DNA of 52,426 nt from a bacterium BMS3Bbin05 (lineage in GTDB: Bacteria > Nitrospirota > Thermodesulfovibrionia > Thermodesulfovibrionales > BMS3Bbin05): contig BDTO01000063.1 in NCBI GenBank assembly GCA_002897855.1, forward strand, positions 1 to 52,426, given 5' to 3'. Of the stretch, positions 1 through 52,426 are shown piece after piece (the stretch's first letter is position 1; each line of letters opens with the position of its first letter). Both the position numbers and the translations under genes were made by a program. Under the pieces are notes generated by a model that was given only the letters and a program-made list of their open reading frames with translations, was not told the DNA's origin and did not search any database.

Positions 1-414
1 AAAGGCAGAATCACGTGGCACATCATGGTAGTTGTCAAAGACAATAACGGAGACCTTTCCTATCCTGTTGTAAAGGTCTTCAAAATAGCTTTTTGTAAAT
101 TCTAAAATACCGGGTAAAGATTCTGACCTTAAAGATGGAACTGGTCTCTTCCTTCCCGGTGCAGCCTTTTTAGCTGCAAGACCCATGTAATGGAAAAAAG
201 TGGCTAAGTCCTTATCCCTTTCATCGAGATTATACCACAGGCAATCTTTCCTGCGGTTTTTAATATAACTTGCAACCACTGTGGTCTTGCCTGCGCCAGG
301 AGGGCCTGCTATCCAGACAATAGGGGCCTTCAGGCTTTCATCAATAAGTGAAAACAGTCTTTCACGCTCTAATACATTTGATATTTTCGGTAAGGCTATC
401 TTTGGAGTTTCCAT
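1..414 (-). CDS. MalT-like/STAND ATPase regulator, N-terminal part (runs off the window)
   Basis: The reading frame is open from an ATG at 414 down to base 1 with no stop, so only the first 138 residues are visible. A Walker A motif, GPPGAGKTT, lies near residues 37-45, and a Walker B-like stretch, VSVIVFDNYHD, near residues 123-133. In between is the WYNLDERDKD segment that follows the P-loop in MalT/BTAD-type signal-transduction ATPases. Such proteins usually continue with TPR-like repeats and a LuxR or SARP DNA-binding domain, which would lie outside this window. The role as a transcription regulator is inferred from the N-terminal ATPase type only. Confidence 0.7.
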   Translation of the reverse strand, partial: METPKIALPKISNVLERERLFSLIDESLKAPIVWIAGPPGAGKTTVVASYIKNRRKDCLWYNLDERDKDLATFFHYMGLAAKKAAPGRKRPVPSLRSESLPGILEFTKSYFEDLYNRIGKVSVIVFDNYHDVPRDSAF

Positions 415-586
415 ACAAGTTCAGCACTTGACGAGCTATTAAAAAGCTCCTTAATTGTCACCCATGAAATAAATCCAGAGTCTCCTGGAAAATATTATAT
501 ATATTTAACTCGTTTTTTTTCAGATTTAACTAACCGGCCCGACCTTTCCAGGGCATCCCCGGGCTTTTTCATTTTTGGAGGGCACA

Positions 587-778
587 TTAGGAGGGGGCAT
601 GGTTGCTCATTAATACCCACGCATATACTGAACTCTTTGCCTTTATTATATTTCCCCTCAACCTTTGTAAAAAATTCACACTGTCCTGATCATCCATGAA
701 TATATCTGTTTTGTTTATCCCTCTTACCATTATATGCTGCAGGACTCCAGGTATGTCTAATCCCGGCTGGCGTGGCAT
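587..778 (-). pseudogene. Truncated REP-associated tyrosine transposase (RAYT, Y1 family)
   Basis: The 63-residue frame begins MPRQPGLDIPGVLQHIMVRG and includes FMDDQDSVNFLQRL and YAWVLMSNH. This matches the start of Y1_Tnp/RAYT transposases, which handle REP palindromes. A full RAYT is about 150-250 residues and has a histidine pair (HxH) just where this frame stops (SNHAPS then stop). The second metal-binding His and the catalytic Tyr region are absent, so it is a relic. No remainder is visible downstream. It may be a remnant of the activity that spread palindromic repeats in this genome, but that link is inference. Confidence 0.75.
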
Positions 779-885
779 GATACAATCCTATTCCCTTTAC
801 TTTCTTACCTGTCAATAGTTTTGCATAGTATGTAACAACGTCCCTGAAGGGGTAAACGGAGACATTATAAGGGTTGGGCATTATT

Positions 886-1923
886 TCATTTTCGTCTTAC
901 AACTTTCTCTGGCTTTGGTACATCTTTAACAAATGCCATAATAAGATTGTCCATGATTTTCGGAAATGAAGTGTTAAATGTTTCTTTGTCTATCGTAAAC
1001 AATTGATGATTACATTTATCAAATAACATCTTCATTCTGCAACAATATTTCTTAAAATCGGCAAATTGAGCATCAAGACGCTGAGGTAGATTAACAGGCT
1101 TGTATTTTCCAGATTCAGTGAAAAAGTCTTTATTCTTCTGAGTGAAGAACCTGATCGTATATTGCCGATCGATTGGCGGGATCAAGTTCGGAAGAATATG
1201 TGCCAACGTTTTTGAATGTGCCACAATCGTTGCATCAGAAATCGACACCTTCAGAGAGTAATAGATTTGTTTCAGATCATCTATATACCTTTCATATTGC
1301 TCTCGGCTGCATGAATCCATCCTCGATGAGTATAACTGCTGTAATCGGTCGCGGTGTTTAATAATGGAGTGTTTGAATTCAGGAAACTCAACCATTTTTG
1401 CCTTTGTGATCTCAGGATCTCCCATCTTATGCATGCCCCACGAAGCCAATGTGGCATAAATCATTTCAATATGTCGATCAGAGAGAAAGTCGGTTTCCTG
1501 TCCCTTGATAGCCTGAACATGGAAATAAATTGATGGTCCTCCAAACGCCTTCATCACCTCTAATGAACGGTTATAGTAATGGCCATTGTTTTTTATGAGG
1601 TCATCCTCATTTCTCATATTGTCTCCATTAGGAAGTATCTGGAGTCTCAGCTTTGGTCTTGCTTTGTTATTCCTTAACGAAATTTTCATTGGCTTATGGG
1701 TCTTGTCGCAGAAAAAAGATTTATTCATGCGCACAAGACCATATATTTGCGCCAGCAATGCGTGATCTAAATCCTTGTAATGTCTCTTTGCAACATTGTT
1801 GATATGTGAAGGGGTTCCATAATATTGAGGATACTTCTTCTTGATCAGCTCACGAATTTCCTGTGGAGTTATCGGATCGTAAGTTGCTGCAAGGATATCT
1901 TTCACAACATCAACAAAAGTCAT
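886..1923 (-). CDS. Hypothetical protein, possible winged-helix N-terminus
   Basis: This 345-residue protein is not one I recognise. Residues 1-60 (FVDVVKDILAATYDPITPQEIRELIKKKYP, broken here only by quotation) resemble a HARE/HB1-type winged helix in pattern: a short helix, a 'PITPQEIRELI' helix, then a recognition-like helix. The middle and C-terminal parts are mixed alpha with many Lys and Tyr, and show no signal peptide, membrane segment or obvious catalytic motif. It sits alone between a transposase relic and a repeat element, away from any operon. It could be an orphan of a restriction or defence locus, but nothing visible proves that. The start at 1923 is the first Met. Confidence 0.6.
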   Translation of the reverse strand: MTFVDVVKDILAATYDPITPQEIRELIKKKYPQYYGTPSHINNVAKRHYKDLDHALLAQIYGLVRMNKSFFCDKTHKPMKISLRNNKARPKLRLQILPNGDNMRNEDDLIKNNGHYYNRSLEVMKAFGGPSIYFHVQAIKGQETDFLSDRHIEMIYATLASWGMHKMGDPEITKAKMVEFPEFKHSIIKHRDRLQQLYSSRMDSCSREQYERYIDDLKQIYYSLKVSISDATIVAHSKTLAHILPNLIPPIDRQYTIRFFTQKNKDFFTESGKYKPVNLPQRLDAQFADFKKYCCRMKMLFDKCNHQLFTIDKETFNTSFPKIMDNLIMAFVKDVPKPEKVVRRK

Positions 1924-2109
1924 ATTTGCTTTTCAGTTCTTGATGCCTAACGAAGAATTCACCTGCCACGACCTGAGAAGCGATTAAATACTGCAAAAAC
2001 TTAAAACTTTGATAGTGGAATGACTGATTATACATTTTTTTAGTAATTTTTTGAAAAATCCAGGTAAAACTTATCTTATATCTTTAAGAAAAATTCTCTT
2101 CCTTATTTA

Positions 2110-2249
2110 GTGTCTGTGTATAAATTGCCGTTTTTTATTTTTGTCATGGCCCGAAAGCGTTCGGGACATCCGGAATTTATTGAAAAGAATAGATTCCCCG
2201 ACTAAGTCGGGAAATGACAGATAGAGATGCTGTCTTTATACACGGACTC
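2110..2249. repeat. MITE-like element, copy 1 (about 140 bp)
   Basis: Ends are GTGTCTGTGTATAAA and the inverted TTTATACACGGACTC. The element is flanked on both sides by the 6-bp direct repeat TATTTA (2104-2109 and 2250-2255), as expected for a target-site duplication. The interior has two hairpin modules, one around CCCGACTAAGTCGGG. It encodes no protein. Four other copies lie at 21193, 22457, 26647 and 26796. Its right end overlaps the 3' end of the gene at 2236-2496. Confidence 0.85.
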
Positions 2250-2496
2250 TATTTAATAAAATTTCGTACCAATCTTTCGCTCCTTGTGGAGGAGGACATA
2301 TTTCCCTCCATTCTAAATATTTTTCTTCGCTTTCACATTCCAAAAATAGTACAAACTCTTTTTTGTCATTCTTAAAATAGATATCATTGAAAGTGATACC
2401 ATCAACTTGTGACGTAGTCTCCTTCAAATGAGATAATAAACTTTCCAGTTGAGCACTATCTGCAATTTCGTATTCTACATGTTTCAAAATTAGCAT
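2236..2496 (-). CDS. Small dimeric alpha/beta-barrel-like protein (ABM-like)
   Basis: This 86-residue protein (MLILKHVEYEIADSAQLESL at its start) has the strand-helix-strand pattern and size of antibiotic-biosynthesis-monooxygenase-like ferredoxin-fold proteins. No catalytic residue can be named. The start is supported by GAGGTGCTACAATG, a Shine-Dalgarno at good spacing. The last five codons (NRVRV region) and the TAA stop lie inside the terminal inverted repeat of the adjacent MITE-like element, so the natural C-terminus was probably replaced by the insertion. Function unknown; family assignment is tentative. Confidence 0.6.
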   Translation of the reverse strand: MLILKHVEYEIADSAQLESLLSHLKETTSQVDGITFNDIYFKNDKKEFVLFLECESEEKYLEWREICPPPQGAKDWYEILLNRVRV

Positions 2497-2765
2497 TGTA
2501 GCACCTCAATAATGATTCACATATTATTCGTTCAAATGTATAACAATTAATATACGGACTACTTATTTCTCCTCAAATCTCCCTATACGATATCACATTT
2601 TATAAACACCTGCAACTCTAATTGGTTATTTTATAAAGAAAAAAATGGTTCTTCTCCAAATTAGTTGAAAATTATGAAGGAGAAAGAAAATAAGTCGTCA
2701 TCGTCGTCCCGAATACGATTCGGGGCATCCGGAACCCATCGAAAAGACTGGATTCCCGCTTCCCG

Positions 2766-2944
2766 GGCTGTGTCACAATTGTCATCCCTGAAATGAATTC
2801 AGGGCAGGCTCTGAACCATGTGTCCCGGAAACTCTCGGGGTATTGTTTCAGGATATATATAAAACGTAACATATTAAAAATACGAGATTCTGAAATGAAT
2901 TCAGAATGACATCATAATACGTTTTCAGGATTATGACACAGTCT
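2766..2944. repeat. Second palindromic element family, copy A
   Basis: Begins GGCTGTGTCACAATTGTCAT and ends ATTATGACACAGTCT, an imperfect inverted pair. It shares its interior with copy B at 3433-3584: the 'ATCCCTGAAATGAATTCAGGG' hairpin (quoted in part) and a 'GAGATTCTGAAATGAATTC' hairpin. Copy A carries about 25 extra bases in the middle. No coding capacity. Confidence 0.75.
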
Positions 2945-3432
2945 GCTCCCGCAGAGCTTGCCCCGTACTTGATACGGGGAATGACTTTTTAGAAACTAAA
3001 TGGGAGATGAACTATTCCGGATCATCTCCAAAAGCGTGGGTAAAATCCTGCTTAAATGGATAGCGAGCGTATTCCCCGTAACCTTATCACGGGGTGGAGT
3101 GAGCGAATATAATAATGCAAAATTCCCTGCATTAGATTACCGGCGGCCTGCCTGTGCGTGCCGCACGCAGACAGGCGGAGCCACAGGGAAGATCAATAAT
3201 ATTTTTTTACCCCCCTTTAGAAAAGGGGGGGCAGGGGGGATTTGAATCAGGGAAAAACATGAGCGATATGGAGTCAATTGTAATTTAAAAAATCTCCCCT
3301 GACCCCTCTTTACCAAAGAGGGGAAAAGTATCAGGGGGTCTTTACCAATTTCAATGGATAGCGGGCGTATTCCCTGTGGTCTTGCCGCTGGGAAGATCAA
3401 TAATGTCTTTTTCACCCCTCTTTAGAAAAGGA

Positions 3433-3584
3433 GGCTGTGTCACAATTGTCATCCCTGAAATAAATTCAGGGCAGGCTCTGAACTTGTTTCAGGATCTATA
3501 TAAAACATAGCATATTGAAAATACGAGATTCTGAAATGAATTCAGAATGACATCATATGCGTTTTCGGAATTATGACACAGTCT
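3433..3584. repeat. Second palindromic element family, copy B, nested in another repeat
   Basis: This copy interrupts a CCCCTCTTTAGAAAAGG... module that elsewhere (3210-3240) continues directly into GGGGGGCAGGGGGGATTT. GAGG occurs on both sides and may be a short target duplication. The nesting shows the order of events: the C-run/G-run module was present first. Confidence 0.7.
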
Positions 3585-3704
3585 CGAGGGGGCAAGGGGG
3601 GATTTTCCAATACTTCTTTATTGATATTAATCTTTTGAAATTCCATTATATTAAAAACTGGCATGCACTGGTATACGATGTTATGATAGCAACCAATTAA
3701 TCAG

Positions 3705-4490
3705 CTAAAGATGTCTTTTTATTGGAATGCGATAATACCCGTTCGATATTCTGTACCTGTCAATCAGCATCAACAATGATTTATCAGGGAAGGAAGGTTC
3801 AGGCATCACCTCAACCTCAAGATCTGCAAGGCTGTTGACGATACTGCCTTTTAATCTTATATATATGCCCCTGCCCTGCAAGGCAAGAGATTTTATCCTG
3901 AAATTTCCAGCCGACACCAGATCAATCATCCCTCTGACGTTGTTAAAATCTTTAAGAGGAACAATGGCCCCATAATTCCTGAAACTTCTTATGATCATAT
4001 GATCAATTTCAAACTTGATGCTTCCTTTTCCGTTAACGTATTTGAATGATCCGGACAACTCGCCATCTCCGGAAAAACCGGATTTTCTGGCATAAGATAT
4101 CCTGGAAATATCCAGACGGGAAAAATACATCGACATGTCCGTCATGCCTTTACCGGCGGTTATCAATGCAGTGAATTTGCCTCCATATGAATTTCCTGTA
4201 ATATGGATAACAACCCTGCCCTTCAATAATTCAAAAGGCCTGAGACTGCCTGCGAGGTCTCCAATACTCAATATTTCTTCAGAATCCCTTTTGACAATAA
4301 TCCTATCCGCCCTGAAACTGAAAAAAGGCGCCTTTGCAAAACCCACAACCTTTATGCTGACGGGAGCGGAACCAAGGCCCTCTATCCTGCTGGAAACGTA
4401 ATCATCAGGTATACCCCAATACCAGACACCGACTATTGCCAGGGGAAGTACCGCCGACAGAATCAGAATAATCAGGACAAATCTCTTCAA
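3705..4490 (-). CDS. gspN: Type II secretion system protein GspN
   Basis: This 261-residue protein is the last gene of the gsp operon and overlaps gspM by 4 bases. An N-terminal hydrophobic segment (residues 3-25) anchors or exports it. The rest is a beta-rich periplasmic domain of the GspN/AsmA-like kind (for example ISIGDLAGSLRPFELLKGRV). GspN is optional in type II systems, with a poorly defined periplasmic role in the assembly platform. The call rests on position after gspM, size and fold pattern; sequence conservation in this family is low. The stop is followed by repeats rather than another gene. Confidence 0.8.
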   Translation of the reverse strand: MKRFVLIILILSAVLPLAIVGVWYWGIPDDYVSSRIEGLGSAPVSIKVVGFAKAPFFSFRADRIIVKRDSEEILSIGDLAGSLRPFELLKGRVVIHITGNSYGGKFTALITAGKGMTDMSMYFSRLDISRISYARKSGFSGDGELSGSFKYVNGKGSIKFEIDHMIIRSFRNYGAIVPLKDFNNVRGMIDLVSAGNFRIKSLALQGRGIYIRLKGSIVNSLADLEVEVMPEPSFPDKSLLMLIDRYRISNGYYRIPIKRHL

Positions 4491-4999
4491 CTCCCCTTCT
4501 TCCCGCTGAACTCCACCAGCTTCAGAGACATCTTTGCATCTATCAGTTCATGTGCGGAAAAATCCCGCTTGAATTCGGCGGAGGTAACAAACAGTCCGGC
4601 AGGCGCGTGGTATATGCCATATAAAACATTGATAAGTTCGTTCAGAGTAAGGTTGTCCATCGCGACTTCAGCCTCCTGTACGTTATAACCTGTTCTTGCC
4701 CCTCCACCGAAAGGTTTTACAGACTGAAGTTTCTGCTTTAATCCCATATCTGCAACTACTTTTTCAACAACAACAGGGAGCTGCCTGGATTCAGAAAGGC
4801 CGGCCCTGTCCTCGACCATACTCACTTTTTCCCTTAGTCTCAAGAACTCCTTTGATACGGAAAGCATCTCCTTATACTGTTTTTTTGTTTTCCTGTAATC
4901 AGCCTTCTTCTTCAGGGCAGTTACAGAAATAAAGACCAACAGCCCGATGGCTACAAGGACGGCCAATGCCATAATCCTGTGTTTCCTGTTTAATCTCAT
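4487..4999 (-). CDS. gspM: Type II secretion system protein GspM
   Basis: This 170-residue protein has one membrane segment at residues 9-29 (ALAVLVAIGLLVFISVTAL), then a short coiled coil (about 30-65) and a small periplasmic ferredoxin-like domain, which is the GspM layout. GspM binds GspL in the inner-membrane assembly platform that couples the GspE ATPase to pseudopilus growth. It overlaps gspL and gspN by 4 bases at each end (ATGA type), so the three are translationally coupled. The family is divergent, so position carries much of the weight. Confidence 0.85.
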   Translation of the reverse strand: MRLNRKHRIMALAVLVAIGLLVFISVTALKKKADYRKTKKQYKEMLSVSKEFLRLREKVSMVEDRAGLSESRQLPVVVEKVVADMGLKQKLQSVKPFGGGARTGYNVQEAEVAMDNLTLNELINVLYGIYHAPAGLFVTSAEFKRDFSAHELIDAKMSLKLVEFSGKKGS

Positions 5000-6054
5000 A
5001 ACCCTTTCACACCGGACTTCAACTGGATAGTAAACCCAACCTTCCCCCCTGTTGTTTTTTCGGTCTCGATGACAGGCGCAGCGCCAAACCGCTGCCTGAG
5101 AGAGTCTGCAATGTCCTGGGCATCACTTACACTTCCCGCCTCCCCCTTGACCGTAATGTAATTCTCATCAATTGAAATACTCTCTGCAACACCTTTATTC
5201 TCCCATGCCTCTGCAATAGAACGTATTACATGGAGAGGCCGGGCATCGTTAAGCTCTTTGGCCCTTTGATTAATCTCTTTCCTTTTGGACTTGAGCTGAT
5301 AAAGCGGATTAATGATCTTCCTGTCTTCGGGGACCAGTTGCTTATATAATTCATTCATTGCCTGTTTAACATCTCTTTGCCCGGCAGATAAGTTCCTTAT
5401 CTCAAAAAGGAAATGAATGGACAGCAAAACATATATAACGATCAGCGCCGCCGCCGAGAACCTGAAATAATTTTTCGCCCGCTCAATGTCTCCGCTGTAC
5501 GAAAACTCCCCCTTCGCAAGGTCAATAAAACCGTCAGACAGGATTCCGGACATAATATCAACAACCTCCTTTTCCGTCAGCTCAACGACTCCTGCAAGCT
5601 CCTCGGGCCGCCCCCCCGATAATACAGTATATATATCAACATTTGTTACAACCTCCGGCTTAATACCATAAACACCGAGGGCATCGATCTGTCGCCTCAA
5701 CGAAGCCCTGTCCGTAAAAACTACCGCAACACTATAATTATCTTCATCCTTACCGGTCACCACAAAGTCATAAATCATATCCTTGACATTCCCCACAGTC
5801 ATACCTTCAAGCTGGAGAGGAATTATGTCATTTATTTTCTGCTTATCAGAGAACGGAAGTTTCAATATTCTGAAATGCAGATGTTTTAACGGCATACTGA
5901 AATAGATTTTATCGAGTTTCCCGATTATACCGGAGAGATAGGCATCGTCTGTTTTGAGTTCATGGCTTTCCCTGAACACAAATGCGGCCTGCTCTTTTTC
6001 GAAGATACTGAGTAAAAAACGATCTTCTCTTTTTTCAACGAACCCGGATACCAT
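4996..6054 (-). CDS. gspL: Type II secretion system protein GspL
   Basis: This 352-residue protein has an N-terminal cytoplasmic actin-like domain (about residues 1-185, with the 'ISMPLKHLHFRILKLPF'-type segment), a membrane helix near 198-220 (AAALIVIYVLLSIHFLF), a coiled coil, and a C-terminal periplasmic ferredoxin-like domain (HVIRSIAEAW onward). GspL recruits the ATPase GspE to the membrane and pairs with GspM. The domain order equals that of PilM plus PilN joined, as in known GspL. It starts at the gspK stop (1-base overlap). Confidence 0.9.
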   Translation of the reverse strand: MVSGFVEKREDRFLLSIFEKEQAAFVFRESHELKTDDAYLSGIIGKLDKIYFSMPLKHLHFRILKLPFSDKQKINDIIPLQLEGMTVGNVKDMIYDFVVTGKDEDNYSVAVVFTDRASLRRQIDALGVYGIKPEVVTNVDIYTVLSGGRPEELAGVVELTEKEVVDIMSGILSDGFIDLAKGEFSYSGDIERAKNYFRFSAAALIVIYVLLSIHFLFEIRNLSAGQRDVKQAMNELYKQLVPEDRKIINPLYQLKSKRKEINQRAKELNDARPLHVIRSIAEAWENKGVAESISIDENYITVKGEAGSVSDAQDIADSLRQRFGAAPVIETEKTTGGKVGFTIQLKSGVKGL

Positions 6055-6941
6055 CAGGTCTCCTTCCAGTATTTATATAACGGCACATTATTCTTGAATA
6101 CAATTACCGCATTAATACTGCGTTTCAGTTTATCTTCACGCGCGCTGACAATAATGGAAAAAGCGCTGCCTTTTACTGTAATCCTGCCGGCCAACGAAGT
6201 ATACAGGGTTCCAAAACCTGCAACGTTCCTCAAGTCCTGCCACTTCACAAAGGGCTTGAGTTCCCTGTAGGAAATAACTCTCTTTGCAAGCTCTTCACTG
6301 ATATCTTCAGACATGCTCATCAGCACAGAGATATCTGCACTGTTAATGTTGACCAGACCATTACCAAAGATTGTAACATGAGGCAAAAGTTTTTTGTAGA
6401 TATCCCCGTTTATTCCCTTGATGTCCAGCAACTCGTCTATACTGTAAAGATATCCGTTCTTTGCACCTTTCTCCGAACCCGCAACCCGCTCTTCACTGTC
6501 CTTGTCGATCCAGTCCGCAATAATATCCGCAACATCCTCATCGATACCCAGAATCTTCAGAAGTCTCTTGAAACTCTTATAGGAATTCTCATCAAGGGTA
6601 CCGTTCGGGTTTACTATTTTATTAATATTAAGCCGGGCATTCTCATCGATTATGCTGATAAGCATGGCATCCCTGCCGTCCCCTGTTACATCAGGCAAGG
6701 GAAAATCAACTCTTTCGGGATAAGTATAAACATATCGGTTATAGGCCGTCTGAAGAAACGATTCCCCTACTTCAATGCCGGACTCCGCCTCCAGTGAAAG
6801 CCTCTGCATATCCCGCCAGTTATAAAGGGATACTGTCTCATTATACACCATAAATACAAACTCCGTTACCACTCCTATGAGTATGGACACTATCAGCAGG
6901 ACAACAATAAGCGCAAAACCCTTATTCTCTTTATGGATTAT
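6054..6941 (-). CDS. gspK: Type II secretion minor pseudopilin GspK, apparent non-AUG start
   Basis: GspK caps the pseudopilus tip. Homologous sequence extends upstream of the GTG at 6890: the in-frame codons before it encode KGFALIVVLLI, the prepilin-peptidase site and hydrophobic helix that a minor pseudopilin needs. The frame is closed by TGA at 6951-6953, and no ATG, GTG or TTG lies between that stop and the cleavage motif. ATA at 6941 is the best placed codon, with GAGGGG five bases upstream; ATC at 6938 is the alternative. The C-terminal half has helix-hairpin-helix motifs (NINSADISVLMSM; FVKWQDLRNV). It lacks Glu5, as is normal for GspK. Confidence 0.88.
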   Translation of the reverse strand: MIHKENKGFALIVVLLIVSILIGVVTEFVFMVYNETVSLYNWRDMQRLSLEAESGIEVGESFLQTAYNRYVYTYPERVDFPLPDVTGDGRDAMLISIIDENARLNINKIVNPNGTLDENSYKSFKRLLKILGIDEDVADIIADWIDKDSEERVAGSEKGAKNGYLYSIDELLDIKGINGDIYKKLLPHVTIFGNGLVNINSADISVLMSMSEDISEELAKRVISYRELKPFVKWQDLRNVAGFGTLYTSLAGRITVKGSAFSIIVSAREDKLKRSINAVIVFKNNVPLYKYWKET

Positions 6942-6942
6942 T

Positions 6943-7530
6943 TTAACCCCTCAGTCTCGGAATGATGGTCTCCTCAAGCATCATCACTTTGCCATCCATC
7001 CTGAATTTCAGCGTTACCCTTACTGCAGAGGGCAGCCTCTTTGTAAACCCGGTATCATAGGTTCCTATCCATTTCCCCGAGTTGTCTGTCTCCACCTTGA
7101 ATCCCATGACGTCATTCAGAACAGCCACTTTTTCGGGCGTTCCCGCCTCCCAGGGTACTCCTATTTTTTTATTTAAAGTCAACTTCTTCCTGTCTAATCC
7201 GTACTCAACGTAATGGAGGCCGGCGCTATAAGGAACAAACGACGTAAATTTCAACTCTGAAGCCTGGACTCCGAAGATATCCCTGTCCTTTATACCGAAA
7301 AAAGTCCTGCTGTCTTTCGGATCCAGATAAGCGCTCTCTATCTCCTTTCTTATCATGTCAAAGAAGATCCGTATCTCCCTTAGTCTGTAGACCCTGCTGT
7401 CGGCAAAACGCACGGCCCTGTTTACGCTGAAAAAAGTACCATAAACCGAAAGGAGTACAATCGAGAGTATCCCAATGGCAATAAGCACCTCGATCAGTGT
7501 AAATCCCTTCTTATAGTTAATTCCGTTCAT
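6943..7530 (-). CDS. gspJ: Type II secretion minor pseudopilin GspJ
   Basis: This 195-residue minor pseudopilin begins YKKGFTLIEVLIAIGILSIV, with prepilin peptidase cleavage expected after Gly10 and Glu at mature position 5. The downstream globular domain (FFDMIRKEIESAYLDP; RLPSAVRVTLKFRMDG) matches GspJ, which forms the pseudopilus tip with GspI and GspK. It overlaps gspI by 4 bases and is followed almost at once by gspK. Confidence 0.92.
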   Translation of the reverse strand: MNGINYKKGFTLIEVLIAIGILSIVLLSVYGTFFSVNRAVRFADSRVYRLREIRIFFDMIRKEIESAYLDPKDSRTFFGIKDRDIFGVQASELKFTSFVPYSAGLHYVEYGLDRKKLTLNKKIGVPWEAGTPEKVAVLNDVMGFKVETDNSGKWIGTYDTGFTKRLPSAVRVTLKFRMDGKVMMLEETIIPRLRG

Positions 7531-7880
7531 CGGGCCGCTTTAACAAATCTTGCGAGATATATCTTCTCACTTCCCTTGGTAACCTGCAGCTTAATGATTT
7601 CTATATCTTTGAATGGTGAAGGCGCCGTCTCTATCTCATACGAATAATCCTTATAAGGCTCAGGGAATCTGCCTCTTTTATCATGCTGACGGACACCTGC
7701 CGCCAGGATTTTCTCTCTTCCAAGTATGGTGGCAATAGTTATAGTCTCATGCCTCTGAACGAGGTCCAGTTGGTAGTTAACGGTATATATAATGGTTATC
7801 AACGCTCCCGAAATAATGGCAAGCGCAATGATGACTTCAAGCAGGGTAAATCCTTTCAAGGCACCCCTGCATAACTTCAT
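7527..7880 (-). CDS. gspI: Type II secretion minor pseudopilin GspI
   Basis: This 117-residue protein carries KGFTLLEVIIALAIISGALI near its N-terminus: the Gly-Phe cleavage point and Glu5 of a type IV pilin-like signal. The short globular part (about residues 35-117, including ILGREKILAAG) has the GspI size. GspI nucleates the tip complex with GspJ and GspK. It overlaps both neighbours by 4 bases. Confidence 0.92.
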   Translation of the reverse strand: MKLCRGALKGFTLLEVIIALAIISGALITIIYTVNYQLDLVQRHETITIATILGREKILAAGVRQHDKRGRFPEPYKDYSYEIETAPSPFKDIEIIKLQVTKGSEKIYLARFVKAAR

Positions 7881-8362
7881 GACTCTTCCCGCCCGGTTTT
7901 TTCAGTATCATCTTCTTTTTCGATCACTACCTTTCCACTGTAAGGGTTATAAATGACATCATAAAATCCTGAATCACCCCTGAGCTTTACAGTGAGTCCT
8001 TCAGAAAGTCCGCCTGCATCAAAATGTATCGTGACACTTTTTTTTGTCTCCTCTTTTGAGGATGAAAGCCTTATCGAATAAAGTGAACCGATTATCTTCG
8101 TCTCTTTCCCCTTCCTGCCGGGATAAGAGAAGGTCTTGTTATCAACATTAACAATCAGGGTAAGCTTGCTTTGTGTGTTCTGTGAAGTATCATTAAGGTA
8201 TCTGATGATCGAGGCAACCATGCGGGCATCGCGCTCGGAACCGGCTGAACCGAATTCATAAAAAGAAGGCAGCACGATGACGGCAAAAAGAGATATTATA
8301 AAAACCACGATCATAATCTCAATGAGAGTGAATGCCCCGCGTCTCCGGATTATATTATTCAT
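7877..8362 (-). CDS. gspH: Type II secretion minor pseudopilin GspH
   Basis: This 161-residue protein begins MNNIIRRRGAFTLIEIMIVV. The pilin signal is present, but an Ala stands between the conserved Gly and FTLIE, so the residue before the expected cleavage point is Ala, not Gly. Prepilin peptidases tolerate this in some substrates. The C-terminal domain (ITIHFDAGGLSEGLTVKL-like) fits GspH, which links the tip complex to the GspG shaft. It lies 32 bases after gspG and overlaps gspI. Confidence 0.88.
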   Translation of the reverse strand: MNNIIRRRGAFTLIEIMIVVFIISLFAVIVLPSFYEFGSAGSERDARMVASIIRYLNDTSQNTQSKLTLIVNVDNKTFSYPGRKGKETKIIGSLYSIRLSSSKEETKKSVTIHFDAGGLSEGLTVKLRGDSGFYDVIYNPYSGKVVIEKEDDTEKTGREES

Positions 8363-8394
8363 ATCGGTCCTGACCGGAATATAACGGTAAGCGG

Positions 8395-8832
8395 CTATTC
8401 AATAGTCCAGCTTGTAATATCGGCATCATTTCCTTCACCTCCCTCTTCGCCGTCGGCGCCATAACTGATAATATCGTAATCCCCGTGCAATCCGGGCGAT
8501 ATATAGACATACGGTCTTCCCCATGGATCTAAAGGCACTGACTTCTTTTCAAGATACCCTTCCTCCCGGAACCGGGTTGGGATTCTGCCGGTGGCCGGTT
8601 TGGATACCAGGGCCTCCAGCCCCTGATCGGTAGACGGGTAGAAGCCATTGTCGATCTTGAATAATTTCAGTGCGGTCTCAAGATTGGCTATCTGCTGTTT
8701 TGCTGCAGTTTTCCTGGCTTCATAGGTGCGGCCGATAAGCCTCGGGCCGATAATTGCCGCAAGAATACTGATTATGACTACTACTATGAGAATCTCTATA
8801 AATGTAAAACCCTTCTGTTTCCTCGTATCCAT
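8395..8832 (-). CDS. gspG: Type II secretion major pseudopilin GspG
   Basis: This 145-residue protein has KGFTFIEILIVVVIISILAA near its start, with cleavage after Gly8 and Glu13 as mature Glu5. The rest is classic GspG: QIANLETALKLFKIDNG, YPSTDQGLEALV, and a C-terminal GPLDPWGRPY-type and GDYDIISYGADG stretch with acidic residues that bind calcium in known structures (ending DITSW). It polymerises into the pseudopilus that pushes substrates through GspD. It is preceded by the only long spacer of the operon, which holds a repeat. Confidence 0.96.
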   Translation of the reverse strand: MDTRKQKGFTFIEILIVVVIISILAAIIGPRLIGRTYEARKTAAKQQIANLETALKLFKIDNGFYPSTDQGLEALVSKPATGRIPTRFREEGYLEKKSVPLDPWGRPYVYISPGLHGDYDIISYGADGEEGGEGNDADITSWTIE

Positions 8833-8853
8833 TTTGCCTCCGTATTATTTTAT

Positions 8854-9003
8854 GATGGCGTCGCAAAAAGTCGCCAGCTACTGCGTTGCATCAAATTATC
8901 TCCTCACTGCGGCGTACCAGGTACGCCTCATTCGTCAAAATTTGTGCGCCTTGTATCTGATGATTTTTGCTTAGCCATCTCCTTTTGGACTTTTTACGAC
9001 TTT
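8854..9003. repeat. Palindromic intergenic repeat between gspF and gspG
   Basis: Outer arms are GCGTCGCAAAAAGTC (8858-8872) and GGACTTTTTACGAC (8987-9000). The interior has the palindrome GGCGTACCAGGTACGCC. All other gsp genes overlap or nearly touch, so this element was probably inserted into the operon. No open frame inside. Confidence 0.7.
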
Positions 9004-9004
9004 G

Positions 9005-10174
9005 TCATTTTATTAACTGATTCATATCGAAAATCGGCAGTAAAACTGCAAATACAATAAAACCAACTACCAGGCCCATGACCACGATCATCGCCGGTTC
9101 AAGTAAAGTAAGCATTGTCTGGACCTTTTTCGAAAATTCCTCCTCATAAGCATCTGCAGCCCTGTCTAAAAGCTCCGGGAGCCTGCCGGTCTTTTCACCT
9201 GTTGCAACCATCTGCCGCAGGACCGGCGGCAGTGTATCAAGTGAATGCGCTATCCCGGCCCCTTCTGTTATCTTTCCTGCGGCTTTAGAGATGTCTCTCT
9301 TCAGGACAACATTGCCGGTTGACTTTGCCGACAGGTCCAATGCCTTTAGAAGCGGGATCCCTCCGGACAACAGAAAACCGAATACCCTGGTAAACCTTGC
9401 AATGTAGAGACTGTGCACAAGAGAGAATCTCAGGAGTATGGAATCGAATATCTCAGGCCTCTTCTCTTTCATCCTTTTTGATACAACGAATAATCCTGCA
9501 AGAACAATAATCATTACCCACCAGTATGCGTGGAATATTCTGCTTATCTTAATGAGGATCACCGTAACAAGCGGCAGGGCTGACTTTGCATTTTCAAATA
9601 TCACCACTATCTTTGGAACAACAAAAGTAAATACAAAAGACAGGACAATTATTCCGATACTGAACATGAAAAGCGGGTAAATCATCGCATTATAAACCTT
9701 TGACCGTATAGAGAGCTCTTTTTCAAGGAATTCGGAAAGCCTCATCAAGACCTCATCCAGCATGCCCCCCGTCTCACCCGCATGAACCATTCTTATGTAA
9801 TATTCAGGAAAAACCTCACTGTGCATTCCCATTGCCCTCGAAAGACCGGAACCTTCAGATACCGATTCCCTGATATTCACCAGGAGCGCCCTCCAATACC
9901 CGGTGTTTTCCTCCGACAGCGATTTAAGTGATTCGTTCAGGGTTACACCCGACGCGACAAGGATTGAAAGCTGGCGTGTCAATTGGGCAATCTTTTCCGT
10001 TCTGTCCCTGAGCAGCAGCCTCTTTTTTCCCGGTAACAGATTACTCCTTACATCTTTCGGCAAGATGCCCTCTTGTCTCAGTCTGGCTACTGCATCCTTA
10101 AGACCATCCGCCTCTATTGTCCCCTTTTTCCAGGACCCATCTTTATTGAACCCGGTGTATCTAAATATCGGCAT
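9005..10174 (-). CDS. gspF: Type II secretion inner-membrane platform protein GspF
   Basis: This 389-residue polytopic protein has two T2SSF domains (about residues 70-195 and 270-390), each ending in hydrophobic helices (YPLFMFSIGIIVLSFVFTF; WWVMIIVLAGLFVVSKR; IVVMGLVVGFIVFAVLLPIF). The LIASGVTLNESLKSL-like segment and GETGGMLDEVLMRL repeat (second copy GEKTGRLPELLDRA) are family signatures. GspF transmits GspE motion to pseudopilin assembly. It overlaps the gspE end by 14 bases. Confidence 0.96.
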   Translation of the reverse strand: MPIFRYTGFNKDGSWKKGTIEADGLKDAVARLRQEGILPKDVRSNLLPGKKRLLLRDRTEKIAQLTRQLSILVASGVTLNESLKSLSEENTGYWRALLVNIRESVSEGSGLSRAMGMHSEVFPEYYIRMVHAGETGGMLDEVLMRLSEFLEKELSIRSKVYNAMIYPLFMFSIGIIVLSFVFTFVVPKIVVIFENAKSALPLVTVILIKISRIFHAYWWVMIIVLAGLFVVSKRMKEKRPEIFDSILLRFSLVHSLYIARFTRVFGFLLSGGIPLLKALDLSAKSTGNVVLKRDISKAAGKITEGAGIAHSLDTLPPVLRQMVATGEKTGRLPELLDRAADAYEEEFSKKVQTMLTLLEPAMIVVMGLVVGFIVFAVLLPIFDMNQLIK

Positions 10175-11681
10175 AATCTTTATGCGTAACCCTCAAGACC
10201 TCACCAAGGGTAGTTATCCCTGACATCACTTTCTTTATCCCATCCATATGGAGTGTATGCATCCCGCTTTTGACGGCTGCATCCCTGATCTGGCCGGCAT
10301 CATGCTTGCCCGAAATCATGGACCTGATATTTTTATTGATTATCATGAGTTCAAATATCCCGGTTCTGCCGTAAAAACCCGTCTGTCTGCATTTATCACA
10401 ACCCTTCCCCATGTATAACCCCGCAGGGGGCTCTGAGAAATAATGCTTTGCTGCATCATCAGGTTCATACTCAACCTTACAGTAAGGGCAAATAACCCTT
10501 ACCAGTCTCTGGGCCAGCACCCCCGCAAGCGAAGATGCAACAAGAAAGGGCTCAACTCCCATATCAATAAGTCTCGTCAGAGCAGAGGGCGCATCATTGG
10601 TATGAAGGGTACTCAGTACAAGATGCCCTGTCAATGAGGCATGAATGGATATCTCAGCCGTTTCAATATCCCTGATCTCACCGACCATTATTATATCGGG
10701 GTCCTGCCTCAGAATCGACCTGAGGCCTGAAGCAAAGGTAAGACCTATCTGTGGGTTTACCTGAATCTGGCCTATCCCTCTCAGCTGATACTCAACGGGA
10801 TCTTCCACGGTAATGATATTTTTTTCAACAGCATAAATCCTCTTCAAAGCCGCATAAAGTGTTGTAGTCTTGCCGCTGCCTGTAGGTCCTGTAACAAGCA
10901 CTATGCCGTTCGGCCCTGAGAGGAGCGAAGAGAAAACATCCTGCTGGTCTTCGTCAAAACCTATATCACGAAGATCCACCCCCGCCTGTTTCCTGTCGAG
11001 TATTCTGAGCACGGCCCTTTCGCCGAAGACAGTTGGAATTATTGATACCCTTATATCGATGTCCTTTCCACCGACCAGCAGCCCTATCCTGCCGTCTTGT
11101 GGAAGTCTCTTCTCGGCAATATCAAGATTAGCCATTATCTTGATCCTGCTGATCAGTGCATCCTGTATGATCCGGGGCGGTTTTATTACAGTATTGAGGA
11201 GACCGTCTATCCTCATTCTCACATCGAGTTCCGTCTCATACGGCTCGATATGAATATCACTTGCCCTTTCATTGACCGCCTGCTGCAGTAAAGCATTGAG
11301 AAGCCTTATGATCGGGGCCTCTTCGGTGAGTTCGAGCAGGTCCCTGGGCGCCTCGAACTCATTTGCAACGGATGAAAGGTCTTCGCCCGATATGTTCTGC
11401 ATCACCTCTTCTGCGGACCCCAGCCCGCTGAAAACCCTGTTTATTGATTCAGAAAGGCTATTCGGATCCATAAAAACCGGGGATGGAGAAACGGAAAACT
11501 TTTCGGCAAGTTCCTTCAATGCAAATACTCCATTGTCTCCCCCCACGGCAGCCACTATATCGCCATTGTCAATTCGCAAGGGAAGGATCATGTTTGCTCT
11601 GCAAAAGTCTATCGGGATATCCTTCAGCAGGGAAAGATCGATATCTTCATCCTTTATATAATCAATATCCTTCATCCTCAC
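10161..11681 (-). CDS. gspE: Type II secretion ATPase GspE
   Basis: This 506-residue cytoplasmic ATPase powers pseudopilus assembly. An N-terminal GspE/MshEN domain (about residues 1-120) is followed by the ATPase core: ASDIHIEPYETELDVRMRID, Walker A GPTGSGKTTTLYA (near 265), Asp box DPVEYQLRGIGQIQVN, Walker B IIMVGEIRD, His box HLVLSTLHTNDA. A zinc-binding tetracysteine follows, CPYC...CDKC (near 398-430), typical of T2SS rather than pilus-retraction ATPases. It overlaps gspD by 20 bases. Confidence 0.97.
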   Translation of the reverse strand: MRMKDIDYIKDEDIDLSLLKDIPIDFCRANMILPLRIDNGDIVAAVGGDNGVFALKELAEKFSVSPSPVFMDPNSLSESINRVFSGLGSAEEVMQNISGEDLSSVANEFEAPRDLLELTEEAPIIRLLNALLQQAVNERASDIHIEPYETELDVRMRIDGLLNTVIKPPRIIQDALISRIKIMANLDIAEKRLPQDGRIGLLVGGKDIDIRVSIIPTVFGERAVLRILDRKQAGVDLRDIGFDEDQQDVFSSLLSGPNGIVLVTGPTGSGKTTTLYAALKRIYAVEKNIITVEDPVEYQLRGIGQIQVNPQIGLTFASGLRSILRQDPDIIMVGEIRDIETAEISIHASLTGHLVLSTLHTNDAPSALTRLIDMGVEPFLVASSLAGVLAQRLVRVICPYCKVEYEPDDAAKHYFSEPPAGLYMGKGCDKCRQTGFYGRTGIFELMIINKNIRSMISGKHDAGQIRDAAVKSGMHTLHMDGIKKVMSGITTLGEVLRVTHKDYADI

Positions 11682-13905
11682 TCACGCCTGGCAAAATATA
11701 AAAATCCTGCTTTCCATCTGTATTATTATCCTGTCCGCTGTTTTGAATTCTGAACTGGTAGTTAGGTTCGGCATACCGGACCTCACTGTATGAGAGAAAG
11801 TCCGAGACAGCATCCTCAACATTGCTGCCTCGACGTATATTCACAACATAAACATCGAGATTTTTTATATAACTGACAATAGATGCCCCTTCCTTCTTCA
11901 TTATTGAATCTATCCTGTCCCTGCCGGTACCCGGTTTAAACCTTATCAGCAACTGACCCGATACATACATGTTTGCGGCACGCGCATAATCTTTTCCCTT
12001 TTTATTGGTAAGCATGGCAAGCTCTTCAGAGTCCTTTACTATATGAGGAGTAATAAAAACCAGAAGGTTTGTCTTTTGCTTATTTGTTGTCTTGAACTTG
12101 AACAGCCACCCGAGAATGGGGATATCACCGAGCAGCGGCACCTTTGTAACATTAACCTCTTTTTTCTCCTCCATAAGACCGCCTATGACAACCGTCTGGT
12201 TATCCTTGACTATGACTGATGTGCGCGTAGAACGCTTGGTAGTAGTGGGACCGAGACTGATAAGTATATTCGCATTGGATTCCTGCTTCACCGATGAAAT
12301 CTCCTGGTACACATCAAGGCTTACATAGTCTCCCTCTGCAATATGCGGTGTAATTTTCAGCTTTATTCCAACATCTTCCCTGTCAATATCCGTAAAAACA
12401 GAGGCATTTGCAGAAGGATTGGACTCTCTCCTTTTAACAAAAGGCACATTTTCGCCGACTACTATTTCGGCCTCTTTATTATCGGATGTCAGTATCTGCG
12501 GCGTCGAAAGGACATCTATCGCCCCCTTGAATTTCTGAAGACTGAATAGGGCCGAAAACCCGGGCACCGTAAGGTTACTGGTTGTAACCGTCCCATCCGT
12601 TCCGATAGTGGTAATAGGGATATCGAAAAAATTGCCCATTCCGCCGATTGAAAGACCCGTTAATCCGGATATAACCGACTGGAGGGCAGTGGAATCCATT
12701 ATGCCGACGCCGCCGATTACAACGGGGTTGCCGTTGTGCCTGGCAATTGCCCTCCACTTGGACCCAAGCTCCATGAGATTATTTATGGATGCCTCGACAA
12801 TCATCGCCTCGACATAAACCTGTTTCTTCCGCCTGTCCAGTTTTTTGATTACAGATACAATATTCTTGTAGTCGGCAGGCGAGGCCATAATCACAAGAGA
12901 GTTCGACGATTTGTCGGGAGTAATAATAATATCCTGATTGTTTCTTCCCGCAGGTCTGCCAATCCTCTGCACCTTCTTTTTTGTCTGCTCAATGCCTTTC
13001 ACAACTCCCTGCATGACCTTTGCAATGTCCTCCGCGTCTGCATTTTCAAGAAAATAGACATTAATCCTTCCCTGTGACTCTTCCGAAGGGACATCAAGTA
13101 TACTGAGCAGCCTTTTCAGCGACTCCCTGGTCGCCCTGGGCCCGAAAATTACGACGGCATTAAGCCTGGTATCTGCGATAACCCTGCTGGAGGAAGCAGC
13201 GGCCCTGCGTCCTTTCACAACACCGGCATTAAATTTGGTACCTTCGTTGAGGATAGCGGCAACGTCCTCCGCCCCCGCATACTTAAGAAAAACAATTTCA
13301 GGGACCTCTACAGTCGATGGCCGGTCAATAATTCCGATTATGGAAAGTATCTTCTTGATATTCATTCCTGAATCGATAGCCAGCACAAGATTACCGGGAC
13401 CAAATGATGATATATAACCGTCTCTTGAGACAACAGGCTTGAGAAACCTTACCGCCTCGTCGGACGATATGTATTTTAACTGCAACAGCCTTGCGATGTA
13501 GCTCTCGTTAACTACAGCGCCCTTTTTGCTTACGGCCATCCCTTTCTGCCGGGCCATAGATGCAGGTATGATTTTATATGCATTAACACCTGCCGGGATC
13601 ACGGTAAACCCCTTCAGTTCCAGTACCGATGTAAAAAGTTTGAAGCCGTCCTTCGAGTTTAATTTGGTTGGGGCTATGATGGTTACCTTGCCCTTAAATT
13701 TTTCATCAAATATAAAATTCTTACCGGTCACATCACTCACATACTTTGCAACAACAGGAAGGTCAACATCCACAAAGTTGAAAGTTACAGTTTTGGCTGT
13801 ATCAGCATGGGCCACAGCCGCCGGCAAGAGTGAGAATACACACAGGAGGAGACAGATCACTCTAAACAACACAGAAATATTTCGCATCAATTTATACCTC
13901 TCCAT
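11662..13905 (-). CDS. gspD: Type II secretion secretin GspD with an extra C-terminal propeptide-like domain
   Basis: The 747-residue outer-membrane secretin has a signal peptide (about 1-34), N0 domain (TVTFNFVDVDLPVVAKYVSD), N1-N3 domains, and the secretin core (EIVVGENVPFVKR; VIGGLMEEKKEVNVTKVPLL; LLVFITPHIV) ending near residue 625. Beyond it, about residues 645-715 read GQLLIRFKPGTGRDRIDSIM, then YVVNIRRGSNVEDAV and VRYAEPNY. That pattern is typical of subtilisin-family (S8) propeptides of the fervidolysin type. A usual GspD has only a short S-domain there. The domain might bind pilotin, peptidoglycan or protease cargo; this is inference. Confidence 0.95.
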   Translation of the reverse strand: MERYKLMRNISVLFRVICLLLCVFSLLPAAVAHADTAKTVTFNFVDVDLPVVAKYVSDVTGKNFIFDEKFKGKVTIIAPTKLNSKDGFKLFTSVLELKGFTVIPAGVNAYKIIPASMARQKGMAVSKKGAVVNESYIARLLQLKYISSDEAVRFLKPVVSRDGYISSFGPGNLVLAIDSGMNIKKILSIIGIIDRPSTVEVPEIVFLKYAGAEDVAAILNEGTKFNAGVVKGRRAAASSSRVIADTRLNAVVIFGPRATRESLKRLLSILDVPSEESQGRINVYFLENADAEDIAKVMQGVVKGIEQTKKKVQRIGRPAGRNNQDIIITPDKSSNSLVIMASPADYKNIVSVIKKLDRRKKQVYVEAMIVEASINNLMELGSKWRAIARHNGNPVVIGGVGIMDSTALQSVISGLTGLSIGGMGNFFDIPITTIGTDGTVTTSNLTVPGFSALFSLQKFKGAIDVLSTPQILTSDNKEAEIVVGENVPFVKRRESNPSANASVFTDIDREDVGIKLKITPHIAEGDYVSLDVYQEISSVKQESNANILISLGPTTTKRSTRTSVIVKDNQTVVIGGLMEEKKEVNVTKVPLLGDIPILGWLFKFKTTNKQKTNLLVFITPHIVKDSEELAMLTNKKGKDYARAANMYVSGQLLIRFKPGTGRDRIDSIMKKEGASIVSYIKNLDVYVVNIRRGSNVEDAVSDFLSYSEVRYAEPNYQFRIQNSGQDNNTDGKQDFYILPGVSEDEGY

Positions 13906-13920
13906 AAATATTATTGAAGA

Positions 13921-14829
13921 TCACCTTATATAATATGTCTGGGTAATCCTGGCACCTCCTCTTATAATGTCGAGTTTCAGTGTATCAACACCCTTAAGCG
14001 CAGTAAATGCCTGCAAGGCCGACTCGGGATTGGTAATATCATACTCATTCACTCTCAGGAGGATATCACCATTTCTAAGGCCAAGACTGTCATAAATCCC
14101 TCCCTTTTTTACTTCCTTAAGAAGAAAACCTTGCTGCTTGCCGTTCTTGTATCTCGGAAAGAGCCGCGCATCGGTCATCAGCCTCTGGGGGTTACTTATC
14201 GATTCCTGGACCATGTTACTATTTAATACAAACGAACCGTCGTTTCCTTTCCTGGCAAATACACCTTTATTACCCCTCCGGGAAGCAGTCCTCCCCGCAT
14301 CATGGCCGTTATGAATGCTCTTTATTTTTCTAATATACATCCTGTTCTTTCCGCCCTGCCCTCTTATCATTACGCTTCGGGGGGTTATCTCTTCAAGTAT
14401 ACCAAGTCCGGGCATCTTATCACTGATCCTGAATAAGACCTGTTTGCCGTCGGACCGGAGAAAAACAGCAAAGCTGTCATCTCCCCCGGTTGCTATAGTC
14501 CCTATAAGTTCATATTTTTTACCAATACCCGAATTGTTGCTCTTTTCAGTATTTACTGTGAGGGCAGACAGATGCCCGGCATCAAAACCAAAAGGATTCC
14601 TTTTAATAATAACAGCATAGTCATCAAAGCCGGTATTTCCTTTTGATACCTTATCAGCACCCGACAATCCTGAAATGCCCGTAGCAGAGTATCCTGGAGA
14701 GGCAAACAGGTCTCTCATTATCAGGAGCGATAAAAATATAACTGCAATAATGAGGATGCCGTTCAAAGTAATAAGGGTCCCTTTTCTCAGTAGAATTTTT
14801 TCCGGATTAATCATATCCCCGAATTCCAT
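13921..14829 (-). CDS. gspC: Type II secretion protein GspC (PDZ-containing)
   Basis: This 302-residue protein is the first gene of the operon. One membrane helix sits at about residues 19-39 (NGILIIAVIFLSLLIMRDLF). The periplasmic HR domain spans about 95-160 (YELIGTIATGGDDSFAVFLR; MPGLGILEEI), and a C-terminal PDZ domain about 215-300 (GFLLKEVKKGGIYDSLGLRN; GDILLRVNEYDI). GspC connects the inner platform to the GspD N0 domain and helps select substrates. A second ATG lies 15 bases in (MINPEK); either start gives the same domains. Confidence 0.93.
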   Translation of the reverse strand: MEFGDMINPEKILLRKGTLITLNGILIIAVIFLSLLIMRDLFASPGYSATGISGLSGADKVSKGNTGFDDYAVIIKRNPFGFDAGHLSALTVNTEKSNNSGIGKKYELIGTIATGGDDSFAVFLRSDGKQVLFRISDKMPGLGILEEITPRSVMIRGQGGKNRMYIRKIKSIHNGHDAGRTASRRGNKGVFARKGNDGSFVLNSNMVQESISNPQRLMTDARLFPRYKNGKQQGFLLKEVKKGGIYDSLGLRNGDILLRVNEYDITNPESALQAFTALKGVDTLKLDIIRGGARITQTYYIR

Positions 14830-15080
14830 AAAAATTTTTCTTATTATAATATCATATGTAATATGTAACGCAAAAATAAAGTGATTTCAAATTTATTTAC
14901 TCTTCGACAGCCTCTATAATACCCTAAAACAGATGTAGAAATGAGGGAACAGCCCCATAATCTGAATTGTGTTCAGTACGGGATTGAATTTTTCACCTTT
15001 AACTCCGGAGACAGGGTATTCATGTCTGATTATCAGTAGATTTGGGGAATTAAGAATAATATATTGTATAGTATCGTATA

Positions 15081-17647
15081 ATGCAGGATTTCGGGACATT
15101 TCTCACCGTCTATATGCCAATAATCTTTTTTGTTTATGGCATGTCATTTCTCATGCTCGGCATAACCATTGCAGTCGAACACATCACGGTAGATACAACA
15201 ACCAACAGGTTCAAACTTTTTATATTTTCCTCTGTCGGGGCATTATCTATTTTCGGGATAATTCATGGTTCGGTTGAACTGATGGACATGTTTTCTATCC
15301 TTTACGCTGGATCAGCCCTCCCGCTAAAAATAATCAGGCTTTTCCTGATGTCCGCTTCCTTCTATTTTCTTTGCAGGTTTGGGGTCTCTTATAACGATAA
15401 AGGTAAAGCCGCCGATGTCGAAGTTGAAGATGTATCTCAGGACAAAAAACCCGGCATAGAAAAAATAACAGCAGAAAAAGCTCACTTTTCATAGCCGGCT
15501 TACCCATAATCCTGTTTAGTGTATGGTCTGTGGTGGTTTTAGTATTCCTAATCCGTAAGGGGTTCAGTAATGAATGGTTTATTGAGGGAGAGATTCTTTC
15601 CCGATATATTATCGGCCTTCCGGCTGCTATTGCAGCATCCATTGCACTATTATTGAAACATAGAATGAAAGAAGATAAGCCGGCTCCGAATAAACTCCTG
15701 ATAATCGCATCAATGGGATTTCTTTTTTATGCTGTTCTTAGTGGGTTTATTGTTCCCATGGCAAATTTTTACCCTGCATCCGTGTTTAATTATGGAAGTT
15801 TTTATTCGGTAACACATGTGCCTGTCCAGCTATTTCGAAGTATCTGTGCTGTTTTAATTACCATAGCCTTACTTAAATTTTTCAGAATCTCAAAAGAATT
15901 ATTTACCATAAGATTTAAGGCTATCTTACATATATTTATCGCAGTGGTAATCCCGGGTTTCGTTATTATCCTGTTTGTATGTTATATGATTGCAGATGCC
16001 CTTTTGAATTTATCTTATAGAGAAAATAAAAAGATTGCAGCATTAACTGCAAATCGAACATTGTCTTTTTTCGAAGATGTGGAAAAAAGGATCAAATACC
16101 AGACACTGCTCCTCCAACATTCCCCTAACATTATTGAAAAAGACATTTTTATGTCTATTGTCAGTAAGGATGACGATATAGACGGGATTGCCCTTATTGA
16201 TGAAAACGGAGAGATCTTCCGTATTGAGAAAGCTACCTCTTCATCGCTAATCAATTATAAGGGCAATGCAGATAACTCCCGTATAAAAAAGTTAGAGGTC
16301 GCTGCAACGAATATGTTACATGATAATTTTCATGTACAAAGATATACCGATAAAAATGTCTTGATGGTAATCCCCCTGAGAAAAGGAAGCCTGGAGATTC
16401 TTTTGAATTCAGATAAACTATATGGATATATTTCCAGTTCAAGGATAGAAAAGGGGTGGCATACCCTCCTGTTGGATAAGAGCGGGGATATTGTCATACC
16501 ACGGAATAAGAAAATCGTCGGGGAGAAGAGAATTTTCGAACATCGTGCTTTCAATATGGGGAGATATAGAAAAACAATCCTCCGAAACGGGATTTATTAT
16601 AATACGGTTGAAGAGAAAATACCTGAAACGGGGTGGTCTGTTATTATAGAAATACCACGCAACGAGATTGTCGCTCCGATATTCAGAGTATTCAGGGGTT
16701 TGCTGTTCGGAATCCTCGGTATCTATTTAACCGCTGTTATAGTTGCCCTCATATTTGTTGAAAGGGTGACAAGCCCGATAAATCTTATTGCTCAGAAGGT
16801 CAAATTAATAGGCAAAGGCTTCTTCGATCAGAAACTGAATGTAAGGACAGGAGACGAGCTTCAGACACTTTCCGAAGAGATTGAGAAAATGGCATACTCA
16901 CTTATGGAAAAGAAAAGAATGGAGGAAAAGATGGGCCAGACGGAAAAGATTGCATCTCTCGGACAGCTCACTGCAGGTATTGCCCATGAAATAAATAATC
17001 CCCTCGGAATAATCCTTGGATATTGCCAGGTGATGTTGAGGGAGATTGAGCCACATAATAAGTATTATGCGGACATGAAAATAATCGAAAAACATGTACT
17101 CTCATGTAAACGGATATTGGATGACCTCCTCAAATTTTCAAGACCTCGCAGAAAGATAAATGTGGAAGTGGAGATCAATACAAACATCAAAGAGTCTCTC
17201 GCTTTGATACCAAAACATTTTTCCAGTAAAATCAATACTATCCTTGAACTCAGTCCCATTCCCTGCAGAATCATGGGCGACCCTGACAGACTACACCAAT
17301 TGTTTCTGAATCTGACTATGAATGCTATTGATGCAATGAAGAAAAAGGGCGACAGTCTTAGAATCGGCACCAGAATATTTGATTCAAAAGCAGAAGATAT
17401 GGTTGAGGTTACCTTTAGCGACACGGGATGCGGGATAAGCAAGGAAGATCTTGGAAGGATTTTTGATCCGTTCTTTACGACAAAGGATGTTGGCAAGGGG
17501 ACCGGCCTCGGACTATCGGTATCTTACGGAATAGTCAACGACCACGGCGGTGAAATATGCGTAGAAAGCATCCTGGGAAAGGGCACAACTATTTATATTA
17601 TCTTTCCGGCCCAAAAAAGTTATGCTGTTAATCTCCAAAGCTCTTAA
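15081..17647 (+). pseudogene. Multi-TM, Cache-like sensor histidine kinase, split by a frameshift
   Basis: Frame 1 (15081-15494, 137 residues) carries three membrane helices. The remaining part (in another frame, open from 15428, first GTG at 15530) continues FIAGLPIILFSVWSVVVLVF with more helices, an extracytoplasmic Cache-like sensor (about 170 residues), a last helix, HAMP, HisKA (IAHEINNPLGIILGY, His phosphosite) and HATPase (NAIDAM, DTGCGI, FDPFFTTK, GTGLGLSVSYG). Adding one base in GCAGAAAAAGC near 15475 fuses them into one kinase. No ribosome binding site precedes 15530. Either decay, a -1 slip site or a sequence error. Partner: the NtrC-type gene at 17791. Confidence 0.85.
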
Positions 17648-17685
17648 AAAGTATTTGAGTTTTTTAATAAGCAGGGGACAATATT

Positions 17686-17757
17686 AAAATCTCCCCTCCC
17701 CCTCTTTAGTAAATGGGGATATTTGAAGTCCTTCTTTAGTAAAGGGGGATTTGTTAC
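17686..17757. repeat. C-run/G-run repeat module
   Basis: CTCCCCTCCCCCTCTTTAGT with AAATGGGG, followed by CTTCTTTAGTAAAGGGGG. Same type as the modules at 3210-3240 and 3290-3345. It lies between kinase and regulator genes and may act as a weak stem-loop in the transcript. Confidence 0.6.
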
Positions 17758-17790
17758 TAATCTTAATAACCATTGAGACGGAGTTCGCTT

Positions 17791-19152
17791 ATGAGCAATA
17801 AGATCATTGTAGTAGATGATGAAGAGGACATGCTTTCTCTGGTAGCAAGGATTATCAGTACACAGAGGGACTTCGGTATTTTAGAGGCGAAGACATCTAT
17901 AGAGGCGATGGAACTGATTTCCACTCATGATGTCAGCGTGATTCTCCTTGACATGAGAATGCCTGGGACGGACGGTATGGAACTCCTGAACAGAATTAAA
18001 GAGAGGTGGCCTGACAAAACGGTTATCATCATGACTGCTTACGGTTCGATAGAAAATGCAGTTGAGGCAATGAAAAAGGGGGCCTACGACTATATAACAA
18101 AACCGTTTCAGTACGACGATCTCTTGTTAGTGATAGACAGGGCATTTGAAAGGGTGCGGCTGCTGGATGACAGGCGGTATCTTCAGTCGGAACTGCAGAG
18201 ATGTTTTGGTTTCAGCGAGCTTATAGGAAACGATACGAAAATGGTAAAGATATATGAGACCATCAGAAACATCTCAACCACATCTGCCCCTGTACTCATA
18301 ACGGGGAAAAGTGGAACAGGAAAGGAACTTGTAGCAAGAGCAGTACACTTTGAGAGCGACAGGAAAGACAGACGCTTTATCGTCATAAACTGCGCTACGC
18401 TGCAGGAGACAATATTGGAAAGTGAACTTTTCGGGCATATCAGGGGAGCATTCACCGGCGCAATCCGGGACAAGAGAGGATTAATCGAAGAGGCTGACGG
18501 CGGCACTTTGTTTCTTGATGAAGTGGGAGATCTCGCACCCCGGATACAGGTTAAGCTTCTGCGTGTACTACAGGACGGAGAATTCCGCTCTATCGGAGAT
18601 CTGAAGGATAAAAAAGTAGATTTAAGGATTATCAGTGCGACGAATAGGAATTTGGAAGATGAGCTTTTAAAAGGCTCTTTCAGGGAAGATCTATACTATC
18701 GTCTGAAGGTTATAAGCATAAATATGCCCCCACTCAGGGAGAGGAAGGAAGATATCCCACTTTTAGCGAATTATTTTATGAAGAAATATGCAAAGAAGTA
18801 TGAGAAAAAGATTGTAGATATAACTGCTTCCGCCATGTGGTGCCTGATAAATAGTCCATGGAAAGGTAATGTGAGGGAGTTGGAAAATACGATTGCGAGG
18901 GGTATAGCAATTTCTAATGACTCAATCATCGATGAAAGAGATTTATTCTCCGAGGAATACAGTTCCCCGGATATAAGCTTTAAGACAGCAAAGAAAAAGG
19001 CATTAACGGATTTTTACAGAACCTATATAACATCGGTATTAACAAGAAATAATGGTAATATTTCAAGGGCTGCTGAAGACTGCGGCATAAAAAGACAATC
19101 ACTTCAGCAGATAATGAAACGCTGCGGCATAAATCCGGATGACTTTCGATAG
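17791..19152 (+). CDS. NtrC-family sigma-54-dependent response regulator
   Basis: This protein has about 453 residues. The receiver domain (residues 1-120) has IIVVDDEED and the phosphoacceptor Asp in ILLDMRMPG, with the Lys in YDYITKPF. The AAA+ domain has Walker A GKSGTGKE, GAFTGA (contact with sigma-54) in HIRGAFTGAIRDK, Walker B GGTLFLDEVGD and the Arg finger region LREDLYYRL-like. The C-terminus has a Fis-type helix-turn-helix (GNISRAAEDCGIKRQSLQQI). The ATG at 17791 is preferred over an upstream TTG at 17773 because GGAG lies 8-9 bases before it. It is the natural partner of the upstream kinase. Confidence 0.95.
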   Translation: MSNKIIVVDDEEDMLSLVARIISTQRDFGILEAKTSIEAMELISTHDVSVILLDMRMPGTDGMELLNRIKERWPDKTVIIMTAYGSIENAVEAMKKGAYDYITKPFQYDDLLLVIDRAFERVRLLDDRRYLQSELQRCFGFSELIGNDTKMVKIYETIRNISTTSAPVLITGKSGTGKELVARAVHFESDRKDRRFIVINCATLQETILESELFGHIRGAFTGAIRDKRGLIEEADGGTLFLDEVGDLAPRIQVKLLRVLQDGEFRSIGDLKDKKVDLRIISATNRNLEDELLKGSFREDLYYRLKVISINMPPLRERKEDIPLLANYFMKKYAKKYEKKIVDITASAMWCLINSPWKGNVRELENTIARGIAISNDSIIDERDLFSEEYSSPDISFKTAKKKALTDFYRTYITSVLTRNNGNISRAAEDCGIKRQSLQQIMKRCGINPDDFR

Positions 19153-19171
19153 TGCAAGAAATACAATATTT

Positions 19172-19194
19172 GGTGCAATCTTGAAATTGCGCAT
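19172..19194. promoter_or_regulatory. Candidate upstream activator site
   Basis: GGTGCAAT and ATTGCGCATT form an imperfect inverted repeat (TGCAAT, 6-8 base gap, ATTGCGCA) about 150 bases before the sigma-54-like promoter, a normal position for an NtrC-type enhancer site. The assignment to the regulator encoded just upstream is inference. Confidence 0.4.
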
Positions 19195-19345
19195 TTAAAA
19201 CGTGCCTGTTTAAGCTTCTTTAAAGTTTTTTACTTATAAGCCTGCAATTAAAATATTGCTGTTTCTTTTATAACAAACTTCTTCGCTGTTTTATTTCTCC
19301 TTATTTTCCAATAAGTTAAAAATTTTTTCCTGCTTGTGCACTGCA

Positions 19346-19361
19346 TGGCATTAGAATTGCC
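19346..19361 (+). promoter_or_regulatory. Sigma-54-type (-24/-12) promoter
   Basis: TGGCATTAGAATTGCC keeps the invariant GG (19347-19348) and GC (19359-19360) exactly ten bases apart, close to the consensus TGGCAC-N5-TTGC. It lies about 80 bases before the receiver gene at 19440 and after a gene for a sigma-54 activator, so the target is probably the receiver and the heme-barrel gene downstream. Confidence 0.65.
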
Positions 19362-19439
19362 ATTACATTTTAGTAGTTTTTCTAACCCTCCTAAGCAGGG
19401 ATAGACAATGTCTGATGTCTATCCCTGTGAATATAATGC

Positions 19440-19823
19440 ATGAACAGAAAGATTCTTGTTATAGATGATGAAAAGAATATGTGTACCCTTTGCAGGAGAG
19501 TTTTGAACAAAAAGGGCTTTGATGTAAAAATCACTACCAGTGCTTTAGATGCCATCGGCCTGGTGGAAAAAGAAGATTTTATGCTCCTTGTTGTTGATTT
19601 GAGAATGCCTGAGATGGGCGGGGTCGAATTCATAAAAAGGGCGCGGCAGGCAGGTTTCAGGAATAAATGCATCATCGTTACAGCCTATCCGAACATCGAT
19701 GCGATGAAAGAGGCAAAAAAACAGGGCGTCTCTGATTTTCTTATCAAACCATTCAGTATCCTTGAGCTTGAGGAAGCGGTCTTGCGTGCTGTTGATATTA
19801 CAGAGCATAAGGAGGTGGTATGA
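19440..19823 (+). CDS. Single-domain response regulator (CheY-like receiver)
   Basis: This 127-residue protein contains one receiver domain only: KILVIDDEKNMC with the acidic pair, VVDLRMPEMGG with the phosphoacceptor Asp, IIVTAYPN with the Thr, and FLIKPFSI with the conserved Lys. No output domain follows. It may act as a phosphate sink or shuttle for the neighbouring kinase/NtrC pair, or control a protein directly. It is preceded by the sigma-54-like promoter and followed after about 80 bases by the heme-barrel gene. Confidence 0.9.
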   Translation: MNRKILVIDDEKNMCTLCRRVLNKKGFDVKITTSALDAIGLVEKEDFMLLVVDLRMPEMGGVEFIKRARQAGFRNKCIIVTAYPNIDAMKEAKKQGVSDFLIKPFSILELEEAVLRAVDITEHKEVV

Positions 19824-19904
19824 TGTAACAGGCCATTAAAGACAGATATTTCGAAAACAGAAATTTATTAATTCTCAAAAATGTGCATTTTAAACGGAGG
19901 AAAC

Positions 19905-21132
19905 ATGTCAAAAAAAATGATAGCTTTATTCGCCCTGATGATATTTATGGCAGGGCTTTCGGTCTTCTCAACAAAAAGCGAGGCGATGCCGAACTTCGCA
20001 AGAAAATACAGTGCAGACTGCACGATGTGTCATACAATTATTCCTCAACTGAACAGGATTGGATATGAATTCAGGATGGCAGGCTACAGGCTTCCCTCTG
20101 AGATCGGCAAAGATGAAAAAACTTTCAAGCTCGGTGATTTTTTTGCCGCAAGGATACAGACACACTATTCATGGAAGAAGCATACCGATGTGAACTCCGC
20201 AAACGATCACACCGACAGCCAGCTTAAATTCAAAGAATTTACGATGTACCCGCTTACAGGTTCGTGGGGGAAATATTTTGGTTCCCTTGCAGAGCTCTCT
20301 GTAGGTATCCCGGAAGAATGGGAGGTAGAAAACGCCTATGTAAGGGGAGTCTATGGAAATGAAAACGGATGGTTTGAAGGCAGGGTCGGCGTCTTTCACG
20401 CATGGGAGGGCTTTGGTGCATCCGACACAGGCCGCTCGGGACCATGAGGCCATTAATTCAGGGTAAAATGGGGAAGGGAGTACCATTTAAGGCATGGCCC
20501 GGGGGTGAGACGGGAGCGGAAGTCGGTTATTATTCTGCAAAGACAGGGACTGCTGTCTCAGCAGTCCTCTGGAACGGAATGAATGCTGCTGGTAATGCAT
20601 CGGGAAAAACACAGGGGGCCAACCCGGATATAATGATAAAGACATCCAGCTCTTTGTTAACCAGTTTATCCGCGATGATTCGGCCGTAAGCATCTATTAC
20701 TATAGGGGTGTAGCTCCATTCCCGGCTTCGGGCGTCCAGACAAGAGACAGCTATCAGAGATTGATAGCTTACGCAAACTTCTGGCCAGTACGTGAAAAGC
20801 TTAACCTTAAGGCAGGTTATGGTTATGGTCATGATTCCTTGAGTGACAATACTGTTGCAGGCGGCGCAAATGTCGGAAACAGCAAAGGCTTCTTTGGTGA
20901 GGCTGATTATATTGTAATTCCGGCTAAAATGGAAGTGGGCGCACGCTACGATTATCTCGACCCATCAAGCAAGGTTAGCCATAACAACCAGAAGGCATAT
21001 ACATTTTCCGTCAATGCCCCGATTATGCACGGAATGCAATTCATCGGAGATTATCAGCATAAAACTTCAGAACAGCCAACAGGCAAAAATAAGGATGACA
21101 CTCTTGAAGCAAGAGTAATCTTTATATGGTAA
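19905..21132 (+). pseudogene. Single-heme cytochrome plus outer-membrane barrel protein, two frameshifts
   Basis: Start ATG at 19905 has GGAGG six bases upstream. A signal peptide (MSKKMIALFALMIFMAGLSV...) precedes one heme motif, CTMCH, near mature residue 15, in a setting (PQLNRIGYEFRMAGYRLP) known from hypothetical heme-binding porin-like proteins. The rest is beta-rich (FGEADYIVIPAKMEVGARYD; TLEARVIFIW ends in an aromatic residue as barrels do). Three frames are needed: breaks near 20435-20445 (CGGGACC) and near 20628-20640 (GGATATAATGATAAA), each repaired by adding one base. An outer-membrane redox or pore role is inferred. As written, the protein would stop after about 180 residues. Confidence 0.75.
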
Positions 21133-21192
21133 GCTAACGATTCTGTGCCGGGGTCCCATTCCACAGGGATCTCGGCTATTCTATATTATTTA

Positions 21193-21333
21193 GAGTCTGT
21201 GTATAAATTGCCGTTTTTTATTTTTGTCATGCCCGAAGTCTGTAATCGGGCATCCGGAACTTATTGAAAAGAATAGATTCCCCGACTAAGTCGGGAAATG
21301 ACAGATAGAGAGACTGACTTTATACACAGACTC
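21193..21333. repeat. MITE-like element, copy 2
   Basis: Perfect 15-bp ends GAGTCTGTGTATAAA and TTTATACACAGACTC. Flanks are TATTTA on the left and TAAATA on the right, so only the TA/TA pattern is shared and no clean duplication remains. Interior hairpins match copy 1. It makes up most of the 385-bp gap before the tRNA cluster, where nothing else is visible. Confidence 0.85.
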
Positions 21334-21517
21334 TAAATAAAGGCAAACAAATGGATTTGCATAATGCAACCTTGTTGGTATCCAAATAAAATACTCGTGT
21401 ACACCGAGAAATTGACCCTGAAATCCTTTCAATGTTCCTATCACATTTTCCATATCGGTATTTGGAGTAATGTTTAAAATTTGACTTTTGCAATATATAT
21501 TTCTTATTTTAGTAATT

Positions 21518-21595
<78 letters not shown>

Positions 21596-21596
21596 A

Positions 21597-21673
<77 letters not shown>

Positions 21674-21754
21674 ATAATGCCGGGTGTTTGCGGGGTGTGG
21701 CGTTGGCAGTATCCCTGCGAAAATGACTACGGAATGACTACATTTTAGGGACAT

Positions 21755-21803
21755 GTCTTTATAAGCAGTGGGCCGGGAGATCGAGTCCCTTACAGGTGCG
21801 CCA
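21755..21803 (+). repeat. Decayed 3' half of tRNA-Arg (candidate attachment-site remnant)
   Basis: TATAAGCAGTGGGCCGGGAG, then ATCGAGTCCC and GGTGCGCCA, copy the anticodon-stem-to-CCA half of the preceding tRNA-Arg with a few mismatches. There is no 5' half. Such partial copies are left by integrases that use tRNA 3' ends. About 80 bp separate it from the intact gene, and these contain a direct repeat AATGACTAC. Confidence 0.65.
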
Positions 21804-21904
21804 TATTCCTGATAGTGAATCTACAAAACCCATTTTGAGTTGACGGATTTTATTATATTGATTTAATATAATACCTGTTGTCGTTCTTTTAATAATATTT
21901 TTAT

Positions 21905-21982
21905 GGTGAGCGTAGCTCAACTGGTCAGAGCACTGGACTGTGGCTCCAGGGGTTGGGGGTTCAAGTCCCCTCGCTCACCCCA
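21905..21982 (+). tRNA. tRNA-His (anticodon GTG)
   Basis: Acceptor arms GTGAGCG and CGCTCAC, with an extra G at position -1 (base 21905) opposite the C discriminator, as tRNA-His requires. The anticodon loop is CTGTGGC, and CCA is encoded. Confidence 0.95.
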
Positions 21983-22056
21983 TGAACATCAGGGATCAGG
22001 GGGTCGTAATCAGGGGTTAGCAACTTAAGAAATCAATCCCCAACCCTTGGAATAAT

Positions 22057-22133
22057 GCGCCTGTAGCTCAGTGGATTAGAGCGGAGGTCTCCGGAACCTC
22101 AGGTCGGAGGTTCGAATCCTCTCAGGCGCGCCA
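22057..22133 (+). tRNA. tRNA-Arg (anticodon CCG)
   Basis: Acceptor arms GCGCCTG and CAGGCGC. The anticodon stem GAGGT/ACCTC holds loop CTCCGGA, giving CCG. The T-arm is GGAGGTTCGAATCCTC, and CCA is encoded. Confidence 0.94.
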
Positions 22134-22234
22134 CTAAATTTTCTGAAGTGAATATTTCAGTGATTGGTTGTTTTTTTAGTCTCAAGGCCGTTACCATATC
22201 TTCAATTACTATTCACTATTGACTGTCTTTAAGT

Positions 22235-22310
<76 letters not shown>

Positions 22311-22456
22311 TCTTTAAAATTATTCTACCAAATACAATCCATAAATGCAGAAAAGTAATCTCTGAGCGGCTTGCCCTTCGCTTTTGCTCAGGGCGTACGT
22401 CATTTTATCCGCCTTTGGCGGACACCGGGAAAAATATTATTTTTAAATTCTAAGTA

Positions 22457-22597
22457 GTGTCTGTGTATAAATTGCTGTTTTTTATTTTTGTCATGCCCGA
22501 AGTCTGTAATCCGGCATTCGGAACTTATTGAAAAGAATAGATTCCCCGACTAAGTCGGGAAATGACAGATAGAGAGACTTACTTTATACACAGACTC
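22457..22597. repeat. MITE-like element, copy 3
   Basis: Ends are GTGTCTGTGTATAAA and TTTATACACAGACTC, with an exact 6-bp duplication TAAGTA on both sides (22451-22456 and 22598-22603). It sits in the 406-bp gap between tRNA-Lys and rubrerythrin. The rest of the gap has only a small TCCGCCTTTGGCGGA palindrome near 22410. Confidence 0.88.
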
Positions 22598-22716
22598 TAA
22601 GTAGTATTGAAGGGCAATCTTCGGCGTCGAAAAATTTCTACCGGCAATTATCCTTTCCTTTCTGTTTCTGACATAATGGCTGTTATTGCCCTTCTGAGGT
22701 TTCCACCAGCTTGCTA

Positions 22717-23295
22717 TTAGTAATTCTCACACAGCAGTTCATAATATGCCTGTGGATGTGCACAGGCCGGACACTTGTCAGGTGCTTCTTGTCCCTCATG
22801 GACATATCCACAATTGCGGCATTTCCACTTAACCACAGTATCTTTCTTGAACACCTTTCCCTCTTTTATATTCTTAAGTAGTTTTCTGTATCGTATCTCA
22901 TGCTGTTCTTCGACTTCAGCAATTTCCTTAAATACATCGGCTATCTCTTCAAACCCTTCTTCCCGTGCTGTTTCTTCCGCCTCTTTGTAAAGCTTGGTCC
23001 ACTCAAGGTTTTCCCCGGCTGCTGCGGCCTCAAGATTCTCTGCAGTATCATTTATCATTCCTGCCGGATAACTGGCAGTGATCTCCAAATCCTCACCTTC
23101 TAAGAACATGAAAAACCTCTTGGCGTGCTCTTTTTCATTATCTGCGGTCTCTAAGAAAATTGCTGCTATCTGTTCTAATCCGGCTTTTCTTGCAACAGAA
23201 GAAAAATAAGTGTAACGATTTCTTGCCTGTGACTCTCCGGCAAAACTTGCCAGCAGGTTTTTTTCTGTCTTTGTTCCTTTAACTGATTTCCCCAT
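22717..23295 (-). CDS. Rubrerythrin
   Basis: This 192-residue peroxide-reducing di-iron protein acts in the cytoplasm of anaerobes. The ferritin-like domain (residues 1-145) carries ligand motifs FAGESQARNRY, ETADNEKEHAKRF and EEQHEIRYRKLL. A C-terminal rubredoxin-like domain (about 155-192) has CRNCG and CPAC for one iron. SD GGAGG lies nine bases before the ATG. It is clustered with katG, a PerR-like regulator and a broken small cytochrome, giving a peroxide-defence locus. Confidence 0.97.
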   Translation of the reverse strand: MGKSVKGTKTEKNLLASFAGESQARNRYTYFSSVARKAGLEQIAAIFLETADNEKEHAKRFFMFLEGEDLEITASYPAGMINDTAENLEAAAAGENLEWTKLYKEAEETAREEGFEEIADVFKEIAEVEEQHEIRYRKLLKNIKEGKVFKKDTVVKWKCRNCGYVHEGQEAPDKCPACAHPQAYYELLCENY

Positions 23296-23352
23296 TTGTC
23301 ATAACCTCCTTTTTAGTTCTTTATCTAATAAATTGATAAAAATATTATACTC

Positions 23353-23651
23353 TTACTTCCCGTATTCTTCAGCAAGATAATCTATGATTATCTTTGCTTC
23401 TTCATCAGTTATGGGACAGCCGTTCTTATCCTTCATTCTCATCACAGTTGCGTCCCATCCCTTTTTTTGATTTTTTCTTTGTTTTGGTCTGTCAATAGAG
23501 TGACAGATACTCATTTGCTTTCAAACAGCTGTTGTGAATCTGTTATCTCTTTATCTTCGGCTAAAGCGGTATACCATGCCCCGGATAATACGATCGCGCT
23601 GCATATAAGAACTGCAATAATGGTTTTTTTCATGAGTTTCTCTTTCCCCAT
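23353..23651 (-). pseudogene. Small c-type cytochrome broken at the heme codon
   Basis: From ATG 23651 (or 23633) a signal peptide (MKKTIIAVLICSAIVLSGAW) leads to LFESK, and the frame then hits TGA. In the next frame the sequence continues SICH, then KGWDATVMRMKDKNGCPIT and IIIDYLAEEYGK, a typical small mono-heme cytochrome c end. One missing base changes the expected TGC-AGT (first heme Cys) to TGAGT, so the heme motif CSICH is lost. It lies between katG and rubrerythrin and could have carried electrons in peroxide reduction. The frames are clear; the intact protein is reconstructed. Confidence 0.8.
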
Positions 23652-23756
23652 GTCTTTTAAACGGTTATTTGTTAACTCAGTTAATGTCTACTTTGCAGTT
23701 GCCCTGGCCCTTTCCTCCTGAGACATGCCGGCAAGCCTTTCTACTATCTTTTACGT

Positions 23757-26105
<2,349 letters not shown>

Positions 26106-26166
26106 TTACAATATAGTAGTTAATACTATTTAAAATCAAAAAAATATTATTACCACTGCTTAACTT

Positions 26167-26601
26167 TCAACGGCATTTACTACAAACACCTTCTATGCAT
26201 ACCCTCTTTCTTAATACAGTGAATTTGTTCTTGATTTCATCCGGAATTTCCATGCTGTCATAATCTTTATTATGAAAGTCTATTATCCTGTTACATTTAA
26301 TACATCTTAAATGGTGATGGCTTTCAGTATCAGAATCAAAACGCTTGGGTCCGCCACAACCTTCAACGACATTGACCAGACCAATCTTTGCAAAAGTCAG
26401 GACTGTTCTATTGACAGTGTCAAAGGATATGTTAGGAAAGACCTTCCTTGCCTTCCTGAAAATGGCGTCCGCTGAAGGGTGATCCTTTGACTTATGTAAT
26501 TCTTTATATATAACAGTGCGTTGTGGTGTTATTCTGAGATTATGTTCTTTGCATTTATCCCGAAATAAATTCATTGATACATTATTGTCTTTTATTGCCA
26601 T
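26167..26601 (-). CDS. Fur-family peroxide regulator (PerR-like)
   Basis: This 144-residue metal-dependent repressor has a winged-helix N-domain (RITPQRTVIYKEL; PSADAIFRKARKVFPNISFD) and a dimerisation domain with HHHLRCIKC and VCSKC, the four zinc Cys. At the position that tells PerR (Asp) from Fur (Glu) the sequence reads IIDF, with Asp. It neighbours katG and rubrerythrin. The promoter at 26607-26635 leaves almost no 5' leader, and no SD precedes the ATG, so the transcript may be leaderless. Other Fur-family roles remain possible. Confidence 0.88.
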   Translation of the reverse strand: MAIKDNNVSMNLFRDKCKEHNLRITPQRTVIYKELHKSKDHPSADAIFRKARKVFPNISFDTVNRTVLTFAKIGLVNVVEGCGGPKRFDSDTESHHHLRCIKCNRIIDFHNKDYDSMEIPDEIKNKFTVLRKRVCIEGVCSKCR

Positions 26602-26606
26602 AATTA

Positions 26607-26635
26607 ACTATATAGGAATAATTCCTATTTGTCAA
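26607..26635 (-). promoter_or_regulatory. Promoter of the PerR-like gene with operator in the spacer
   Basis: -35 TTGACA (26630-26635), 17-base spacer, -10 TATAGT (26607-26612). The spacer holds TAGGAAT-T-ATTCCTA (26613-26627), a perfect 7-1-7 inverted repeat, the geometry of Fur/PerR boxes. The start codon lies five bases after the -10 box. Autorepression is a natural reading. Confidence 0.75.
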
Positions 26636-26646
26636 GTATCTAAATA

Positions 26647-26789
26647 ATGTCTGTCCATAAAGTCAGTCCCTCTATCTGTCATTCCGGCAGCCCTCAAGCC
26701 GGAATCTGTTCTTTTCAATAAGTTTAGGATACCCAATTACAGATTTCGGGCATGACAAAAACAAGAAATGGCAGTTTATACACAGACTC
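26647..26789. repeat. MITE-like element, copy 4
   Basis: Left end ATGTCTGTCCATAAA, right end TTTATACACAGACTC: the two ends come from different end variants (CCAT and GTAT). It is oriented opposite to copies 1-3. Left flank TAAATA, joined to copy 5 by TATTCA. Confidence 0.83.
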
Positions 26790-26795
26790 TATTCA

Positions 26796-26935
26796 GAGTC
26801 TGTCCATAAAGTCAGTCCCTCTATCTGTCATTTCCCGACTTAGTCGGGGAATCTATTCTTTTCAATAAGTTCCGGATGTCCCGAACGCTTTCGGGGCATG
26901 ACAAAAATAAAAAATGGTAATTTATGGACAGACTC
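26796..26935. repeat. MITE-like element, copy 5
   Basis: Both ends carry the variant GAGTCTGTCCATAAA / TTTATGGACAGACTC, so the change is matched on both arms. Right flank is TAAATA (26936-26941), identical to the left flank of copy 4 (26641-26646). The pair thus shares one outer duplication. Copies 4 and 5 fill most of the 419-bp gap; 26942-27020 shows nothing. Confidence 0.85.
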
Positions 26936-27020
26936 TAAATAAGGACAGGGGATGGATTATCCTGCTCGGTGTGACAACGTGGAACTTGCTACGACCTTGT
27001 CAATTATGGGGGCAGGCCAT

Positions 27021-27281
27021 TTATCGGGGAGCGTTTTCTTTACCGTCGATTAATTTCTTTATTGTATCTACTGCCTGCTGAACGGTCGTGATATTCGGGA
27101 TATCTTCGTCGCGGACAGAGACCTTGAATTTCTTCTCAAGTGCAACAGTAATCTCAATCGCCTTGATCGAGTCCACCTCCAGTTCTTCGGCCATGTTTGA
27201 CTCAGGCTTTATCTCTTCCTCCTCATATCCCGAGACATCGGCAATTATGGATACTACTTCCTTCTCAACATTTTCAACCAT
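27021..27281 (-). CDS. Acyl carrier protein-like
   Basis: This 86-residue acidic protein has EELEVDSIKAIEITVALE, where the Ser of DSIKA is the phosphopantetheine attachment site, and the DEDIPNITTVQQAVDTI third helix typical of ACPs. It carries acyl groups in the cytoplasm. It does not sit in a fab cluster, so it may be a special-purpose ACP. The gene at 27291 lies only nine bases upstream on the same strand and may share its transcript. The TTACCACC-type sequence before the ATG (GGTGGTAAA) serves as SD. Confidence 0.88.
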   Translation of the reverse strand: MVENVEKEVVSIIADVSGYEEEEIKPESNMAEELEVDSIKAIEITVALEKKFKVSVRDEDIPNITTVQQAVDTIKKLIDGKENAPR

Positions 27282-27290
27282 TTTACCACC

Positions 27291-27719
27291 TCACCTTAAT
27301 GACTGGTTATTTGATTCCGAATATTTCCTATCCCTGTAAAAACGGACTATTGTCCCATTTTTTCTCTTATCGTATTTATACAAGAGCCTGTTTCTGACCG
27401 CCCATTTAAGAATCTCCTTTTTGGCATGCCAGTCTCTATCCTCTTCTTGCACGAATACGGTATCGCGCAGGGTAGTGAAGGGAATTTCGCAATATCCATT
27501 CTTTTCAATACCACCGGTAATCTCATCCATAACGGCAAGGCAATCGTCCGTATGTGTCCGCTCTTCATACCATATCCTTCTGCATGAAACGCACTCATAC
27601 ATTTTGCGTTGATCAACTTCCGAAATTTCTATGTCTTTACCTTTGCAATAAGGACATCGGAGTCGCTGCTTCTTTTCTCCCCCATAATTGGGGAATAATC
27701 TCATTATCAATTCTCTCAA
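27291..27719 (-). CDS. Zinc-ribbon hypothetical protein
   Basis: This 142-residue protein has an N-terminal CPYC (about residues 23-26) and CVSC (about 43-46) pair forming a probable zinc ribbon, then a charged C-terminal half (WHAKKEILKWAVRNRLLYKY; IVRFYRDRKYSE) that may bind nucleic acid or protein. No enzyme motif is seen. It probably forms a two-gene unit with the ACP downstream. Function unknown. Confidence 0.65.
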   Translation of the reverse strand: MRELIMRLFPNYGGEKKQRLRCPYCKGKDIEISEVDQRKMYECVSCRRIWYEERTHTDDCLAVMDEITGGIEKNGYCEIPFTTLRDTVFVQEEDRDWHAKKEILKWAVRNRLLYKYDKRKNGTIVRFYRDRKYSESNNQSLR

Positions 27720-27940
27720 ATTATATCACCTTCAAAGTTCTAATATGGGCAAACGCCAATATTATATAACTCGGGCGACATATTATCAACATCATATTTC
27801 AGATAATTCCGGCCGCATCCATAAACTTCCGTACAGGGCTGAAATGATGCTGTTATCCTTTTGCCTGATTGCTGAATTCAGTAATAATGAAATTCTTTAC
27901 AGGATAATGTTAATTTTTATATGAAAATGCCTTATTATAA

Positions 27941-27967
27941 TTGACTTTTTTTTAGTTTTTATATAAT
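27941..27967 (+). promoter_or_regulatory. Candidate promoter of the decaheme operon
   Basis: TTGACT (27941-27946) and TATAAT (27962-27967), 15 bases apart, which is short but close to consensus in both boxes. The gene start is 39 bases downstream. Confidence 0.45.
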
Positions 27968-28005
27968 CTGTAATGGGAAAGATTTTTGATCCGGAGGATA
28001 ACGAA

Positions 28006-29004
28006 ATGACTATCATTAAGAGTACCCTTGGCCTCATAGGTGCCCTTATAATAATCGTGGCGGGCTGTGAATCCCTCAAATCATCCAAACCCATCCTGCC
28101 CATGAAAGAATATGAAAAGATGCTGATCGGCAGGCTCGACGCCGACTATATCGGCACCCGGAACTGCCTCTCTGCATGCCACTATCATGACAAGATAAGG
28201 AGGGATTTTGAGGCAAGCACAATGGGCGCTCAGCTTTCAAAAAAATCCGGCATGCCCATAGTAGATTGTGAATCATGCCATGGGCCGGGCAGCCTCGCCG
28301 TAAAAGGCATAACACCTGAAAGGGTAAAGAGAGATGCGAGTGAAGGCAAACAAACTGCCTGCAATTACAGGACTCTTATCAATATAAAAAACCTTCCTCC
28401 GCAGGCAAAATCCCTCATATGCCTGAACTGCCACACAGCAAATGCAACTTTCAGCCTTCATAACTGGAACGCCAGCGAACATGCAATAAACGACGTAACA
28501 TGCATAGATTGTCACAATGTCCACGCCGGGCCGGACCTGATAGTGAGGCCGCGGGACACATTCAGGATGTGCATCAAATGTCACAAGGACGTGGAAGCCC
28601 AATATTCACTTCCAAGTCACCATCCCATTCACGAAAAACGGGTTTTCTGCACAGACTGCCATGACCCGATGGGCTCAACCAATGAAAATATGTTAAGAGG
28701 AGATTCGGTCAAGGCTACATGCACCAGGTGCCATGCAGAAAAAGAAGGCCCGTTCATTTACGAACACGCCGAAAACACAGAAGACTGCACAACCTGCCAC
28801 AATGCCCACGGGTCCATAAACAATAACCTCCTCAAGGTCCAATTGCCATTTTTATGTTTGCAGTGTCACCCGGGGCATGTAATAAGCAGCAGTTCATCTG
28901 TGGATGACAAGAGGTTATCCTATACCCGCTGTACCGACTGTCATTCACAAATCCATGGTACGGATATCCCGGGCGCCGATGGTACCGGCACGTTTACCCA
29001 GTAA
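28006..29004 (+). CDS. DmsE/MtrA-type decaheme c-type cytochrome, lipoprotein signal
   Basis: About 332 residues with ten CxxCH heme sites: CLSACH (the first site, one residue longer), CESCH, CLNCH, CIDCH, CIKCH, CTDCH, CTRCH, CTTCH, CLQCH and CTDCH. It ends in the CHSQIHG pattern of DmsE. Start ATG 28006 has GGAGG seven bases upstream; an earlier ATG at 27973 lacks one. The N-terminus ends in IIIVAGC, a lipobox, so the protein is probably membrane-anchored. MtrA itself is soluble. With the barrel gene two bases downstream it would form an electron conduit across the outer membrane. Confidence 0.92.
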   Translation: MTIIKSTLGLIGALIIIVAGCESLKSSKPILPMKEYEKMLIGRLDADYIGTRNCLSACHYHDKIRRDFEASTMGAQLSKKSGMPIVDCESCHGPGSLAVKGITPERVKRDASEGKQTACNYRTLINIKNLPPQAKSLICLNCHTANATFSLHNWNASEHAINDVTCIDCHNVHAGPDLIVRPRDTFRMCIKCHKDVEAQYSLPSHHPIHEKRVFCTDCHDPMGSTNENMLRGDSVKATCTRCHAEKEGPFIYEHAENTEDCTTCHNAHGSINNNLLKVQLPFLCLQCHPGHVISSSSSVDDKRLSYTRCTDCHSQIHGTDIPGADGTGTFTQ

Positions 29005-29006
29005 GT

Positions 29007-31034
29007 ATGAAGAGTCCATCAATAAAAAAATATTCATTCATACTCATCTTTATAATTTTTTTAACGGCAAATATTACAAGTGCGCAGGACTCGGGTATAA
29101 ATTTTGAACAGATATATTCATTCCCGGAAATAGCGCCTGCAACTTCTTGTACTGCGGGATACAGGTTCGCAGGTTATGACAATTCAAAAAAGGCCGGAGA
29201 ATATGAATATCTCCACAATTCCATCTCCGCAGGCGGTGAAATAAGGCTGTTCCCATTCCCCCACAGGATCCATCTCAATATCAATGTCAAAAACAGGAAG
29301 GACTACTTCGGCGACCTCAGTTACGCATACAGAGATATTGTCCTCTTCAGGGGAATCAATCGTACATTGTTTCATAATCTGGATAACATCTATTACGGAC
29401 GGTCACCGGCTGTATCATTCACAGAGCCGACGGATGCAGGGGAGGAATACGGAGTCAGTGTGGGAATAAGCAATGTCTTCGTCAGGTTCAAGACTCCTCA
29501 TTTTCCTTTTCATGTATACGCAAACGGCAGCCTGATAAAAAAGGATGGTTTGGCGCAGCAGAGATTTCTCGGTGGTGCGGGGTACTTTACGACTACAGTC
29601 CCCTTTCCTTTTGCCAACGGAAGAGTCAGGACCACACAGAAAAGGGACATTGACTGGAAAACGACCGAGTACACTATAGGGGCCAACGGTCATCTCAGAT
29701 GGATTGAGGCGGATATCTCCCATACTGAAAAGAGGTTCGACAGCAGTGGTGACAAGGTTATGTATTACACCTACCTTCCGGCAGGCGCTCCCACAGCCGG
29801 GTCGGTACGACAGGGAGGCACTTACCCTCACAACCTTAATCCGAACCTGAGGGGTTCAACGAACACCCTCAAGCTGCACTCATCTTATACAGGTAAAATA
29901 GTTGCATCGGCAACATTCCTTAAAAAAGACAGGGAGAACGAGTATAGCCATGCAAAGGCCGGCTACTTCTCGGGGGCCGGCAATATAACATGGATGCCCC
30001 TCACAAAGCTAATATTCTTTATCAAATACAAACATACCGACAGAAACATCGACAATCCTGTATCTGTCACAATTGCCGATCTGAACAATGCAGCCAATAC
30101 TTACAGTGATACATCTGTAAGACCTTCCATTTCTTCACACTCAGACATGGTTTCATTGACCGGGAGGTACAGGCCGGTTTCGAGACTGACTCTCAGGGCC
30201 AATTATACTTTCAGGGACCACAGAAGATCGGATAATAAGGCCTGGGGGCTGCCTCACTCGACGCAGAAGAACATATTCTCCATATCCGGGGATTCAAGAA
30301 TTATGGCAGGACTTGCTCTCAAGGCCGGATATACCCACAAATCAATCAATGACCCTGCTTATAATGTGCAGCCCGACAGGTCTGATGAAGGCAGGCTCAG
30401 TATCTCCTGGCTTCCCGTGTCAAGGATCAGTGCCATTCTGAGCTATGGCATCGCAATAGAGAAGAGAGATCATATGCGTTTTGCAGAAGGTCCGGGCGTT
30501 ATCATAGAATCCCCCGGGAACAGGAAAGTCAGGCGTGATAATCTGCTCGGCAATGTGTCATTCCTGATAATCAAAGAGCTTTCATTAACAACAAGCTATG
30601 CTTACATGCACCACAAGATCAAAGAAGACGTGTTTTATCACAACACTATCCCGCCATTTACAGACGCCAACCGCAAGTTCGACCGGGGTGTTCCTTACAG
30701 TGATACGGCGAACAGCTATGCAGTAAATATCAGGTACAGGGTGAACGATAAGTTAAACCTGAACGGTGGTGTAACACATACAAGAAGCAGGGCGCATTTT
30801 AATGTAGCCGCCGCAGATCTCACCCAACCGGTATCGGTCGCCTCCTTTTCGAGCCTGGAAACAAGAGAAACCAGTTATAGCATATCCGGCAGTTATACTG
30901 TAATCCACGGATTTCTTGTGGGGGCTGAATATAGATACAGCGACTTTAATGACGTAAGGGACGACCCCTATGACGATGTAAAAGATAGTAAAGTCCATAT
31001 CATCTGGCTAACCCTCTCTAAGAAATGGGGATAG
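29007..31034 (+). CDS. MtrB/PioB-type outer-membrane barrel
   Basis: The 675-residue protein starts with a signal peptide (FILIFIIFLTANITSAQDSG). The rest is alternating beta strands over its whole length (for example NVFVRFKTPHFPFHVYANGS; LTLRANYTFRDHR; YSISGSYTVIHGFLVGAEYR) and ends LTLSKKWG, as long barrels do. MtrB/PioB barrels sheath a decaheme cytochrome and let electrons cross the outer membrane. The pairing with the preceding decaheme gene (2-base gap) is the standard order. There is no MtrC/OmcA-like outer cytochrome next to it. Confidence 0.85.
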   Translation: MKSPSIKKYSFILIFIIFLTANITSAQDSGINFEQIYSFPEIAPATSCTAGYRFAGYDNSKKAGEYEYLHNSISAGGEIRLFPFPHRIHLNINVKNRKDYFGDLSYAYRDIVLFRGINRTLFHNLDNIYYGRSPAVSFTEPTDAGEEYGVSVGISNVFVRFKTPHFPFHVYANGSLIKKDGLAQQRFLGGAGYFTTTVPFPFANGRVRTTQKRDIDWKTTEYTIGANGHLRWIEADISHTEKRFDSSGDKVMYYTYLPAGAPTAGSVRQGGTYPHNLNPNLRGSTNTLKLHSSYTGKIVASATFLKKDRENEYSHAKAGYFSGAGNITWMPLTKLIFFIKYKHTDRNIDNPVSVTIADLNNAANTYSDTSVRPSISSHSDMVSLTGRYRPVSRLTLRANYTFRDHRRSDNKAWGLPHSTQKNIFSISGDSRIMAGLALKAGYTHKSINDPAYNVQPDRSDEGRLSISWLPVSRISAILSYGIAIEKRDHMRFAEGPGVIIESPGNRKVRRDNLLGNVSFLIIKELSLTTSYAYMHHKIKEDVFYHNTIPPFTDANRKFDRGVPYSDTANSYAVNIRYRVNDKLNLNGGVTHTRSRAHFNVAAADLTQPVSVASFSSLETRETSYSISGSYTVIHGFLVGAEYRYSDFNDVRDDPYDDVKDSKVHIIWLTLSKKWG

Positions 31035-31056
31035 GATAATAGCACAACATCTCTGA

Positions 31057-31203
31057 TACTCGGAAACAAAAACAGGCGACCTTGTAAATATATCTAACGG
31101 CATGAACACCGTTATCAACTCTCTCAAGGAAGAAACCGGGAATCTTCTGCTTGAATTAAGAAAGTTCGAGGTTCAGGCGGGCGCTTTTTTACAACAGACT
31201 TAA
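31057..31203 (+). pseudogene. Possible 3' remnant of a signalling protein gene
   Basis: A frame open from 31057 to TAA 31203 reads TGDLVNISNGMNTVINSLKE then LLLELRKFEVQAG. The helical pattern and LRKFEV ending recall the C-terminal tails of chemotaxis receptors. There is no start codon context or upstream domain. Weak. Confidence 0.25.
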
Positions 31204-31253
31204 TCCGAATAATCCATAAAGCACCATGGCGCCCGATTCATGAATAATGCGGG

Positions 31254-32339
31254 CTATGGCCTGAACTTCAGGGTTTCCTCCAGCCAGCTCCCTTTTATGT
31301 CCTCTCTGACCGCAACCGAACCGATACTCTCGGGTAAGACAATCCTCAGCCGGCCGCTTATCGTCTTTTTATCAATCTGCATCGTATCAATAATTGAAAC
31401 CCCGTCTATTCCATCAGGTATCCTTGCAGGAAGACCATATTCCTTCACCAGGCCGCAGATATCCGTAACTACCTCTCTTCCGGCAAGTCCAGCCACTCTC
31501 GCAAGTTCGGCTTCATAGCACATCCCGATTGCAACAGCCTCGCCATGAATATACTTTTCATATCCTGTAAGTGTCTCTATGGCATGTCCAACCGTATGAC
31601 CGAAATTCAGGATCGCCCTTACACCCGACTCCCTTTCATCTTCGGAAACAATATCCGCCTTTATCTCGCATGAACGCTTGACAATATAAGACAGCATTTC
31701 AGCGTCAAGAGACTTTATTTTATGACTGTTCATCGAGAGCAACCGGAACAGTTCAGGGTCCCTTATTACTCCATACTTAATAATCTCGGAGAATCCGGCG
31801 GAAACTTCCCTTTCGGGAAGTGTTTCCAGTACTTCAGTGTCAATCCAGACAAGTGAAGGCTGATAAAAAGTTCCTATCATATTTTTTCCGAGTTCGTGAT
31901 TTACACCCGTTTTTCCGCCAACGGAACTGTCAACCTGTGAAAGCAATGTTGTCGGCACCTGGATACATGGGATTCCTCTCATATATATTGAAGCAGCAAA
32001 ACATGCCATATCGCCTATAACGCCTCCTCCGAGGGCAACAACCGCCGATTTCCGGTCCAGTCCTTTCCTCAGGAGCTCAGTCAATATTATGTAAACGTGA
32101 TTAAAATCCTTGTACTTCTCACCGTCCGGAATAACTACATCAAACACATCGAAGCCAACATGCTTTAGAGAATCCGTAACTCTTTGTCCGTAGAACTTAT
32201 ATACCGTTGGATTGCTTATTATCGCCAGTCTCTTACTGAAACCGAACCTCTCCACCCTCTTGCCGATATCATCAAGAATCCCGGCACCTATAAAGATATT
32301 GTAGCTTCTTTCTTCAAGTTCAACTCTTACTTTTTCCAT
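31254..32339 (-). CDS. aroB: 3-dehydroquinate synthase
   Basis: This 361-residue cytoplasmic NAD-dependent enzyme converts DAHP to 3-dehydroquinate, step two of the shikimate pathway. GGGVIGDMACFAASIYMRGI and QVPTTLLSQVDSSVGGKTGVN are its signatures. Zinc ligands sit in the Glu of EIIKYG and in HTVGHAIE and HGEAVAIGM. It overlaps aroK by 13 bases, so both are co-translated. Confidence 0.98.
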   Translation of the reverse strand: MEKVRVELEERSYNIFIGAGILDDIGKRVERFGFSKRLAIISNPTVYKFYGQRVTDSLKHVGFDVFDVVIPDGEKYKDFNHVYIILTELLRKGLDRKSAVVALGGGVIGDMACFAASIYMRGIPCIQVPTTLLSQVDSSVGGKTGVNHELGKNMIGTFYQPSLVWIDTEVLETLPEREVSAGFSEIIKYGVIRDPELFRLLSMNSHKIKSLDAEMLSYIVKRSCEIKADIVSEDERESGVRAILNFGHTVGHAIETLTGYEKYIHGEAVAIGMCYEAELARVAGLAGREVVTDICGLVKEYGLPARIPDGIDGVSIIDTMQIDKKTISGRLRIVLPESIGSVAVREDIKGSWLEETLKFRP

Positions 32340-32836
32340 TTCAGGCCATCAACAATCTCCTCCGCAACCTGGCGTGGAGTCTTTCCATCCGTTTCAATCA
32401 TGATATCGGCATTCCTGTAATACGGCATCCTGTAATCGAGTAATTCCTTTATCTTTTTTAATGGATCATCCACTTTCAGCAGCGGCCTCTCATCAGACCG
32501 GCTCGTCCTCCTGAGTATTTCCTCCGCAGATGCAACCAGGCAGGCAATATACCCATTTTTTCGCAGATGATCGATATTCTCTTTCTTCATGACCACGCCA
32601 CCGCCGGTAGAAATTATTACCCCGTCATAACCCGAGACCTTTATGGCCATATCCGACTCGATTTCCCTGAAACGCGCCTCCCCATGCTCTGCAAATATCT
32701 CGCTGATGGTACAATCCTGCTCCTGCTCTATTTCCGTATCCATATCCACGATCTTCATGCCGAGCATGGATGAGAGTTCCCTTGCCACGGATGTCTTGCC
32801 CGTCCCCATGAATCCTGTCAAAACGATATTTTTCAT
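32327..32836 (-). CDS. aroK: Shikimate kinase
   Basis: This 169-residue kinase phosphorylates shikimate. Walker A GFMGTGKTSVARELS sits at the N-terminus. The shikimate-binding DMDTEIE, FREIES and ISTGGGVV motifs are present, and the lid Arg follows in RTSRSDERPLL. The aroK-aroB order is the usual one. It is separated from aroC by about 690 bp of repeats. Confidence 0.97.
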   Translation of the reverse strand: MKNIVLTGFMGTGKTSVARELSSMLGMKIVDMDTEIEQEQDCTISEIFAEHGEARFREIESDMAIKVSGYDGVIISTGGGVVMKKENIDHLRKNGYIACLVASAEEILRRTSRSDERPLLKVDDPLKKIKELLDYRMPYYRNADIMIETDGKTPRQVAEEIVDGLKWKK

Positions 32837-32975
32837 TTCTTCCTCTATTTCTGTGGATAATATAACGACCGGGATACAGAGATAAAAAAATTTCTGTCAC
32901 AGACTCCCACAGACTTTTTTAAAAGAATCTTTGGATTTAAACCATATATGATAAACTCGTAAAAAGTACTCAACT

Positions 32976-33200
32976 GTCATTCTGAACCTGATTCAGAATC
33001 TCATCCTTATCGTGTCATTCTGAACCTGATTCAGAATCTCATCTTTATCGTGTCATTCTGAACCTGATTCAGAATCTCATCTTTATCGTGTCATTCTGAA
33101 CCTGATTCAGAATCTCATCTTTATCGTGTCATTCTGAACTTGATTCAGAATCTCATCTTTATCGTGTCATTCTGAACTTGATTCAGAATCTCAAAAGGCG
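32976..33200. repeat. 38-bp tandem array, six units
   Basis: Units start at 32976, 33014, 33052, 33090, 33128 and 33166, an exact 38-bp period. Each contains the hairpin TTCTGAACCTGATTCAGAA followed by a constant TCTCATCTTTATCGT joint (first copy TCATCC). The last two units carry CTTGA for CCTGA. The joints are nearly identical, so there are no spacers. Confidence 0.95.
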
Positions 33201-33345
33201 AGATACTGAACTGAATTCAGCATGACGCATGGCGTGAGCGCTGAAACGAGTCCGGCATGACATATTGTGCTATTTCAGACTTTTTACGAAACCACCATAT
33301 ATGACCGGATGTTTTTCTCTTCAGCTCTCAGCCTTTTCTTAATCC

Positions 33346-33492
33346 GCGTAAATCCGTGGCCAAATATGCCTTTTCTTTTTCTGCCACTGAGCCATTGAGC
33401 TTGCCGGCTTGCAGGCTTGTCAGCTTTTTATTATGCCTCCGTGGTTTATTCTGCATTATTTATTCTCCCGCACTATTTCCTGAAGAGCCATA
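33346..33492 (-). repeat. Dispersed repeat, copy 1
   Basis: Read on the minus strand: GGCTCTTCAGGAAATAGTG, then GCCGGCAAGCTCAATGGCTC and AGTG(G/A)CAGA, then GGATTTACGCGG. The same blocks in the same order occur at 51002-51100 on the plus strand, with an internal deletion there. Confidence 0.7.
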
Positions 33493-33526
33493 TTCTTTTT
33501 GCACGGTTATGATTAGATATGAGATA

Positions 33527-34708
33527 TCAGAATTCTTTCACATAATCCATATATGCATCGTAGTTTCTCTTTGTCTCTTCCATACTGTCGCCGCCGAATT
33601 TCTCAAGAAATGCATCAGCAAGGACCAGTGCGGCCATCGCCTCGCCGATCACCCCGGCAGCAGGCACGGCACATACATCAGAACGCTCATAAGCAGCTCT
33701 AATCGACCTTTTCGTAACAATATCCACACTCTTCAGAGGATTTCTCTGCGTGGGAATCGGCTTCATGGCAGCCCTCAATATCAACGGCATGCCGTTTGTC
33801 ATTCCACCTTCAACACCACCGGCATTATTTGTCTTCCTGAAAAAACCCCTGCCTTTTTTATAGTATATCTCATCCATCACCCTGAAACCGGGACGTTGTG
33901 CCATACCGAAACCGCCGCCAATCTCGACCCCCTTGACAGCCTGGATGCTCATCAGGGCCTGTGCCAGTTTACCATCGAGTCGTCTGTCCCACTGGACATG
34001 GCTCCCAATGCCAATGGGCAGTCCCGTTGCAAAAACCTCAAACACACCGCCGAGAGAGTATCCTTCCGCCTTTGCCGTGTCGATGAGTTTCATCATCTTT
34101 TTTGAGGCCTTTTCATCAGGACACCGTACAGGCGACCCTTCCGCCACTTTAAAACTTTTTAAAAAATCCCTGCCATCCTTATCCGGTCCACTGATTTCTG
34201 TCCCCTGATTTCCTATTTCAATGATATAACTCCCGATCTTTATCCCGAATTCAGACAGGAATCTTTTCACTGTGGCTCCGATAGCAACCCGCATAGCGGT
34301 CTCCCTCGCAGAAGACCGTTCGAGAATATTCCTTATGTCCTTCTGATTATATTTGATGGCACCGTTGAGATCGGCGTGCCCGGGCCTTGCCCTCGTAACC
34401 GGACCTATCGAATTCTCATACTGCTCATAAACGGACATTCCCTCGGTCCAGTTCTTCCAGTCCCTGTTTTCGATAAGCAGCGAGATGGGTGAACCAAGGG
34501 TCTTTCCCCAACGCACACCGGAAAGAATCTCGGCACGGTCGGACTCGATCTTCATCCTCCCGCCCCGGCCGTAACCCTTCTGCCGTCTTTTCAAATCCCT
34601 GTCTATATCATCAGAAGTCAATGAAAGCCCCGCAGGTATCCCCTCTATAATGCCCGTTAATGCCTTCCCGTGCGATTCGCCCGATGATGTGTATCTGATA
34701 TTACCCAT
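33527..34708 (-). CDS. aroC: Chorismate synthase
   Basis: This 393-residue FMN-dependent enzyme performs the last step of the shikimate pathway. Signatures are [20 protein letters not shown] near the start, [20 protein letters not shown] and [16 protein letters not shown] in the middle, and [14 protein letters not shown]. It has its own promoter and a terminator upstream separates it from the pil operon. Together with aroK and aroB, three shikimate genes lie on one strand. Confidence 0.98.
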
Positions 34709-34725
34709 TATGAATTTCTTAAAAA

Positions 34726-34755
34726 AGAGTATCAGAACTATCCGAATCTTGTCAA
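34726..34755 (-). promoter_or_regulatory. Promoter of aroC
   Basis: TTGACA (34750-34755), 18-base spacer, TACTCT (34726-34731), about 17 bases before the ATG. It lies just after a terminator, so aroC begins a new transcript. Confidence 0.65.
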
Positions 34756-34782
34756 CGAAATGACTGCAAAAGTTGTATTGCC

Positions 34783-34809
34783 AAAAAAAAGGGGCTATTA
34801 CAAGCCCCT
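34783..34809 (-). terminator. Rho-independent terminator after the pil-linked lipoprotein gene
   Basis: On the minus strand: AGGGGCTTGTAATAGCCCCT followed by a run of T. A 7-bp G/C-rich stem with a short loop, 25 bases after the stop at 34835. Confidence 0.92.
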
Positions 34810-34834
34810 GAATAATGAAATGTAAACTCTGATA

Positions 34835-35449
34835 TTAACAATTATCATAATTAGAGAAAAGGGCATCGCCATCTACTATGATTGTGAAACTTTGACCGGA
34901 TATGGATTTACCGAAAAATGTAACCCTGACCGTATAGAATCCCTGAGGTGCCAACGAAAGGAATCCTGTATTATAAAATTCCAACTTGGTAGCCACCGGC
35001 ACCGTTACTATAGTAGCAGAAACTGACCCATTCGATGGCAATATAATAGTCTTATTCCATGAGACCGAATTCAAGGCCGGCGGCATAAGCATATTTCCGG
35101 ATGAGTCAGGACTTGGTAGTGGTAAGTAATCCACCCTGTAGCTATCTATATAGAGAGTGGTATCATTATTATCGGGTAATATACTTGTAGTATCAAAGGT
35201 CACATCGCCAAGTGCATCAAAAAAATCCTCGTATTTAATGGGGGTGACAGTAGCGTCACAGATATCCTGTACAACGTCAATCTGCCCTGCGACAGTTGTA
35301 CCGGCATCGGTTAAGCTTATTGTTGCATCAACAAATACACCGGTATTACCGGCTTCACTGGTGTTTGTCGTACTGCCACATCCTGCCATCAATAATGCCG
35401 TTACTGACAATATTAAATACAAAATTTTTATCTTTCTCTTAAATATCAT
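34835..35449 (-). CDS. Hypothetical lipoprotein linked to pilQ
   Basis: This protein has about 204 residues. ATG 35449 has GGAGG five bases before it, so the earlier ATG at 35470 is not used. The signal peptide ends in LLMAGC (lipobox) and the mature part is Thr/Ser/Val-rich and beta-like (VFVDATISLTDAGTTVAGQI). No known domain. It follows pilQ by about 60 bases and ends at a strong terminator, so it is the last gene of the pil transcript. It might act as a pilotin-like or surface protein, but no sequence supports a specific role. Confidence 0.75.
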   Translation of the reverse strand: MIFKRKIKILYLILSVTALLMAGCGSTTNTSEAGNTGVFVDATISLTDAGTTVAGQIDVVQDICDATVTPIKYEDFFDALGDVTFDTTSILPDNNDTTLYIDSYRVDYLPLPSPDSSGNMLMPPALNSVSWNKTIILPSNGSVSATIVTVPVATKLEFYNTGFLSLAPQGFYTVRVTFFGKSISGQSFTIIVDGDALFSNYDNC

Positions 35450-35512
35450 GTATCCTCCCGCTATTTTCATTTTATCCTCAAACAGCCAACCTTTCGAGGA
35501 ATAACAGTATCC

Positions 35513-37750
35513 TTACATAGAATCTTTTTCTTTCTTGGGCAATTCATATTTAATCACTTTTGGAGTTATAAAAATAAGAATCTCGGATGTATTTTCACTT
35601 ACGCTCTTATGCTTGAAAAGCAACCCGAGAATGGGTATCTTCGAAAGCCACGGCACTCCGTCATCCGAAGTAATATTACTCTTTTTATAGATACCTCCGA
35701 TTACAACCGTATCGCCGCTGTTGATCAGTGTTGTGGTCTCTACATTGTTCCTGTTAATCGATATATTGCCTGCAACAATGTCGCCGGGCTCATCCTTGCT
35801 CACCTTCAGTTTAAGAAGTATGGCTCCTCCCGGTGCAATGGAAGGGGTAACATCCAGAGTCAGGTTCGCATCTATTGCTTTTACATCTGTCTTGTCGGAT
35901 GTTGCAACAGGCACATAAATGGTTTTCCCATGTGTAATCTTGGCCGCTGTATTATTCATTGTGATAATCCTCGGATTCGAGACAACCTTGCCTTTGCCGG
36001 TTCTTTCAAGCGCCGAAAGCTGCAAATCGAGGGCAAGTGTTCTGGCCGCATTCAAATAACCGATGCCAATAGCGGCACCTGACCCCTGCTGAATAGCAGC
36101 AGGCATATTGACTATAAAATTATTGCCCGTAAATCCCGGGCCGCCTACCTGTCCCGTCCCCCCGGCGCTGAGCTGAAAATCCGTTGTATTGCCGGAAGCG
36201 CCCCACTGGATACCGAGGTCGCGCACATAATTGGTATTTACCTCAACAATCCTCGCTTCGATTAATACCTGCCTGACCTGTAGTTCAGGCCTGTCAATTT
36301 TATCAATTAATGATTGAACCTTGGGAAATGTATCGTCAACGTCGTTCACGATGATCACCGAAGCACGCTCATCCGTTGTAAGACTTCCCCTTGAACTAAG
36401 CAATTTTGACTTGTTTATGACCTCTTTTATCCTGTCTACGCCTGCATAATTTATATTAAATATTTTTGTTGCAAGCGGCTTGGCATTTACCATTGCCGCC
36501 CTTGCCTTTGCCTTTGCTTCACTCTCCTTTGCAAGATCCTTATTGGGGGCAATCCTTATAATATTACCTTCCATCTGCTGACCAAGGTTGTTGGTCCTCA
36601 GGACGAGATCGAGCGCCTGATCCCACGGAACATTTACAAGTTTCATTGTAATCTTGCCTTTCACCTTTGGACTGATGACAAAATTATACCCGCTCACATC
36701 CGAAAAGAGCCGGAAGATCGGAATAATATCGGCGTCCTGAAAATCCAGAGATATCCGTTTGCCTCTATATTTCCCTTCCGCAAAAGCAAGCGCTTCATCT
36801 TTTTTCTGAGGTAATGCCTTCTCTTTTTCCTGCGCCTCCATTTTCGAGCCGGCCTCGCCCCCGGCAATGGGCCGGACAAGCCCGGGGCCGGACAGGGACA
36901 CAACTACAGTATTATTTATCGCTGCTACATTATAAGTAGCCTCTCCCATCAAGTCCAGCACAATCCTTGTCTTGCCGTTATGTTTTCCCCATCTTATCCC
37001 TTTCAACGGATATGCCACTTCTTTTGGAGTTTCAGCCTTCATCTCAACGCCTTTAAAATCAAGAACTATCCTGTTCTCAAGCGGCAGCACATCGGGCTTT
37101 ATCGGGCTGTCTCCAACTATAACAACCTTTACCCCATCCTTAACTCTCTCAAACTCGATTCCGGTAATAGCGGGAACTCCTTTACTCTCTACTGCTTCTT
37201 CCAACGGAGTTTCCACGGCTTCTCCTGCATCCACAGGCTTGTTCTGATCTTCGATATTTTCAACAGGCACTTCTTCCCCGGCTACAGTTTCATTCCCGGC
37301 AACTTCTTCGGCAGGCACGGGAGCCTCTTCCTCCTTTTCAACATTCAGTATAAGAAGATTCCCGTTTTTCTCAGGCACCAGGTTTGACGGTCTCTGCAGA
37401 AGCACTTTCAATTCAGTAGAAGGAGTCGGTTCGGATACAGTTACCGGATTAATCTCGGTTATGCCCTCTCTATTGGGGATAATCTTCTCCTGGAATGAAC
37501 CCGCATCAACTCCGGGCAATTCCACTACAGCTGTAAACGGATCTCCGGGTTTATAAATTGTATATTCAAATGGTTTGCTGACCTTAACCCTTATTTGATT
37601 ATCAAATACATCAATGCTTTCAATTACGGGCCGTTCCGATACATTTACGTCTGACTTGGGAACTGTCGCAACATTACCTGTCGTTGCACAGGAATATAAA
37701 ATTAAAATTAAGGGCATCAACAAAATGCTGAATAAATTCTTTTTATTCAT
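35513..37750 (-). CDS. pilQ: Type IV pilus secretin PilQ
   Basis: The 745-residue outer-membrane ring lets the pilus pass. The N-terminus ends in LILYSC, which looks like a lipobox. Two AMIN domains (about 45-130 and 190-290) bind peptidoglycan. STN/N0 (RISLDFQDADIIPIFRLFSD) and N1 (KIFNINYAGVDRIKEVINK) follow, then the secretin core (VLIEARIVEVNTNYVRDLGI; VVIGGIYKKS; ILGLLFKHKSVSENTSEILI; FITPKVI). A Pro/Glu-rich linker lies at about 135-185. It overlaps pilP by 4 bases. Confidence 0.96.
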   Translation of the reverse strand: MNKKNLFSILLMPLILILYSCATTGNVATVPKSDVNVSERPVIESIDVFDNQIRVKVSKPFEYTIYKPGDPFTAVVELPGVDAGSFQEKIIPNREGITEINPVTVSEPTPSTELKVLLQRPSNLVPEKNGNLLILNVEKEEEAPVPAEEVAGNETVAGEEVPVENIEDQNKPVDAGEAVETPLEEAVESKGVPAITGIEFERVKDGVKVVIVGDSPIKPDVLPLENRIVLDFKGVEMKAETPKEVAYPLKGIRWGKHNGKTRIVLDLMGEATYNVAAINNTVVVSLSGPGLVRPIAGGEAGSKMEAQEKEKALPQKKDEALAFAEGKYRGKRISLDFQDADIIPIFRLFSDVSGYNFVISPKVKGKITMKLVNVPWDQALDLVLRTNNLGQQMEGNIIRIAPNKDLAKESEAKAKARAAMVNAKPLATKIFNINYAGVDRIKEVINKSKLLSSRGSLTTDERASVIIVNDVDDTFPKVQSLIDKIDRPELQVRQVLIEARIVEVNTNYVRDLGIQWGASGNTTDFQLSAGGTGQVGGPGFTGNNFIVNMPAAIQQGSGAAIGIGYLNAARTLALDLQLSALERTGKGKVVSNPRIITMNNTAAKITHGKTIYVPVATSDKTDVKAIDANLTLDVTPSIAPGGAILLKLKVSKDEPGDIVAGNISINRNNVETTTLINSGDTVVIGGIYKKSNITSDDGVPWLSKIPILGLLFKHKSVSENTSEILIFITPKVIKYELPKKEKDSM

Positions 37751-38271
37751 TGTACCTCCTCTTTCCGGAGTTTTATTTCAGTATATTTTGATTTCTTCTT
37801 ACCCATAAAATCCACAACCGTCTCCTTTACAACCAGTTTATCTGATGTAATATCCTCAACCCGGCCGCCATATATCCCGACCTTCATGCCTTTTTTCAAT
37901 GTATAGGCCTTATTGTCCGGAAGGACCACGGAAGCATAATATTTTTTACCGTCATAAATAACCCCCAGCAGCCTGAAATCTGTTACATCATAGTTCTCGA
38001 GAGGATTACTCTTCTTCTTCTTCATTGTTTGCATCTTCTTTTTTGCAAGTGTAATAATTGAAACAAAGGGGTCCCTTCTATTACCGGCCGTATATTTGAC
38101 CCTCGTTATCCTGAGAGAGGAATCATTTTTAGCCACGCTTTTCTGCTGCGATTCGTCTTGCGCAGTCACTTTATCCGTCTTATTGGCATCAACGGCAACC
38201 GCAATCTCAAAAGAACCGAAAAAACACATGGTCATTAGAACGATACCTGAAATAAATATTCTCTTCATCAT
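37747..38271 (-). CDS. pilP: Type IV pilus protein PilP
   Basis: This 174-residue periplasmic protein links PilNO to PilQ. It has a signal peptide (ISGIVLMTMCFFGSFEIAVA), a basic linker, then the PilP beta domain with LLGVIYDGKKYYASVVLPDN and KKGMKVGIYGGRVEDI. PilP is usually a lipoprotein; here the Cys sits in LMTMC, a poor lipobox, so cleavage after AVA is equally likely. It has a 4-base overlap with pilQ and 11 bases to pilO. Confidence 0.9.
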   Translation of the reverse strand: MMKRIFISGIVLMTMCFFGSFEIAVAVDANKTDKVTAQDESQQKSVAKNDSSLRITRVKYTAGNRRDPFVSIITLAKKKMQTMKKKKSNPLENYDVTDFRLLGVIYDGKKYYASVVLPDNKAYTLKKGMKVGIYGGRVEDITSDKLVVKETVVDFMGKKKSKYTEIKLRKEEVQ

Positions 38272-38282
38272 AATCTTACCTT

Positions 38283-38873
38283 TTATTTGGCCGGTTTTGT
38301 TGGTATTGCTGAAAATGTCTGCACATTGAATGAAATTTTCAGATTATTAAATTTATCACGAGCAGACAACCTGGCCAGTTTAATCCTCTTGATATTGACA
38401 ATCCTCTCCATCCCGGAAAGTATGCTGAAAAAATTACCAAGCTTATGGTAAGTACCCACCATTTTCACGCTTACGGGTATTACATTGACTATCCCGGAAG
38501 GATGCTTCGCTTTTGCACCGGGTTTCCACAAAGTTATTGTCAATCCCGACTCAACACCATAATCGGATATCTGTTTGAGGAGATCGGATACTGCGCTCTC
38601 CTCCGGAAGTTGCATTGACAGAACCTTAAGGCTGTATTCAAGTTCAGCATATCTCTTCTTTAGCTCAGGCAATTTTTCAACCATCGCCTGATCCTTTGCT
38701 ATCTCTTTTTCCTGAGCCACGATTTCCGACTTAAGCTTGTTAATCTGAGCCGTTTTTGGTTTATAAAACAGGAAAAAGAATACAGCTATAATAATGATTA
38801 CCGGTACAAGTGCTATTGCAATCCTTGCAGCGGGAGGCAGATTTTGAATATTTATTTTAGTTTTTTGGGCCAT
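38283..38873 (-). CDS. pilO: Type IV pilus protein PilO
   Basis: This 196-residue protein has one membrane helix (about 17-34, ALVPVIIIIAVFFFLFYK), a coiled coil (about 40-85, with KSEIVAQEKEIAKDQAMVEK), and a C-terminal ferredoxin-like domain (VSVKMVGTYHKLGNFFSILS). It pairs with PilN in the inner-membrane alignment complex. The GTYHKLGNFF motif is typical of PilO. Confidence 0.94.
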   Translation of the reverse strand: MAQKTKINIQNLPPAARIAIALVPVIIIIAVFFFLFYKPKTAQINKLKSEIVAQEKEIAKDQAMVEKLPELKKRYAELEYSLKVLSMQLPEESAVSDLLKQISDYGVESGLTITLWKPGAKAKHPSGIVNVIPVSVKMVGTYHKLGNFFSILSGMERIVNIKRIKLARLSARDKFNNLKISFNVQTFSAIPTKPAK

Positions 38874-38888
38874 AATCTCCGACCTTTA

Positions 38889-39428
38889 TCAGACCTTTAT
38901 ATTCAATTTAATTTTAAAACGGTAAACCTGAACGTCCTGCAACTTTGCCCCCTTGCTCTCAACCAGATAAACGTTCAAAAACATGGGAGACCTCTTCAGA
39001 TTGTTTACAAAATCAACAATATTGGAATTCGTAAACGCAAAACCGTCTAAATTGATATCATTTGATTTGATTTCCATCTTGCTTAACCAGACACCGTCGG
39101 CAAGTACATAACTTAGTTCGTTCAGGACTTTTACCGGCACACTCTGGTTTTTTCTGAGGCTTACGATTATTTTTTTGCGCTCTTTGAATTGCTTGATCTT
39201 GGCCTCGTAATCGATAACCTCAGATACCTTCTTTTTCAGTTCCGATATCTTCGCCTGATTTGCCTTTTTTACCGTATAAAGGCTGTCGATTTTCCTGTTC
39301 AGGCCAATATATACAACACCTGCAGCAATTAAGGTCACAACCGTCAGAAGCACGCCAAGTATAACAAAAGACGGCAATGCCTTTGGTTTTTTCTTTCTCT
39401 TTAATGATAACAGGTTGACTCTTATCAT
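38889..39428 (-). CDS. pilN: Type IV pilus protein PilN
   Basis: This 179-residue protein begins MIRVNLL, the short cytoplasmic tail (INLL motif) that binds PilM. A membrane helix follows (about 20-44, FVILGVLLTVVTLIAAGVVY), then a coiled coil and a periplasmic domain (SYVLADGVWLSKMEI; NLDGFAFTNSNIVDFVNNLK). It overlaps pilM by 4 bases. Confidence 0.95.
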   Translation of the reverse strand: MIRVNLLSLKRKKKPKALPSFVILGVLLTVVTLIAAGVVYIGLNRKIDSLYTVKKANQAKISELKKKVSEVIDYEAKIKQFKERKKIIVSLRKNQSVPVKVLNELSYVLADGVWLSKMEIKSNDINLDGFAFTNSNIVDFVNNLKRSPMFLNVYLVESKGAKLQDVQVYRFKIKLNIKV

Positions 39429-40477
39429 CTGTCTCCATGCCTCCGGAGTGCAAGACCTACTGCAACAGCAGCCATGGGGGCCATCTCCTTTATATAAGAA
39501 GAATCCATCTTGTCCGGTATCCTGACATTCCTGAATGGCTCAACCAATGAGACATTTACATTAATCCTTTCAGCCAGCATTTCATCAAAGTTTTTTATAA
39601 GGGCACATCCCCCGCACAGGACTACTTCATTAATTTCCTCCTGCATTGAGGTGCTCCTGAAATAATCTATTGACCTGGAAACTTCGGTAAATATGTCCTC
39701 TGAAGCGGAATACACAATGGACATGGCTTCATCCTGTGATACATTCTCAAGAGATTCACCAAGTTTAAGCTTCTCTGCATCATCATATGAGACATTAAAT
39801 TCCTTCTGGATAGCCTCTGTAATAATGTTGCCGCCTATGGCGCTGTCTCTTGTGAACGCAGAAACTCCCCCCTTCAAAATATTTAATGTAATCGTACTTG
39901 CTCCTATGTTCACGATAACCGTATTGGCTTCGGGAACTATATCGTAATTAACCTCATACATATTCTCAAGAGCAAATGCATCCACATCGACTATGGTCGG
40001 ATTAAACCCGGCATCTTTGGCAACTGTTACAAACTCATTTATTATATCCTTCTTTACGGCCACCAGAATCACATCCATCTGTCCGGGCTCTTCTTTCGGT
40101 CCAAGTATCTGGAAATCGATGTTCACATCGTCAATGTCAAATGGAACATATTGCTCGGCTTCAAAACTTATTGATTCGGCAAGCTCTTCCTCACTCATCT
40201 CCGGCAGGGCAATCCTCTTTATAATTACGGAAGAGTGGCCTGACATGCTTAAGACACAATCTTTTGTCTTGACCCTTGCTTTGGATTTAAGTTCCTTCAG
40301 AAAATCCATCAGGCGCATTGAATCAATCACAGACCCGTCAACTATAAGTTCGGGAGCTATGGGAATCATATCAAACAGGGAGAGTTCATAGCTGCCCTTA
40401 ACATCTTTGATCTGGACAGCTTTAATAAAACTGGACCCTATATCCAAACCTATTAATGGCCTCGCTCCAAAAATCAT
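39425..40477 (-). CDS. pilM: Type IV pilus actin-like ATPase PilM
   Basis: This 350-residue cytoplasmic protein has GLDIGSSFIKAVQIK (phosphate-1), VIVNIGASTITLNIL (phosphate-2) and VVLCGGCALIKNFDEML (adenosine) motifs. PilM docks the tail of PilN and the pilus ATPases. It is the first gene of the operon. Its ATG comes only six bases after the -10 box and no SD is present, so translation may start from a leaderless message. Confidence 0.96.
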   Translation of the reverse strand: MIFGARPLIGLDIGSSFIKAVQIKDVKGSYELSLFDMIPIAPELIVDGSVIDSMRLMDFLKELKSKARVKTKDCVLSMSGHSSVIIKRIALPEMSEEELAESISFEAEQYVPFDIDDVNIDFQILGPKEEPGQMDVILVAVKKDIINEFVTVAKDAGFNPTIVDVDAFALENMYEVNYDIVPEANTVIVNIGASTITLNILKGGVSAFTRDSAIGGNIITEAIQKEFNVSYDDAEKLKLGESLENVSQDEAMSIVYSASEDIFTEVSRSIDYFRSTSMQEEINEVVLCGGCALIKNFDEMLAERINVNVSLVEPFRNVRIPDKMDSSYIKEMAPMAAVAVGLALRRHGDR

Positions 40478-40483
40478 AGTTTA

Positions 40484-40512
40484 TATTTACCAGAAAATTA
40501 ACATCTTGTCAA
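40484..40512 (-). promoter_or_regulatory. Promoter of the pilMNOPQ operon (leaderless)
   Basis: TTGACA (40507-40512), 17-base spacer, TAAATA (40484-40489). The expected start of transcription falls on or next to the pilM ATG at 40477. Confidence 0.7.
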
Positions 40513-40550
40513 GTGTTTTTTTCATTTTTTTAATAACTTAATGAATAAAC

Positions 40551-41456
40551 TTAAAAAATTGCTTTAGGTTTTGTCAAGAGATTCCTTGCAATTTTGATCC
40601 AGCCATCCGAAATTGTTCCAATTGCAAAAAGCTCGCCAGACCCATCCTTCAGCCTGAAAAAACCTGATTTATCGATATTTGCAATTGATTTAAAGTTAAG
40701 AACATTAAGACTGGAAAAGTATACAACCTGTCCATTTCGAAGCCTTGAAGAAGTCCGGTCGTCAAGGACAATTTCTTCCATTCCGGCCAAAGCCTTATCC
40801 ATGGGAATCCCATTGCATCTTATCAGCTCCCTGTCAATACTTACGGAATCTTTTAAATCAAATTTGCCTACTCTCGTTCTCACCAGGCCGCACATATGTG
40901 CCCCTGTGCCCAATGATTCACCGATATCATCGGCAAGAGATCTTATATATGTACCCTTGGAGCACCTTATTCCAAGCACGAGGAGGGGTTTTCTGAAATC
41001 CAGGATTTCTATGTCTGATATCCTGACCTTCCTCGGTCGCCTCTCTATTACAATGCCCCTCCTGGCAAGTTTGTAAAGAGGCTTGCCTGAAGATTTTATA
41101 GCTGAGAACATGGGCGGAATCTGATTAATCTCACCAATAAATCCCCGGACTACATCCTCGATATCCGCAAGGCCGACGCCTGAAATATCCCCTGTTCTGA
41201 GAATCTTACCTTCCGAGTCATACGTATCGGTCTTTTGGCCGAGACAGATAACGGCTTTATATTCCTTGTCAAGCCCGGAAAGAAATCTCGAAATCTTGGT
41301 AGCCTCATTAATGCAGACTAAAAGCACGCCTTCGGCAAGGGGATCCAGAGTCCCTGCGTGGCCGGCTTTCTTTGCGCCAAGGATCTTTCTGACTTCATTT
41401 GCGGCCCTATGTGAGCTTATATTTGATGGTTTGTTAAGGTTTACGACAAAATCCAT
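40551..41456 (-). CDS. truB: tRNA pseudouridine-55 synthase
   Basis: This 301-residue enzyme makes pseudouridine 55 in the T-loop of tRNAs. KAGHAGTLDPLAEGVLLVCI contains the catalytic Asp. KPSNISSHRAANEVRK opens the protein and RCSKGTYIRSLADDIGESLG is the second signature. A PUA-like C-terminal part follows. It is the last gene of the ylxR-infB cluster, five bases after nrnA. Confidence 0.97.
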   Translation of the reverse strand: MDFVVNLNKPSNISSHRAANEVRKILGAKKAGHAGTLDPLAEGVLLVCINEATKISRFLSGLDKEYKAVICLGQKTDTYDSEGKILRTGDISGVGLADIEDVVRGFIGEINQIPPMFSAIKSSGKPLYKLARRGIVIERRPRKVRISDIEILDFRKPLLVLGIRCSKGTYIRSLADDIGESLGTGAHMCGLVRTRVGKFDLKDSVSIDRELIRCNGIPMDKALAGMEEIVLDDRTSSRLRNGQVVYFSSLNVLNFKSIANIDKSGFFRLKDGSGELFAIGTISDGWIKIARNLLTKPKAIF

Positions 41457-41461
41457 GGACT

Positions 41462-42406
41462 TTATAATCCGACGATATCTTTAAGTTTTTTCAGCAATCG
41501 TTCTTTAGCCTCCTGCAACCCCGCGTTAATCTCACAACCCGCCGCATTTCTGTGTCCTCCGCCGCCGAAAGCGGTTGCCACAATTGAAACATCTACAGTT
41601 CCCTTCGAGCGCAGACTAACTTTCCACGAATCATTACCCAGCTGGCGGAAAAGCATGGCAACCTGTACATCACCCATCAATAGTGGATAGTTGACAAAAT
41701 TTTCTGTGTCAGCAGATGTTGTCCCGGTAGATATGTACATTCCAGCAGTAATTACGGTAACAGCGATACCATCTCTCAGATCTATACTGTTCAGAGTCTC
41801 TTTCAGGAGAAGAAACCTGTTTCTGGAATAATTGTTAAAAAGCCGCTCGGCAATCATTCCCGGATCAGCCCCCATCCGAACCAACTCCGCAGATGCAGCC
41901 AGACATTCGTAACTGGTATTGGGATATCTGAAAATACCCGTGTCAATACCAATTGCGGTATAAAGATTAATCGCCATCTCCTCCGATATATCAGCCCCCA
42001 TTACTTTTAATAGATTAAATACCATAAGTCCGGTAGCAGGGCACTCCGGGACAACCCACCTTATGTCTCCAAAGCCGTCAGAGGTCAAATGATGATCAAT
42101 AACTGCGGAAACGCCTATTATGCACTTTTCAAGCCCTGCCCTCCCGGATGAATTGCAGTCCAGAAGAAGAAGATTATCAATTTTGGCCGGGACAACGCCG
42201 GTAACCATATCACTGCCGGGCAGGAACCTGTAAGTGTCCGGCACCAAATCCCTGTTAAATACAACTGACCTCTTGCCCAGAGACTTCAGTGCCATGTGAA
42301 GCGCGATGGAAGAACCCAGGGCGTCTCCTTCCGGGTTGAAATGGGAAGCTATAAAAAAATCATCTTCCTTTTTTACAAACTCTGTCAATTCAGATGGAAC
42401 TCTCAA
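41462..42406 (-). CDS. nrnA: DHH-family phosphoesterase, NrnA-like
   Basis: This 314-residue protein is of the type that degrades nano-RNA and/or 3'-phosphoadenosine 5'-phosphate. Motif I SHFNPEGDALGSSIAL and the DHH motif (AVIDHHL) are present; the DHHA1 domain has GGGGHRNAAGCEI. In this conserved cluster (rbfA-nrnA-truB) this is the expected gene. Substrate specificity is not visible. It overlaps rbfA by 4 bases. Confidence 0.92.
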   Translation of the reverse strand: MRVPSELTEFVKKEDDFFIASHFNPEGDALGSSIALHMALKSLGKRSVVFNRDLVPDTYRFLPGSDMVTGVVPAKIDNLLLLDCNSSGRAGLEKCIIGVSAVIDHHLTSDGFGDIRWVVPECPATGLMVFNLLKVMGADISEEMAINLYTAIGIDTGIFRYPNTSYECLAASAELVRMGADPGMIAERLFNNYSRNRFLLLKETLNSIDLRDGIAVTVITAGMYISTGTTSADTENFVNYPLLMGDVQVAMLFRQLGNDSWKVSLRSKGTVDVSIVATAFGGGGHRNAAGCEINAGLQEAKERLLKKLKDIVGL

Positions 42407-42750
42407 CTCTCCTCGCTTATCCTGTCTAAAAGATAATCAATTCTCTCTCCATACTCTATTGATGAATCATTAAAAAATTCGAGCTGGGGAATATACTTCA
42501 ATTTAACATTTTTTGAAAGTTCGGACCTGATAAACCCTCTGGCAGCATTCAGGAGTTCAACAGACCGGCCGGTTTCCTTCCTGTTAAGGACACTGACATA
42601 AACCTTCGCAAGCTTCAGGTCTTCACTAACCCTGACTGAAGTCACGGTAATAAAACTCAGACGCGGGTCTTTCACCCTGCGCATAATTATCATGGCGATC
42701 TCTTCCCTTATAAGATCCGCAACCCTTTGTGAACGCTTATACGGAAGCAT
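42403..42750 (-). CDS. rbfA: Ribosome-binding factor A
   Basis: This 115-residue KH-fold factor for 16S rRNA maturation in the small subunit has RVADLIREEIAMIIMRRVKD, RLSFITVTSVRVSEDLKLAK and the AAGF/IRSELSKNVKLKYIPQLEF segment, all typical. It touches ylxP at 42750 (1-base overlap) and overlaps nrnA by 4 bases. Confidence 0.96.
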   Translation of the reverse strand: MLPYKRSQRVADLIREEIAMIIMRRVKDPRLSFITVTSVRVSEDLKLAKVYVSVLNRKETGRSVELLNAARGFIRSELSKNVKLKYIPQLEFFNDSSIEYGERIDYLLDRISEES

Positions 42751-43028
42751 CAGAACATCTCGAGTTCATGATTTATTACCTCAAAATCCGTTTCCCGCAT
42801 GATCATATCCTTTATTCTCTGCATAGAGGCCTGAAGATGACTTTTTTTATTGGAGACGCATGCAACCGATATGGTCGTTCTCTGCCAGAGGTTATTGGCA
42901 TCTTCCGCAACAGAAACATTGAACTTTTTCCTCAACCTGTCTTTAAGAGACTGAACTACAAACCTCTTGGATTTGAGCGACTTTGAGTCAGGTATGAATA
43001 TTTCTATTGTCAGGAGTCCTACCAGCAT
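42750..43028 (-). CDS. ylxP: DUF503 family protein (YlxP)
   Basis: This 92-residue protein belongs to the small DUF503 family that sits between infB and rbfA in many bacteria. The pattern VGLLTIEIFIPDSKSLKSKR and VQSLKDRLRKKFNVSVAE is typical. Its role is linked to ribosome assembly but is not settled. It follows infB by 22 bases. Confidence 0.92.
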   Translation of the reverse strand: MLVGLLTIEIFIPDSKSLKSKRFVVQSLKDRLRKKFNVSVAEDANNLWQRTTISVACVSNKKSHLQASMQRIKDMIMRETDFEVINHELEMF

Positions 43029-43050
43029 CGGCCGAATGGAGGATACCCTA

Positions 43051-45465
43051 TTAATGCTCCAGCTTCGTGGCTATCTTCTCGACGATGTAATTTTCGAGTA
43101 TATCTCCAACCTTGACATCATTGAAATTTTCTATAAGAATACCGCATTCATAGCCGGACTGCACCTCACCAACATCCTCCTTGAACCTCTTTAAAGATTC
43201 GATTTTGCCCTCATATATAACTATGCTGTCCCTGACAACCCTGATACCATCGCTATTTCTTTTTATAACTCCATCAATAACATGGCATCCGGCTATGGTG
43301 CCTATTCTGGATATGGTAAATAAATCCCTCACCTCGGCGCGGCCCAGCACGGTCTCCTTGAGAGTGGGTTCAAGCAATCCCTCGAGCGCCTTCTTGACAT
43401 CCTCTATAGCCTCATATATCACATTATAAAGTTTTATATCCACGCCTTCGCTCTCGGCAACCTGTGCGGCCTTCATTTCAGGTCTTACGTTAAATCCTAT
43501 AATTATTGCATTTGACGCCGCTGCAAGCATTACATCCGATTCATTAATGCCCCCTACGGCATTATGAATGACCTTTACCTTTACATCGGGATGGACAATG
43601 CCTTCAAAGGCATCCGTTATCGCTTCGGCAGAGCCCTGCACATCCGCCTTTATGATAATGTTCAACTCCTTGATCTCCCCTTCCTTTATCCTGGTGTGGA
43701 CTTCCTCCAGCCTGACCTTCCTTTCCCTTGCTATCCGCGCAAGTCTGTCCTTATGCTGCCGCGTAATCGCAATCTGTCTCGCTTTTTTCTCGTCATCGAT
43801 TACCACAAGGGTATCACCGGCCTGCGGCACCTCCGAAAAACCTATCACCTCAACAGGCACTGAAGGGCCGGACTCACTGACCCGTTTACCCATATCGTTA
43901 ATCAGCGCCCTCACCTTTCCAAATGTGTGCCCCGCCACAAATGCGTCACCCACTTTTAACGTCCCTGCCCCTACAAGAACAGTAGCAACCGGGCCTCTTC
44001 CCCTGTCAAGTTTGGACTCTATAATTGCACCTCTTGCGGGCATGTCGGGGTCAGCCTTCAACTCCAGCATTTCGGCTTGAAGGAGAATCATCTCAAGCAA
44101 CTCATCGATACCGGTCTTTTGCTTTGCAGAAACTTCGACCATGATATTCTCTCCACCCCAATCTTCAGGAACTATGCCATATTCAGAAAGTTCAGTCCTT
44201 ATCTTTTGAGGATTGGCTTCAGGTTTATCTATCTTGTTTATGGCAACCACCATGGTCACGCCTGCAGCTTTCGAGTGGTCGATAGCTTCTATGGTCTGAG
44301 GCATTACGCCATCGTCGGCGGCTACAACAAGAATAACAATATCCGTAACCTTGGCCCCCCTGGCCCTCATCAGGGTAAATGCTTCATGGCCGGGTGTATC
44401 AAGAAAAGCTATATCCTTCCCCTTGATATTAACCATGTATGCGCCTATATGCTGGGTAATTCCGCCTGCCTCGCTTTCCGTAACCCTGGTCTGCCTGATC
44501 ACATCGAGCAATGAAGTCTTTCCATGGTCGACATGCCCCATGATGGTCACTACAGGCGGCCTTGGCACAAGATTCTCAGGGACTGCGCTTTCCTCAACCA
44601 CATCCAAATCAGTCTCAGCGGAAACTATATCAACCTTAACGCCAAGTGAATCTGCAACCAGCAGGGCGGCATCCATATCCACCGGCTGATTGATCGTTGC
44701 CATCATCCCAAGCTCCATGAACTTCTTTATTATCTCGGGCAATTTTTGCCCCACGAGCTCGGCAAATTCCTTTACGGTAATTCCCTCATGGATTTTTATG
44801 GATTTTTTTCTGGGTGCGGTAACACTCGGCGCTACGGCTTTCTTTTCATAACCGGTAACATTTCTACGTCTGCCATGCTTCCTTATAGTCTTGCGATCCT
44901 GCCACTTACGGGGTTCCAGTTTTCTGATGGTCTCAAAGGCCCGCTTCATTGTGGGTTTCACCTTGGCCTTGTCATCTTTTTCACTCTCTATATCCTTCTT
45001 AAACCGGTCCGGAAGTGCTATTGCTACATCAACATCTTCATCAGAAGTCTCCGGCAAAACGATTAGTTCCTTTTTCGGTCGGGGCATTTTAAGCTTCTTC
45101 TTTACTTTTCCCTTTTTCTCCGCTTTTTTTAATTCAGGCAGGATATCCTGCCGTATTTTTTCCCCTGCCCTCAATGGTTTACCACCAGCTTCAGGTTTTG
45201 CAACTTCGGCAGTTTTTCGGGATTTAATTGTTTTCCCTGTACCTGCCGCCTCTTTCGGCTCAACAACTTTCTTTTTTGCTTTGGAAACCTTTTTAACCTT
45301 TTTTACCGGTTTAAAAGAACTTTTAACTTTCTCAACTTCCTCACGGGATAGAGATGAAACAGCCTTCTTCCCCTCTATACCAAGAGAATCAAGAGCATTA
45401 ATAACATCTTTGCTCTCCTTCCCCAGTTCCTTTGCCAACTCATGAACTCTCATCTTTTTCGACAT
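43051..45465 (-). CDS. infB: Translation initiation factor IF-2
   Basis: The 804-residue GTPase positions initiator tRNA on the 30S subunit. It has an N-terminal IF2-N domain ([20 protein letters not shown]), a Lys/Pro-rich linker (about 55-215), a second IF2-N, then the G domain: [28 protein letters not shown]. Domain II-IV signatures follow, with the C-terminal C2 domain. It overlaps ylxR by 16 bases. The rimP-nusA pair that usually precedes ylxR is not in front of it here. Confidence 0.98.
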
Positions 45466-45725
45466 TCAGAAACAGCCTCCAGTCCGTATTCTTTAAGAAA
45501 ATCCTTTAATCTGTCCCGCGAAAGCAACCGCGCCCCCTTAAGCCTGCCCTTTTCAGCAAGTTTAATAATACAATTTTTAGTATAACACAAATACCATCCC
45601 CTACCGCCATACCTGGATTCAATGTCTATAATAATCATTTCATCTCTGACGGCAAATCTGACCATTTCTTTTTTTGGCCTTTTCAGTCCACAACCTACAC
45701 ATGTTCTAATCGGATCTTGTTTCAT
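45450..45725 (-). CDS. ylxR: YlxR family RNA-binding protein
   Basis: This 91-residue protein begins [18 protein letters not shown] and has [13 protein letters not shown] (the ARGAYLC signature is here GRGWYLC) plus a basic C-terminus. YlxR/DUF448 proteins bind nucleic acid and sit before infB in most bacteria; one role is in RNase P activation. The normal upstream partner nusA is missing: the region before it is intergenic repeat and then rpmB on the other strand. Confidence 0.93.
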
Positions 45726-45774
45726 TTACATCAAAATGTTATCATAATAGACTTTTTTACTGCAATCTGGCAAT

Positions 45775-45868
45775 TGATCTTCCCCGTGGCAAGACCACAG
45801 GGAATCTAATGCAGGGAATTTTTTAATATTCGCTCGTTTGAGCACGGGGAATACGCTCGCTATACATT
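45775..45868. repeat. Palindromic repeat upstream of rpmB
   Basis: GGGGAATACGCTCGCTAT (45846-45863) is the reverse complement of 3060-3077. AGGGAATCTAATGCAGGGAA (part) and GGCAAGACCACAGGGAATC also match the 3100-3400 cluster. A promoter for rpmB, if inside, is not clear to me. Confidence 0.65.
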
Positions 45869-45899
45869 TAAAATAACTATATGAAAGGGGAGTATGGAT

Positions 45900-46088
45900 A
45901 TGGCTGTATGTTATGTTTGCGGCAAATCAAAAGTCAGGGGCAATAGAGTAAGTCATGCGCATAATAAGAGTAAGAGATGGAGCAAACCCAACCTCCAGAA
46001 GATAAAGTTCAGCGATAAAGGTACAATAAAATGTACTACCGTATGCACCGGATGTATCAAGGCAGGTAAAGTTACAAAAGTGGTCTGA
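45900..46088 (+). CDS. rpmB: Ribosomal protein L28
   Basis: MAVCYVCGKSKVRGNRVSHA is the classic start of the zinc-binding (C+) form; a second CTGC pair closes the ribbon near the C-terminus. A 62-residue 50S protein. ATG 45900 is preferred over 45894 because AGGGGAG then lies at normal distance. Its stop overlaps the dciA start (TGATG), so translation is coupled. Confidence 0.95.
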   Translation: MAVCYVCGKSKVRGNRVSHAHNKSKRWSKPNLQKIKFSDKGTIKCTTVCTGCIKAGKVTKVV

Positions 46089-46519
46089 TGGAGAGGATAT
46101 CGAAAGCCTTTAATGAGATTCTCGGAGAGCTGGGAATCGGGAAGGCTGTCACGGTTGAAATCCTGCGTAACAGGTGGGAAGAAATAATTGGCGAAACAAT
46201 ATCACTTCACACATATCCCTTTTCGTGTAATAACGGCCAATTATTGATAAACGTTGATTCACCGGAGTGGCTTCATGAACTCCAATATCATCAGGAAACA
46301 ATACTCTCCAGGCTCAGGGCGTTTGACATTGACAGTGTGCGTTTCAGGCTGGGGCGTATTATAAGAAGAACTGTGCATACTCCTCCGGCACACAACATTA
46401 AAGACCTGACGGAAAGAGACAAGGTATACGCAAAAGACACAGTCTCGAACATCAAAGATCCTGCCCTGAAAGAAAAGATAAAAAAAGCTATTGAAAAATC
46501 ACTTGCCCACGCGGAATAA
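46088..46519 (+). CDS. DUF721 protein, DciA-like helicase loader
   Basis: This 143-residue protein has WEEIIGETISLHTYPF and GQLLINVDSPEWLHELQYHQ, then ILSRLRAF; these are the core blocks of DUF721. Related DciA proteins load the replicative helicase DnaB. A C-terminal charged tail (about 100-143) is less conserved. The role as loader is by family, not shown here. It is coupled to rpmB and faces clpX. Confidence 0.8.
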   Translation: MERISKAFNEILGELGIGKAVTVEILRNRWEEIIGETISLHTYPFSCNNGQLLINVDSPEWLHELQYHQETILSRLRAFDIDSVRFRLGRIIRRTVHTPPAHNIKDLTERDKVYAKDTVSNIKDPALKEKIKKAIEKSLAHAE

Positions 46520-46525
46520 AATACA

Positions 46526-46549
46526 CCGGGTTACCATGTACAAACCCGG
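46526..46549. terminator. Possible bidirectional stem-loop between dciA and clpX
   Basis: CCGGGTT and AACCCGG, ten bases apart, in the 70-bp gap between convergent genes. There is no clear T-run on either side, so intrinsic termination is uncertain. Confidence 0.4.
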
Positions 46550-46589
46550 GTAATTCATAAAACATCACTGCGGACGGCGGGGACGGGAA

Positions 46590-47825
46590 TCACGCAGATT
46601 CCGCCCTGGTTTCATATACAAGAATCGGCTTTTCATGCTTCAGAACTGTTTCCTCCTTGATTATGCATTCCCTGACCGTCTTCTGTGATGGTATCTCGTA
46701 CATCACATCAAGCATTATTTCCTCAAGAATCGACCTCAGGCCCCTTGCCCCGGATTTCCTCTCAATCGCCTTTTTTGCTATTGCTTTAAGTGCCCCCTCA
46801 GAAAAATGCAGTTTCACATCGTCAAAAGACAATAACCTCTGGTACTGTTTTACAAGGGCATTTTTGGGAAGAGTCAATATCTTCACGAGGGCATCTTCAC
46901 TCAGTTCCTCAAGAGATGCAACCACAGGAAGCCTTCCGATCATCTCGGGGATAATACCGTATTTGAGGAGGTCCTCAGATCGAACCATTCCAAGCACATT
47001 ACCGATCTTTCTCTTTGCAGTTATCTCTGCCCCGAAACCCATAGCACGTTTCCCTATGCGCTGTTCCACGATACCCTCAAGACCGGTAAATGCACCACCA
47101 CATATAAAGAGGACATTGGTGGTATCTATCTGTACATATTCCTGCTGAGGATGTTTCCTGCCGCCCTGTGGGGGTATATTTGCCACAGTACCTTCGATAA
47201 TCTTCAGTAATGCCTGCTGTACACCCTCTCCGGAGACATCTCTTGTAATCGACGGGTTTTCAGATTTCTTGCTGATCTTATCTATCTCATCAATGTACAC
47301 AATGCCCCTCTGTGCCCTCTCAACATCATAGTTTGCAGTCTGCAACAGCTTTAAAATAATATTTTCAACGTCTTCCCCTACATAACCGGCCTCTGTAAGT
47401 GTAGTAGCATCAGCTATCGTAAAAGGTACATCAAGCAGTCTTGCAAGTGTCTGGGCAAGCAGTGTCTTGCCTGTGCCGGTCGGGCCAATCAAAAGTATAT
47501 TACTCTTCTGCAACTCCACATCCTTGTCAAGGGGATTATAAATCCTCTTATAATGATTATGAACTGCAACCGAAAGGACCTTCTTGGCCTTGTCCTGGCC
47601 GATCACATATTCATTAAGAAACTCATTAATCTCAACCGGAGTCGGAAGCTTCTGATGCCCATGACCTTCTGCCTCAGCAAATATCTCCTCTGCAATAATC
47701 TCATTGCAGAGCTCTACACACTCATCGCAAATATAAACTGTGGGACCCGCGATCAGCTTTTTTACCTCTTCCTGTCCTTTACCGCAGAAAGAACACTTCA
47801 GTTGCTGTTCTTCTTTTTTAGACAT
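46590..47825 (-). CDS. clpX: ATP-dependent Clp protease ATPase subunit ClpX
   Basis: The 411-residue AAA+ unfoldase feeds ClpP. An N-terminal zinc domain ([14 protein letters not shown]) precedes Walker [16 protein letters not shown], the pore loop GYVGEDVE, Walker [11 protein letters not shown], and the sensor and ClpP-binding IGF-like loop (region near [14 protein letters not shown]). The C-domain is [20 protein letters not shown]. It lies 11 bases after clpP. Confidence 0.98.
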
Positions 47826-47836
47826 CCTGCCCCCAA

Positions 47837-48442
47837 TTACTGTTTTTTATCGTTATCCTTCTTGATAGAATAGATTACGTCATCTACAATACTGTACTCC
47901 TTCGCCTCCTCCGGAGACATAAAGAAATCCCGGTCCGTGTCTGTCTGTATCTTCTCCAGCGGCTGCCCCGTGTGATTTGCAAGGATTTTGTTCAAGGTAT
48001 CCTTCATCTTAAGTATCTCTCTTGCATGTATCTCCACATCCGTGGCCTGCCCCTGGAATCCTCCCATGGGCTGGTGTATCATTATCCGTGAATGCGGGAG
48101 AGCAAACCTTTTGCCCTTGGCTCCGGCAGAAAGAAGAAGGGCGCCCATGCTCGCAGCCTGCCCCATACAATATGTTGCTATATCCGGCTTGACGTACTGC
48201 ATTGTGTCATAAATGGCAAGCCCTGAAGAGACAATACCGCCCGGGGAATTTACATACAGATGAATATCCTTTTCAGGATCGTCTGTCTGCAAAAAAAGCA
48301 ACTGGGCAATTACGGTATTGGCAACATTATCATCAATTGCCATACCAACAAATATTATTCTGTCTTTCAGAAGCCTCGAATATATATCGTATGCCCTCTC
48401 CGACCTTCCGGTCTGCTCGATTACAATTGGAATAATACTCAT
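47837..48442 (-). CDS. clpP: ATP-dependent Clp protease proteolytic subunit ClpP
   Basis: The 201-residue serine protease has its catalytic Ser in [15 protein letters not shown], His in [14 protein letters not shown], and Asp in the [16 protein letters not shown] region. [20 protein letters not shown] opens the protein. It forms the tetradecameric chamber for ClpX. It directly abuts tig. Confidence 0.98.
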
Positions 48443-49684
48443 TTATTCTCCTTTCTCAATAACTGCCTTTGAATGGATCAGATCGGCAACTTTTTCCTTG
48501 TATACACCATACTGAAGGCCATCAAGCGAGCCATCTTTTGACACGTACATCTGCACGAGATTCTGAGGAGGAATCCGGGTCATCTGCGAAAGTTCGAGGA
48601 TTTTCTCCTTCATATCTTCTTCCGTAACCCCTACGTTCTCCTTCTTCCCTATAATATTGATAATCACGGCTATCTTAACGGCTTTCCCGGCTTCCGGCCT
48701 CAACTCCGTCTTCAATGTCTCGTCATCTTTTTCTTTATTTTCATCTTTTGCCCTGGCTGAGGTCAAGAGCGATGAAAGCTCTGAATTAAGCATGCCCTCG
48801 GGAAGAGGGAAGTCATAAGAGTCAGCAAGTTTTTCCAGTAATTCCACTATCTGTTTTTGCTTGATCTCCGACTTCTTTACAGATAATATATCGGCTTTCA
48901 GAGAATCTTTGAGTGCCGAAAGGTTTTCAAACCCCGCTACAACCGCAAGGTTATCATCTATTTCAGGCAATTTAAGCACCTTTACCTCCCCGACAGTTCC
49001 CCTGAATGTAAGGGTCTTCCCCCTGTATTCAGACTGGTGTTCTTCAGGGAAAGGCAGCCTGGCTTCAAATCCGTCCCCGGACTTTTTCCCTGTCAACTCA
49101 TCTGATAATTCCCCGGGGAACTGAGCGCTGCCGACCTTAAAGACCTGTCCCTTTTGTTCTTTTCCCTCTTCAATGATTTCGTAGTCGAGACTGACAACAT
49201 CACCATCCTCTACAGGCCTTTCCACAGGCTCATAAGTCATTCGCTCCGCCTGCACTCTCTTAAGCGCATTCGCCAATTCTTCATCCGTGACTTCCGCTTC
49301 TTCAGCACTGATCTTGATCCCCTCGTAATTAAGGTTTTCAATTTCCGGCAGCACCTCTACTGTAAATGTCATCTTCAACGGATTCTGTCTTTTATGGTCC
49401 TGCTCTTCAAACTCCGGATGTGTCACGGGTGAAAGCCTGGCCTCTTTCATGGCCATTTCGTAATATTCAGGCACAACCTTTCTCAGGACATCGGCTTCCA
49501 CATCCTGCCCGAAACGTTTATCAAGCAAAGTAAGCGGAGCCTTGCCGGGCCTGAACCCCGGGATTTTTGCACTCCTTCCAATATCCGCAAGCCCGCTTCT
49601 TATTTTTTGTTCAATAATATCAGAAGGAATCTCTACAGTAAGACGTTTCTTCGTATCCGATATATGCTCCAGATTTTTTATCAT
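48443..49684 (-). CDS. tig: Trigger factor
   Basis: The 413-residue ribosome-bound chaperone has a ribosome-binding N-domain with GFRPGKAPLTLLDKRFG (signature), an FKBP-like prolyl isomerase domain (about 150-235, EEHQSEYRGKTLTFRGTVGE), and a helical C-domain (about 240-413). It is the first gene of tig-clpP-clpX, the common arrangement. The promoter is at 49780-49808. Confidence 0.97.
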   Translation of the reverse strand: MIKNLEHISDTKKRLTVEIPSDIIEQKIRSGLADIGRSAKIPGFRPGKAPLTLLDKRFGQDVEADVLRKVVPEYYEMAMKEARLSPVTHPEFEEQDHKRQNPLKMTFTVEVLPEIENLNYEGIKISAEEAEVTDEELANALKRVQAERMTYEPVERPVEDGDVVSLDYEIIEEGKEQKGQVFKVGSAQFPGELSDELTGKKSGDGFEARLPFPEEHQSEYRGKTLTFRGTVGEVKVLKLPEIDDNLAVVAGFENLSALKDSLKADILSVKKSEIKQKQIVELLEKLADSYDFPLPEGMLNSELSSLLTSARAKDENKEKDDETLKTELRPEAGKAVKIAVIINIIGKKENVGVTEEDMKEKILELSQMTRIPPQNLVQMYVSKDGSLDGLQYGVYKEKVADLIHSKAVIEKGE

Positions 49685-49779
49685 CTATCCTCCATCTCCA
49701 GAATTTATTATTTTTTTATCTTAAGGTAAGCATAGAACTGCACATCTGATGCCCCTGAGATGAATCAACGAGATTATTT

Positions 49780-49808
49780 AATTTAAAAGAATTCCGCAAG
49801 TTTGTCAA
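49780..49808 (-). promoter_or_regulatory. Promoter of tig-clpP-clpX
   Basis: TTGACA (49803-49808), 17-base spacer, TAAATT (49780-49785). Leader of about 90 bases to the tig ATG. The stretch 49809-49944 shows nothing else. Confidence 0.65.
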
Positions 49809-49944
49809 TTAGATAGTTATTCGCATTATAGTACCAATGAGGTCTCCGCAATAAAAAATCCGGCGGAAGCCATTCATAAACAGTTTCAGTTGCTTATGTT
49901 ATAATTTCCCGGATTTTACGAACTCCGCAAATACAAGAATATTT

Positions 49945-50258
49945 TCATTCCGGATAATTGCTTTTAGAAAGCTGCGTTATGAGTTCAATGGTAATAAGAA
50001 ACCGGGATTCTTCCTCTTCCCTTACCAGTTGGTAAAAATCACATTCCCTGCAGTCCCGGTATTTACTGGCAAAAGTACCCTGCACCTCCCCCCGCACATT
50101 GTACCTGCTATTATCCAGCAGACCCTACCTCCATTCTTTCCTCGATGTATACCGTCGAGCCTTTCATATGTAGCCGCAGGGCAAACACCCAGTCCCTCGG
50201 CATTCTTCCCTCCGGGTTCTCTCCCGCATCCCTTGAATTCCCAGCAGTTCCGCTTCAT
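49945..50258 (-). pseudogene. Two-CW domain protein with a frameshift
   Basis: ATG 50258 (AAAAGGGGTG upstream) opens MKRNCWEFKGCGREPGG, then GVCPAATYERLDGIHRGKN and VCWIIAGTMCGG, the two Cys-Trp blocks of the family. The frame then leaves the family (RCRVLLPV...). Adding one G in TGCGGGGGGAGG near 50075-50090 restores VQGTFASKYRDCRECDFYQL and a stop at 49945. The Cys residues probably bind metal; function unknown. It may be a sequence error in a G-run. Confidence 0.8.
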
Positions 50259-50432
50259 GAAACACACCCCTTTTAATTGAATCACACTTTACAGAGGTTG
50301 TCAAATGATTACTTACTACCGGCAACCGTTCCAGGGCGGGAAGCATGGATGTTCTTACTTATTCCGGAACTACATATTATTGCTTATAAGGTATATAATG
50401 ATAATATAACAACCTGTAATTGGGGGTGTGGT

Positions 50433-50975
50433 ATGCAGGAAATCCGGAAGTTCCTGGATAAAGATGGCAACGAAATTACCCTCCGGCCGGCAGAACCTGA
50501 AGACTTCGCGGGAATCATAAGAACCGTCAGATCTACGTCACTGGAACGGAGTTATGTCTTGATGGAACTGTATGCAAAGAATGCAGAAAGTGAAAAACAA
50601 TATATAAGCGGGATTGACAGGCAAAACAATCTTCTGCTTGCCGCAATCACAAACGGCAGCGTTATCGGATGCCTCGCTGCAATCCGGGCTGACAGCGGCA
50701 AGAGACCGCAAACAGCTCACATCCTGGATATAGGAATCCATATACTTGAAAATTATCGCGGACTCGGGATAGGCTCAAGAATGTTGGAGTACACTATAGA
50801 CTGGGCGCAGGAGCGCGGATTCAAAAAACTTGCGGCGTGCATTTTCACCACAAACAAACGCTCACTTCATTTGTTCAGAAAGGCCGGCTTTACAGAAGAA
50901 TGTATAAGTCAGAAACATATCAGGATCGGACATGAATACATAGATGAGATGTGCATGGTAAAGTTCCTTGACTAA
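50433..50975 (+). CDS. GNAT-family N-acetyltransferase
   Basis: This 180-residue enzyme has the acetyl-CoA loop NYRGLGIGSRMLEYTIDWA, preceded by AHILDIGIHI, and followed by IFTTNKRSLHLFRKAGF. ATG 50433 after GGGGGTGTGGT is the likely start; the upstream extension of 52 codons is not GNAT-like. The substrate is unknown; related proteins act on peptides, polyamines or antibiotics. It stands alone. Confidence 0.9.
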   Translation: MQEIRKFLDKDGNEITLRPAEPEDFAGIIRTVRSTSLERSYVLMELYAKNAESEKQYISGIDRQNNLLLAAITNGSVIGCLAAIRADSGKRPQTAHILDIGIHILENYRGLGIGSRMLEYTIDWAQERGFKKLAACIFTTNKRSLHLFRKAGFTEECISQKHIRIGHEYIDEMCMVKFLD

Positions 50976-51319
50976 TCCGCTTAATTGATAAAAAAAGCGG
51001 CTCTTCAGGAAATAGTGTGAGAATGAATGCCGGCAAGCTCAATGGCTCAGTGACAGAGAAAGTAAAGGATTTCCAGCCGCGGATTTACACGGAGAAACAC
51101 GGATAGAAATATAAAAGTCATTTAAATCCGTACTAATCTGCGGATATCTGCGGCTAATTGAAGTTTTTAGTCTGTGTGAGTCTGTGGCAGAATAATTTTC
51201 TTTTTTCTGTGGTTATGGTTTTATTACTCACGGAAATACCGGAAGAACCAAAAAGGCAGGCAAATCGCCCGGAGCAACAGCAGAAAGTTGCCAACCCCGG
51301 CGATAAGCAAACATGCATT
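50976..51319. other. Gap with a dispersed repeat
   Basis: 51002-51100 repeats the blocks of 33346-33492 in inverted orientation (GCTCTTCAGGAAATAGTG; GGCAAGCTCAATGGCTCAGT; GCGGATTTACACGG). The part after 51110 contains further degenerate 'GTGTGAGTCTGTGGCAGAA'-type sequence. No gene is visible. Confidence 0.7.
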
Positions 51320-52177
51320 TCACTTTCCGCAGGGGCAGGAAAAGTGAGGCAAAAAACCATATTCTTTATAGATAAGCTGTGCCCTCTGCGACTCAATAAA
51401 CGACAAAAAACTCTCAGCATTCGTTCTGTTTCTACAATTAAGCAACCGTGTCACGAAGTAGTTGACCCTGTCTCTCTGGTCTATCGTCTCCCCCAACTCC
51501 AGAGAGGTGATTCTCAGACCCGCTCTCTCTGCATTAAGAACCTCTGTCGCCCACACAGGCCCGGCATCGGCAGTTCCATCCAGTATCCTTAAGGGCGTCT
51601 CCCTGTGATGAACAACTGTAAGCAGTGTCGTGCCCTCCTCCCTCTTTTCATCCATCACCCTCCTTACAAAAGCATCACCACCGGCCCTTCTGTACATATC
51701 AACGATGTAACCGGCTATATCTTCCATGTCTCCGGGTTGCGATATCCTCACATCACCCTTCAAGAGGTCATTGATCCCCTTTACCCCGGCCCTGTTTTCC
51801 CGCGGCAGCATCAGTACCAGTCTGTTATGCAGGTACACATCATAGCTGCCAATCAGGCCGGCATCCCTCAGCCGGAACATGGAGGCTTCGGAAACAGAAG
51901 TATATATATCAGGGTCCCCTCTGATTATCCTGTCCCTGAAAGAAGCGCCGCCGGCCAGAATCTGCCTCAGTTCAAGCCCGGGTGGAAGGGTCTCATAAAA
52001 GATATTTTTAATCTCCGGGTATTCGTCACGAAATGCAAGAATAAGATCGTCCATTACCATAAACTGGTTGCCTGCCATAAACAGCACGAGGTCGGCATCT
52101 TCCGCAAATTCGATGTTATGGATATCATCGCCCCTGTCAGAAGGTATCTCCGGATATCTTTCAGTTTTATCGTTCAT
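51320..52177 (-). CDS. ModA-like periplasmic-binding-protein-fold protein without signal peptide
   Basis: This protein has about 285 residues. From ATG 52177 (AAGAG upstream) it reads LVLFMAGNQFMVMDDLILAF, DPDIYTSVSEASMFRLRDAG and LVLMLPRENRAGVKGINDLL, the type II binding-protein fold as in molybdate/tungstate receptors (ModA/WtpA-like). No signal peptide or lipobox is visible from this start; the upstream extension (about 40 residues, basic) does not look like one. It may be cytoplasmic or a wrong start. No transporter genes adjoin. Ligand unknown. Confidence 0.65.
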   Translation of the reverse strand: MNDKTERYPEIPSDRGDDIHNIEFAEDADLVLFMAGNQFMVMDDLILAFRDEYPEIKNIFYETLPPGLELRQILAGGASFRDRIIRGDPDIYTSVSEASMFRLRDAGLIGSYDVYLHNRLVLMLPRENRAGVKGINDLLKGDVRISQPGDMEDIAGYIVDMYRRAGGDAFVRRVMDEKREEGTTLLTVVHHRETPLRILDGTADAGPVWATEVLNAERAGLRITSLELGETIDQRDRVNYFVTRLLNCRNRTNAESFLSFIESQRAQLIYKEYGFLPHFSCPCGK

Positions 52178-52313
52178 TTTGACTCTTTTTATTATAGTTC
52201 CGGAGGCTGTGTTACGGCAATCTCCTCTGCAGGTTCTCTTCTGCTTGCCGGGATGAATAGTATGGTTCTTTCTCATTTCAAATGGGTAAACTGTCACCCT
52301 GAGAGTAAATTAC

Positions 52314-52426
52314 TGTCACCCTGAGCCCTTCGGCTACCGTTATTCCAGGCCTGTCGCTTTTTTTGTCACCCTGAGCCCTTCGACTACAGTCATTCCAAAC
52401 CTGCCGTTTTTTTTGTCATTCTGAGC
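52314..52426. repeat. 50-bp tandem repeat at the window edge
   Basis: Units begin at 52314, 52364 and 52414 (last one cut by the edge): TGTCACCCTGAGCCCTTCG, CTAC, then ATTCCA, CCTG and a T-run. A shorter start of one unit is at 52292. The array probably continues beyond the window. Confidence 0.9.

Follow-up and report, generated by a model that had tools for sequence, protein, structure and literature searches.

The Porin-Cytochrome Gene Pair

The window, the whole stretch of DNA that was analyzed (52,426 nucleotides of the Nitrospirota bacterium BMS3Bbin05), carries two adjacent genes on the forward strand. The first encodes a predicted decaheme c-type cytochrome lipoprotein of the MtrA/DmsE/OmcK kind (28006–29004), and the second a predicted 26-strand outer-membrane β-barrel resembling the MtrB sheath (29007–31034).

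The likely start of the cytochrome gene is the ATG at 28006, with a GGAGG sequence at 27993–27997; position 27973 only marks the start of the longest open reading frame. The gene ends with a TAA codon (29002–29004), yielding a product of 332 amino acids. By reading the sequence, weak promoter-like hexamers (TTGACT and TATAAT, forward strand) were recognized upstream at 27941–27967; their 15-nt spacer lies outside the 16–18 nt filter of the promoter scan, in which these hexamers are not listed. Further upstream (22717–26601), genes for rubrerythrin, a catalase-peroxidase and a Fur/PerR-type regulator read as a peroxide-stress block. Two 149-bp copies that are 96% identical (21191–21339 and 22455–22603) lie on either side of a stretch rich in tRNA genes; with what seem to be inverted AGAGTCTGTGTATAAA-like ends, they resemble a small mobile repeat.

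The cytochrome scores above the cut-off of the DmsE/MtrA decaheme family TIGR03508 (244.2 bits against 192.2, E-value 1.5e-72), and is the only full-length match to this model in its own genome. It does not reach the cut-off of the GSU2203/OmcK family NF041028 (228.5 bits against 325, E-value 1.1e-67). Its heme motifs comprise nine CXXCH and a single CX3CH (CLSACH, 28165–28182, forward strand). Alignment by phmmer with the MtrA of the solved structure (6r2q_A, E-value 6e-42) places the CX3CH on heme 1 (CLMCH in MtrA) and pairs the nine other motifs one to one. The ten hemes claimed in the preliminary description are found if the CX3CH, where heme attachment is predicted, is counted as a site; by CXXCH alone there are nine. 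As the first site is non-canonical, standard CXXCH counts give nine hemes for the branch to which this protein belongs. The N-terminus is a signal peptide with IVAGC at its end, and the lipobox cysteine (VAG-C, codon 28066–28068, forward strand) is invariant in the homolog alignment; the lipoprotein assignment is based on this motif and its conservation. A further cysteine outside the heme motifs (residue 118 of the alignment, codon 28360–28362) is invariant in 25 of 25 aligned cytochromes. The AlphaFold2 model of the cytochrome was unusable (pLDDT 43).

The barrel open reading frame begins 2 nt past the cytochrome stop codon. Its product passes the gathering cut-off of Pfam MtrB_PioB (33.6 bits against 23), but reaches neither that of TIGR03509 (30.1 against 240) nor that of NF041027, the GSU2204/OmcL barrel model (106.5 against 350, E-value 1.6e-30). 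In an AlphaFold2 model built with 18 homologs (pLDDT 73, pTM 0.66), 26 strands were counted from the element list, the number reported for MtrB (PMC7198977). The best solved structure in a Foldseek search with this model was MtrB itself (6r2q_B, E-value 5.6e-19, TM 0.68/0.71), with about 12% identity in the structural alignment; the second match was a TonB-type receptor (2e-9, TM 0.35–0.39). The predicted fold supports an MtrB-like barrel, with mixed evidence from the family profiles: the match to MtrB/PioB profiles on which the preliminary description had made its reading depend exists for Pfam and is backed by the fold, but fails for TIGR03509. The preliminary claim of a porin-cytochrome pair of the MtrAB type with the barrel two bases downstream is borne out by the 244 bits of the cytochrome and by MtrB as the top Foldseek match. 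The barrel sequence contains one cysteine and, when read, no CXXCH.

Distribution and Phylogeny of the Cytochrome

Homologs of the cytochrome are present in 40 of 81 genomes of the same order (the genome under study counted), with a close set that is 60–81% identical; identity to the nearest homolog is 79–81% over its length. A scan of a genome collection returned 80 named loci. Nearly all are from Nitrospirota, several of them under the names Thermodesulfovibrio or Thermodesulfovibrionales; a few carry the label of Deltaproteobacteria or Desulfobacterota groups. The lipobox cysteine and the CX3CH first heme motif are both present in 87 of 87 distinct homologous loci (nearly all Nitrospirota), so the cysteine whose conservation had been named as decisive is kept throughout. 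All 83 loci with enough room have a same-strand barrel gene downstream of the cytochrome gene.

More distant homologs in the same order (about 39% identical) carry ten CXXCH motifs and have barrels of their own; most begin with an ordinary signal peptide that lacks a lipobox. Lipid-anchored and soluble MtrA-type pairs coexist within the order. In one relative, soluble-type MtrA-like/barrel pairs stand in tandem (L181, 4046–8283). Proteins over the GSU2203 (OmcK) cut-off were found in 47 of 395 genomes of the phylum of the Desulfobacterota homologs; those that were read combine a lipobox with a canonical heme-1 motif (CXXCH), and their partner barrels, where read, carry a CXXCH as well.

In a maximum-likelihood tree, the window-type cytochromes form one clade (support 100/99), apart from the soluble MtrA-type and OmcK-type proteins; the latter two were told apart automatically by motif, with a few rows misplaced (L178, L179, L201). 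One branch (99/95) splits the window clade plus the OmcK type from the soluble type. A single origin of the lipid anchor would be compatible with this tree, and no more than compatible, since the root is arbitrary. The CX3CH first heme motif is the signature of the window clade. The anchor itself is not unique to the clade because OmcK also has it, and we rejected the idea that it constitutes the novelty. Anchoring had earlier been called unusual, a point to be corrected in view of the lipobox of the GSU2203/OmcK family. The clade defines a branch of MtrA that is lipid-anchored and departs from the canonical motif at its first heme site; a 2022 survey of Mtr conduits makes no mention of Nitrospirota (PMC8805035).

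Putative Sensor Genes Adjacent to the Pair in Relatives

Among the 66 loci whose downstream sequence extends for 3.6 kb or more, 60 encode a periplasmic protein of the ABC_sub_bind family (PF04392) after the barrel. Chemoreceptor or kinase genes are also present at 52 of the 63 loci with at least 5.5 kb downstream: 35 have a methyl-accepting chemotaxis protein, 17 a PhnD-like binding protein together with a HAMP histidine kinase, and the remaining 11 neither. In the gene lists that were read, the receptor or kinase gene lies directly 3′ of the binding-protein gene, and genes for an ABC permease or ATPase do not intervene, an arrangement that would suit a sensor role. Near the 59 loci of the other two decaheme kinds the binding protein was not found, and receptor genes were near three. 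In addition, homologs of a multiheme lipoprotein are encoded upstream or in the vicinity at 17 loci, some of them over the cut-off of the MtrC/MtrF domain II/IV model.

Judged from gene order alone, the cell would probably use the binding protein and the chemoreceptor or kinase to adjust its movement or gene expression to the electron partner outside. It is conceivable, and we put it forward tentatively, that conduit, periplasmic ligand-binding protein and chemoreceptor or histidine kinase were inherited together as a single operon. Such a conduit would carry its own sensor, by which cells are steered, or genes regulated, toward the external electron partner; the arrangement would be widespread in Nitrospirota and would have been stripped secondarily from this genome. 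Within the reach of our search, outside which most subscription papers lie, no published description of an operon of conduit, binding protein and receptor or kinase was found. Little is known about how cells link outer-membrane conduits to the finding or sensing of acceptors outside. The joint occurrence of conduit, binding protein and chemoreceptor or kinase across two phyla offers a concrete gene set, to which the genome studied here adds a natural deletion contrast.

A Probable Deletion Scar After the Barrel Gene

Directly downstream of the barrel gene, at 31039–31173 (forward strand), lies a remnant of 45 codons that matches the last 45 positions of a profile of conduit-linked chemotaxis receptors (29.3 bits). 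With tblastn over the whole window, it is 47–56% identical to the C-terminus of these receptors (E-values 2e-6 to 2e-5). It has an in-frame stop and reads through beyond the usual receptor end. At a locus of the same genus (L057), cytochrome, barrel, binding protein and receptor genes are followed by aroB, aroK and aroC on the opposite strand. The order in the window is cytochrome, barrel, and then aroB, aroK and aroC, and the remnant sits where L057 keeps its intact sensor genes. The receptor tail between barrel and aroB, together with the order at L057, indicates a deletion of about 3 kb in which the binding-protein gene was lost along with most of the receptor gene. The preliminary description missed both the conserved binding-protein and chemoreceptor/kinase genes and this scar.

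As the genome assembly consists of 89 contigs, the scar may instead be a misassembly join; the in-frame stop and the loss of the native stop favor decay over such a misjoin. A simple relocation of the sensor genes was rejected: the unlinked triad present in this genome belongs to the kinase type, with a binding protein that shares only 31% identity with the receptor-linked one of the same genus, and none of the three chemoreceptors of the genome exceeds about 35% identity to a conduit-linked one. This triad (C57:32770–36607, L168; ABC_sub_bind protein, PhnD-like binding protein and HAMP histidine kinase) is 42–55% identical to conduit-adjacent triads in relatives.

Other Candidate Electron-Transfer Genes in the Genome

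Reading of the heme-rich stretches of the genome revealed NrfH/CymA-like cytochromes with 10–11 hemes (C57:61613–62584 and C59:21068–21913), clusters of cytochrome b561 and multiheme genes on contigs C21 and C57, and cytochromes with 19 to 23 CXXCH motifs (C43:1–3907, L163; C43, L164; C80, L171), one of which has 1302 residues and matches the GSu C4xC/C2xCH domain. They could take part in quinol oxidation or act as carriers in the periplasm or at the surface; for the inner-membrane quinol oxidoreductases whose search had been proposed beforehand, the NrfH/CymA-like proteins and the b561 clusters are the candidates. No surface MtrC-type cytochrome gene is present in the window, and a homolog of the surface cytochrome of one relative was not found in the genome (93% complete). 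The absence of an outer cytochrome, as first described, applies to the window locus, but not to those relatives in which a multiheme lipoprotein, in some cases matching MtrC/MtrF domains, is encoded beside the pair; the genome itself holds many other multiheme cytochromes. Sulfate reduction was considered and rejected, as no DsrA over the cut-off was detected in the genome at this completeness.

A porin gene with one N-terminal CXXCH (MPNFARKYSADCTMCH...) lies 7 kb upstream of the conduit (19905–21132) and recalls monoheme porin-cytochrome fusions such as Cyc2. It is split over three frames by two frameshifts, reflecting a pseudogene or sequence errors, and its pieces gave no Pfam match.

Proposed Function of the Pair

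We consider it likely that the pair forms an outer-membrane electron conduit, with a lipid-tethered decaheme cytochrome running through the 26-strand barrel in the way known from MtrAB and electrons most likely passing outward, and that the sensor genes of its relatives have been discarded here. In the predicted complex the cytochrome would fill the barrel, and the N-terminal lipid would tether its periplasmic end, most likely at the inner leaflet of the outer membrane, because the N-terminus of MtrA is its periplasmic end. Electrons would pass between a quinone-linked periplasmic multiheme pool and the cell surface; export to minerals or partner cells is the most likely direction. Outward flow is the more likely since OmcK and GSU2204 of Geobacter are up-regulated on hematite and magnetite (PMC4070692). 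A conduit role is also in line with the expression of an OmcKL conduit in HotSeep-1 syntrophy (PMC10553843). The conduit is probably respiratory.

Electron uptake in the manner of PioAB and MtoAB, by which Fe(II), a mineral or a partner cell would supply electrons to the periplasm, appears distinctly less probable. As in those systems, the window locus has no surface cytochrome gene, uptake has been proposed for OmcKL homologs in ANME-partner bacteria (HotSeep-1; PMC10553843), and one homolog (L090) is from a genome labelled Mn-Nitrospirae (isolate MnB_6). However, multiheme lipoproteins of a surface type are found next to the pair in relatives belonging to the clade, and OmcK is up-regulated in Geobacter grown with iron oxides (PMC4070692). 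MtrAB and PioAB sequences are not separable by direction (PMC8805035), and none of the tests made favored uptake.

The lipobox shared by OmcK-type proteins and the window clade could also place the lipid in the outer leaflet, with an OmcK-like surface cytochrome docked on the barrel and another cytochrome filling its periplasmic side, since one study counts OmcK among extracellular proteins and another takes it as the extracellular partner of the barrel (PMC10553843). We regard this topology as unlikely, slightly more so than uptake: the ten heme sites of the cytochrome line up in order with those of MtrA from the first to the last, MtrA resides inside the barrel with its N-terminus in the periplasm (PMC7198977), and some relatives already have a separate surface-type lipoprotein. 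That the conduit is a decaying relic, as the scar directly 3′ of the barrel gene and the frameshifted porin-cytochrome gene 7 kb upstream might suggest, is very improbable given that neither gene is disrupted, that the ten heme sites and the conserved residues are all kept, and that the cytochrome is 79–81% identical to its nearest homolog over its length.

Comparison With Known Systems

The window pair shares with MtrAB, PioAB and MtoAB the ten heme sites colinear with MtrA and the 26-strand barrel, for which MtrB is the best structural match. It differs in that the barrel scores far under the TIGR03509 cut-off and in the sensor genes of the relatives within its clade. MtrA-type homologs of the same order are soluble with a CXXCH at heme 1, in contrast to the CX3CH lipoprotein of the window. 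The multiheme lipoprotein that some relatives add, over the cut-off of the MtrC/MtrF domain II/IV model, recalls MtrCAB, from which the window locus differs by having no surface cytochrome.

Also among the nearest known systems is OmcKL of Geobacter and Desulfobacterota (GSU2203 OmcK and GSU2204 OmcL), where a lipoprotein decaheme of the MtrA/DmsE superfamily is likewise followed by a barrel, without an adjacent soluble periplasmic cytochrome, and which is implicated in extracellular electron transfer (PMC4070692, PMC10553843). The window pair is 31–37% identical to OmcKL, remains under both NCBIfam cut-offs and belongs to a separate clade. OmcK-type proteins have the canonical CXXCH at heme 1 in place of CX3CH, and the OmcKL barrels that were read carry a CXXCH that the window barrel does not. 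Near the 48 loci of the lipobox type, no binding protein was found and receptor genes occurred at only 2. The best reading is that the window pair is of the MtrAB/OmcKL-like kind already known and belongs to a branch marked by a signature and an operon of its own.
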